Below, one piece after another: positions 1 through 43,508 of a stretch of DNA of 43,508 nt (position 1 is its first letter; each line of letters opens with the position of its first letter). Source of the stretch: Buchananella hordeovulneris (lineage in GTDB: Bacteria; Actinomycetota; Actinomycetes; Actinomycetales; Actinomycetaceae); the NCBI GenBank assembly GCA_030529545.1, contig JAUMWR010000007.1:1-43508 (forward strand), given 5' to 3'. Both the position numbers and the translations under genes were made by a program. The notes beneath the pieces are model-generated. The model saw only the letters and a list, made by a program, of their open reading frames with translations. It ran no database searches and was not told where the DNA came from.

Positions 1-338
1 ACGTGGTTCACGTCAACGCGCACGCCACCTCCACCCCCGCCGGTGACATCGTCGAGGCGCACGCGATCGCCCGCGTCGCTCCCAACGCCGCAGTTAGCGC
101 CACCAAGTCCGTCTCCGGTCACCTGCTAGGCGGTGCGGGCGCCTTCGAGACCGTCCTGACGGTCCTAGCGCTGCGGGAGAGGCTCGCCCCGGCGACCATC
201 AATGTGGAGAACCCCGAAGAGGATCTGCGCATCGACCTGGTGCGTGGCGAGCACCGTCCGTTCGGCGCAGGCTTGGCGCTCAACAACTCCTTCGGCTTTG
301 GCGGGCACAACGTGGCCCTAGCCTTCGCTTCGGCCTGA
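1..338 (+). CDS. Beta-ketoacyl-ACP synthase, C-terminal fragment
   Basis: This is the last ~111 codons of a gene that begins outside the window; the in-frame GTG near base 3 is internal and not a start. The peptide has the C-terminal thiolase-fold hallmarks of FabF/KasA condensing enzymes: NAHATSTPAGD, with the first active-site His, then SGHLLGGAGAFE, with the second active-site His, and a closing NSFGFGGHN loop. These enzymes elongate acyl-ACP with malonyl-ACP in cytosolic fatty-acid synthesis. The lysine-bearing ATKSVSGH context fits FabF (KAS II) better than FabH. Whether it belongs to a fab operon cannot be seen because everything upstream is missing. Family assignment is secure; the exact paralogue (fabF, kasA, or a polyketide-type KS) is not. 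Confidence 0.85.
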   Translation, partial: VVHVNAHATSTPAGDIVEAHAIARVAPNAAVSATKSVSGHLLGGAGAFETVLTVLALRERLAPATINVENPEEDLRIDLVRGEHRPFGAGLALNNSFGFGGHNVALAFASA

Positions 339-358
339 TAACCGCGCCCATCGGCGCT

Positions 359-452
359 ACGTGGGGGCGAGGATCTGTCCTGCTTCCCAGAAAGTTGGAC
401 TCTACACCCGAGTACCTTCCGCCTGGGTGGTGTGCTGTCCTCGCCCCCACGT
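359..452. repeat. Nested inverted-repeat element in the gap before the adhesin gene
   Basis: A perfect 15 bp inverted repeat (ACGTGGGGGCGAGGA at 359-373, its complement at 438-452) encloses 64 bases. Inside it are smaller nested arms, CCCAG (387-391) with CTGGG (423-427) and ACTC with GAGT around a short loop. Such nesting suggests a folded RNA or a small palindromic element rather than a simple terminator, and no T-run follows either arm. No flanking target duplication was seen. Function unknown. Confidence 0.5.
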
Positions 453-887
453 TTCTGCCTATCGCCGGTAACCGGGCGGCTGCATAAAATCGGCCCGGCG
501 TGGAAACGTCGTCCACCCCGCAAGCGCTAATCCCGCTCCACCAACCGGAGATTGCGCTCGCTTAGAACTCGCAGTGCCACAGTAAGCACCCTCATTAACC
601 GTGCCCCGCACCACACCGCCCCACCGAATAGGGGCACAGTGCCAAAAATCACCACTGCCCCCGTTGCCCGATTTCTGGCCCAAAACTACCTCCACGCAAC
701 GCCTTCCCGCGCATCTCACACACCCACAATCCGTGCCGGTGTGTCCTGCCCTTAGGCTGCAAACGCAGTTCGTGCCTACCCTTCTGCGCCGGAAACTCAG
801 CCGTATAAACGCATTTGCGTGCGGCTGATGGCGGGTCAAATTCCTCCACCGGCCGGAAGTCCGTGCCCGATTACTACTGGAGACAAA
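453..887. other. Non-coding gap upstream of the adhesin gene
   Basis: About 435 bases without a credible gene. Open frames here lack family resemblance and Shine-Dalgarno support. The segment presumably carries the adhesin promoter, but no convincing -35/-10 pair stood out. A ribosome-binding site, GGAG at 879-882, sits five bases before the adhesin ATG. A minus-strand near-match to the recurrent CGACGTTSCCG word lies near 503-512. Confidence 0.5.
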
Positions 888-3800
888 ATGAAGCATTCCC
901 ATAAGTACAGATGGGGGAAGCCGGCGGCGGTACTAACCGCAACCGCGCTGACTCTGTCTGGGCTAGCCATTGGCGTGCACTCTGTGGCGCTCGCAGAGGA
1001 AGACCCCGCCGCCATCGAGGCTCCCGCCGAAGCGGGGACCTCCGCAACCAATTCGGTAGAGGCGGCAGGGCCCGCTGACAACTCTGAAACGGCTGCGCCT
1101 GCAGCAAGCGAGCACGTCCCCAGTGCGCCCGAAACCGAGCCGGTTGCGCCCGCCCCCGTACCGATTGTCACCGAGACCGAGAACGCAGGCGCGTCGGGCG
1201 GGGGCTCGGCTACGCCCCCTGCCAACTCTCACAACTCCAACAGCGGGCAGCCGGGGCTGGTGGCCCCAGTCAACCCCGGCCCCATCACCGGCCTGGTGGT
1301 GAACATCAGCCGCGACGGTACCGATACTTTCGACGCCAACAACGACCCCGGTAACGACGCGGGCGCCCAAAACGGCATCGTGCGTGTGAACGACACGGTC
1401 ACCTACGAGGTAAACGTCAACAGTGGCAACACCGCCGCAGTCAACCCCACCTTCACCATCCGTTTCCCCAAGGGCATGGAGATCACGGAGCTGCCCGGCA
1501 TGTGCCGCAAGGACGGGTCCTCGATCGTGCCCGCTACCGCCGGCTCTCCGCGCCTGCCATTGACGAACGACTCCATCAACGAGCTCGAAGAGCAGGTCCT
1601 CACCTGCAACCTGGGCTCCTTTGACCCCAACAAGTCGGTCAAGTACTTCGTCACCGCCAAGGTGGTAAACCTGGCCAAGCAGGGCCAGCAGCTCCCACTG
1701 CTCGCCGCCTCCATGACCTCCGACGGACAGGCGAGCCCGGTTACCTCTCCCACCCTGCCCACCGTGACGGCCTCCGCCGCGCTGCGCTGGGACATCTCCA
1801 AGAACGGCATCTCCCAGGTGGAAGACACGGGCTACGTCTACGGCCCGGCGGCCGAGGTCTGCCCGTGGGACACCAAGCGCCTCTGCTTTATCACCACCTA
1901 CCCGCTGCTGCTTTCCGCACCGGCAAACGGTAAGGGCGCGATGCCCGCCATCGGTGACATCACTGTGATGGACGACGTCAGCCCCGAGCGCCTTTACCCC
2001 CACCTGTCCGCCGAGCAGATCGCGCTGATCAAGGCCGACCTCAACAAGTACGGCACCCGCGTGGAGGTTTCCGACGCGAACTACAACATCCCCGGCACCA
2101 AGGCCGGCACGCGCGTCAACGGCGTGGACTACACCATCACCAACTCGGTACGCGACTCCGGCACGCTGCGGGTGGAGCAGGCCGGCCCCGGCCAGCCCGC
2201 CAAGTTCACCATCAGCGGCGCCGACATGACTCTGCGGACGGTTCCGCGCACTGTTACGCGCCCCGTGGGTGGGGCTCTGCCCGCCAACGTCGCCTACGCG
2301 GTCTCCCGCACCTTCAACGTTTACACCCCCGTGGACGTGGTGCGCGACTTCGGTTCCCCCGACAACGAGGCCAACCCGAGCGAGTGGACCCTCCAGACCC
2401 GCAACACCTTCACCGACCTGAAGATCGGCGGTTTCGACGGCACGGTGCAGGCACCGGATGTCCAGCCCACCACGAACGACTACCGCACCACGATCTCCCG
2501 GGTCACGGTGAATGGAGACTTCAGTAAGTACTTTGCTGGTTCCCCCGCCGCGCCCGGCAACATGACGCCGCGGCAATTCAACCCGCCGTGGGCCTCCCTT
2601 GGTGAGGGCATGCCGGGTGGTTCCACCTTGGGCTCCGGTACCGCCAACGTAGCGCGCGGCCAGGAGATCATCTCGATGCTGCTCCTGCGCGGTGCCCCCA
2701 TTACCTACCCCGTGGGCAAGTCCTTCGTGGCCTGCGACTCCTGGGACAACTCGCTGCTGCACCTGAAGGTAAAGGACTGGCCGGCCTCCCCCACTGCGGA
2801 GGCCCAGTACATCGGCTCCAACGGCCCCAAGGCCGTGTGGCTCTCCGGTTACAACAACGTCCCTAACGCGGCCAACACCGACGCCGTGTGGACCACCGAT
2901 GCTTCGCTCGTACCGCAGATCCGCGTGCAGTACTCCGCAGTCAAGGGCGGCAGCGGTAACGCCTCCATCTGTGACGACACCACCGGCCCCTGGTACAACA
3001 CCCCGGCCGAGGTGCCTGGCAACGATGCCACTAAGGCTGCCCAGGGCATCTACACCGGTGTGGCTCGCGTTCGCGTCCACACCTACCTGCCGGCGCCGGT
3101 GAATAGCTTCCGCAAGATCGGTAACGGATACGCGGCGGCGGTCTCGATCGGTATGGAGATCGCAGACACCACCCAGCCCGATGGGACCGTGATCCCGAAC
3201 TGGGCTGCCGTCAAGCGCGTCACCAACCAAGAACTGGATATGGACGGCGTCTTGAGCGCCCGCAGCGCTGGATGGGGCAAGTCCTCCTACACCCCGGGCG
3301 ACTCCATTTCCGCCCCGCGCAGCCACGTCGGTAACCCCGGCGACCGGGTGATTCTCTCCGGGCCGCAGGCACGCATCGCCAAGAGCGTGCGCGTGGTCAA
3401 CCAGGATGCTGACGCTACCCAGAGCGACTTCACCAAGGTTACGCCCGTGGTATCCGGGGACCCGGCCGCGAAAAAGAACCTCATTGAGTACGAGCTCCGC
3501 CCCAGCCTCATCTCCGGGGCACTGACCCCGGGGCAGCACAGCGATCTGGTCCTGGAGGACTGCATGCCCTCCGGCGTGAACTTCGTTTCCGCCAACATTG
3601 CCCCGATGTACGTCGGTGCCTCCAAGCCCGGCGATTGGGGTAGCCGGGACTGTGACGCCAACGAGACCTGGATCCGGTGGTTCCTGCCCCACCAGCAGGT
3701 CAACTCCGCACTGACCCCGATCCTGGTCCGCGCGCAGGTTTCCCCGACCGCTGCGGATGGTGTTTACCGCAACGACGTAGTGGTCTCCGCCCCCGGGGAC

Positions 3801-6800
3801 AACTCGCTGGTGTCGTTCCGCTCTGACGCTGTAGAGGTGCAGATCAACAACCCCGCCGGCGTTTACATCGAGAAGAAGGCGCTGACTCCGGTACTGCAGG
3901 TCAACGCCGCAAACTCCGAGCACGTCGAGCTCAACAAGTGGCGGGTGGCGCTAACCAACACGCTGCCCTCTACCGACGCGAGCGACCTATCCAACGTGGA
4001 CTTCATCGACGTGCTGCCGCGCCGGGGACTCGCCGGTAACTCCACCAGCCACTCCGGTACCTTCGAGTTCCATTCCGCCCGAGAGCTGCTTGGCGACAAC
4101 ACGGTGCAGATTCTGTACACCAAGGCCGCCGACGTGGCAGTCGTGGTGGCAGATCCGTCCAACGGCGCCAACGGGTCCACCGCTTGGTGCGATGCGCCCG
4201 CCGGCGGCACTCGGGTCTCCGGCACCGGTGACTGCCCGGCCACCGCAGCCGAGGTCACTGGGCTGCGGGTCAAGCGGCCTGGCAGGTTTTCTACTAAGGG
4301 ATCGGTGCAGATCGAGCTGTCTATGCTCGCCAGGGGGAACGTCAAGGGCGACACCTACCAGAACTTCGCCGCGGGCCGCGTGGATGGGCTGAGGCTGCCA
4401 GTTGGCCCGGTCAACGCCACGGAAACCGCCATCGCTTCCTCGCTTGGCAACTTCGTGTGGGAGGACCGCAACGGCAACGGCGTGCAGGACACCGCTGAAC
4501 CGGGCGTGTCTGGCGTGAAGGTGACCTTGACTGGTACTGACGACCTGGGCAACCCGGTTAACCTCAGCACCACCACCGACGGAGATGGCCACTACTCCTT
4601 CCCGGCTCTGCGGGCCTCCAGCCCGGAGGGTTACTCCGTGAAGTTCGAGCTCACTGCCGAACAAAAGGCAAACAAGTACGAGTTCACGGGTACCAAGATG
4701 GGGCTCGACACGGAAAAGGACTCGGACGCCGACGCTGCCGGCATGGTCACCGGTGTGGTGATCGGCCGTAACATGGACGATCAGTCCATCGACGCCGGTA
4801 TCGCCAAGCCATCCATCGCCCTGGTGAAGTCCGCTAACAAGCAGACGGTGCGGGCCGGTGACGTGGTTACCTACACCTTCACCGCCACCAACAACGGTTC
4901 CACCACCCTCAAGGACGTGGTGCTGACCGACACCGCCTTTACCAACGGTAAGGGCCAGACCATTGAGTTCGATGCCGCTCCGGCCGTCGACGCGGCCCAA
5001 TCCACGGGTGCCATCGACAACATGCCCGTTGGCTCCACCATCGTGTGGACCGCCACCTACACGGTCAAGGCCGAAGACCTCGAGGAGAACACCTCCATCG
5101 ACAACACGGCTAACGTCACCGCCAAGTCTCCCCGCGAGACCCCGGTGCGCGACGAGGACAACGAGAAGCTCACGCCTTTCGGCTCAGGGTCCTACGTGTT
5201 CTCCAAGACCGCTAACCCCGCCAAGGGAGCCAAGGTGCTGGTCGGCGACACGATCGTCTACACCATCACCGTCAAGCACCGCGGCGAGCTGGCAGTCAAG
5301 GGTGCCACCCTCACCGACGACCTCTCCGCCGTCCTGGACGACGCCGACTACCTAAACGACGTCTCCGCCACCTCCGGTACGGCCACGATCACGGGCAACA
5401 CCCTGAACTGGAACGGCAACCTGGCAGTGGGCGCCACCGCCACCATCACCTACTCCGTCAAGGCCAAGAAGGGTGGGGACATGGCGTTGCGCAACGTCGT
5501 CACCACCACCAACGCCAAGGGCAGCTGTGATGACACCGTTGGTTGCGAGACCAACCACAACATTGAGCCTGGCACGTTCGTCTTCCACAAGACGGCTGCT
5601 CCCGCCGCCGGCGAGACCGTCAACGTGGGCGACACGGTCCAGTACACGGTGACGGTCGAGCACGAAAAGGGCTCCGCCATCGACAACGCGACCCTGACCG
5701 ACGACCTGGCTGCCGTGCTGGATGACGCCACCCTGGTGGACAACAGCGTCAGAGCCACCATCGGTGACGCCCAGGTGAACGCTGGCAAGCTCACCTGGAC
5801 CGGTGATCTGGCCGTCGGTGCCACCGCCACCATCACCTACTCCGTGCGAGTGGGCTCCGAGGGCGATGGCCAGCTGCGTAACACCGTGACCACCACCCAC
5901 GACAAGGGCAGGTGCAAGCCGCAGCAGGTGTGTGAGACCAGCCACCAGGTTCAGCCTGGCAAGTTCGTCTTCTCCAAGACCGCTGACGCCGCCACCGGCT
6001 CTGTGGTCAAGGTGGGCCAGACGGTGAAGTACACCGTCGCCATTGAGCACGCCTCCGGTACCAAGGTGAAGAACGCGGTTGTCACCGACGACCTCAGTGC
6101 CGTCTTGGACGACGCCACCTACCTGAACGACGTGGAGGCCAGCGCTGGTCAGGCCACTGTGGCCAACGGCCAGCTGACCTGGACCGGCGACATTCCGGTC
6201 GGTGCCAAGATCACCGTCACCTACTCCGTGCGAGTGGGCTCCGAGGGCGATGGCACCCTGCGCAACGTCGTCACCACCACCGGCGACAGCGGTAGCTGCA
6301 AGCCGGCGCAGGTGTGCGAGACCAACCACCAGGTCGAGCCGGGCAAGTTCGTCTACTACAAGACCTCCGCCCCGGCTGTTGGCGCGACCGTCAACGTGGG
6401 AGACACGGTTCGCTACACGGTGACAATCGCCCACGCCTCCGGTACCAAGGTCAAGAACGCCACGGTGGTTGACAACATGGCCGCCGTCCTGGACGACGCC
6501 GAGTACCTCAACGACGTGCAGGCCAGCGCTGGTCAGGCCACTGTGGCTAACGGCCGCCTGACCTGGACGGGCGACATCCCCGTGGGAGAGACCATCATCG
6601 TCACCTACTCCGTGCGGGTGGGCTCTGCGGGCGATGGCACCCTGCGCAACGTGGTCACCTCTCCGAATGACAGCGGTAGCTGCAAGCCGGCGCAGGTGTG
6701 CGAGACCAACCACCAGGTCAAGGACGGTACCTTCACCTTCTCCAAGACCAGCGACCCGGTGAAGGGGGACACCCCGCCGGTAGCAGTTGGCTCTCAGATC

Positions 6801-7667
6801 GAGTACACCGTCACGATCAAGCACGCTGACGGCACCAAGATCAAGGGCGCGGTCGTCACCGACGATCTGTCTGCGGTCCTGGACGACGCCACCCTGGTTG
6901 AGGGCTCCGTTACCGCCTCCGCAGGCAACGCCCACGTAGCCGGTAACACCCTCACCTGGACCGGCGACATCCCCGTCGGTGCCACGATCACCGTCAAGTA
7001 CAAGGTCACCGTGGGCTCTGCGGGCGATGGCACCCTGCGTAACGTGGTCACCTCCAACACCCCCGGCGGCTCCTGCGACGCCACCGTGGGTTGCGAGACC
7101 AACCACCAGGTAGAGCCCGGCAAGTTCGTGTTCTCCAAGGTCGCTAACCCTGCCAACGGTGCGGAGGTGAGGGCCGGGGACAAGGTGGTCTACACCCTGA
7201 CTGTCCGCCACACCTCCGGAACCCGCATCGACGATGCCCGCATCGTCGACGACCTGGCCAAGGTGCTGGACGACGCCACCTACAACGAGGACGTCGAGGC
7301 CAGCGACGGTAAGGCAGAGGTGAAGGACGGCAAGCTGACCTGGGAGGGCAAGCTCGCAGTTGGTGGCAAGGTCACCATCACCTTCAGCGTGACCGTCAAG
7401 GACGGCGGCGACAACAAGCTGCTCAACGTGGTGGTTTCCGACCACCCGCAGGGCGCTTGTGACGACGCCGTCGGCTGCCAGGTGGAGCACCCCAAGAAGC
7501 CGCCGGTACCGGGCCAGCCCCCGGTGCCCGGCAAGCCGGATAAGCCTGGCAAGGTGGGCAAGCTGCCCAAGACCGGTGCTGCAGTATTCGCTACCAGCGC
7601 CAGCGCCCTCACCCTGATGGCCCTGGGTGGAGCGTTCGTGCTGCTGCGCCGCCGCCGCAACTCCTAG
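888..7667 (+). CDS. Large LPKTG-anchored surface adhesin with six tandem DUF11-like repeats
   Basis: Secreted 2259-residue protein predicted to be sortase-linked to peptidoglycan. The start at 888 is chosen because GGAG precedes it by five bases and it opens a classic signal peptide (MKHSHKYRWGKPAAVLTATA..., cleavage after ALA near residue 36-38). An acidic Ala/Pro linker follows, then ~1100 residues of non-repetitive ectodomain, an SdrD B/Cna-B-like module (about 1184-1305, GNFVWEDRNGNGVQD), a DUF11 module (about 1307-1430), six near-identical ~128-residue repeats (about 1434-2202), a Pro/Gly/Lys wall spacer, LPKTG at 2226-2230, a membrane segment and an RRRR tail. Each repeat ends with two cysteines about seven residues apart. 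The architecture suggests a long stalk adhesin; the ligand is unknown. It is flanked by structured non-coding elements and a strong terminator. Confidence 0.9.
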   Translation: MKHSHKYRWGKPAAVLTATALTLSGLAIGVHSVALAEEDPAAIEAPAEAGTSATNSVEAAGPADNSETAAPAASEHVPSAPETEPVAPAPVPIVTETENAGASGGGSATPPANSHNSNSGQPGLVAPVNPGPITGLVVNISRDGTDTFDANNDPGNDAGAQNGIVRVNDTVTYEVNVNSGNTAAVNPTFTIRFPKGMEITELPGMCRKDGSSIVPATAGSPRLPLTNDSINELEEQVLTCNLGSFDPNKSVKYFVTAKVVNLAKQGQQLPLLAASMTSDGQASPVTSPTLPTVTASAALRWDISKNGISQVEDTGYVYGPAAEVCPWDTKRLCFITTYPLLLSAPANGKGAMPAIGDITVMDDVSPERLYPHLSAEQIALIKADLNKYGTRVEVSDANYNIPGTKAGTRVNGVDYTITNSVRDSGTLRVEQAGPGQPAKFTISGADMTLRTVPRTVTRPVGGALPANVAYAVSRTFNVYTPVDVVRDFGSPDNEANPSEWTLQTRNTFTDLKIGGFDGTVQAPDVQPTTNDYRTTISRVTVNGDFSKYFAGSPAAPGNMTPRQFNPPWASLGEGMPGGSTLGSGTANVARGQEIISMLLLRGAPITYPVGKSFVACDSWDNSLLHLKVKDWPASPTAEAQYIGSNGPKAVWLSGYNNVPNAANTDAVWTTDASLVPQIRVQYSAVKGGSGNASICDDTTGPWYNTPAEVPGNDATKAAQGIYTGVARVRVHTYLPAPVNSFRKIGNGYAAAVSIGMEIADTTQPDGTVIPNWAAVKRVTNQELDMDGVLSARSAGWGKSSYTPGDSISAPRSHVGNPGDRVILSGPQARIAKSVRVVNQDADATQSDFTKVTPVVSGDPAAKKNLIEYELRPSLISGALTPGQHSDLVLEDCMPSGVNFVSANIAPMYVGASKPGDWGSRDCDANETWIRWFLPHQQVNSALTPILVRAQVSPTAADGVYRNDVVVSAPGDNSLVSFRSDAVEVQINNPAGVYIEKKALTPVLQVNAANSEHVELNKWRVALTNTLPSTDASDLSNVDFIDVLPRRGLAGNSTSHSGTFEFHSARELLGDNTVQILYTKAADVAVVVADPSNGANGSTAWCDAPAGGTRVSGTGDCPATAAEVTGLRVKRPGRFSTKGSVQIELSMLARGNVKGDTYQNFAAGRVDGLRLPVGPVNATETAIASSLGNFVWEDRNGNGVQDTAEPGVSGVKVTLTGTDDLGNPVNLSTTTDGDGHYSFPALRASSPEGYSVKFELTAEQKANKYEFTGTKMGLDTEKDSDADAAGMVTGVVIGRNMDDQSIDAGIAKPSIALVKSANKQTVRAGDVVTYTFTATNNGSTTLKDVVLTDTAFTNGKGQTIEFDAAPAVDAAQSTGAIDNMPVGSTIVWTATYTVKAEDLEENTSIDNTANVTAKSPRETPVRDEDNEKLTPFGSGSYVFSKTANPAKGAKVLVGDTIVYTITVKHRGELAVKGATLTDDLSAVLDDADYLNDVSATSGTATITGNTLNWNGNLAVGATATITYSVKAKKGGDMALRNVVTTTNAKGSCDDTVGCETNHNIEPGTFVFHKTAAPAAGETVNVGDTVQYTVTVEHEKGSAIDNATLTDDLAAVLDDATLVDNSVRATIGDAQVNAGKLTWTGDLAVGATATITYSVRVGSEGDGQLRNTVTTTHDKGRCKPQQVCETSHQVQPGKFVFSKTADAATGSVVKVGQTVKYTVAIEHASGTKVKNAVVTDDLSAVLDDATYLNDVEASAGQATVANGQLTWTGDIPVGAKITVTYSVRVGSEGDGTLRNVVTTTGDSGSCKPAQVCETNHQVEPGKFVYYKTSAPAVGATVNVGDTVRYTVTIAHASGTKVKNATVVDNMAAVLDDAEYLNDVQASAGQATVANGRLTWTGDIPVGETIIVTYSVRVGSAGDGTLRNVVTSPNDSGSCKPAQVCETNHQVKDGTFTFSKTSDPVKGDTPPVAVGSQIEYTVTIKHADGTKIKGAVVTDDLSAVLDDATLVEGSVTASAGNAHVAGNTLTWTGDIPVGATITVKYKVTVGSAGDGTLRNVVTSNTPGGSCDATVGCETNHQVEPGKFVFSKVANPANGAEVRAGDKVVYTLTVRHTSGTRIDDARIVDDLAKVLDDATYNEDVEASDGKAEVKDGKLTWEGKLAVGGKVTITFSVTVKDGGDNKLLNVVVSDHPQGACDDAVGCQVEHPKKPPVPGQPPVPGKPDKPGKVGKLPKTGAAVFATSASALTLMALGGAFVLLRRRRNS
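5187..7491 (+). repeat. Six tandem ~128-codon repeats within the adhesin gene
   Basis: Repeat units begin at 5187, 5571, 5958, 6342, 6726 and 7119, spaced 384, 387, 384, 384 and 393 bases. Each starts with G-x-F/Y-x-F/Y-x-K and contains a (D/N)(D/N)xAxVLDDA core, a (L/I)(A/P)VG turn and a C-x6/7-C-E/Q end. Units 3 and 4 share long identical stretches of DNA, which points to recent duplication or gene conversion. Copy number is therefore likely to vary between strains. Confidence 0.9.
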
Positions 7668-7682
7668 GCACTGCCCTAGCCT

Positions 7683-7762
7683 GGGGGTAGGGCGCTCACG
7701 GTGCCCCCTCAAAGGCCACCAGGCCCAGGCACTTGCCTAGCCGGGTGAGGTGCCCTACCCCC
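7683..7762 (+). other. Long stem-loop in the adhesin 3' UTR
   Basis: Arms 7683-7699 (GGGGGTAGGGCGCTCAC) and 7745-7762 pair over ~17 bp with one irregularity, enclosing about 45 bases. It lies between the adhesin stop and the intrinsic terminator, so it would form in the mRNA 3' UTR. It may stabilise the long transcript; that role is inference. Confidence 0.5.
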
Positions 7763-7768
7763 TGCGGC

Positions 7769-7810
7769 AAGAAAGCCGCCGCTCTCAAAAGAGCGGCGGC
7801 TTTCTTGTTT
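7769..7810 (+). terminator. Strong intrinsic terminator after the adhesin gene
   Basis: A perfect 16 bp stem (7769-7784 with 7791-7806) with a six-base loop is followed by GTTTTGCC. It lies between the plus-strand adhesin and the convergent minus-strand DUF3145 gene. The stem is closed by A-T pairs on both sides, so it may stop both transcripts. Confidence 0.9.
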
Positions 7811-7900
7811 TGCCGGGCGCTGGCCTTCCCGCCGGGCGCTGGCCACGCTGTATGCCCGCTAGGCCGGCTACCGCGCCTGCGTCGGGACCACAGTTGCCCC

Positions 7901-8401
7901 CTAGATGGCCCTGTGCGCCCATTTGATGGGCGCGTTCTCCCCCGCATACCGGTAGGGCTCCAGATCGTCGTCCCAGGCCGTTCCTAGAGCCAAGTCGAGG
8001 GCGCGCTGCACCTCGGCCACGCTGGTGCCCGCCAGTGCTACCCGCAGCCGGTTCTCGGGGACGACGGTGTTGCCGTACAGGTCAGTTTGCGCATGGAAGA
8101 TGCCCAGCTCGGGAGTGTGGGACCAGCGCCCGCCCACCGAGGTGGTGGTGCCGTGCTCGGTGACCTCGTAGCGGGTCTCTGCCCAGCCGCGCAGCGCGAT
8201 GGCGAGCTTGGTGCCCATCCCAACGGGGCCGGACCAGGCGAATTCCCCGCGCACCAGCGGCTCGCTACCCACGGGCTGGTCCTCCCAAGGGATACGCACC
8301 GGGCTGCCCAGGACCGCCTCGATTGCCCACTGCGCGTGGGTGCAGAGGGCGCGCGGGATGGAGTGCACGTAAAACACACCGCAGGTGCCTTGCTCAGTCA
8401 C
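7901..8401 (-). CDS. DUF3145 family protein
   Basis: A 166-residue cytosolic protein of the actinobacterial DUF3145 family, function unknown. The sequence has the family's GVFYVHSIPRALCTHAQW opening, the ALRGW motif and the closing GTAWDDDLEPYRYAGENAP. The reading frame is open further upstream into def, but GTG at 8401 is preferred: GGAAGG lies about nine bases before it, and family members begin just ahead of the GV-YVHS motif. It is the last gene of the minus-strand run, separated from def by a terminator-like hairpin, so it may have its own promoter or depend on readthrough. Family assignment is strong; no biochemical role is proposed. Confidence 0.88.
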   Translation of the reverse strand: MTEQGTCGVFYVHSIPRALCTHAQWAIEAVLGSPVRIPWEDQPVGSEPLVRGEFAWSGPVGMGTKLAIALRGWAETRYEVTEHGTTTSVGGRWSHTPELGIFHAQTDLYGNTVVPENRLRVALAGTSVAEVQRALDLALGTAWDDDLEPYRYAGENAPIKWAHRAI

Positions 8402-8480
8402 GATGAGCGCCTTCCTTTTTTGGGTTCGTCTTCCCCAAGCCGCACCCAAAAAAGCCACGTCGGTGTTCGCCCATACAAAC

Positions 8481-8515
8481 ACGGGGCGCAGGGGTTGTCT
8501 ACCCCTGCGCCCCGT
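8481..8515 (-). terminator. Terminator-like hairpin downstream of def
   Basis: A perfect 15 bp GC-rich stem (8481-8495 with 8501-8515) with a five-base loop lies just beyond the def stop. On the minus strand it is followed by GTTTGTAT, a modest U tract. A second weaker inverted repeat with A/T-only ends (8416-8425 with 8444-8453) lies before the DUF3145 start; it lacks a proper U tract and is not called a terminator. Confidence 0.75.
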
Positions 8516-8529
8516 CTTGAGACTGGCTG

Positions 8530-9027
8530 CTACCAGCCCATCGAGCGGATTGCCTTCATGGCCTTGCGGCGCTCGTTGCCCTTGAGGAGGTCGATGTAAA
8601 GCTTGCCGATCAGGTGATCGCATTCGTGCTGCAGGCAGCGGGCCATGAGCTCCTCGCCCTCCACGACGATCTCCTTGCCGTCCAGGTTCACCCCGCGTAC
8701 CCGCGCGTACCAGGCGCGCTCGGTGGGATAGTAGAGCCCCGGCACGGACAGGCAGCCCTCGTCGCCGTCCTGGATGTACTCCTCCATGGAGGCCTCCTCC
8801 AGGACGGGGTTGAGCACGTAGCCGATCTCGCCGTTGATGTTCCAGGAGAACGCGCGCAGACCCACGCCGATCTGGTTGGCGGCCAGGCCGGCGCGCCCGT
8901 CCATGTCAACGGTCTCGAGCAGGTCCTCCACCAGGCCGCGCACGCGCACGTCCTTGACGTCCTTGATCACCTCGCATTCGGTACGCAGGATCGGGTCGCC
9001 AATGATGCGGATGTCACGGATAGCCAT
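8530..9027 (-). CDS. def: Peptide deformylase
   Basis: Removes the N-formyl group from the initiator Met of nascent proteins; a cytosolic Fe2+/Zn2+ metalloenzyme. All three family motifs are visible in the 165-residue product: GLAANQIG (motif I), EGCLSVPG (motif II, metal-binding Cys) and QHECDHLIG (motif III, the HExxH metal-binding and catalytic element). Length is normal for actinobacterial type I enzymes. Its ATG shares one base with the proS stop, so translation is probably coupled. Context (proS upstream, DUF3145 downstream) fits a translation-related operon end. Confidence 0.97.
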
Positions 9028-10853
9028 CAGCCCTGCGCCCCCGCGTGACCGGCCTCGGCGCGGGCGGCCTCCACGGCTGCCTTCAACTCGGCGACGGCGT
9101 CTGCCACCGGCACGGCGCGGGCCTCACCGGTGCGGCGGTTGCGCAGTTCCACCTGGCCCTCGGCAAGACCGCGGCCCACCACCAACACGAAGGGCACCCC
9201 GATCAGCTCGGAGTCGGCGAACTTCACCCCGGCGCTGACCTTCACGCGGTCGTCGTAGAGGACCTCGACGCCGGCCTCGCTGGCCTCGCCCGCGATCTGC
9301 GCGGCGGTGGAGAAGATCTCCTCGCCCTTGCCGGTGGCCAGCACCAGGGCCTCGTAGGGGGCCACGTGGATGGGCCAGGCCAGGCCAGCCTCGTCGTGGT
9401 AGTTCTCCGCCAAAGCGGCCAGGGCGCGGGTGACGCCAATGCCGTAGGAGCCCATGGTCACCACGGTGGCCTTGCCGTTCTGGTCTAGCACGGTCAAGTC
9501 CAGGGCCTTGGCGTACTTGCGGCCCAGCTGGAAGATGTGGCCGATCTCGATGCCGCGGGCCAGCTCCAGGGGGCCGGAGCCGTCCGGGGCCGGGTCGCCC
9601 TCGAGCACCTCTGCGGCCTCGATGAAGCCGTCGGCGGTGAAGTCGCGGCCCGCCACCAGGCCCACCACGTGGGTGTCCTGCTGGTTGGCGCCGCTGACCC
9701 AGACGGTTCCCTCCACCACGCGCGGGTCGAGCAGGTAGCGCACAGAGCCGGAGGCGTTGCCGGCCTCATCCACTACGCGGTGCGGGGAGTTGGGGCCGAG
9801 CACCTGCGGGCCAATGTAGCCAACCACCAGCTCGGGGTGCTTGGCCAGGTCGGACTCGCTGGCCTGCTCCACGCTGTTGGGGCTCAGGGCCGCCTCGATG
9901 CGCGCCAGGTCGATACCCCGGTCGCCGGGCAGGCCAACCACGATCACCTCGCGCTCGCCGGCGGGCGAGATCACGGTCAGGGCAATGTTCTTCAGGGTCG
10001 CGCCGGCGGTCCAACCGCCCTCTACTGGCTCGTGCTCGTCCAGGTAGGCAACCAGGTCCTCGATGGAGGCGGCGCCCGGGGTGGGGACCGCGCGGGGGGC
10101 CGGGGCGTCGCTATAGTCCAGGGCCTCGGGTACGACGGTGGTGACGGCCTCGACGTTGGCGGCGTACCCGCCGGGAGAGCGCACGTAGGTGTCCTCACCG
10201 ATCTCGCACGGGTGCAGGAACTCCTCGGAGCGAGAGCCGCCCATGGCGCCGCTCATGGCGGAGACGATCACGTACTCCAAACCCAGGCGGGTGAAGATGG
10301 CCTTGTAGGCCTCGCGTTGGGCGTCGTAGGAGGCGTCCAGGCCGGCGTCGTCGATGTCGAAGGAGTAGGCGTCCTTCATGACGAACTCGCGGCCGCGCAG
10401 CAGACCGGCGCGCGGGCGGGCCTCGTCACGGTACTTGGTCTGGATCTGGTACAGGGTGACCGGCAGGTCCTTGTAGGAGGAGTAGAGGTCCTTGACCAGG
10501 AGGGTGAACATTTCCTCGTGGGTGGGGGCCAGCAGGTAGTCGTTCTCGCGGCGGTCCTTTAGGCGGAAAAGGTTGGGGCCGTACTCGCTCCAGCGGCCGG
10601 TGGCCTCGTAGGGTTCGCGCGGCAGCAGGGCCGGGAAGTGTACTTCCTGCGCACCGGCGCGGCGCATTTCCTGGCGCACGATCTCCTCGATCTTGCCCAG
10701 CACGCGCAGGCCCAGCGGCAGCCAGGTGTAGATGCCGGGGGCGGAGCGGCGGATGTAGCCGGCGCGTACCAGCAGCTTGTGGCTGGCCACTTCGGCGTGT
10801 GCGGGGTCCTCGCGCAGGGTGCGCAGGAATAGGGAGCTCATCAGGTCAAGCAC
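9027..10853 (-). CDS. proS: Prolyl-tRNA synthetase, bacterial type with editing insertion
   Basis: Charges tRNA-Pro with proline in the cytosol. The 608-residue product is the bacterial (ProS type 1) form: class II catalytic core at the N terminus ([12 protein letters not shown], motif 2 with [10 protein letters not shown]), an INS/YbaK-like editing insertion around residues 225-405, motif 3 [11 protein letters not shown], and an anticodon-binding C-terminal domain. The GTG at 10853 is chosen because GAGGG sits about six to eight bases upstream; the internal ATG four codons later is the alternative and matches the usual [10 protein letters not shown] start, but it is too far from that ribosome site. 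The stop overlaps the def start by one base. Confidence 0.96.
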
Positions 10854-10883
10854 GGCAAACCCTCTTACGTAGACGATTTGCCC

Positions 10884-10889
10884 ATTTTA
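10884..10889 (-). promoter_or_regulatory. Possible -10 box for proS
   Basis: TAAAAT on the minus strand, about 30 bases before the proS GTG. The -35 region is unconvincing, so this is a weak call based on -10 similarity and position. The same hexamer precedes ffh at a similar distance. Confidence 0.3.
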
Positions 10890-11000
10890 CTCGCCGCGCC
10901 GGGGTTGACGGCGCGCGCCTTTGTGCGGCCCATCGCATTGGACGACGCTCCCGCCGCCGTGCCGCGCGCTCGCCTGCTCCCAGTGGCGGCCCGCCTGCCG

Positions 11001-11208
11001 ATCCACCTCTACCGCGCGCGGGGCGGACTGCCCCAGCGGTGGCCACCGACCGGCTCAGCAATCCACCTCTACCGCGCGCGGGGCGGACCGTGTTGGGCGA
11101 CGCGCTGGCGGGGTTTCGGGTGAGCCTCTGCTGCGCTCGGGGCGGACCGAGGTGGGGGTCATTGGGCGAGTTGTTCCCTCCCCACCGCTGCCGCACACGG
11201 CGACGGAC
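11001..11208. repeat. Four-copy 28 bp repeat array with 31-32 bp unique spacers (CRISPR-like remnant)
   Basis: Two identical 28 bp copies (11001-11028, 11061-11088) are followed by two diverged copies (11120-11147, 11180-11208). The spacers are 32, 31 and 32 bases and unrelated to one another. On the minus strand a copy starts GTCCGCCCCGCGCGCGG, resembling the GTnnnCCCCGCGC start of type I-E repeats. No cas gene is in the window and half the copies are decayed, so it may be a dead array or another interspersed repeat. Confidence 0.55.
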
Positions 11209-11268
11209 CTGGACCTAGCCGCACACCGCCCCACCGTTTGAGGGCGGCGCGCGGCAACGTCGGCCAGA

Positions 11269-12444
<1,176 letters not shown>

Positions 12445-12602
12445 TATCCCCCGCCGGCGCCCATGCCGCTTACCACGGGTGGACGACGCCTCTACCGCCC
12501 GCCCTCACGGGGCGCCGCTCCCACGACCGGGCCACCCTCATTTGCCCAAGATTCGGGGCCGGGGGGTGGGCGGCGGAGGGCGTGACAGGGGGCGAGACGT
12601 GG

Positions 12603-13886
12603 TCAGACTGCGGGCGCGACGACGTCGGCCACTACCAGCAGGAGGGTCAGGCCGATCAGGAAGTAGATCGTTGCGTAAGTGAACGGGAGCATCTTGGCGG
12701 TGTCGGTGGGGCCGGCGTAGCCGCGCCCAGTCAGGCGCCTGAATCCCTTGCGCAAGCCCTCCCACAGGGCGCCGGTGATGTGCCCACCGTCCAGGGGCAA
12801 GATCGGCAGCAGGTTGAAGATGAAGAGCGACAAGTTCAGGGAGGCCAGGAGGGAGAGGAAGCCGGCGGCGCGGACCGCAGGAGTTGCGGCGACGCCCTCG
12901 GCGCTGGTGACCTCTCCGGCCATACGGCCGATCCCCACCAGGCCCATGAGCCCGCCGGGCTCGCGCTCGGTCAGCCCCAGGGTGGCTCCCGCCGCGTTGG
13001 CGAGCATGGCGGGCAGCCGCACGATCATCTTCCCGGTGGCCACGGTGGCCTCCCCGGTGGCGCGCAGGGCGCTGCCCAGGGACTGCGGGACGTAGGAGGG
13101 GGACGGGGAGATGCCCACGAACGCGCGCTCGGTGCCCTCGATGGAGACCCATACCGGGGCGATGTGGAGCGTCACCTCGCTCTCGCCGCGCCGCACCACC
13201 ACCGGCAACTCCTGCCCGGCCGGACTGGCGGCGATAGCGGCCTGGACGGAGGCCCAGTCGGTGACGGCCTGCCCGTTCCACTCCTGGATGGTGTCCCCCA
13301 CCTGCATTCCCGCCACGGCGGCCGGGCCGGCCACTCCCCCGTCGCAGCCCGGCGCGGCGGCGCCGGGGGCGGGGCTGGCGGCGGAGAGGTAGCTGGCGGG
13401 CACGCAGGGCATCACCTGGGAGATCCGCCCGGTGTCCAGGGTGGGCATGCCGATGCCCACGAACACGATGATGATGAGGACCGTGGCCAGCAGCAGGTTC
13501 ATGAACGGGCCGCCGAACATCACCACGATCTTCTTGGGCACGCTCAGGTTGTAGAACGCCCGGTTCTCCTCCCCCGGCGCGATCTCCTCTAGCGCCTCGC
13601 GGCGCGCCGCAGCCACCATGGACTCGCTGCCGTCGCGCGCCGGCTTGTCCGGGGTGCGCTCCGGCGGGTACATGCCCACCAGGCGCACAAAGCCGCCCAG
13701 CGGGATCGCCTTCACGCCGTACTCGGTCTCCCCTATTCGCTTGGAGAACAGGGTCTTGCCAAAGCCCACGAAGTACTGCGGCACCTTGACTCCAAAGAGC
13801 TTGGCGGGCAGCAGGTGGCCGATCTCGTGGAGGGCCACGGAGAACAGCAGTCCCAGGATCAGCAGCAGGATTCCCAGCAGGTACAA
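12603..13886 (-). CDS. rseP: Site-2 protease, RseP/M50 family
   Basis: Intramembrane zinc metalloprotease that completes cleavage of membrane-anchored regulators such as anti-sigma factors. The 427-residue product has HEIGH (HExxH) in its first membrane helix near residue 20, a hydrophobic segment with GGPFMNLLLATVLIII, a PDZ-like domain around 195-260 and a C-terminal pair of helices carrying LLPILPLDGGH, whose Asp completes the zinc site. The start is TTG at 13886, preceded by AAGGGA about six bases upstream; no ATG or GTG in frame fits. It lies 32 bases after dxr, the usual actinobacterial dxr-rseP-ispG order. The substrate cannot be told from this window. Confidence 0.95.
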   Translation of the reverse strand: MYLLGILLLILGLLFSVALHEIGHLLPAKLFGVKVPQYFVGFGKTLFSKRIGETEYGVKAIPLGGFVRLVGMYPPERTPDKPARDGSESMVAAARREALEEIAPGEENRAFYNLSVPKKIVVMFGGPFMNLLLATVLIIIVFVGIGMPTLDTGRISQVMPCVPASYLSAASPAPGAAAPGCDGGVAGPAAVAGMQVGDTIQEWNGQAVTDWASVQAAIAASPAGQELPVVVRRGESEVTLHIAPVWVSIEGTERAFVGISPSPSYVPQSLGSALRATGEATVATGKMIVRLPAMLANAAGATLGLTEREPGGLMGLVGIGRMAGEVTSAEGVAATPAVRAAGFLSLLASLNLSLFIFNLLPILPLDGGHITGALWEGLRKGFRRLTGRGYAGPTDTAKMLPFTYATIYFLIGLTLLLVVADVVAPAV

Positions 13887-13918
13887 GTCATTTCCCTTCC
13901 CTGCGCGCGGGCGCGCAC

Positions 13919-15163
13919 CTATGCGAGGCTAGTGGACTTTCCTGCCAGGCGCGCGCGGGCCGCCCGGCGAGCCCACTCCTCTGCGGCGGTGACGTCCGCC
14001 AGGTCGCGCGGATCGCCCGGGTGATCCCAGTTCTCCAGGACCGCCGCCACGGTGTCCACGATGTCCAGGTAGGCGCACTTGCCAGCCAGGAAGGCGTCCA
14101 CCGCCTCCTCATTGGCCGCGTTGAACACGGCCGGGTGGGTGGAGGAGGCCGCCACGGCGTGACGTGCTAAGCCCACGGCCGGGAACGTGTCCTCATCCAG
14201 CGGTTCAAAGGTCCAGCTCACCGGCGCGTCCCACGCGCACGGCAGCGCCGCACCGCGCCAGCGGTCCGGGGCGGAGATGCCCAGGGCGATCGGCAGGCAC
14301 ATGTCCGGCGGGGAGGCCTGGGCCAGCGTCGAGCCGTCCACGAACTCCACGGCGGAGTGGATGACGCTCTGCGGGTGGACCACAGCGGTGATCTGCTCCG
14401 GGGCCACGTCAAAAAGGACGTGGGCCTCGATCAGCTCCAGCGCCTTGTTCATCAACGTGGAGGAGTTGACGGTGACCACCGGCCCCATGGACCACGTGGG
14501 GTGGTGCAGGGCCTCCTGGGCGCTGACCTGCGCTAGCTCGTGGCGCTTGCGCCCCCGGAAGGGACCGCCGCTGGCCGTCAGGATCAGGCGCGCCACCTCA
14601 CTGGTGCCATCCACCTCCTTGGCCACCAGGCCGCGCCTGTGCTTGCCGGAGCTCAGCGCCTGCCACATGGCGGAGTGCTCGGAGTCCACGGGGCGGATCT
14701 GCCCAGAGCACACCACCGCGCGGCGCACCAGCGCCGCGCCCGCCACCAGGGACTCCTTGTTCGCCAGGGCCAGGTCCGCACCGGCCCGCAAGGCTGCCAG
14801 GGTGGGGCCCAGGCCAATCGAACCGGACATGCCATTGACCACCACGGCGTCCGGGCGGCTGGCGGCAACGTCGGCAGCCGCAGCGGGGCCAACCAGGATC
14901 TCGCGCGCCATGCGCGGGGCGCCGGCGGCGTCCTCGGCGGCCTCAATCGCGCCGCGCAGCTCCTCGGCCTCACCGCGCGCGATGCCCAGCAACCGGGCGC
15001 CGGTCTCCACCGCCTGCGCGGCCAGCAGCTCCAAGTTGCCACCGCCCGCAGCCAGCGCCACGACCTCGGTGGCCGGGGCGCACCGGGAGATGACGTCCAG
15101 TACCTGCGTACCGATGGAGCCCGTGGAGCCCAGGATGACAACCGGGCGCGCTACCTCATTCAA
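13919..15163 (-). CDS. dxr: 1-deoxy-D-xylulose 5-phosphate reductoisomerase
   Basis: First committed step of the MEP isoprenoid pathway: NADPH-dependent conversion of DXP to MEP. Diagnostic motifs in the ~414-residue product are GSTGSIGTQ (NADPH loop), ALANKESLVAG, PVDSEHSA (metal-binding Asp/Glu), ASGGPFRG, HPTWSMGP, VHPQSVIHS and NAANEEAV. The frame is open upstream, but TTG at 15163 is preferred because it places the Rossmann motif ten residues from the N terminus as in family members; it overlaps the preceding DivIVA-like gene by eight bases and has no clear Shine-Dalgarno, suggesting translational coupling. One CGACGTTSCCG word lies in the gene (14863-14873, minus). Confidence 0.95.
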   Translation of the reverse strand: MNEVARPVVILGSTGSIGTQVLDVISRCAPATEVVALAAGGGNLELLAAQAVETGARLLGIARGEAEELRGAIEAAEDAAGAPRMAREILVGPAAAADVAASRPDAVVVNGMSGSIGLGPTLAALRAGADLALANKESLVAGAALVRRAVVCSGQIRPVDSEHSAMWQALSSGKHRRGLVAKEVDGTSEVARLILTASGGPFRGRKRHELAQVSAQEALHHPTWSMGPVVTVNSSTLMNKALELIEAHVLFDVAPEQITAVVHPQSVIHSAVEFVDGSTLAQASPPDMCLPIALGISAPDRWRGAALPCAWDAPVSWTFEPLDEDTFPAVGLARHAVAASSTHPAVFNAANEEAVDAFLAGKCAYLDIVDTVAAVLENWDHPGDPRDLADVTAAEEWARRAARARLAGKSTSLA

Positions 15164-15707
15164 CGCAGAGCAGCACTTCCACGGCCGCAGCCAGGAACGC
15201 GTCCACCGGGCCCTCGGCGTAGGCGGCCTCGCCGCGCGCCGCCCCAAAGACGGCGTAGCGCAGCTCGGCGGAAGTGATGGAACGGCCCTCGTTGAAGTAG
15301 GCGGTCAGGCGGTCGCACAGGGCGTCCACCTCGCTGGCCTTGTAGCCACGGCCCTTACCCGGGTGGGCAAAGCGCTCACCAGCTGGGCGCAGAAGGCGCG
15401 GGTAGAGGCGCTTGGCGCGGTCGGCGACGCTGTCCAGCCAGGCCTGGCGGCCGTGCACGGCAATGAACTCCGCCCGCTCGCGCTGCACAAAAGCGCTCTC
15501 GATGCGGTCCAGGGCCTCGTCAACCTCGCTCGTGACGTAGCCGCCGCGCGTGATCGGGAAGGTGGCATTGCGGACGCTGCGGGCGTTGAAAGCGCCGGCC
15601 ACACCGCCACCCTCGTAGGCCTTGCGCGCCTGCGCAAAGAACTCGTCCACCTGGAGGCGCCCGTAACCGTTAGACAGTTTGCCTACCGTCCCAAACAGAG
15701 CACTCAC
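15156..15707 (-). CDS. Small DivIVA-domain protein
   Basis: A 183-residue cytosolic protein containing three copies of a DivIVA-type motif: [12 protein letters not shown] (about 13-24), [19 protein letters not shown] (about 55-73) and [19 protein letters not shown] (about 120-138). The G-Y-x3-E/Q-V-D core is the membrane-binding/oligomerisation signature known from DivIVA and its short actinobacterial relatives. Long C-terminal coiled coils of true DivIVA/Wag31 are absent. Its GTG overlaps the rlmN stop by four bases (GTGA) and its stop overlaps dxr, so it is embedded in the operon. Its function is unknown; a role near the membrane or division site is only inferred. Confidence 0.85.
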
Positions 15708-16942
15708 AAGCGTTCCCTTTCTTGCTGAAGGACCTCAGTGGCCAACTGACCACACGCTCCGTCAATATCACTACCACGCGTATCCCTAATCGTGGTCGCA
15801 ATACCGGCGCTGCGCAACGTCTCAACAAACGTTTCCATCACATCCGGCTCGCTAGAGGTCCAGATGGAACCCGGGGTCGGGTTGAGCGGAATCGGATTGA
15901 CATGCGCCCACCCGCTGCCGCGCGCCAGCAGCTCGTCGGCCAAAAGCTGGGCGCGCCACTGGTGGTCGTTCATGTCCTTAATCAGCGCATACTCAATGGA
16001 AACGCGCCGCCCGGTGGCCTCGTAGTACTCGTAAGCCGCGTCCAGCAGCTCCGGCACCTTCCAACGGGAGTTAATCGGAATCAGGTCGTCGCGCAGGTCG
16101 TCGTCCGGGGCGTGCAAAGACACCGCCAGCGTCACCGGGATGCCCTCGCCCGCCAGCTTGCGGATCGCCGGCACCAGGCCCACCGTGGAGACCGTGATGT
16201 TGCGCGCGCTCATGCCAAAGCCCTCGGGCACGGGGGCCACCAGGCGGCGCACCGCCCCCAGCACGGCCTTGTAGTTGGCCAGTGGCTCCCCCATGCCCAT
16301 GAAGACGATGTTGGACAGGCGCGCCGGGCCCGTGGTCAGGTCGCCGTCCCGGGAGGCGGCCGCCGCCAAACGCACCTGCTCCACAATCTCCGCCGTGGAC
16401 AGGTTCCGGGTCAGCCCCATCTGGCCGGTAGCGCAGAACGGGCAGGCCATGCCGCAGCCCGCCTGGGAGGACACGCACAACGTGGTGCGCTCCCGGTAGC
16501 CCATCAGCACGCTCTCCACGCGCACCCCGTCGTGCAGAGACCACAGGTGCTTCAAGGTGGCCCCGCCGTCCGCCTGCAGCACGCGCACCGGCGACACCAA
16601 CTGCGGCAGCAGCTGCTCCACCATTTCGCCGCGCGTGGCCGCCGGCAGGTCAGTCATGTCATCGGCGGCAGCAGTCAGGTGCCCAAAGTAGTGCCGCGAG
16701 AGCTGGTCGGCACGGAAGGCGGGCAAACCCGCCTCCTTCAACGCCTGCTTGCGCTCGACCAGCGTCAGGTCGGCCAAGTGACTGGGGGCCTTGCCCCGCT
16801 TGGGCACGGCAAAGCTGAGCCGCGGGCGCGCACCCGGATGCGCCGCCCCCTCCGGCGGCTGATCCGTGGGACGCACCTGCCGTTGAGTGCCGCAACGCCG
16901 GGCGGCCTCGCGGGAGCGCTCGCGCGCAGGAACGTCGGCCAT
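15704..16942 (-). CDS. rlmN: 23S rRNA (adenine2503-C2)-methyltransferase RlmN
   Basis: Radical-SAM enzyme that methylates A2503 of 23S rRNA (and A37 of some tRNAs). The 412-residue product has the CGMACPFC cluster motif (CxxxCxxC, about residue 160), [27 protein letters not shown] and [12 protein letters not shown], plus the C-terminal [11 protein letters not shown] whose Cys forms the transient methyl-cysteine. The ATG at 16942 is chosen because it shares one base with the cdsA stop; the open frame upstream is cdsA antisense-free overlap only. The N-terminal ~45 residues are basic and low in conservation. No substitution of catalytic residues was seen. Confidence 0.96.
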
Positions 16943-17868
16943 CAACCCCCCAAAGCCATAGGTAGAAGCAAATAACAAACCGGAGCCGTCAGCAGCAAGG
17001 AATCCAGTCGATCCATGATTCCACCGTGTCCGGGCAACGTCGCCGCCATGTCCTTCAAACCAATGTCCCGCTTGATCAGCGACTCGGCCAGGTCCCCCGT
17101 CGTGGCGGCCACGACGCCCAGGACACCAAGCAGAACGCCCAGCCACCACGCGCCGCCCAACGCCAGGACGGAAGGCACCGCCACCGCGATCGCGAACGCC
17201 AGGGAGCCAAGCAGGCCCTCGACGGATTTCTTCGGGCTAATGGAGGGGGCAAACGGGCGGCGCCCAAACAAGACGCCCACCGCGTATCCGCCCACATCAT
17301 TGGCCACCGGAATAGCAACGAAGATGAGAACGTACCAGATGCCACGCGGCGGCGATATAAGCAGCGCCACGAATCCCGCCATCAGGGGCAGGTAGGCGGC
17401 AGCGAACACCGCCACCGTCGCGTCGCGGATCGCACTAGGGGTGGCGCCGCTCATCAAACGCCAGGCCACGCTCAACCCGACCGTGGCCACGAACGCGGAG
17501 AACATCGCCTCTGGCCCGTAGAAGTAGGCGCTCGCCACGGTGCCGAACGTGCCCAGCCACAGCGGAGGCAGGGGCAGCAGCACGCCCACGCGCGCCACGC
17601 CGCCGGCCAGCTCCCACAGGCCCACGCAGATGGCCAGCGACATCAACCCCAGGAAGGCCAGCTTGTGCAGCCACAGGGTCAGCGCGATCAGACCCACCAA
17701 GGCCAGGCCCACACCGATCGCCGCCGGCAGGTTGCGGCCCGCCTTACGCGTAGCCGGCAGGGGCTCCTTGTTCTGGGTGGGCGGCGGAGCCACGAGCTGG
17801 TAGAAGCGCTCGCGCCACCGGCCTGGCGTCTCAGTCGCCAGGCCGGTGGCCGCGTTTTGCTTCTTCAA
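16942..17868 (-). CDS. cdsA: Phosphatidate cytidylyltransferase (CDP-diacylglycerol synthase)
   Basis: Integral membrane enzyme making CDP-diacylglycerol from phosphatidate and CTP, the entry to phospholipid synthesis. The 308-residue product has a polar ~45-residue N-terminal extension, then seven to eight hydrophobic segments. The family signature is complete near the C terminus: SPKKSVEG, then [16 protein letters not shown] and [15 protein letters not shown] with the metal-binding Asp residues. The start lies four bases after frr, so the genes are co-transcribed. A perfect 15 bp inverted repeat falls inside the first 20 codons (separate entry). Typical actinobacterial order frr-cdsA-rlmN supports the call. 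Confidence 0.95.
17814..17850 (-). other. Perfect 15 bp hairpin inside the 5' end of cdsA
   Basis: GCCACCGGCCTGGCG (17814-17828) and its exact complement (17836-17850) enclose seven bases, within codons ~7-18 of cdsA. There is no U tract, so it is not an intrinsic terminator. Being coding sequence and perfectly paired, it could slow ribosomes or mark an mRNA processing site between frr and cdsA. Confidence 0.55.
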
Positions 17869-17872
17869 CAGC

Positions 17873-18430
17873 TCAGACCGTCAGCAGCTCGGACTCCTTG
17901 ACGGCCAGCGCCTCATCGATCTGCTCGATGTGGGCCTTCGTCAGGGCCTCCAGCTCCTTCTCTGCGCGCGCACACTCGTCCTCGCCGGCCTCGCCGTCCT
18001 TGGCGATGCGGTCCAGCTCTTCCTTGGCCTTGCGGCGGATGCCGCGCACGGAGACGCGGGCGTCCTCAGCCTTGGACTTGGCGAGCTTGACGTAGTCGCG
18101 GCGACGCTCCTCGGTGAGCGCGGGCAGAACCACGCGAATCACCTGGCCGTCGTCGATGGGGTTCACACCCAGGTCCGACTCGCGAATCGCCTTGACGATC
18201 TCGTTGGTGGCGGAGCGGTCAAAGGGGGAAATGAGGACCGTGCGGGCCTCGGGAATGTTGATGGTGGCCAACTGCTGCAGCGGGGTGGGCGCCCCGTAGT
18301 ACTCCACCTCGATGGAGGTGAACATGGCGGCGTTGGCGCGCCCAGTGCGGATGGCCGCGAACTCGGAGCGGGCCACCCCCACTGCCTTGTCCATCTTCTC
18401 CTCGGCCTCAAGCATGGCTTCTTCTATCAC
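17873..18430 (-). CDS. frr: Ribosome recycling factor
   Basis: With EF-G, splits post-termination ribosomes. The 185-residue product is full length: [15 protein letters not shown] near residue 25-37, [19 protein letters not shown], the [20 protein letters not shown] helix and a charged C-terminal three-helix bundle. The GTG at 18430 overlaps the pyrH stop by four bases (GTGA), with AAGGGAG about eight bases upstream inside pyrH, so both start choice and coupling are supported. An ATG five codons in is less likely. Confidence 0.97.
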
Positions 18431-19173
18431 TGAGCTGCTCCCTTCGCGGTCACTAGAGTTCCAATTGTCTCACCCAAAAGGGCACGGGTGACATTGCCCG
18501 GCTCGTTCATCCCGAAAACGCGCATCGGCAGGTCGTTTTCCATGCACAGAGAGAACGCGGCGGCATCCACCACCTTCAAGCCCTGCGCCAGTGCGTCAGA
18601 GTAGCTGAGGTAGTCCAGCTTCGTCGCGCTGGAGTCCACACGCGGGTCTGCGGTGTAGACGCCGTCCACGCCGTTCTTGCCCACCAGGAGCTCGGTGCAG
18701 CCCGTCTCCAGGGCGCGCTGCGCGCTCACCGTGTCCGTGGAGAAGTACGGCATGCCGGCACCAGCGCCGAAGATCACCACGCGATCCTTCTCCATGTGGC
18801 GGATGGCTCGCAGCGGAATGTAGGCCTCTGCCACCTGGCCCATCGTGATGGCCGTCTGTACGCGAGTGGTCACCCCGGCCTTCTCCAGGAAGTCCTGCAG
18901 GGCCAGCGCGTTCATGACGGTGCCGAGCATGCCCATGTAGTCGGCGCGGGCGCGCTCCAGGCCCCGCTCGGCCAGCTGGGCGCCACGGAAGAAGTTACCG
19001 CCGCCCACGACGATGGCAACCTCAACGCCCTGCTTCACGGCTGCCGCGATCTGCCCGGCAACGTCGGAGACCACGTCCGGATCCAGACCGATCTGACCGC
19101 CTCCAAACATCTCTCCGGAGAGCTTCAGGAGCACCCGGCGTCGTTTCTTATCATTCGCAGCAACTTCGGTCAT
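18427..19173 (-). CDS. pyrH: UMP kinase
   Basis: Phosphorylates UMP to UDP with ATP, hexameric, cytosolic. The 248-residue product has [21 protein letters not shown], the [14 protein letters not shown] segment, [13 protein letters not shown] and [10 protein letters not shown], all standard for bacterial PyrH. AAAGGA lies about eight bases ahead of the ATG. It is separated from tsf by about 90 bases with a terminator-like hairpin, and coupled by a 4-base overlap to frr. One CGACGTTSCCG word is in the gene (19056-19066, minus), reading S-D-V-A-G. Confidence 0.97.
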
Positions 19174-19222
19174 GGCCGTCCTTTCGTCCCATCTACTTTA
19201 AGGCCCAGGGGCTAAACATGGC

Positions 19223-19256
19223 GGTGGCCCCGCCCAAGAAACTGGACGGGGCCACC
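19223..19256 (-). terminator. Hairpin between tsf and pyrH
   Basis: Arms GGTGGCCCCG (19223-19232) and its complement (19247-19256) form a 10 bp stem just past the tsf stop. The minus-strand tail (GCCATGTTTA) is only weakly U-rich, so partial termination separating rpsB-tsf from pyrH-frr is likelier than a full stop. Confidence 0.6.
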
Positions 19257-19265
19257 AACGGTGAA

Positions 19266-20105
19266 TCAGACACCCACGCGGAAGCGGGCGAAACCGGTCA
19301 GGGTGCCGCCGGTCTCCTCGACAACCTTGCCCACGGCCACCTTCGGGTCCTTGGCGTAAGGCTGGTCGAGCAGCACGATCTCCTTGAAGAAGCCGTTCAG
19401 CTTGCCCTCGACGATCTTGGGCAGAGCCGCCTCCGGCTTGCCCTCGGCGCGGGTGGCCTCCTCGAGCACGGAACGCTCGTGCTCGATGTCGGCAGCCGGC
19501 ACCTCGTCGCGGGACAGGTACTTCGGGGTGTAAGCGGCGATGTGCATGGCAACGTCGCGGGCGACGGTGTTGGCAGCGCCGGTGGAAGCAACCAGAACGC
19601 CAACCTGCGGGGGCAGGTCCTTGGCGGTCTTGTGCAGGTAGAGGGCGATGTCCTCGCCGGCCAGGCGGGCAACGCGGCGCACCTGGATCTTCTCGCCGAT
19701 GACGGAGGCGAGCTCGTCCAGCTCGTCCTTCACGGTGCGCTCGCCCAGCGGGGCGGCCAGCAGCGCGTCGAGGTCAGCGGCCTCGGCGGCAACGGCGGAG
19801 GCCAGCACGGACTCGGCGAAGGCAATGAACTTCTCGTTCTTGGCCACGAAGTCGGTCTCGGAGTTGATCTCCACCAGGTAACCGACCTTGCCACCCTCGA
19901 CCTCAACCACGTCGGCCACGATCAGACCGGCAGAGGTAGCGCGGTCCTCACGCTTGGTCAGGCCCTTCAGGCCCTTGACGCGGATGATCTCGATGGCCTT
20001 CTCGGCGTCGCCGTTGGCCTCGTCCAGGGCCTTCTTGACGTCCATCATGCCCGCGCCAGTCTTCTCACGCAGAGCCTTGATGTCAGCAGCGGTGTAGTTC
20101 GCCAT
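19266..20105 (-). CDS. tsf: Elongation factor Ts
   Basis: Nucleotide exchange factor for EF-Tu. The 279-residue product begins with the N-terminal module MANYTAADIKALREKTGAGM (UBA-like), continues with MMDVKKALDEANGD, and has the core TDFVAKNEKF contact motif and IALYLHKT/ MHIAA segments. The frame is open upstream, but ATG at 20105 is preceded by AAAGGA about nine bases away and matches the universal N terminus. It lies 16 bases downstream of rpsB, in the universal rpsB-tsf operon. Confidence 0.97.
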   Translation of the reverse strand: MANYTAADIKALREKTGAGMMDVKKALDEANGDAEKAIEIIRVKGLKGLTKREDRATSAGLIVADVVEVEGGKVGYLVEINSETDFVAKNEKFIAFAESVLASAVAAEAADLDALLAAPLGERTVKDELDELASVIGEKIQVRRVARLAGEDIALYLHKTAKDLPPQVGVLVASTGAANTVARDVAMHIAAYTPKYLSRDEVPAADIEHERSVLEEATRAEGKPEAALPKIVEGKLNGFFKEIVLLDQPYAKDPKVAVGKVVEETGGTLTGFARFRVGV

Positions 20106-20121
20106 TGTTGTGGGTCCTTTC

Positions 20122-20961
20122 TCAGGCCTGCTCGGCGGCAGGGGCCTCGGTAGCGGCCTCGACGGCCTCGGCAGCGGGAGCTTCGGCCGGGGCCTCAGCA
20201 GCCTCGTCGGCGCCCAGGAGCTCGCGCTCCCACTCGGCCAGCGGCTCGGCAGCGTCGCCGCCCTTGCCACCGGAGCGGGCCACGAGGCCCTCGGCGGCGG
20301 CGTCGGCGATCACGCGGGTCAGGATGCCGACGGCGCGGATAGCGTCGTCGTTACCCGGGATGCGGTAGTCGACCTCGTCCGGGTCGCAGTTGGTGTCCAG
20401 GATGGCCACCACGGGGATGTTGAGCTTGCGAGCCTCGGCGATGGCCAGGTGCTCCTTCTTGGTGTCGACGACCCAGAGAGCGGAGGGGACCTTGGCCATG
20501 TCGCGGATGCCGCCCAGGGTGCGGGACAGCTTCTCGAACTCGCGCTGCATGAGCAGGAGCTCCTTCTTGGTGCGGCCAGAGCCGGCCACGTCCTCGAAGT
20601 CAACCTGCTCGAGCTCCTTCAGGCGCTGCAGACGCTTGGAAACGGTGGAGAAGTTGGTGAGCATACCGCCCAGCCAACGCTCGTTGACGTAGGGCATACC
20701 CACGCGCTGAGCCTGCTCGGCGACGGCCTCCTGGGCCTGCTTCTTGGTACCAACGAACAGGATGGTGCCACCGTGGGCAACAGTCTGCTTGACGAACTCG
20801 TATGCGGAGTCGATGTCAGCGATGGTCTGCTGCAGGTCGATGATGTAGATGCCGTTGCGCTCGGTGAGGATGAAACGCTTCATCTTCGGGTTCCAACGGC
20901 GGGTCTGGTGACCAAAATGGACACCGGACTCCAGGAGCTGACGCATGGTCACGACGGCCAT
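20122..20961 (-). CDS. rpsB: Ribosomal protein S2
   Basis: Structural protein of the 30S subunit. The 279-residue product carries the S2 signatures [42 protein letters not shown] and [29 protein letters not shown]. The ATG at 20961 is preceded by AAAGGACGTGCA. The last ~30 residues are an acidic Ala/Glu/Pro tail ([11 protein letters not shown]...) absent from many S2 proteins but common in GC-rich actinobacteria; S16 in this window has a similar tail. A hairpin ends three bases before the ribosome-binding site, which may allow autoregulation. Confidence 0.97.
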
Positions 20962-20967
20962 TGCACG

Positions 20968-20998
20968 TCCTTTCGCGGCCACCTTAAGGCAGGTGGCC
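20968..20998 (-). promoter_or_regulatory. Hairpin abutting the rpsB ribosome-binding site
   Basis: GGCCACCT (20977-20984) pairs with AGGTGGCC (20991-20998); in the transcript the stem ends three bases before the AAAGGA ribosome site (20968-20973). With a ~186-base leader this is a candidate S2 autoregulatory structure; no match to a described S2 leader motif could be tested. Confidence 0.45.
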
Positions 20999-21153
20999 AT
21001 TCGGGGGCCTGGCGGCCCGTTAGTGGTTGAGCGGTGCGGTTTGCACCTTCCTAGCGCCCGCGAGCGGTGGCCACCCCGAGGGGACCACGCCGCCGCTCCC
21101 GACTTTGGCCGGTGCGCGGGCACGCGATGTCACCCCTTTTGGGGTGCAGGCAG

Positions 21154-21183
21154 AGTCTACAGGCGCGCGTTATCCGCACTCAA
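21154..21183 (-). promoter_or_regulatory. Candidate promoter for the rpsB operon
   Basis: On the minus strand TTGAGT (21178-21183) and TAGACT (21154-21159) are separated by 18 bases, a good sigma-70-type pair. Predicted start near 21147, immediately followed by a CACCCC/GGGGTG hairpin (21131-21146). This gives a leader of about 186 bases before rpsB. It is the best -35/-10 match in the window. Confidence 0.6.
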
Positions 21184-21321
21184 ACGCGGTTTTGCGACCA
21201 GACTTGCGAGATCAGTCACAGGCGCCCGGCTGCGCGGCGCGAGTGCTGTGGATTGAGCCTGCGCCCGCGCCGAGGGCGGCGGTGGTGGGCGCGCGCGGGC
21301 CACGCCCACCACGCTCGGAGG

Positions 21322-22071
21322 ATGAGAAAAGTTTGGTTGCTGCTAGGCGCCGCCCTGGTGGTGGGTGGCGCTTTTGGGTTGGTGCCGTTGAACGACGCCC
21401 CGCCCGGCGCTCCGCCCGCCCCGCTCCTTGCGCTGGAGGCCGGTTTTCCGCCGGCGCTTTTGCGGGCCGACGTTCCCGCCGCCCGCCACGTTACGGCGCC
21501 GGGCCCGCGCGGCAGCGCGGGCATTGATTCGGTGCGCTTAGGCGCGCTGTTGGTCAGGTCGACGCGCGGTGGCCGGGTCGGGGGCGGCCCCGCTCGCGCC
21601 GGTTCAACGAGCGTTAGCCCGGTTGGTTCTAGCCGGTCACCCGGCGGCGAGGCGCGTACCGCCCCAGTGCGCTACGGCCCGCCGGTTCGCGGGCGGCTGC
21701 TGCGCGCCTTCGCGCCGGGCCCGCACCCGTGGTCGCCGGGTCACCGTGGGGTGGACCTGCAGGCCAGCGCCGGGCAGGAGGTGCGGGCGGCCGGTCCGGG
21801 GGTGGTCGCCTTCGCCGGGTGGGTGGGTGGCAAGCCGGTGGTTTCCATCGACCACGCCGACGGGGTGCGCACCACCTACGAACCGGTCGAGGCGAGCGTT
21901 GAGGCGGGGCAGAACGTCGGCGGAGGGCAGGTTATCGGCGTCCTGGCCGCCGGTCACCGCGCGGCAATCGACGGCGGGGATGGGCTGCACTGGGGCGCGC
22001 GCATCGGGCGGCGCTACCTCGATCCGTTGCGGCTGCTCTTCCCGCCCATAGTGCTCAAGCCGGCACAGTAG
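21322..22071 (+). CDS. M23-type peptidoglycan peptidase-like protein
   Basis: Probable secreted cell-wall protein of ~249 residues. From the ATG at 21322 it opens with a signal/anchor segment (MRKVWLLLGAALVVGGAFG), a ~110-residue Pro/Ala/Gly/Ser-rich linker, then a LytM/M23 domain: GHRGVDLQA (metal-binding H-x3-D), AAGPGVVAFAGWVGGKPVVSIDH, and GLHWGARIG. The usual C-terminal HxH is reduced to G-L-H, so the zinc His remains but the other catalytic His is replaced, a variant seen in some actinobacterial relatives. GGAGG touches the ATG directly, an unusually short spacing, so a downstream start such as TTG at 21337 is possible. It is divergent from rpsB, a common actinobacterial neighbourhood. 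Contains a CGACGTTSCCG word (21468-21478). Confidence 0.82.
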   Translation: MRKVWLLLGAALVVGGAFGLVPLNDAPPGAPPAPLLALEAGFPPALLRADVPAARHVTAPGPRGSAGIDSVRLGALLVRSTRGGRVGGGPARAGSTSVSPVGSSRSPGGEARTAPVRYGPPVRGRLLRAFAPGPHPWSPGHRGVDLQASAGQEVRAAGPGVVAFAGWVGGKPVVSIDHADGVRTTYEPVEASVEAGQNVGGGQVIGVLAAGHRAAIDGGDGLHWGARIGRRYLDPLRLLFPPIVLKPAQ

Positions 22072-22079
22072 CGGACGCG

Positions 22080-23000
22080 CTAGGCGCGGGGGTGGGCCTG
22101 GTTGTAGGCGGCGCGCAGACGCTCGGCGGTGACGTGGGTGTAGCGCTGCGTGGTCTGCAGCGAGGCGTGCCCCAGGATCTCCTGCACGCTGCGCAGGTCT
22201 GCTCCCCCGGCCAGCAGCCCTGTGGCGGCGGAGTGGCGCAGCCCGTGGGGGCTGATCGCCGCCACCCCGGCGCGGGCCGTCAGGCCGTCCAGGGTTCTGC
22301 GCACTGCGCGCGGGTCCAGGCGCCCGCCGCGCGCGCCCAGGAACAGGGCGTCCTCACTGCCGGGTGCGACGGGCAGGTGGGCGCGCAGCTCCGCGTAGAC
22401 CGCGAGCGCTCTGGCTGCCGGTTGCCCGAAGGGAACCACGCGCTCCTTGTTGCCCTTACCGCGTACCCGCACGGTGAAGTTGGAGAGGGAGACGTCTGCC
22501 CGGTTGAGCCCGCACAGCTCGGAGACGCGCAGCCCCGCGCCGTAGAGCAGCTCGCAGACCGCCCAGTCGCGCACCCGCTGGGCCTCCCCGCCGGCCGCCT
22601 CCTCCTGGGCGCGGCCCAGCAGGTCTCCGGCCGCGCCGGCGCTCAGGACGGCGGGGACAGCGGAGGCAGCCTTGCGGCTCTTTAGCTTCAACGCGGGGTC
22701 GTCTTGCGCGTATCCCTCCCGCAGCCGCCAGGCGCAGAAGGTACGCACGGCCGCCACGCGGCGGGCGAGCGTGGCGCGCGAGAGCCCAGCCCCGTCCTGC
22801 TCGGCCAGCCAGTAGCGCAGGGAGGGCAGGTCCAGTTCCAGGGGCTGGCCCGGTTGGACGTCGAGGGCGGCAAACAGCGTGCGGACATCTGCCTCGTAGG
22901 CGCGCACGGTGTGCTCCGATAGCGATCGGTTGGCGGACAGGTGGGTGAGGAACTCCTGGAGCTCCTGCCCACTGCCTACCCGCTTTGCCTGCCCGGTCAC
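22080..23000 (-). CDS. xerC: Tyrosine recombinase XerC
   Basis: Site-specific recombinase that resolves chromosome dimers at dif with XerD. The ~306-residue product has a SAM-like N-terminal DNA-binding domain (FLTHLSANRSLSEHTVRAYEADV) and the catalytic domain with GAGLRVSELCGL (Arg), GKGNKERVVP (Lys), SPHGLRHSAA (His-x-x-Arg), LGHASLQTTQRYTHV (His and nucleophile Tyr). Its place beside dprA, not in an integrative element, supports the housekeeping role. GTG at 23000 is preferred over TTG at 23006: there is no ribosome site, and TACGAT ends six bases before the GTG, fitting a leaderless mRNA. Confidence 0.92.
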   Translation of the reverse strand: MTGQAKRVGSGQELQEFLTHLSANRSLSEHTVRAYEADVRTLFAALDVQPGQPLELDLPSLRYWLAEQDGAGLSRATLARRVAAVRTFCAWRLREGYAQDDPALKLKSRKAASAVPAVLSAGAAGDLLGRAQEEAAGGEAQRVRDWAVCELLYGAGLRVSELCGLNRADVSLSNFTVRVRGKGNKERVVPFGQPAARALAVYAELRAHLPVAPGSEDALFLGARGGRLDPRAVRRTLDGLTARAGVAAISPHGLRHSAATGLLAGGADLRSVQEILGHASLQTTQRYTHVTAERLRAAYNQAHPRA

Positions 23001-23006
23001 GGGCAA

Positions 23007-23012
23007 ATCGTA
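23007..23012 (-). promoter_or_regulatory. Candidate -10 box for a leaderless xerC mRNA
   Basis: TACGAT on the minus strand with exactly six bases (TTGCCC) before GTG at 23000. Transcription would start at or next to the start codon. The -35 region is poor. Confidence 0.4.
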
Positions 23013-23217
23013 TGCACTCTTGAGGGGACCGGCCGCCCGCCCCGCCCGGTCTTTCCCGGCTCGGTCCCGGTGAATGGGGGCTCGGGGCGCACCGAGTGCG
23101 CCCAGTGGGGCCGGTCGCGGCTTAGACGGGCGTGCTTCTTGGCGCGGTATGCGGTCTTGGGTAGGACTGGCCGGGGCCCTGGCGGCTGGGGCATTTTGCG
23201 GCCGGGGACTGGCCGCC

Positions 23218-24390
23218 TTAGTTCGCCCGGGTCCAGCGCGGCGGGTGGGTGGCGGCGCGCCGCACCCGCCCCGCCATCTCCAGCAGCGCCAGGGCGGTCT
23301 CGGTTTCGTCGGCGGCGAGCGCGGCGCGTTTGGCTATCTGTTCCAGCGGGGCGCTGGCGCGCAGCGGCAGCGCGTCCAGCACCATCCGCCCGGTGGCGTC
23401 CAGGCCGTCGAGCAACTGATCGTCCGGGGAGGGGGCCTGCTCCCCCAGCTCCCAGGCCAGGGCGGGCAGGAGCTCCAGGACCTCCGGGGCGCTGGTGACC
23501 AGGGTGGCGCCGTCGCGGATGAGGCGGTGGCAGCCGGCCGACTGCTGGGAGGTGGCCGGGCCGGGCACGGCGCCCACGCTCCGGCCCAGGTTCACCGCGT
23601 GGGTGGCGGTGTTCAGCGCCCCGGAGCGCACGGCGGCCTCCGCTACCACGGTGGCCCCGGCGCAGGCGATCAGCCTGTTTCGTTGCAGGAAGCGCACGCG
23701 GGAGGGCACCGCGCCCGGCGGCATCTCGCTCACCACCGCCCCGTGCTCGGCCACCTCCTGCAGGAGGTCGGCGTTGCCGGCCGGGTAAAGCCGGTCCACC
23801 CCGCCGGCCAGGAAGGCGACCGTGTTGCCGTCTGCGGCCAGGGCCGCCCGGTGCACGCAGGCGTCGATGCCGTAGGCGCCCCCGGAGACGGCCACGAGCC
23901 CGGGCTGCTGCCTGCACAGCTCCAGGGTCAGGTCTCGGGCCACCCGCTCTCCGTAGCCGGTGGCGGCCCGGGCGCCCACTAGCGCCACGGAAAGCTGGGA
24001 GTGCAACAGGCCGGCCTCTCCCCGCACCCACAGCCCCAGCGGCGCGGCGCTGCCCAGGTCTAGGAACTGGCTGGGATACCCCTCCTGCCCACGGTAGAAG
24101 AAGCTGGCGCCGAGCAGTTCCAGGGCGCGCAGGTCACGCTCCACCCACCGCTGCGGGTCCTCCCCCGCCAGGCGCGTGCGCCAGCGGGTCAGGGCGCGCT
24201 CCCACTGGACCGGGGTGGCGGCCGACGTGAGCGCGGCGGCCTCCTGGCCGCTCACGCCGCCGGCCACCAGCTCGAACGCGCGCCGAAAGCCGCAAGCGGC
24301 TACGAGCGTGGCCGCCGCCTGATCCCCGGGCTCGCTCGCTCTGCCCCACACCAGGGCTGCTTCGCGCTCGCTAGGCGGTAACCATTGCAT
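23218..24390 (-). CDS. dprA: DNA-processing protein DprA
   Basis: Loads RecA on incoming single-stranded DNA during natural transformation; widely kept even in non-competent bacteria. The 390-residue product has the Rossmann-like core with LSVALVGARAATGYG, VSGGAYGIDACVHRAAL, LAGGVDRLYPAGN, VRFLQRNRLIA and AAVRSGALNTATHA, then a C-terminal winged-helix region (DATGRMVLDAL...LEMAGRVRR). SGGAYGID replaces the more usual SGLARGID. Its ATG overlaps the comM end by 20 bases. The 211-base gap to xerC has GC-rich inverted repeats but no clear terminator. Confidence 0.93.
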   Translation of the reverse strand: MQWLPPSEREAALVWGRASEPGDQAAATLVAACGFRRAFELVAGGVSGQEAAALTSAATPVQWERALTRWRTRLAGEDPQRWVERDLRALELLGASFFYRGQEGYPSQFLDLGSAAPLGLWVRGEAGLLHSQLSVALVGARAATGYGERVARDLTLELCRQQPGLVAVSGGAYGIDACVHRAALAADGNTVAFLAGGVDRLYPAGNADLLQEVAEHGAVVSEMPPGAVPSRVRFLQRNRLIACAGATVVAEAAVRSGALNTATHAVNLGRSVGAVPGPATSQQSAGCHRLIRDGATLVTSAPEVLELLPALAWELGEQAPSPDDQLLDGLDATGRMVLDALPLRASAPLEQIAKRAALAADETETALALLEMAGRVRRAATHPPRWTRAN

Positions 24391-26026
24391 CGCTCACTCC
24401 CATCTTCAGCAGGTAGGCCTTGCCCAAGTGCTCGCCCTCCACGCGCGGGCTACCGGCCAGGTCCGCCAGGGTCCAGGCCACGCGCAGAATGCGATCCACC
24501 GCGCGCAGTGACGTCTCACCCCGCTCCAGCCAGCTAGTGATGGCGCGGGTGGTGGCGGTGGACAGGCCACCGGCGGGTGAGCGCAGGACGTCCCCCGGCA
24601 CCTGCGAGTTCAGCTCCCACGGGTAGTCCCGCCACCTGGCCCGGGCCCGTTCCCGGGCGGCGAGCACTCGCGCGGCCACCACGGCGCTGGACTCGGGCGC
24701 TCGGGCCCGCAGGTCAACGGCGGTGACCGGCTCCACGTTCACGCTCAGGTCGATCCGGTCCAGGAGCGGCCCGGAGAGGCGGGCCATGTAGCGCCGGCGG
24801 GCCATGGGGGTGCAGGTGCACTGCTTGCGCCGGGAGTATGCGTTGCCGCAGGGGCAGGGGTTGGCTGCCAACACCAGTTGGAAGCGGGCCGGGTAGGTGG
24901 CTGTGCCGGCCGAGCGGTGCAGGGTGACGCTGCCGGATTCCATCGGCTGGCGCAGGCAGTCCAGCACCCGGGCGGCGAACTCCGGGGCCTCGTCCAGGAA
25001 GAGGACGCCGGCGTGGGCCAGGGAGACCGCACCGGGCCGGGGCAGGCCGGAGCCCCCGCCTAGGATCGCCGGCAGGGTGGCGGTGTGGTGGGGCGCCTGG
25101 AAGGGTGGGGTGCTCAGCAGCCGCGGCGCCCCGAGCCTCCCGGCAAGCGAGTGCAGGGCGGTGGCGTCCAGGACGTCCTGCCCCGTCAGGGGCGGCATGA
25201 TGCCGGGCAGGCGCTCGGCCAGCATGGTTTTGCCCGCGCCCGGACTGCCCACCAGCAGCAGGTGATGCCCGCCGGCGGCGGCCACCTCCAGCGCCAGCCG
25301 CGCCGTCTTTTGCCCCACCACCTCCGCCAGATCCGGTGCTCCCGGCACGCTGGCTACTCTGGCGCCCGCGCCCGACGCGCCGGAGACGCCCGCGCCCACA
25401 ACGTCAACCGCACCAGCCGCCCCGGCCTCCTCAGTCTTCTCTGCCCCGGCCGCAGCACCTACCTGCCCGCTGCCCTCCTGCGGGGTTTCTGCCCGCAGGG
25501 GCCGGCCCTTGGGGCGCCCGCCGTAGTGGGTGGCCACGTCCGCCAGGTGCTCCATGGCGATCACCTCCACGCCGGGCAGCAGCCCGGCCTCCTGGGCGTT
25601 GCCGACGGGGACCATGACCTTGTGGAAGCCGTGGGAGAGCGCGGCGCGCACTGCGGGCAGCACGCCGCGCACCGGCAGCAGGCGCCCGTCCAGCCCCACC
25701 TCCCCCAGGTGGACCACATCCCGGGCGCGGTCCAGGCGCACCAGCCCCTGGGAGCCCAGCATGGCCACCGCGAGCGCCAGGTCGAAAGCTGTGCCGGCCT
25801 TGGGTAGCCCGGCCGGGGAGAGGTTGACGGTGGTGCGCATTTCCTTCCACCCGATTCGGATGGAGGCGATCGCGGCGCGCACGCGCTCCTTGGCCTCCCG
25901 CAGGGCGGCGTCGGGGAGCCCGACTAGGGTAACGGCGGGCAGCCCGGAGGTGGATTGCGCCTCTACGTCCACCACGTGCCCGTCGAGTCCCACCAGGCAG
26001 ATGGAACGGGTGAATGCGAGGGCCAT
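24371..26026 (-). CDS. comM: ComM/YifB-type AAA+ helicase-like ATPase (Mg-chelatase family)
   Basis: Hexameric AAA+ protein that in competent bacteria drives branch migration of transforming DNA. The 551-residue product has the ChlI N-terminal domain (MALAFTRSICLVGLDGHVVD..., NLSPAGLPKAGTAFDLA), a ~60-residue Ala/Gly/Glu low-complexity linker near 265-325, Walker A GSPGAGKTMLAERLPG, Walker B GVLFLDEAPEF, a cysteine cluster NPCPCGNAY...QCTC and sensor motifs (SGPLLDRIDL). The linker is longer than in ComM of Gram-negatives. ATG at 26026 overlaps the yraN stop by one base; dprA follows with a 20-base overlap. The comM-dprA-xerC grouping is conserved in actinobacteria. Confidence 0.93.
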   Translation of the reverse strand: MALAFTRSICLVGLDGHVVDVEAQSTSGLPAVTLVGLPDAALREAKERVRAAIASIRIGWKEMRTTVNLSPAGLPKAGTAFDLALAVAMLGSQGLVRLDRARDVVHLGEVGLDGRLLPVRGVLPAVRAALSHGFHKVMVPVGNAQEAGLLPGVEVIAMEHLADVATHYGGRPKGRPLRAETPQEGSGQVGAAAGAEKTEEAGAAGAVDVVGAGVSGASGAGARVASVPGAPDLAEVVGQKTARLALEVAAAGGHHLLLVGSPGAGKTMLAERLPGIMPPLTGQDVLDATALHSLAGRLGAPRLLSTPPFQAPHHTATLPAILGGGSGLPRPGAVSLAHAGVLFLDEAPEFAARVLDCLRQPMESGSVTLHRSAGTATYPARFQLVLAANPCPCGNAYSRRKQCTCTPMARRRYMARLSGPLLDRIDLSVNVEPVTAVDLRARAPESSAVVAARVLAARERARARWRDYPWELNSQVPGDVLRSPAGGLSTATTRAITSWLERGETSLRAVDRILRVAWTLADLAGSPRVEGEHLGKAYLLKMGVSDAMVTA

Positions 26027-26412
26027 CAGTAGCCCACCCCCTCCAGGTGCGTGACCAGCGCGGGCCCGCCGGGGATCACCTCGACCTCGATGACGTCTAT
26101 GCGCAGGGTGGCAAACGTGCGCTGCTGTTGGGCTAGCCAGGAGCGGGCCAGGGAGCGCAGCCGCAGGTACTTGGTTTTGGTGACGGCGCCGGCGGGCCGT
26201 CCGCACGCGCCGGTTGCGCGGGTCTTGACCTCCACGAACACCACCGCGTCCTGGGCGGGGTCGTAGGCGATGACGTCTAGCTCGCCGCGCTTGCCGTCGC
26301 GCCAGTTGCGGCCTAGGAGTTGCATGCCCTGCCCGAGCAGCGCTCTGCACGCGATTTCTTCTCCCCTGCGCCCCAGGCGCTGCCGGTGGGCGGGGTCGGT
26401 TTTCTCTGCCAT
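26026..26412 (-). CDS. YraN/UPF0102 family nuclease-fold protein
   Basis: A 128-residue protein of UPF0102, a restriction-endonuclease-like fold often next to rnhB and comM. It contains LGRRGEEIACRALLGQG, GELDVIAYD and VVFVEVKTR, the residues expected of the PD-(D/E)xK metal site. The ATG at 26412 is chosen because it opens the conserved RQRLGRRGEE segment, with GGAG about ten bases upstream; the longer open frame lacks family similarity. Precise function unknown; an accessory DNA-repair or recombination role is inferred from fold and neighbours. Confidence 0.88.
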   Translation of the reverse strand: MAEKTDPAHRQRLGRRGEEIACRALLGQGMQLLGRNWRDGKRGELDVIAYDPAQDAVVFVEVKTRATGACGRPAGAVTKTKYLRLRSLARSWLAQQQRTFATLRIDVIEVEVIPGGPALVTHLEGVGY

Positions 26413-26619
26413 GCGCTTTAGGCTCCGTGCTCCCCCGGGGCGCGTTCCAGCCAGGGCGGCGCCCGCGGGCGGGGCCGGCTTTTCCACAGCCACAGCGCCC
26501 AGCCGTTGTCCCCAGGTGCCGGCGGGCGCCGCCTGGTTAGGGTGGGGAGGAGATCCCCTTTTGCCGTCCCTGCCTGAGGGGGTTTGCTTGCCGAGTTGGC
26601 AGATTGCTAGGAGGCACCG
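26413..26619. other. Divergent spacer between yraN and tag
   Basis: About 207 bases between two divergent genes. A strong AGGAGG (six bases before the tag ATG) is the only clear signal. No promoter could be assigned confidently for either direction. Confidence 0.4.
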
Positions 26620-27225
26620 ATGAGTGAAGTTGAGAACCCGGACGTCGTGGTCGGGCCGGATGGGTTGCCCCGCCCGGCGTGGGCGGCCCACGACCCGCTG
26701 CTGCGCGACTACTACGACTCGGAGTGGGGCGATCCCGTGCGCACGGAGCAGGGCGTGTTTGAGCGCCTGAGCCTGGAGGTTTTCCAGGCGGGACTGTCTT
26801 GGCGCACGATTTTGGCCAAGCGAGAGGCTTTTCGGGCCGCTTTTCTCGGTTTCGCGGTGGACGACGTTGCCGCAATGTCGCAGTCAGATGTGGCCGCCTT
26901 GCTGCAGGATGCCGGGATCGTGCGCAACCGCGCCAAGATCGAGGCGGTGATCGCCAACGCCCGGGCCACGGTGGCGTTGCGGGAGACCGGGCAGGACCTG
27001 GCGGAGCTGGTGTGGAGTTTTGCCGAGCAGCTGCCGGCGCGGCCGGAGCGGGCCAGCGAGGTCCCGTCTCAGACAGAGACGTCGGTGGCGCTGAGCCGGG
27101 CCCTGAAGTCCGCTGGTTTCAAGCGGGTGGGTCCGGTGATGTGCTTTGCGCTGATGGAGGCGATCGGGATCGTGGACACCCACCTGGCGGGCACCCACAA
27201 GGTGCAGGCGGGCGCTACAGGGTGA
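26620..27225 (+). CDS. tag: DNA-3-methyladenine glycosylase I, zinc ligands mostly lost
   Basis: Excises 3-methyladenine from alkylated DNA. The 201-residue product aligns with E. coli Tag through DPLLRDYYDSEWG, SLEVFQAGLSWRTILAKRE, LLQDAGIVRNRAKIEAVIANA, LVWSF and KRVGPVMCFALMEAIGIVDTH. Base-binding residues matching Tyr16, Glu38 and Trp46 are kept. Of the four zinc-snap ligands (Cys4, His17, His175, Cys179 in E. coli) only the third remains; the others read Pro/Arg, Tyr and Thr. AGGAGG precedes the ATG by six bases. It is the only plus-strand gene inside a minus-strand housekeeping run and its 3' end overlaps the convergent DUF2469 gene by 11 bases, suggesting later insertion. Confidence 0.92.
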   Translation: MSEVENPDVVVGPDGLPRPAWAAHDPLLRDYYDSEWGDPVRTEQGVFERLSLEVFQAGLSWRTILAKREAFRAAFLGFAVDDVAAMSQSDVAALLQDAGIVRNRAKIEAVIANARATVALRETGQDLAELVWSFAEQLPARPERASEVPSQTETSVALSRALKSAGFKRVGPVMCFALMEAIGIVDTHLAGTHKVQAGATG

Positions 27226-27529
27226 CGTCCGGGACCTCGAACTCGGCGGGGGCCAGGCGCTCGACGTTGACGTCCTTGAAGGTGACCACCTGCACGGAGT
27301 CGACGAACCGGGAGGTGCGGTAGGTGTCCCACACCCAGGCGTCGCGCAGGGAGAGCTCGAAGTAGACCTCTCCCCCGGCGCTGTGGGCCTTCACCTCGAC
27401 GTCCTTGGCCAGGTAGAAGCGGCGCTCGGTCTCCACGACGTAGTTGAACATCGGCAGTACGTCGCGATACTCCTTGTAGAGGTCCAGCTCCAGGCGGTCT
27501 TCGTACTCTTCGAGTTCTTCCATGCTCAC
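27215..27529 (-). CDS. DUF2469 family protein
   Basis: A 104-residue acidic cytosolic protein of the actinobacterial DUF2469 family (relative of Rv2901c), function unknown. It starts MSMEELEEYEDRLELDLYKEYRD and contains VVETERRFYLAKDVEV, the family's strongest block, and WDTYRTSRFVDSVQVVTFKDVNVE. GTG at 27529 is preferred over the ATG two codons later because it gives the family's usual M-S-x-E-x-L start. It sits 39 bases after rnhB, the normal order rnhB-DUF2469-yraN, here interrupted by tag. Confidence 0.9.
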   Translation of the reverse strand: MSMEELEEYEDRLELDLYKEYRDVLPMFNYVVETERRFYLAKDVEVKAHSAGGEVYFELSLRDAWVWDTYRTSRFVDSVQVVTFKDVNVERLAPAEFEVPDVTL

Positions 27530-27568
27530 CCAAGCAATTGTGCCCTACCGGGTGCGTTTCCAGTCCGG

Positions 27569-28276
27569 TTAATCGCTGCCGCGCAGGTTCCAGCTCCGGC
27601 GATGCTGGTCACTAAGCCCGTGTGCAGCGATGCCCGCGTAGTGGGCGCTCGAGCCGTAGCCCTTGTTGCTTTCCCAGGCGTAGCCGGGGTCCGGGAGCCC
27701 GGCCATGAACTGGTCGCGTTCCACCTTGGCCAGCACGGAGGCCGCCGCGATCACGCTGGCGCGGGCGTCTCCCTTGACCAGCGTTTGGACCGCGCCGGTG
27801 AAGGGCGCGGGCTGCGGCCCGCTGCGGAGCGGGGCGGGGGCGGCCAGGGTGGCAAAGAGGTCCGCCTCCGGCTCGCTGAGCCAGTCGTGGGTGCCGTCGA
27901 GCAGCACCAGGCGCGGGGGGAATCCCTGCGCCGCCACCATTGCCAGCGCCCGCAGCCCGGCCAGGCGCAGGGCGGCCACGATGCCGAGGGCGTCTATCTC
28001 TGCGGCGCTGGCGGCCGCCACCGCGCTGGCGGCCACCCACTGGCGCACAGGGGCGATCATCTCTAGCCGGCGCTTGGGGCTGAGCAGCTTGGAGTCGGTG
28101 AGGCCCGCTGGGGCGTCGGAAGTGAAGGGGCCAACCACGCTAACGCCGACGCACACGGGCCCGGCGATGGCGCCGCGGCCCACCTCGTCCATGCCGGCCA
28201 CCAGGCCGTAGCGCTCGATGAGGGGAAGCTCGATTTCCCGGCTACACACCGCCCGCTGGGCCGCTGCTTTGGTCAC
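27569..28276 (-). CDS. rnhB: Ribonuclease HII
   Basis: Cleaves RNA in RNA-DNA hybrids and starts removal of misincorporated ribonucleotides. The 235-residue product has VAGMDEVGRGAIAGPV (catalytic Asp-Glu and G-R-G), VLLDGTHDWL (third acidic residue) and VKGDARASVIAAASVLAKVERD (fourth Asp). GTG at 28276 overlaps the lepB stop by four bases (GTGA), indicating translational coupling. Length is normal, no missing catalytic residue. Confidence 0.95.
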   Translation of the reverse strand: MTKAAAQRAVCSREIELPLIERYGLVAGMDEVGRGAIAGPVCVGVSVVGPFTSDAPAGLTDSKLLSPKRRLEMIAPVRQWVAASAVAAASAAEIDALGIVAALRLAGLRALAMVAAQGFPPRLVLLDGTHDWLSEPEADLFATLAAPAPLRSGPQPAPFTGAVQTLVKGDARASVIAAASVLAKVERDQFMAGLPDPGYAWESNKGYGSSAHYAGIAAHGLSDQHRRSWNLRGSD

Positions 28277-29037
28277 TGCCCGGTGCGGGAGTCAGCCGGG
28301 GGCACGTGGTTGAAGTTCCCGGGGTTGGAGTGCCAGGCGAAGCGGTTGAGGGGCCAGAAGGTGGCGTAGACGATGCCCTCGACATCGCTGAGCGGCACGG
28401 CCCCGTTGGTGGGGCTGTCCATGTGGGCGCGGGAGTCGCCGGAGCGGGCGCGGTTGTCGCCCATGACCCACATGTGTCCCTCTGGGACCACCAGGTCAAA
28501 ATAGGTCAGCGACGGGGCGGTGCCCGGGTCCAGGTAGGGCTCGTCGATCTCCACGCCGTTGACCATCAGCTTGCCGTTGGGGCTGCAGCACATGACGTGG
28601 TCGCCGCTGAGGGCGATGATGCGCTTGGCCAGGTGTTCGTCTACCTCGGGGATCAGGCCCACGCCGGCCATGAAGCGGGTGAACCAGTTGCGCGGGGCGG
28701 TGATGTCCCCCAACCAGCCCTGGGAGTCCTTGAACACGACGATATCGCCGCGCTTGACCCCGTCGGGGCCGATGTTGAAGCGCCGGGCCATCACGCGGTC
28801 GCCGGGCTGGATGGTGGAGATCATCGAGCCGGTGGGGATCTCGAATGCCTGGGTGACGAAACTCTTGAGGCTCACCGCCAATACAAGGGAGACCACGGCC
28901 AGGAACACGATCTCGCGGGTGAGCGTGTACACCGTGTGCGCAGCCTTGGCCGGCGGGATTTCCAGCTGCAGGGGGCGCTTCCCCTTGGCTGCGTGCCGCG
29001 GCTTGGCGCGCTGAGCGGGCTTGGGAGTTTCAGTCAT
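28273..29037 (-). CDS. lepB: Type I signal peptidase
   Basis: Membrane-bound serine/lysine protease that removes signal peptides. The 254-residue product has a ~35-residue basic cytoplasmic N terminus, one membrane helix (IVFLAVVSLVLAVSLKSFV), PTGSMISTIQPGDRVMARRF (catalytic Ser), RGDIVVFKDSQGW (catalytic Lys region) and MGDNRARSGDSR (box E). It is the only general signal peptidase in the window and could process the adhesin. There is no ribosome site before the ATG; TACACT lies eight bases upstream, just beyond the rplS terminator, so a near-leaderless transcript from its own promoter is likely. Confidence 0.95.
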   Translation of the reverse strand: MTETPKPAQRAKPRHAAKGKRPLQLEIPPAKAAHTVYTLTREIVFLAVVSLVLAVSLKSFVTQAFEIPTGSMISTIQPGDRVMARRFNIGPDGVKRGDIVVFKDSQGWLGDITAPRNWFTRFMAGVGLIPEVDEHLAKRIIALSGDHVMCCSPNGKLMVNGVEIDEPYLDPGTAPSLTYFDLVVPEGHMWVMGDNRARSGDSRAHMDSPTNGAVPLSDVEGIVYATFWPLNRFAWHSNPGNFNHVPPADSRTGQ

Positions 29038-29045
29038 CGTTTACC

Positions 29046-29051
29046 AGTGTA
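29046..29051 (-). promoter_or_regulatory. Candidate -10 box for lepB
   Basis: TACACT on the minus strand, eight bases before the lepB ATG and just past the rplS terminator stem. Predicted start at most one or two bases upstream of the ATG. The -35 region falls in the terminator stem and is weak. Confidence 0.35.
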
Positions 29052-29059
29052 GAAGCAAA

Positions 29060-29092
29060 GCGGGGGCGCGGCCTGTTTGGCCGCGCCCCCGC
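29060..29092 (-). terminator. Terminator after rplS
   Basis: A perfect 14 bp GC stem (29060-29073 with 29079-29092) with a five-base loop, followed on the minus strand by TTTGCTTCT. It separates rplS from lepB. Confidence 0.85.
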
Positions 29093-29105
29093 CCTGCTAT
29101 ACGGA

Positions 29106-29456
29106 TCACGCGTTGTCGCGCTTCTCCTTGATCTTGGCGGCCTTGCCGTGCAGACCACGCAGGTAGTACAGCTTGGCGCGGCGCACCAGACCACGGGTGA
29201 CGACCTCGATGTGGTCGATGGTGGGGGCGTGCACCGGGAAGGTACGCTCCACGCCACAACCGAAGGAGACCTTGCGGATGGTGAAGGTCTCGGAGATGCC
29301 GGCGCCGGAGCGGGCGATCACGACACCCTGGAACACCTGGATACGGGAACGGTTACCTTCCACAACCTTGACGTGCACCTTCAGGGTGTCACCGGGGCGG
29401 AAAGCAGGCAGGTCGGTGCGCAGCTGCGCAGCGCCGATCTCGTTGAGAATGCTCAT
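29106..29456 (-). CDS. rplS: Ribosomal protein L19
   Basis: 50S protein at the subunit interface. The 116-residue product shows [25 protein letters not shown]-type core (split motifs [13 protein letters not shown] and [14 protein letters not shown]), [18 protein letters not shown], and the C-terminal [28 protein letters not shown] lies about nine bases before the ATG. It follows trmD after a ~180-base gap and ends in a strong terminator, so it can be expressed apart from rimM-trmD. An AT-rich patch near 29573-29585 is a possible promoter position. Confidence 0.97.
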
Positions 29457-29637
29457 TGTTCACTCTTCCGCGCGCGCCTCTGGTCCCGTGCGGCCTTGTC
29501 TAGTTTCTGGACGGTGTTGCTCCGCTTTCGTGACCAGCTCCCCAGGGGCAGAGCTCAGCCGCGTGCAAACCGAATAGATATTGTGCCACATGCGCTGCCG
29601 GCCGCTAAGACCGTCTGGCGTGGCACGCGCCACGGCC

Positions 29638-31119
29638 CTAGGACAGGGTCTTGGCCATGACGACGTCGCGGCAGGGCTGGGTGCCCACCACGAACTCGCG
29701 CTTGCCGATCTTCTTGAAGCCGTGGCGCTTGTAGGCGCGCTGGGCGCGCTTGTTGCCCTCGTGGGTGCCAAGCCAGATGGCAGCGGCCCCCTCCCGGCGG
29801 GCGGAGGCGACCGCGTCCTCGATGAGCGCGGCGGCCAGGCCGGAGCCGATCAGCTCGGCGCGCACGTAGCACTTGAAGAACTCCACCACCGGGCGGTAGC
29901 CGGCCTTCTTGACGGCGCCGGGCTGCTTCTCCCCCAGCGGGTGGCTCGTCCCGTCGGAGCTGAGCAGGCTGACCTGGTAGCCCAGCAGCTTCGCGGGCTC
30001 GCCCAGGGCGTGGGCCACTCGCACCTGCGCGCCCGGGGCCGCCAGCAGCTCCAGGAAGGCCTGGGGGGTGAGCTTGGTGGCCGCGTGCCTTGCGATGTCG
30101 GCGGGCTCCAGGAAGGGCGGGCAGGCCAGCGGGAAGGTCTGGGTGGCCAGCTCGCTGAGGGCCTCGGCGTCGGCTGCGGTGGCGTCGCGCAGCTCGAACT
30201 GCAGCGCCGGCCCGGCCTGGGGCAAGCACCAGCCGGCCTGGGCTAGGGCGGCGCGGTCGGCGGCGTCCAGGCTCTCCTGGGCCAGGCGGTGCAGCATGTC
30301 CGGGCGGCGCGTGGCGGTGCGCGTGAGCGCCTGGTTGCGGCGCCAGCGCTCGATCTTGCCGTGGTCGCCGCTCAGCAGCACGGGCGGGACCTCCAGGCCG
30401 CGCCAGTCCAGGGGGCGGGTGTAGACGGGGTATTCGAGCAGGCCGGCCTCGCCGTGCGACTCCTCGACGAGCGAGTGGGGGTTGCCCACCACGCCCGGCA
30501 GCAGCCGCACCACCGCTTCGATCAGGGCCAGGGCGGCCACCTCGCCGCCGTTGAGCACGTAGTCGCCGATCGAGTACTCGACCACCTCGTAGTCCTGCGC
30601 GTAGTGCACGGGCACCCGCGAGTCGATCCCCTCGTAGCGCCCGCAGGCGATGACCAGCTGGTCGGAGCTGGCCAGGTCGGTGACCATCTGCTGCGTGAGC
30701 GGCCGCCCGGCCGGGGTGGGCACGGCCAGGACGCGGCGTTTGGTGGCCGACGTTCCCGCCGCCCCGCCCGCACCCGCGCCGCCACTCGCGGCAGCCGCCT
30801 CCTGCGTGGCTCCGGCCGCAGCGTCGGGCAACGTGGCCTCGTCGCTGGTCGGCGGGAGCAAGGGGGCGCCGGCGGCAGCGTCGTCCACTGGCAAGGACAG
30901 GACGGAGTCCAGGCACTTTCCCCATACGTCGGGGCGCATCACCATGCCAGCGCCGCCGCCGGCGGGCGTGTCGTCGACGGTGCGGTGGCGGTCGGTGGTG
31001 ACCTCTCGCAGGTCGTGGACCGCCAGGGTGACCAGCCCGGAGGAGGCGGCCTTGCCCACCAGGGACAGGCTAAGGGCGTCCAGGTAGGCGGGGAAGATGG
31101 TCACTACGTCGATGCGCAC
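29638..31119 (-). CDS. trmD: TrmD tRNA (guanine37-N1)-methyltransferase fused to a GNAT acetyltransferase
   Basis: The N-terminal part methylates G37 of tRNAs to prevent frameshifting. It begins MRIDVVTIFPAYLDAL and has GGGAGMVM, the trefoil-knot SAM site CGRYEGIDSRV and YSIGDYVLNGGE, and SGDHGKIERWRR. Between VLSLPVDD and KRRVLAVPTP an Ala/Gly/Ser-rich insert of ~55 residues (about 80-135) interrupts the usual fold. After ~300 residues a GNAT domain follows (FELRDATAADAEALSELA ... RAELIGSGLAAALIEDA ... NKRAQRAYKRHGFKKIGKREF), making 493 residues, about twice normal TrmD length. GTG at 31119 is one base after the rimM stop. The acetyl acceptor is unknown. A CGACGTTSCCG word lies in the insert, antisense to the gene. 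Confidence 0.93.
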   Translation of the reverse strand: MRIDVVTIFPAYLDALSLSLVGKAASSGLVTLAVHDLREVTTDRHRTVDDTPAGGGAGMVMRPDVWGKCLDSVLSLPVDDAAAGAPLLPPTSDEATLPDAAAGATQEAAAASGGAGAGGAAGTSATKRRVLAVPTPAGRPLTQQMVTDLASSDQLVIACGRYEGIDSRVPVHYAQDYEVVEYSIGDYVLNGGEVAALALIEAVVRLLPGVVGNPHSLVEESHGEAGLLEYPVYTRPLDWRGLEVPPVLLSGDHGKIERWRRNQALTRTATRRPDMLHRLAQESLDAADRAALAQAGWCLPQAGPALQFELRDATAADAEALSELATQTFPLACPPFLEPADIARHAATKLTPQAFLELLAAPGAQVRVAHALGEPAKLLGYQVSLLSSDGTSHPLGEKQPGAVKKAGYRPVVEFFKCYVRAELIGSGLAAALIEDAVASARREGAAAIWLGTHEGNKRAQRAYKRHGFKKIGKREFVVGTQPCRDVVMAKTLS

Positions 31120-31120
31120 G

Positions 31121-31633
31121 TCAGAGCGCCTCCCCTAGGCCGGGGAACAGGCCACCGGGCGGGTCCATGACGACGCGCCCGCCGGCCAGGTCCACCTCGG
31201 GGACGATGGCGGCGACGAAGGGCACCAGCACCTCGCCCGCGCTGCCCTTGACCACCAGGAGGTCCTGCGCGGCGCCCGGCAGCAGGTCCTTGACCGTGCC
31301 CAGCTCGCGCCCGGTGGTGTCCTCCACGCGCAGGCCGCGCAGCTGGTGGGGGTAGTAGGCGTCGTCTTCGTCCTCGTCCTGCGCCTCCACGAGCAGGCTC
31401 ACGCCGCGCAGCTGCTCGGCGGCGGTGCGGTCGGCCACCTCCTCGAAGCGCGCAAAGACCTTCTCACCGTCGCGGCGCACGCGCGCCACCGTCAGCTCCG
31501 CAAACACCTCGGAGTCGGTGGGCAGCACCGTGCCGGGGGCCAAGCGCTGCGCCGGGCTATCGGTGCGCACATCCAGGCGCACCTCGCCGCGCAGGCCGTG
31601 CGCGGAACCAATCACAGCAACGGTGAGCAGCAT
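31121..31633 (-). CDS. rimM: 16S rRNA-processing protein RimM
   Basis: Binds S19 and helps mature the 30S head. The 170-residue product has the N-terminal barrel (TVAVIGSAHGLRGEVRL, a hallmark), then a PRC-barrel domain (YYPHQLRGLRVED, LGTVKDLLPGAAQDLLVV, VPFVAAIVPEVDL, DPPGGLFPG). The ATG at 31633 is preferred to the upstream TTG because GAGGAG lies five bases before it. It directly precedes trmD by one base. An acidic loop (AQDEDEDDAYY) sits between the two domains. Confidence 0.96.
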   Translation of the reverse strand: MLLTVAVIGSAHGLRGEVRLDVRTDSPAQRLAPGTVLPTDSEVFAELTVARVRRDGEKVFARFEEVADRTAAEQLRGVSLLVEAQDEDEDDAYYPHQLRGLRVEDTTGRELGTVKDLLPGAAQDLLVVKGSAGEVLVPFVAAIVPEVDLAGGRVVMDPPGGLFPGLGEAL

Positions 31634-31668
31634 GTCTCTCCTCAAACTTCAAACATCAGCGGGGCAAA

Positions 31669-31706
31669 GCTAATGGCCCGCTCCCCAAGGGTAGCGGGCC
31701 ATTAGC
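31669..31706 (-). terminator. Attenuator-like hairpin between KH gene and rimM
   Basis: A perfect 14 bp stem (31669-31682 with 31693-31706), ten-base loop, followed on the minus strand by a short TTTG. It lies inside the operon, so partial termination lowering rimM-trmD relative to rpsP is the likely effect. Confidence 0.7.
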
Positions 31707-31714
31707 AGCCGGTC

Positions 31715-31954
31715 TTAGCGGCGGTCCGTGTCGATCACGTCCACGCGCACCGGGCCCTGGGTAGCCAGGGCGGAAATGACGGTGCGCAGGGCGCGGGCGG
31801 TGCGGCCGGAGCGACCGATCACGCGCCCAAGATCACTCTGGGCCACTCGCACCTCTAGCAGCTCCCCGCGGCGCAGGTTCTTGGAGGTCACCCGCACATC
31901 GTCCGGGTTGTCCACGATTCCGCGCACCAGGTGCTCTAGGGCGTCCGCTAGCAC
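31715..31954 (-). CDS. KH-domain RNA-binding protein
   Basis: A 79-residue single type II KH domain protein (YlqC/KhpA type). LEVRVAQSDLGRVIGRSGRTARALRTVISA carries the GRVIGRSGRTA loop (GxxG family) that grips RNA. It forms a pair with S16 in nearly all actinobacteria and Firmicutes. GTG at 31954 lies one base beyond the rpsP stop, the same spacing as rimM/trmD. In other bacteria KhpA partners KhpB/Jag to bind many RNAs; no KhpB is visible here. Confidence 0.93.
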   Translation of the reverse strand: MLADALEHLVRGIVDNPDDVRVTSKNLRRGELLEVRVAQSDLGRVIGRSGRTARALRTVISALATQGPVRVDVIDTDRR

Positions 31955-31955
31955 G

Positions 31956-32444
31956 TCAGGCTTCCTCGCCAGCGCTCTCGGGGGCCTCAGCGGCCTCCTC
32001 AGCGGCGGCCTCAGCTGCCTCGGCGGCAGCCTCGGCAGCGGCGGCGGCCTCGGCCTCAGCCTTAGCAGCGGAGGCAGCAGCCTTGGCCTTCTCGGCGGCG
32101 GCGTCAGCGGACTTGATGGCGTCAGCCTTGGCAGCAGCCAGGGCCTCGGCGCCAGCCTTGACCTTCAGACGACCCTCAGCGCCCGGCAGGCCCTTGAACT
32201 TCTGCCAGTCACCGGTGATCTGGAGCAGGTTACGAACCTGGTCGGTGGGCTGAGCGCCCACGCCGAGCCAGTACTGCGCACGGTCAGAGGTGATCTCGAT
32301 GAAGGACGGCTCCTCCATCGGGTTGTACTTGCCGATCTCCTCGATCACGCGGCCGTCACGACGCTTGCGGGCGTCAACGACAACAACGCGGTAGAACGGG
32401 GAACGGATCTTGCCCATTCGCTTGAGACGAATCTTCACTGCCAC
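31956..32444 (-). CDS. rpsP: Ribosomal protein S16 with Ala-rich C-terminal extension
   Basis: 30S assembly protein. The first ~90 residues are canonical: [58 protein letters not shown]. The remaining ~70 are a lysine/alanine then glutamate/alanine-rich helix, giving 162 residues, about twice the E. coli length. The GTG start (32444) has AGGAG about ten bases upstream. It heads the rpsP-KH-rimM-trmD run; no clear promoter was recognised in the ~225-base gap upstream. Confidence 0.96.
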
Positions 32445-32669
32445 AGTGGTGGAACTCCTGAATCAATTGGGGTGGAGGCACGCCTCGGCTCGGTGGGTTA
32501 CAAGCGTCGGGGGCTTCCTGGACACGACTCGACAGGGAGAGAGGGGCCCTGACAGCCGGGTTCAGCGGTCAATCATGCCAGAGAACGCCGAGAAAGAGTA
32601 GCGGTGCCGCGCCGAGTTGCTGTGGAACGTCCCACGTCTGGGTGCCCGCGCCAGCCGGGGGACGTGCCC
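32445..32669. other. Gap between glgX and rpsP
   Basis: About 225 bases. It must contain the rpsP promoter and the glgX 3' end, but neither a convincing -35/-10 pair nor a T-tailed hairpin was found. Confidence 0.4.
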
Positions 32670-35027
32670 TTACCGCTCCTCGGCGGGGCAGGGTTGGTGC
32701 AGGATCATGATCGACCACGGCTCCACGAAGCACTCCTGGGACACCTCCGGGCCCATGCCCTCCGGCCAGAAGTTTCCGTCCGCCTCCGCTGCCACGCTGG
32801 TGTCCACCAGCTTGCGCCACGTGTTGCCGCGCGCGGTGCTGGGGACCCGGAAGTAGACGGGGAAGTCGGCCATGTTGATCATGAGCCAGAAGTCGCACTT
32901 GGGGTTGTTCAGGTGGACGGCCACTGCGCGGTCGCCCTCATGTACGCCGCCCAACATTTCCGGCGAGTGGAAGATGTAGGAGACGTCGGCGCTGTCCGCC
33001 AGGCCGTTGCCGTACTGCTGGGCGATCAGGCTGCGATGCCGCGAGCGCAGGGCGCCCAGGAAGGCGGTGAAGACCAGCAGCGGGTTGTGGGTGCCGGGGC
33101 CGCCAAAGATCCCGAGGTTGTTGTGGTAGGCGCCCACGGGCTGGCCGTCGGCGCCCACCGCTCCCACCGGGACCTCGTTGGGGGCGCAGCTCGCGGCGGC
33201 CTCGTAGTTGTTCCACATGGCCACGCTGTCCAGCGCCCAGGGGTTGTTGTTGCCGTTCTGGGTGCGCCCGAACTCGTCCCCGGCCACGATCATCGGCACG
33301 CCGCGGGAGAAGTAGAGGGTGGTGAGGAAGTTGCGCAGGCGCTGGCGGCGCAGCCCCTGGTCTCCCCCGCTGTCCCAGCTCAGGTTGTTGTCGCTGCCGC
33401 CGTCGGAGGGGCCAAAGGGCCACTCTTGGTGGTTGTTCTTCTCCTGGTAGCTCACCAGGTCCGCCAGCGTGAAGCCGTCGTGGGCGACGATGAAGTTGAC
33501 TGTCTTTTGCGGGCCGCCGTTGTCCGCGAAGTGGTGGTAGTCGCCGTTGACCATCTCCAGGAAGGCGCCGGTGTTGCCGTCGCCCTTGAGGAATGCGCGC
33601 ACCGTGTCACGGTAGCGGCCGTTCCACTCTCCCCAGCCGCGGGGGAAGTTGCCCACCTCGTAGCCCCACAGGTCCCAGGCCTCCGCGATCACCTCGATGT
33701 GCTCGGAGCGGGCGAAGTCCGCGATGGCCAGGAGGAGTTCGTGGTCAGTGAAGAAGCGCTTCTGGTTGCCCCAGTCCTCCTGGCAGGCCTCTGCCGGCTT
33801 GCGGCCCAGCACGGGAGAAAGGTCAAAGCGGAAGCCATCCACCCCCATGTGCCTGGTCCAGTAGGTCAGGGAGTCCAGCACCAGCTGCTGAGCTGCGGGG
33901 CTGGAGTAGTTCAACTGGTTGGAGGTGCCGGTGGCGCCGTCGACGATGGCGTGGGAGGCGGTCTGGACGTAGTACTCGCCCGCCGCGAATCCACCCAGGG
34001 AGGTGAAGCCGGTGGTGTTGGGGTCTCCGTTCCAGTTGCCGCCCTCGGCGCTGTGGTTGTAGACCACGTCCAGGTAGACCTCGATGCCGGCCCGGTGGAA
34101 GGACTCCACCATCTCCCTAAATTCGCGTGTGGGCCCGCCCGCGCTCTTGTCAGCCGAGTAGCGGCGGGAGGGGGCAAAGAAGTTCAGGGTCATGTAGCCC
34201 CAGGAGTTGGTGTGCCCGGCGCGCCCGGACTCGGACACGTTGGTCTCGTGGACCGGGAGGAACTCCACCGCCGTGATGCCGAGGGCGCGCAGGTAGGGGG
34301 CCATTAGGCCCGCGCCCTTGTAGGTGCCCACGAACTGCGCGGGCACGTTCTCCACGCCCTCGAAGCCGGGCGTGTCCGCCAGCAGGTCCCCCAGGCGCAC
34401 CACGGACGGGTGGCCCACCAGCTGGGAGACGGAGGTCTCGTAGATGATCGCCTTGCCCGCCGGGAGCTGGGGCTTGCGCCAGTTGCGCTCCGCCAGCGGG
34501 AGCACGATTCCCTTGGGGGCAATCAGCGCGGTGTCGGCCTCGCGCCGGGGGGCGCCGGCGCAAACGTCGTCCCCCGTACCAAACGCCCCGCCGTCCAGTC
34601 CGTGGGCCTCCACGCAGTCGGAGTACATGGTGTGCGTGACCTCGCGGGCGTATGGGTCAAACAGCACCTTGTTGGGGTTGAAGCGGTTACCAAAACCGTC
34701 GATATCGCTGAGGAATCCCTCCCCCGTGCCCGGGCGCCACTGCTCGCTGTAGGGCCAGTTCTCGCCCCAGGCGCGGTAGCCGTAGAGAGCGCCCGCCTGT
34801 ACGCCGCTCACCTCCGCGCGCCACACTCCGTCGCCGCCGCGCGCCGGCAGGCAGGTGAAGCTGGCCGGTTGGCCGGTTGCACTCGGGTAGATCTCGAGCT
34901 GCAGGCGCGTCGCGTACGGCGCGTAGACGGCGAATTGAGCACCCGTTGGGGTGAGGGTGGCTCCTAGCTGCCAGTCAGCGAGAGCCCACTTCTCCTGGGA
35001 CGAGGGAGCGTAGGACGGGGAGGTCAT
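32670..35027 (-). CDS. glgX: Isoamylase/GlgX-type glycogen debranching enzyme (GH13)
   Basis: Hydrolyses alpha-1,6 branches in glycogen-like polymers. The 785-residue product has an N-terminal CBM48/early-set domain (LGATLTPTGAQFAVYAPYATRLQLEIY), then a GH13 barrel: YLDVVYNHSAEGG, VDGFRFDLSPVLGR (nucleophile Asp near 399), EVIAEAWDLWGYEVG (acid Glu near 449) and IVAHDGFTLADLVSY (third Asp near 516), and a beta-sandwich C terminus. NPNKVLFDPYAREV is the typical isoamylase/GlgX loop. No signal peptide, so intracellular. Divergent from the sucrose hydrolase, sharing a ~190-base regulatory gap; no ribosome site was seen before the ATG. Pullulanase or trehalose-pathway TreX are less likely alternatives. 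Confidence 0.85.
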   Translation of the reverse strand: MTSPSYAPSSQEKWALADWQLGATLTPTGAQFAVYAPYATRLQLEIYPSATGQPASFTCLPARGGDGVWRAEVSGVQAGALYGYRAWGENWPYSEQWRPGTGEGFLSDIDGFGNRFNPNKVLFDPYAREVTHTMYSDCVEAHGLDGGAFGTGDDVCAGAPRREADTALIAPKGIVLPLAERNWRKPQLPAGKAIIYETSVSQLVGHPSVVRLGDLLADTPGFEGVENVPAQFVGTYKGAGLMAPYLRALGITAVEFLPVHETNVSESGRAGHTNSWGYMTLNFFAPSRRYSADKSAGGPTREFREMVESFHRAGIEVYLDVVYNHSAEGGNWNGDPNTTGFTSLGGFAAGEYYVQTASHAIVDGATGTSNQLNYSSPAAQQLVLDSLTYWTRHMGVDGFRFDLSPVLGRKPAEACQEDWGNQKRFFTDHELLLAIADFARSEHIEVIAEAWDLWGYEVGNFPRGWGEWNGRYRDTVRAFLKGDGNTGAFLEMVNGDYHHFADNGGPQKTVNFIVAHDGFTLADLVSYQEKNNHQEWPFGPSDGGSDNNLSWDSGGDQGLRRQRLRNFLTTLYFSRGVPMIVAGDEFGRTQNGNNNPWALDSVAMWNNYEAAASCAPNEVPVGAVGADGQPVGAYHNNLGIFGGPGTHNPLLVFTAFLGALRSRHRSLIAQQYGNGLADSADVSYIFHSPEMLGGVHEGDRAVAVHLNNPKCDFWLMINMADFPVYFRVPSTARGNTWRKLVDTSVAAEADGNFWPEGMGPEVSQECFVEPWSIMILHQPCPAEER

Positions 35028-35185
35028 GGCCCCATACTTTCACGTTTAATGACCAGCGCCCAGGTACCAAAGGGCCAGTGCACAGGCCGCCCCCCGCCAG
35101 GTCACTATTGACAATTGGCGAACTCCATCACACACCCACGGAGGGAGGCGACATTACCGCCCCAGAACCACACCTCACACTCCTG

Positions 35186-35214
35186 TGCCAATCGTTTAAC
35201 AGTGATGCTAATCT
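35186..35214 (+). promoter_or_regulatory. Sucrose hydrolase promoter with LacI-type operator
   Basis: TGCTAATCT (35206-35214) is an extended -10 element ending six bases before the GTG start, so transcription should begin at the start codon. TGCCAATCGTTTAACA (35186-35201) has TGnnAAnCGnTTnnCA symmetry, the LacI-family operator plan, and overlaps the -35 region. Confidence 0.55.
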
Positions 35215-35220
35215 CAAACT

Positions 35221-36789
35221 GTGCAGCAAGATTTGATTGAGACCGCCGTAGCGTTCGCGGCGCAATCGCGCGCCTGGAGCGACCCCGACTACCCCCGCTT
35301 CCACCTGGCCCCACCCAGGGGGCGCCTGAACGACCCGAACGGGCTGATCGAAGCCAACGGGAAGTTCCACGCCTTCTTCCAATACACCCCGCGCCACCCG
35401 CACAAGGAGGTCTTTTGGGGGCACGCCTCCTCCGCAGACCTCACCACCTGGGAGCACCACCGCCCGGCCATCGCCCCCGACTCCCCCTACGATCAAAACG
35501 GCGCCTACTCCGGCACCGCCATCGCCACGCCCGAGGGCTACGAGCTCTGGTACACGGGCAACTACAAGGACCCCAAGACCGGGATCCGCCAAGCCACGCA
35601 ATGCCTGGTCACCTCGCCAAACCTCGCCGACTTCCACAAGTCCCCCCTCAACCCGGTGATCGCCGCTCCCCCACCCGGCTACACCGCACACTGGCGCGAC
35701 CCCCAGGTGTGGCAGGAGGACGATGGCTCCTACCGCATGCTGCTGGGCACCCAGCGCGCCAACCGCACCGGCACCGCCCTCCTCTACCGCTCCACCGACC
35801 GGCGCGAATGGACGCTGGAGGGGGAGATCTCCTTCCCCGACGCTGCGGGCGCATTTGCCAGCTTCGGCTACATGTGGGAGTGCCCCAACCTCTTCAGCCT
35901 GCGCGATGAGGCCACCGGCGAGATCTTCGACGTCCTGCTCTTCTGCCCCCAGGGCATCGAGGCGGAGCGCGAGGGATTTGAGAACGTCTTTCCCTGCATC
36001 TACCTGGTGGGCCACCTGGTGGGCATCGAGTTTCGCGGCTGCACCGGGGACTTCTGGGAGCTGGATCGCGGCTTTGAGTTCTACGCCCCGCAAGTGTTCG
36101 CCCGCACGCCGGACCAGCAGCCGGACGGCAGCACCCCCCGCCCGGCCCTGCTGCTGGGGTGGGCAGGCAACGCCGGCCAGGACGCCCAACCCTCCTTTGA
36201 GGCCGGAGACTGGGTGCACTGCATGACGGTGGCCCGGGAGCTGGCACTGCGCTCGGGCCGCCTCCTGCAGCGCCCGGTCCTGCCCGGCCTGCCGGTGGAA
36301 CCAGTCGAGCTGGGCAAGCTAGGCGAACTGGGCGAACCGGGTAAGTCGGCAGCGTCGGCCGAAAAGAGCGACCAGGGCGAGCCTCCCGCCCCCACCGAAC
36401 ACGCCTCAGCACTTCCCGTTGGCCAGCCGGTGCGCCTGGGCGGCCACGCGGGACGCTCGTGGCGCCTGCGCCTGGAGGGCGAGGACCTGGCCGGGCTGGA
36501 GTGGCAGATCGGCGGGCAACAAGCGGTGCGCTTCACCCTCGCCCGAGGGCAGCTGCTGGTGGACCGCAGTTCCAGCCGCTACCCGTTCGACAAGCGGCGC
36601 ACCGTGAGCCTGCCCGACCCACTCCGCTCGCTGGAGGTCCTCCACGACCGCTCGGTGACGGAGGTCTTCCTCAACGACGGCGAGCTCGCCTTCACCATGC
36701 GCTCCTTTGTGGACGACGTTCCCGGCGTCGCCCTCACCGCCTCTCGCCCCCTGCCCCTGCGGGCGCAGTTCGGCCACTTCCCGGGCTGA
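35221..36789 (+). CDS. GH32 sucrose / sucrose-6-phosphate hydrolase
   Basis: Cleaves sucrose or sucrose-6-phosphate, retaining mechanism. The 522-residue product has RLNDPNGLIE (nucleophile Asp38), WRDPQVW (transition-state Asp160), MWECPNLFSL (acid/base Glu220) and a C-terminal beta-sandwich with RSSSRYPFDKRR and SVTEVFLNDGELAFT. No signal peptide, so it acts inside the cell, as expected for a PTS-coupled hydrolase. A ~55-residue Pro/Glu/Ala linker (about 360-400) joins the two domains. The GTG start has no ribosome site; the -10 position suggests leaderless translation. The neighbouring EIIBCA and LacI genes support the sucrose route; fructan or raffinose substrates are possible. Confidence 0.92.
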   Translation: MQQDLIETAVAFAAQSRAWSDPDYPRFHLAPPRGRLNDPNGLIEANGKFHAFFQYTPRHPHKEVFWGHASSADLTTWEHHRPAIAPDSPYDQNGAYSGTAIATPEGYELWYTGNYKDPKTGIRQATQCLVTSPNLADFHKSPLNPVIAAPPPGYTAHWRDPQVWQEDDGSYRMLLGTQRANRTGTALLYRSTDRREWTLEGEISFPDAAGAFASFGYMWECPNLFSLRDEATGEIFDVLLFCPQGIEAEREGFENVFPCIYLVGHLVGIEFRGCTGDFWELDRGFEFYAPQVFARTPDQQPDGSTPRPALLLGWAGNAGQDAQPSFEAGDWVHCMTVARELALRSGRLLQRPVLPGLPVEPVELGKLGELGEPGKSAASAEKSDQGEPPAPTEHASALPVGQPVRLGGHAGRSWRLRLEGEDLAGLEWQIGGQQAVRFTLARGQLLVDRSSSRYPFDKRRTVSLPDPLRSLEVLHDRSVTEVFLNDGELAFTMRSFVDDVPGVALTASRPLPLRAQFGHFPG

Positions 36790-36895
36790 TGCCCGCTCGC
36801 GCGGCGCACCAATCGCAGCGCTCTTCCCGCTAACCCCGCTCCCGCCCACCCCCGGCGGCACATTTCCCCCGCATAAACACTCTTCACCCCCTTGT

Positions 36896-36939
36896 ATGTC
36901 AATCGCTTGTCACATAGCATGTCAATCGATTGCTATACA
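36896..36939 (+). promoter_or_regulatory. PTS promoter with two LacI-type operators
   Basis: Two 16 bp sites, TGTCAATCGCTTGTCA (36897-36912) and TGTCAATCGATTGCTA (36920-36935), lie 23 bases apart with the same TGTCAATCGnTTG core. TGC plus TATACA (36934-36939) is an extended -10 overlapping the second site. A repressor bound to both would block the promoter. Confidence 0.7.
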
Positions 36940-36991
36940 GTCGGTTCGGCACTCATCCCCACCGGCCGGGCCCCGCTGAAAGGACACCCTG

Positions 36992-38968
36992 ATGGCAATG
37001 GATCACGCCCAAGTGGCATCCGATGTGGTCAAGGCGCTGGGCGGCGCCCAGAACATCGCCGCCGCCGCTCACTGTGCCACCCGCCTGCGCCTGGTCATGG
37101 CGGACCCCAAGCAGGTCAACCAGGCAGCCCTCGACGCTCACCCGGATATCAAGGGCACCTTCGAGGCCGGCGGCATGCTGCAGCTGATTGTGGGCCCCGG
37201 AGACGTAGACATCGTCTTTAGGCACATGGTCACCGACCACGGCGTCCGAGAAGTCTCCAAGGACGAGGCCAAGGAGGAGGCCGACAAGGGCGGCAACCTC
37301 TTCACGCGCTTCATCAAGATGATTGCCGACATCTTTGTCCCGATCCTGCCCGCGCTGGTGGCCGGCGGTCTGATGATGGCGATCAACAACGTCCTGACCG
37401 CCCAGGGGCTGTTCGGGGAGGGCTCGCCCAGCCTGATCGAGCGCTGGCCGCTGCTGGCCGACTACGCGGACCTGATCAACATGGTCAGTGCCGCCGCCTT
37501 TGCCGCCCTGCCCGTCCTGGTCGGTTTCTCCGCCGCCAAGCGCTTTGGCGGCAACGTCTACCTGGGCGCCGCCATCGGGGCGGCGATGATCTCCACGCAG
37601 TTGCTCAACGCCTGGGCCACGGGCGCGGCCCTCGCGGGTGACGCAGAGGTCAACTACTGGCACCTCTTTGGCATGGACGTGGCCCAGATCGGCTACCAGG
37701 CGCAGGTGATCCCCACCCTGGTGGTGACGTGGGTGATGTGCCTGATTGAAAAGCGCCTGCACAAGTGGCTCTCCGGCACCGCCGACTTCCTGCTCACCCC
37801 GCTCATCACCCTGCTAGTCACCGGTTTCTTGGCTTTCGTCCTGATCGGCCCCGCCACGCGCGAGCTGGCCCAACTGCTGACCAACTCGATCGCGTGGGGC
37901 TACGACCACCTGGGTGCGGTGGGCGGCCTGCTGTTCGGTCTGCTCTACTCCCCGATTGTGGTCACCGGCCTGCACCAGTCCTTCCCGGCCATCGAGATCC
38001 CGTTGATCGCTGACATCGCCAACACCGGCGGTTCCTTCATCTTCCCTATCGCCTCGATGGCGAACGTGGCGCAGGGCGCCGCTGCCCTGGCCGTCTTCTT
38101 CCGCACCCGCGACGCCAAGCTCAAGGGCATCGCCGGCGCCGGTGGTACCTCTGCGGTCTTTGGCATTACGGAGCCGGCCATCTTCGGTGTCAACCTGCGC
38201 CTGCGCTGGCCCTTCTACATTGCCATGGGCGCCGCCGCGATCGGCTCGGCGCTGGTGGCCGTGTTCGACGTGCGCAGCCAGGCGCTAGGCGCCGCCGGCT
38301 TTGTCGGTTTCGTCTCCATCGTGCCCAGCTCCATTCCGGCCTACATCGCGCTGGAGCTGCTGGTGTTCGTCCTGGCCTTTGGCGCCACCTTCGCCTACGC
38401 CTCCACGCGCGGGAAGGCGGACATGACCAGCCGTAGCCAGAACGGGGACGACGTTGCCGCCGCCCCGACTCCGCAGACCGCCCCGCAGGAGGCCACAGCG
38501 TTGGGCGGTGTGTTGCTGAGCGCCCCGGTGGCCGGCGCGGTGGTGCCGCTGGAGGAGCTGAGCGACAAGACCTTCGCTTCCGGCCTGCTTGGCCCCGGCG
38601 TGGCAATCGCCCCGAGTGGCGGGCCGGTGGTGGCCCCCTTCGATGGCGAGGTGATCGTAGCCTTCCCCACGGGCCACGCCTACGGGCTGCGCTCGGACAC
38701 CGGCGTGGAGGTGCTGATCCACATCGGCATGGACACGGTCAACCTGGGCGGCAGGGGCTTTACTCCCCGTGTCCAGGAGGGACAGCGCGTCAAGCGTGGG
38801 CAGGTGCTGGCGGAGGTGGACTGGGCGCTGCTGGAGGCCGAGGGTCTGCAGACCCTCACCCCGGTGGTCGTCTCCAACGCCGCGCGCTTTGGCGGCCTGC
38901 GCCCGGTGCTTGCCGCAGGCGCCCAGGCCGGCGTGGCTAGCGAACTCTTCGAGGTCGAGGCGCGCTGA
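36992..38968 (+). CDS. Sucrose-type PTS permease, EIIBCA fusion
   Basis: Membrane transporter that imports and phosphorylates a sugar with phosphate from HPr. The 658-residue protein runs EIIB (AAAHCATRLRL, phospho-Cys28), EIIC (about 100-470, about ten hydrophobic segments, VAGGLMMAINN, GLHQSFPAIE, GITEPAIFGV) and EIIA (LLSAPVAGAVVPLEEL, EVLIHIGMDTV with phospho-His577). EIIB-EIIC similarity is closest to sucrose/trehalose/beta-glucoside permeases. AAAGGA lies eight bases before the ATG. Next to the GH32 gene and divergent from nothing: sacA, EII and lacI form one sugar locus. A strong terminator follows. HPr and EI are not in the window. Confidence 0.92.
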   Translation: MAMDHAQVASDVVKALGGAQNIAAAAHCATRLRLVMADPKQVNQAALDAHPDIKGTFEAGGMLQLIVGPGDVDIVFRHMVTDHGVREVSKDEAKEEADKGGNLFTRFIKMIADIFVPILPALVAGGLMMAINNVLTAQGLFGEGSPSLIERWPLLADYADLINMVSAAAFAALPVLVGFSAAKRFGGNVYLGAAIGAAMISTQLLNAWATGAALAGDAEVNYWHLFGMDVAQIGYQAQVIPTLVVTWVMCLIEKRLHKWLSGTADFLLTPLITLLVTGFLAFVLIGPATRELAQLLTNSIAWGYDHLGAVGGLLFGLLYSPIVVTGLHQSFPAIEIPLIADIANTGGSFIFPIASMANVAQGAAALAVFFRTRDAKLKGIAGAGGTSAVFGITEPAIFGVNLRLRWPFYIAMGAAAIGSALVAVFDVRSQALGAAGFVGFVSIVPSSIPAYIALELLVFVLAFGATFAYASTRGKADMTSRSQNGDDVAAAPTPQTAPQEATALGGVLLSAPVAGAVVPLEELSDKTFASGLLGPGVAIAPSGGPVVAPFDGEVIVAFPTGHAYGLRSDTGVEVLIHIGMDTVNLGGRGFTPRVQEGQRVKRGQVLAEVDWALLEAEGLQTLTPVVVSNAARFGGLRPVLAAGAQAGVASELFEVEAR

Positions 38969-38977
38969 GCCACCCAC

Positions 38978-39018
38978 GCTTTGGGGGCTGGTGTCCGCGC
39001 GGACACCAGCCCCAAAGC
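38978..39018. terminator. Terminator between the PTS gene and lacI
   Basis: A long palindrome centred near 38998/38999 with about 20 bp arms and one bulged G, followed on the plus strand by CCTTTGTG. It separates two convergent genes and mainly serves the plus-strand PTS gene; the minus-strand side lacks a U tract. Confidence 0.8.
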
Positions 39019-39028
39019 CTTTGTGTCC

Positions 39029-40045
39029 CTAGGAGGTCCAGCCCTTAACTAGCTGCACCGGCAGCGCGATGGAGGGCAGGGGCTGCTTGGTGAAGCTGGC
39101 GCGGTCGCGCGAATGCAGCCTGATCTGCTCCAGCAGGATCTCCACGGCCGATTGCGCGATCGCCTCCAGCGGCTGGGCCACGGTGGTCAGGCCGGGCAGG
39201 GCGCGGCGCAGCGCGGTAGTCCCGTCAAAACCAACCACCCGCAGGTCGCCGGGCACCTGCTTGCAGCGCAGGCGGGCCCACTCCAGGACCTCCGCCGCGG
39301 CCAGGTCGTCGGTAGCGAACACCGCGTCGAACTCCTCCTCGATGCCGTCGAGCTGGGCGTTGATGCGCTCTTGGCGCTCGGCGGGCGGGGTGTGGAAGTC
39401 CACGGTGGCGATCAGCGGGGCGATCCCGGCCTGGGCGAGGACCTCGCGGTAGCCGCGCTCGCGCAGGTTGTGCTTGCCGGTGCGGGAGGTCAGCAGCACC
39501 GGGCGCTTGGCGCCGCGCTCCAAAAGGTGGGCGGTGGCCAATTTTCCGCCGGCCAGGTTGTCGCAGCAGACGTTGGGGACGTGGGGGGCCAGGTCCCGGT
39601 CGATCGTCACCAGGGGCATGCGCACGCTGGAGTACTCCTCCAGGTTCTCGTTGTGGGCGCCGGAGATGATGCCGTCCACCCGGTTGCCCACCAGAAGGTT
39701 GAGGTATTCGCGCTCGCGCTCTTCCTGCCCCAGCGAGTTACAGATCAGGATGCGGTAGCCGTGCTCGGCCAGCGCGTTCTCCACGTGGACGGCCAGCTCT
39801 CCGAAGAAGGGCAGGGCCACGGAGGGCACGATCAGCCCGATGGTCTGGGAGGAGCGTCCGTGCAGGGCGCGCGCCATCTGGTTGGGCTGGTAGCCCAGCT
39901 TGGCCATGGCGGCGGCAACCTTGTCCTTGGTCTGTTGGCTCAGGTAGCCCCGGTTGTTGAGCACCCGGGAGACGGTGGTGACGGAGACCCCGGATTCCCT
40001 TGCCACGTCGGCAAGAGTGGGCTCCCTGTTCTCGTGTGCTTCCAC
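39029..40045 (-). CDS. LacI-family transcriptional repressor of the sugar locus
   Basis: Sugar-responsive repressor of 338 residues. The N-terminal helix-turn-helix TLADVARESGVSVTTVSRVLNN with hinge KLGYQPNQMARAL is typical; a periplasmic-binding-protein-like core (TIGLIVPSVALPFFGEL, VDGIISGAH, LVTIDRD, VFATDDLAAAEVLEW, RVVGFDGTTALRRALPGLTTVAQP) binds the inducer. GTG at 40045 has GGGGGAGAG upstream. It lies convergent to the PTS gene; LacI-type operator candidates sit at the hydrolase, PTS and lacI promoters. The inducer is probably sucrose-6-phosphate or fructose, an inference. Confidence 0.92.
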   Translation of the reverse strand: MEAHENREPTLADVARESGVSVTTVSRVLNNRGYLSQQTKDKVAAAMAKLGYQPNQMARALHGRSSQTIGLIVPSVALPFFGELAVHVENALAEHGYRILICNSLGQEEREREYLNLLVGNRVDGIISGAHNENLEEYSSVRMPLVTIDRDLAPHVPNVCCDNLAGGKLATAHLLERGAKRPVLLTSRTGKHNLRERGYREVLAQAGIAPLIATVDFHTPPAERQERINAQLDGIEEEFDAVFATDDLAAAEVLEWARLRCKQVPGDLRVVGFDGTTALRRALPGLTTVAQPLEAIAQSAVEILLEQIRLHSRDRASFTKQPLPSIALPVQLVKGWTS

Positions 40046-40065
40046 TGGTTCTCTCCCCCGAAGTT

Positions 40066-40087
40066 CTGATATGTCAAAGCATTAGCA
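40066..40087 (-). promoter_or_regulatory. lacI promoter/operator candidate
   Basis: On the minus strand TGCTAATGCTTTGACA (40072-40087) has TGnnAAnGCnTTnnCA dyad form, like the other sites but with GC at the centre. TATCAG (40066-40071) beside it could be the -10. Suggests autoregulation; weaker than the two PTS sites. Confidence 0.4.
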
Positions 40088-40316
40088 CACTGGTCCCACC
40101 AGTTCCACTTGGCGGCCGACCCGGAACCGCCCCAGCCGGGCCGTCGCTGATTTAGGCCACGGCCAGCTACACAATTCGCGGGGCGCCCTGGCGCCATACT
40201 GACGGGGTGTAAGGTCGCTTCCCGGCAGGCGCCCCGACCAAAGAGCCCTATTTGCAACGATTCTTGGCCCGCCGCCGCTCTTCACGGGCTGTTTTGCGGG
40301 CGGGCGGCGCGGCCAT
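40088..40316. other. Gap between lacI and hemH
   Basis: About 230 bases between divergent genes. An 8 bp inverted repeat, GGGGCGCC near 40179 and GGCGCCCC about 45 bases on, might form a leader structure on either strand. No known riboswitch or small RNA was recognised. Confidence 0.35.
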
Positions 40317-40344
40317 TTGGAAATTTGCCCTGCCCTGTTAGTAC
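40317..40344 (+). promoter_or_regulatory. Candidate hemH promoter
   Basis: TTGGAA (40317-40322), 16-base spacer, TAGTAC (40339-40344). The ATG at 40356 follows eleven bases later, giving a leader of only a few bases and no ribosome site. Confidence 0.4.
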
Positions 40345-40355
40345 CCTCCCCATTT

Positions 40356-41546
40356 ATGACAGATTCCTTGCAGGCGTCAGAATCGCGGTGCGTCCATCCG
40401 CACAATTCGGCTATCCCCGCAGTGCCCCCGGCCGTGGTTCTGGTCAACCTTGGCACCCCGCAGGCCCCCACGCCGCGCGCGGTGCGCTCCTTCCTCCGGG
40501 AGTTCCTCTCCGACCGACGAGTGATCGAGCTGCACCCGATCCTCTGGCGCCCCATCCTGTCAATGCTCCTGGCCGTGCGCCCGCACACGGTGGCCAAGAA
40601 GTACGCCTCCATCTGGCTGGAGGAGGGCTCCCCCCTCATGCACTACAGCCTGGAGCAGGGGCGCGGCGTGCAGGAGGCGCTGGGCGAGGGCGCGGTGGTC
40701 CGGGTGGCCATGCGCTACGGCGCCCCCTCCCTGCCGACCGTCCTGGACGAGCTCTACCAGGCCGGCCACCGGCGCGTGCTGGTTATCCCGGCCTACCCGC
40801 AGTACACGGCCACCTGCGGGGCGACTGTGGTGGATGAGGCCGCTCGCTGGCTGCTGACCACCCGGGACCACATGGAGCTGCGCACCGTGCGTTCCTTCCC
40901 CACCTCCCCCGCCTACATCGAGGCGTTGGCCACCGCGCTGGAGGAGCACTGGGCGCGGGTGGGCCGCCCCGACTTTGCGGCCGGCGAGCGCGTGATCGCC
41001 TCCTTCCACTCCATCCCGGCGGCGATGCACAACGCGGGCGACCCCTACCGCAGCGAGTGCGAGGCCACCACAGCCCGCCTGGTCAAGCGCCTGGGTATCC
41101 CTGCGGAGGGCCTCATCACCACCTACCAGAGCGTGTTCGGCCCCGCCGAGTGGATTGGCCCGGCCACGATCGACACCGTGGAGGAGCTGGGCAGCAAGCA
41201 ATGCTCGCGCGTTGACGTGATCTGTCCGGGCTTCGTCTCTGACTGCCTGGAGACCCTGGAGGAGATCGACGAGCAGAACCGCGAGGCCTTTGCCCACCAC
41301 GGTGGCGGGGAGTTCCACTACGTGCAGTGGGGCAACGACTCGGCCGGTTGCGTGGCGGCCTTCGCGGAGCAGGCCCGCGCCGCCCTGGCGGGGTGGGGTT
41401 GTTTCCCCGCGCAGCAGGAGATGGTGGACGACGTTCCCGCCGCTGCTTCTGCCTCTGCGGCCGCTGCGAGTGGCGCCTGCATGTGCGAGACCCAGGTGTC
41501 CGGGGCCGAGCCGCTCGCCCGCGCCCAGGTGCCCGTGGGTAGCTAG
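40356..41546 (+). CDS. hemH: Ferrochelatase (coproporphyrin/protoporphyrin)
   Basis: Inserts Fe2+ into the porphyrin, the terminal or penultimate step of heme synthesis; actinobacteria usually use the coproporphyrin branch (CpfC). The ~396-residue product has VVLVNLGTPQAPTPRAVR, IPAYPQYTATCGATVVDEA, IASFHSIPAAMH (metal-chelating His), TTYQSVFGPAEWIGP and VICPGFVSDCLETLEEID. ATG at 40356 is chosen because the conserved N terminus begins just after it; the extra upstream codons lack similarity. An internal Cys (ATCGATV) and a Cys-Met-Cys near the C terminus after an Ala-rich stretch recall the [2Fe-2S] ferrochelatases. A CGACGTTSCCG word is at 41429-41439. Confidence 0.93.
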   Translation: MTDSLQASESRCVHPHNSAIPAVPPAVVLVNLGTPQAPTPRAVRSFLREFLSDRRVIELHPILWRPILSMLLAVRPHTVAKKYASIWLEEGSPLMHYSLEQGRGVQEALGEGAVVRVAMRYGAPSLPTVLDELYQAGHRRVLVIPAYPQYTATCGATVVDEAARWLLTTRDHMELRTVRSFPTSPAYIEALATALEEHWARVGRPDFAAGERVIASFHSIPAAMHNAGDPYRSECEATTARLVKRLGIPAEGLITTYQSVFGPAEWIGPATIDTVEELGSKQCSRVDVICPGFVSDCLETLEEIDEQNREAFAHHGGGEFHYVQWGNDSAGCVAAFAEQARAALAGWGCFPAQQEMVDDVPAAASASAAAASGACMCETQVSGAEPLARAQVPVGS

Positions 41547-41670
41547 CCTGCCTCCCCTGCTCCGGGGCCTGCTGCCTTCCCCGGAGGTTCCGCGCGCGGG
41601 CAGCGCGAAGTACCGGCCCAGTGCAGCCCGCATTCCACCCGGGGCGTCGGCCAAGCGGAGCCGGCAGCGA
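41547..41670. other. Short non-coding stretch after hemH
   Basis: No gene seen; it leads into the shared terminator. Confidence 0.4.
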
Positions 41671-41712
41671 AAAGCAAGTGCCTCGGCGCTCACGCGCCGA
41701 GGCACTTGCTTT
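41671..41712. terminator. Bidirectional terminator between hemH and ffh
   Basis: A perfect 18 bp stem (41671-41688 with 41695-41712) with a six-base loop. Plus-strand side ends CTTGCTTTAG and minus-strand side CTTGCTTTTCG, so both convergent genes can stop here. Confidence 0.9.
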
Positions 41713-41715
41713 AGA

Positions 41716-43320
41716 TCAGCGTCCCAGGAAGCGCTGCAGGTCGGCGGGCAGCTCGTTCCAGTCCTGCGGGGCGCTCGGCTCTGCCTGGGCGCCCAGGCCA
41801 AAGGAGGAGCCGGCGGGTGCGCTCGGCGCGCGGTCTGCTCCGCGCAGCTGGGCCTCCAGGGCGGCCTTCTCCTGGGCGGCACGCTTGGCGGGGTTGCCGC
41901 TGCGGCCCTTCTTGCCGCCGCTGCCCTGCTTCTTCTTCGGGGCCTGGCGGGCGCCGGCGCGCTTGCCCATGCCCGGCAGCTTGCCCATGCCGGGGATGCC
42001 GCCCATGGCGTCGGGGTTCATGGCCCCGGAGCCCATGGCCTGCATCATCTTCTTGGCCTGCTCAAAGCGCTCTACGAGCTGGCGCACCTCGTTGACGGTG
42101 GTGCCGGAACCGCGCGCGATGCGGGCGCGGCGGGAGCCGTTCAGCAGGGAGAGGTCGGCGCGCTCGGCCGGGGTCATGGAGCGCACGATCGCCTCCACCC
42201 GGTCCACCTCGCGGTCGTCGAAGTTGGCGAGCTGGTCGCGCACCTGGCCCATGCCGGGCAGCATGCCCAGCAGCTTCTTCATGGAGCCGAGCTTGCGGAT
42301 CTGCTGGAGCTGGCGCAGGAAGTCATCCAGCGTGAACTGGCCCTTCAGCAGCTTCTCTGCGTCGGCCTGAGCGGCCTCCTGGTCCAGCTTGGACTCGGCC
42401 TGCTCGATCAGTGTGAGGATGTCACCCATGTCCAGGATGCGCCCGGCCATGCGGTCGGCGTGGAAACGCTCGAAGTCGTCCAGGCCCTCACCGGTGGAGG
42501 CGAAGAGCACCGGGGCGCCGGTCACGCCGCGCACGGACAAGGCGGCACCACCGCGGGCGTCGCCGTCCAGCTTGGAGAGCACCACGCCGGTGAAGCCCAC
42601 GCCGTCGCGGAAGGCGGTGGCGGTGTTGACGGCGTCCTGACCGATCATGGCGTCCAGGACGAACAGGATTTCCTGGGGCTGGACGGCGTCGCGGATGCGG
42701 CGCGCCTGGTCCATCATTTCCTCGTCCACGCCCAGGCGGCCGGCGGTGTCCACGATCACGACGTCGTGGCCATCCACCCAGGCCTGGTTCAGGCCGGACC
42801 TGGCCACCGCGACGGGGTCCCCCACGCCATTGCCGGGCTCCGGGGCCCACACCTTCACGCCGGCGCGCTCACCAACTATCTGGAGCTGGTTGACCGCGTT
42901 CGGGCGCTGCAGGTCGGCTGCGATCAGCAGCGGGCTGCGCCCCTGGCCCACCAGCCACTTACCCAGCTTTCCAGCCAGGGTGGTCTTACCGGCACCCTGC
43001 AGACCGGCCAGCATGATGATGGCCGGGCGGCCGTCCAGGTTCAGGTCGCGGCTCTCGCCGCCCAGGATCTCCACCAGCTCCTCGTGGACGATCTTGACCA
43101 CCTGCTGGCCGGGCTTGAGCGCCTTGGAGGCGGTGGCCTCCAGCGCGCGCTCGCGCACGCGGCTGGTGAAGTCCCGCACCACCGGCAGGGCGACGTCGGC
43201 CTCCAGCAGGGCGCGGCGAATATCGGCAACGGTCTCGTCGATGTCACGCTCCGAGAGGCGTCCCTTGCCACGCAGGCTGCGGAAGGTAGCTGAGAGGCGG
43301 TCAGAGAAGTTGTCGAACAC
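41716..43320 (-). CDS. ffh: Signal recognition particle protein Ffh
   Basis: SRP54 GTPase that with 4.5S RNA targets membrane and secreted proteins to FtsY/SecYEG. The 534-residue product has the helical N domain, then the G domain: GLQGAGKTTLAGKLG, LIAADLQRPNAV, VIVDTAGRLGVDEEMMDQ, FTGVVLSKLDGDARGGAALS, GVTGAPVLFASTGE, and the Met-rich M domain (about 305-450, GSMKKLLGMLPGMGQ, SGTTVNEVRQLVERFEQAKKMMQ). A ~90-residue Gly/Lys/Ala-rich tail follows. GTG at 43320 has AGGGA seven bases upstream. In many actinobacteria ffh is near rpsP; here ~9 kb of sugar and heme genes lie between. Confidence 0.96.
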   Translation of the reverse strand: MFDNFSDRLSATFRSLRGKGRLSERDIDETVADIRRALLEADVALPVVRDFTSRVRERALEATASKALKPGQQVVKIVHEELVEILGGESRDLNLDGRPAIIMLAGLQGAGKTTLAGKLGKWLVGQGRSPLLIAADLQRPNAVNQLQIVGERAGVKVWAPEPGNGVGDPVAVARSGLNQAWVDGHDVVIVDTAGRLGVDEEMMDQARRIRDAVQPQEILFVLDAMIGQDAVNTATAFRDGVGFTGVVLSKLDGDARGGAALSVRGVTGAPVLFASTGEGLDDFERFHADRMAGRILDMGDILTLIEQAESKLDQEAAQADAEKLLKGQFTLDDFLRQLQQIRKLGSMKKLLGMLPGMGQVRDQLANFDDREVDRVEAIVRSMTPAERADLSLLNGSRRARIARGSGTTVNEVRQLVERFEQAKKMMQAMGSGAMNPDAMGGIPGMGKLPGMGKRAGARQAPKKKQGSGGKKGRSGNPAKRAAQEKAALEAQLRGADRAPSAPAGSSFGLGAQAEPSAPQDWNELPADLQRFLGR

Positions 43321-43367
43321 GTCTTGTCCCTTGCGGTTTGGCGGGGCCGGCTTGGCCTAACTGCGCA

Positions 43368-43373
43368 ATTTTA
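43368..43373 (-). promoter_or_regulatory. Possible -10 box for ffh
   Basis: TAAAAT on the minus strand, about 50 bases before the ffh GTG. No good -35 was seen. Weak call. Confidence 0.3.
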
Positions 43374-43380
43374 GCCCGCC

Positions 43381-43508
43381 GTGGGGCGCGGGCGCATGCC
43401 CCGCCCGGCGCCGGGCCCTCCCCGGTGGGCTGGGGGCCCGGAAAAGGGGTGTGCCGCGCCCCCCCCCCCAGCGGGGCGGCCCCCGAACCACAGACACAAA
43501 GGGCCCCA
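43381..43508. other. Terminal region with homopolymers, possible contig edge
   Basis: No gene seen. The stretch has an 11-base C run (43459-43469) and dense G/C runs, then ends. It looks like a contig end of reduced reliability rather than a biological feature. Confidence 0.5.

What the first reader, a model, noticed from the sequence alone, without database searches (positions are those of the whole stretch)
11001..11208. Decayed CRISPR-like array with no cas genes nearby
Four copies of a 28 bp repeat with spacers of 32, 31 and 32 bases. The first two repeats are identical, the last two diverged, and the spacers are unrelated. Period and repeat length match type I-E, and the minus-strand repeat begins like I-E repeats. 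Tandem duplication would give similar spacers, which is not seen. It lies in the non-coding gap between proS and ispG.
Basis: partly seen in the sequence, partly recalled or inferred. Interest (0 to 1): 0.55.

Follow-up and report, generated by a model that had tools for sequence, protein, structure and literature searches.

The report
Stray CRISPR array beside proS
A short run of repeats between two housekeeping genes looks like a CRISPR array born by accident, when the cell's own CRISPR-writing enzyme inserted DNA snippets at a wrong place, and the same kind of mark appears at other places in this genome.

Summary
The repeats are real: R1 and R2 are identical over exactly 28 bp (60 bp apart), R3 is diverged (59 bp on), R4 is weak. 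The block lies in the 415-bp ispG-proS gap; relative G001 lacks it. It does not look like a relic of the resident array: the genome has a type I-E system on another contig (cas11-7-5-6-1-2; 106 repeats, period 61), but its repeat is about as close to R1 as GC-rich chance allows, and the R repeat occurs nowhere else.

New result: elsewhere in the genome lie other short direct repeats, each locus with its own sequence, about 28 bp, sharp-ended, 61 bp apart, with about 33 bp of unrelated DNA between. In 1.12 Mb (53% of the genome) 6 of 12 near-exact short duplications sit at exactly 61 bp and 2 (this locus and one more) at 60. In 985 kb of contigs without a previously known case there are 8 loose matches at 61 against a mean of 0.8 at 16 other spacings. 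Three relatives without Cas1e: 0 of 15.

That is the footprint expected of off-target type I-E Cas1-Cas2 integration (28-bp duplication, 33-bp insert). Best reading: a small array seeded by misplaced spacer integration, now decaying. Main doubt: spacing here is 60/59, not 61.

The parts
10854..11268 (.). Non-coding gap between ispG and proS (415 bp, 72.5% GC)
   Evidence: Flanking genes by Pfam; 377 bp of it are replaced by 39 bp in G001
11001..11028 (+). Repeat R1
   Evidence: 28/28 identical to R2, sharp ends
11029..11060 (+). Insert 1 (32 bp)
   Evidence: No counterpart among the held 1.1 Mb of the genome beyond chance; none in phages, plasmids, IMG/VR
11061..11088 (+). Repeat R2
   Evidence: 28/28 identical to R1
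11089..11124 (+). Insert 2 (31 bp; 11089-11119 in the R1 register, about 11094-11124 in the register where R2 and R3 match best)
   Evidence: 11091-11127 resembles own contig C61:51-87 at 86% over 37 bp
11120..11152 (+). Repeat R3, diverged (21/28 at 11120, 23/28 at 11125)
   Evidence: 0 of 5,000 shuffles reach 21/28; registers
11153..11181 (+). Insert 3 (about 33 bp, counted from 11148 in the R1 register)
   Evidence: Unrelated to inserts 1 and 2
11182..11208 (+). Repeat R4, weak, needs a 1-nt gap
   Evidence: 21 of 27 columns, shuffle p = 0.0036
9027..10853 (-). proS (prolyl-tRNA synthetase)
   Evidence: Pfam
11269..12444 (-). ispG (GcpE)
   Evidence: Pfam
7654..7742 (+). Second, much weaker candidate of the same geometry in the window: 7654-7681 against 7715-7742, 21/28 at exactly 61 bp, just behind the end of a surface-protein gene
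   Evidence: about one such match per other spacing is expected by chance in 1.1 Mb

Best explanation
A small array born in place by misplaced (off-target) spacer integration. The resident type I-E Cas1-Cas2 integrase, encoded on contig C46, inserted a 32-33 bp DNA fragment into the ispG-proS gap instead of into its own array. The staggered reaction duplicates 28 bp of the target on either side of the insert, giving repeat-insert-repeat. Further rounds at the same site added more units; the newest pair (R1/R2) is still identical and the older copies (R3, R4) have decayed. The repeats are local target sequence, so they differ from locus to locus, while the geometry (28 + 33) is constant. Shown here: the exact 28-bp duplication, the one-sided decay, open cas1e and cas2e genes in the same genome, and a genome-wide excess of unrelated duplications at exactly 61 bp. 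Inferred: that Cas1-Cas2 made them, that this 60/59-bp locus belongs to the class, and the order of events. Nothing suggests that the array works in immunity; most likely it is neutral debris.
For: R1/R2 28 bp exact with unrelated inserts. Cas1e and Cas2e with open frames beside a 106-repeat array of period 61. Near-exact 24-36 bp duplications in 1,115,233 bases: 6 of 12 at 61 and 2 at 60; in 985,493 bases of contigs without a prior case 3 of 7 at 61, 1 at 60, and 8 loose matches at 61 against a mean of 0.81 at 16 other spacings; in the last 324 kb, taken as a fresh test, the only near-exact case is at 61. G001 (Cas1e 93% identical): 1 of 11 at 61 and 1 at 60 in 400 kb. Relatives without Cas1e: 0 of 15 at 60-62 in 600 kb. 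C37:16076, found by accident, 26/27 at 61. Target sites resemble the canonical repeat slightly beyond composition (mean 14.3 against 13.1 of 28, p 0.003-0.006). The C84 insert matches C26:25343-25375 at 30/33 with borders at the insert ends.
Against: Spacing here is 60 and 59; the resident array has only 61, 62 and 63. No protospacer found for inserts 1-3. Empty sites could not be read because non-coding DNA of G001 is too diverged. G005 has an 80% identical Cas1e but no off-array case in 200 kb. The first 395 kb sampled showed one clear 61-bp case and no obvious peak. The 30/33 self-match of C84 is not clean: 3 of 40 random 33-mers nearby find 29 or more. Insert 2 overlaps a dispersed element of the genome, which ordinary non-coding turnover could also explain.
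Confidence: 0.6

Rival explanations
1. Ordinary fast-evolving non-coding repeats: a locus-specific direct repeat in a gap partly built from dispersed elements, with CRISPR-like spacing by coincidence.
For: The gap holds two copies of a genome-wide 16-bp motif and a stretch resembling a dispersed element; spacing is 60/59 and not 61; 60 is also a spacing that coding repeats use.
Against: Identity of R1 and R2 is exactly 28 bp with sharp ends and unrelated inserts; in the same genome near-exact duplications of this size pile up at 61 and 60 (8 of 12).
Confidence: 0.25
2. Relic of a genuine CRISPR array (of another subtype, or a former second I-E array) that lost its cas genes and decayed.
For: Four repeat copies with regular spacing and one-sided decay; 28/32 geometry.
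Against: Repeat unlike the resident one, unique in the genome, no counterpart beyond chance in 200 family genomes; no cas gene among 28 window ORFs scanned; only one Cas1 in the genome; absent from G001 at the same place.
Confidence: 0.1
3. A functional cis element: repeated hairpins or protein-binding sites in the ispG-proS transcript or the proS leader.
For: Both genes run on the minus strand through the gap; the gap as a whole folds better than its shuffles (z = -2.8).
Against: Absent from G001 although proS and ispG are 91-92% identical there; single repeats fold no better than chance (z from -1.6 to +0.2); no Rfam match in the window.
Confidence: 0.05

Closest known systems
Non-canonical (off-target) Cas1-Cas2 spacer integration in E. 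[quoted passage not shown] paper not held; cited in passages of PMC9456107 and PMC11788318)
   Same: Repeat-insert-repeat outside the array with the dimensions of I-E integration, at sites resembling the native repeat slightly more than expected
   Different: Those experiments overexpressed Cas1-Cas2 (PMC11788318 passage); here the marks are natural, old, numerous, and one locus has several units. That paper's few natural candidates in other species are recalled by me, not read
Type I-E CRISPR array (resident one on contig C46)
   Same: 28-bp repeats, inserts of about 32-33 bp, decay towards one end
   Different: Different repeat, period 60/59, no adjacent cas genes, four repeats only
False-CRISPR elements (tandem repeats, STAR-like elements; PMC5294841, passages seen)
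   Same: CRISPR-like look with no companion cas genes, GC-rich repeats
   Different: Those lack spacer diversity or spread one element over the genome; here inserts are unrelated and the repeat is unique

Membership tests
Type I-E CRISPR array | Repeat of about 28-29 bp with regular unrelated spacers of 32-33 bp | tested here: met
   28 bp; inserts 32, 31, about 33; R4 weak
Type I-E CRISPR array | Repeat related to that of the genome's I-E system | tested here: not met
   13/28 in register, 15/28 best shift, within chance
Type I-E CRISPR array | Adjacent cas genes | tested here: not met
   0 cas among 28 window ORFs scanned; cas genes on C46
Type I-E CRISPR array | Spacers match mobile elements | tested here: not met
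   Phages best E 0.06, listed plasmid rows E 0.7 or worse, IMG/VR 0 of 3 22-mers; most true spacers also lack matches
Type I-E CRISPR array | Transcribed and processed to crRNA | not testable with these tools
   Needs RNA data
Off-target Cas1-Cas2 (I-E) integration product | Exact 28-bp target duplication with sharp ends | tested here: met
   R1/R2 28/28
Off-target Cas1-Cas2 (I-E) integration product | Insert of the length the resident integrase uses (period 61-63) | tested here: inconclusive
   Here 60 and 59; resident array 61 (99), 62 (5), 63 (1); other off-array cases mostly exactly 61
Off-target Cas1-Cas2 (I-E) integration product | Cas1e and Cas2e present in the genome | tested here: met
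Off-target Cas1-Cas2 (I-E) integration product | Unrelated repeats with the same geometry elsewhere in the genome | tested here: met
   Ten further loci at 61 bp and one at 60
Off-target Cas1-Cas2 (I-E) integration product | Single-copy empty site in a close relative | tested here: inconclusive
   G001 lacks the whole block; other sites not alignable
Off-target Cas1-Cas2 (I-E) integration product | Insert derived from a donor DNA elsewhere | tested here: inconclusive
   Insert 2 resembles C61:51-87; C84 insert 30/33 to C26, control not clean
False-CRISPR (tandem or STAR-like repeat) | Similar 'spacers', or one repeat spread over the genome | tested here: not met
   Inserts unrelated; repeat unique

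The most novel reading that the evidence does not exclude
The type I-E integrase of this actinobacterial lineage misfires often enough that its chromosome carries a scattered natural record of ectopic spacer insertions (ten candidate loci at 61 bp and two at 60 in a little over half the genome), and the proS-ispG locus is one where repeated insertion has started a new multi-spacer array from chromosomal sequence alone: a CRISPR array caught at its birth.
Probability: 0.5. Interest if true: 0.85.

Novelty: new member of a known kind. Interest (0 to 1): 0.68.

Why it matters
Where new CRISPR arrays come from, and how often the adaptation enzyme inserts DNA outside its array in nature, is largely open. 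A genome in which misplaced insertions can be read off by one number (61 bp) makes both questions countable: rates, target preference, insert origin and decay could be measured across strains. It also warns array finders that a short orphan array with a unique repeat may be the product of a distant cas locus and neither a relic nor a false positive.

Tried and rejected
Relic of the resident array: repeat similarity within chance. Dispersed repeat family: the R repeat is unique in the genome and shows only chance-like hits in 200 family genomes; a pattern scan of genome contigs gave 0 hits, but the window's own genome may be left out of that collection. Protospacer searches of the window block in phages, plasmids and IMG/VR: nothing; three other duplication loci against phages: best listed E 0.3-0.9. 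A profile of the dispersed GGGCGAC element did not find the window gap. RNA structure: no convincing hairpin per repeat. Empty-site alignments of C34:2048, C47:28216 and G001:15118 were not readable. Self-protospacers: of 14 inserts compared with the DNA held, only that of C84 stands out, and its control is not clean. Paper searches on the phenomenon: (listings seen); on a DNA-uptake motif in this group.

Selection of data, told in full: the 61-bp pattern was first seen in loci fetched because they carry dispersed repeats. Contigs C80, C84, C6 and C61, on which those cases lay, are inside the 1.12-Mb total, so the fair figure is the 985-kb one, which leaves out these four, the window contig and the array contig. 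Two of the 80 named ispG loci (L177, L181) show duplications at 62 bp, and loose matches at 62 there number four; I did not follow them. The single G014 match at 61 is an 82-bp imperfect tandem repeat. C80:18397 (37 bp exact at 60 bp) was left out of the class as too long.

Full report
What is there. The window is part of contig C40 of an unnamed 2.09-Mb genome. Between ispG and proS, both on the minus strand, lies a 415-bp gap of 72.5% GC. In it R1 and R2 are identical over exactly 28 bp, 60 bp apart; R3 follows at 59 bp (21/28, or 23/28 when shifted by 5 bp); R4 needs a one-base gap (21 of 27 columns, p = 0.0036) and is weak. The inserts are unrelated to each other.

Not the resident array. 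The genome has a type I-E system on contig C46: PADLOC names cas11e, cas7e, cas5e, cas6e, cas1e and cas2e, followed by 106 repeats with spacings of 61 (99 times), 62 (5) and 63 (1). The contig starts just upstream of cas11e; cas8e and cas3 were not searched for in the rest of the genome. The resident repeat shares 13/28 positions with R1 in register and 15/28 at the best shift; 148 of 5,000 random 28-mers of the window do as well or better. The 23-base core of R has no other copy in the genome at up to 3 mismatches. Of 200 genomes of the family, 13 including this one have any match, the others only scattered 3-mismatch hits, and the reversed-pattern controls give a similar number.

Relatives. 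G001, same genus, has proS and ispG at 91-92% identity but 39 bp where the window has 377. The block is therefore recent here or lost there; the non-coding DNA is too diverged to tell which.

The turn. A scan of own-genome loci for 24-bp direct repeats showed that non-array cases cluster at 59-61 bp, each with its own sequence and sharp ends. I then sampled contigs. In 791 kb the spacings from 30 to 200 that are not multiples of three gave 25 cases, eight of them at exactly 61 and no other spacing above two. In 324 kb more, taken as a fresh test, the only near-exact 24-36 bp duplication lay at 61. Over all 1,115,233 bases there are 12 near-exact duplications: six at 61, two at 60 (this locus and C34:2048), two at 43, one each at 81 and 93. 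Because some contigs were chosen after cases were known on them, the fair figure is the 985,493 bases without a prior case: 3 of 7 near-exact at 61 and one at 60, and 8 loose matches at 61 against a mean of 0.81 (maximum 3) at 16 other spacings. A further case, C37:16076 (26/27 at 61 bp), came up in DNA fetched for another reason. Against this, the first 395 kb alone showed one clear 61-bp case and no obvious peak.

Controls. G001, whose Cas1e is 93% identical, has 1 of 11 near-exact duplications at 61 (28 bp exact) and 1 at 60, and 5 loose matches at 61 against a mean of 0.63. G010, G011 and G014, with no Cas1e match, give 0 of 15 at 60-62 in 600 kb. Eighty named ispG loci of other actinobacteria (640 kb) give 0 of 6 at 60-61 and 2 at 62. 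G005, with an 80% identical Cas1e, shows none outside its own array in 200 kb, so the presence of Cas1e alone does not predict the pattern.

Reading. A direct duplication of about 28 bp around about 33 bp of other sequence, at unrelated sites and with the exact period of the resident array, is what off-target type I-E integration should leave. That I-E Cas1-Cas2 duplicates the repeat when it inserts a spacer is established knowledge; that it can insert outside the array in E. coli is cited in passages of PMC9456107 and PMC11788318, while the original paper was not readable here. Where reading frames could be judged, most blocks lie between genes or at gene ends, as expected if insertions into genes are lost; the C84 block lies inside a possible 266-codon frame. 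Target sites lean towards the canonical repeat (14.3 against 13.1 of 28, p 0.003-0.006). At C47:28216 the repeat carries CCCCG and CGGGG ends like the resident one, and what looks like a third, older copy lies upstream.

The proS locus. It fits by repeat length, sharp ends and unrelated inserts, and it is the clearest case with more than two repeats. It departs by spacing (60 and 59). In the register where R2 and R3 match best, insert 2 coincides with the stretch that resembles own contig C61:51-87 (86% over 37 bp); this may be a self-derived insert or simply shared dispersed DNA. Another locus gives a cleaner hint: the 33-bp insert at C84 matches C26:25343-25375 at 30/33 and the match ends at the insert borders, although 3 of 40 random nearby 33-mers also found matches of 29 or more. 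No protospacer for the window inserts was found in phages, plasmids or IMG/VR.

Verdict. I hold the genome-wide pattern to be real (about 0.85) and most simply explained by misplaced Cas1-Cas2 integration. That this locus is a product of it I put at 0.6; an ordinary local repeat remains at about a quarter. The kind of event is known; its abundance in a natural genome would be the surprise.

Noticed in passing
window 10940-10955 (+), 11250-11265 (-), 14861, 21465, 26859, 30745, 30871, 36711, 38446, 41426; whole genome: A 16-bp motif, GGMCGACGTTSCCGCC, occurs 375 times (up to 1 mismatch, both strands about equally; reversed-pattern control 0) in this genome and 311 times in G001, but 9 times in G002 and up to a few dozen in 36 other relatives. 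It lies in genes and gaps alike and recalls the DNA uptake sequences of Neisseria or Pasteurella (recalled); two inverted copies flank the repeat block. The window also codes for DprA (23218-24390) and a ComM-like Mg-chelatase protein (24371-26350).
   Followed up: partly
L003 (contig C61) 1-130, 4195-4350, 5950-6045 and dozens of other places: A dispersed intergenic palindromic element of about 120 bp, three direct GGGCGACAAGAAC-like units facing three inverted ones, period about 22, with 61 matches at E up to 1 in the genome, many at contig ends.
   Followed up: partly
G001:15118-15206 and G000:C37:16076-16163: The same intergenic gap carries a 28/33 duplication in both species, but with different sequences, as if the site were a hot spot for insertion.
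   Followed up: partly
L177:5915 (Aeromicrobium piscarium), L181:7702 (Nocardioidaceae MAG): Near-exact 26-bp duplications at 62-bp spacing in other actinobacteria; possibly the same process with another period.
   Followed up: no
window 819-7667 (+): A 2,282-aa surface protein with SdrD_B-like, DUF11 and DUF7927 repeat domains and an LPXTG anchor; downstream, near 7780-7830, an inverted repeat followed by a T-rich stretch looks like a terminator by eye.
   Followed up: no
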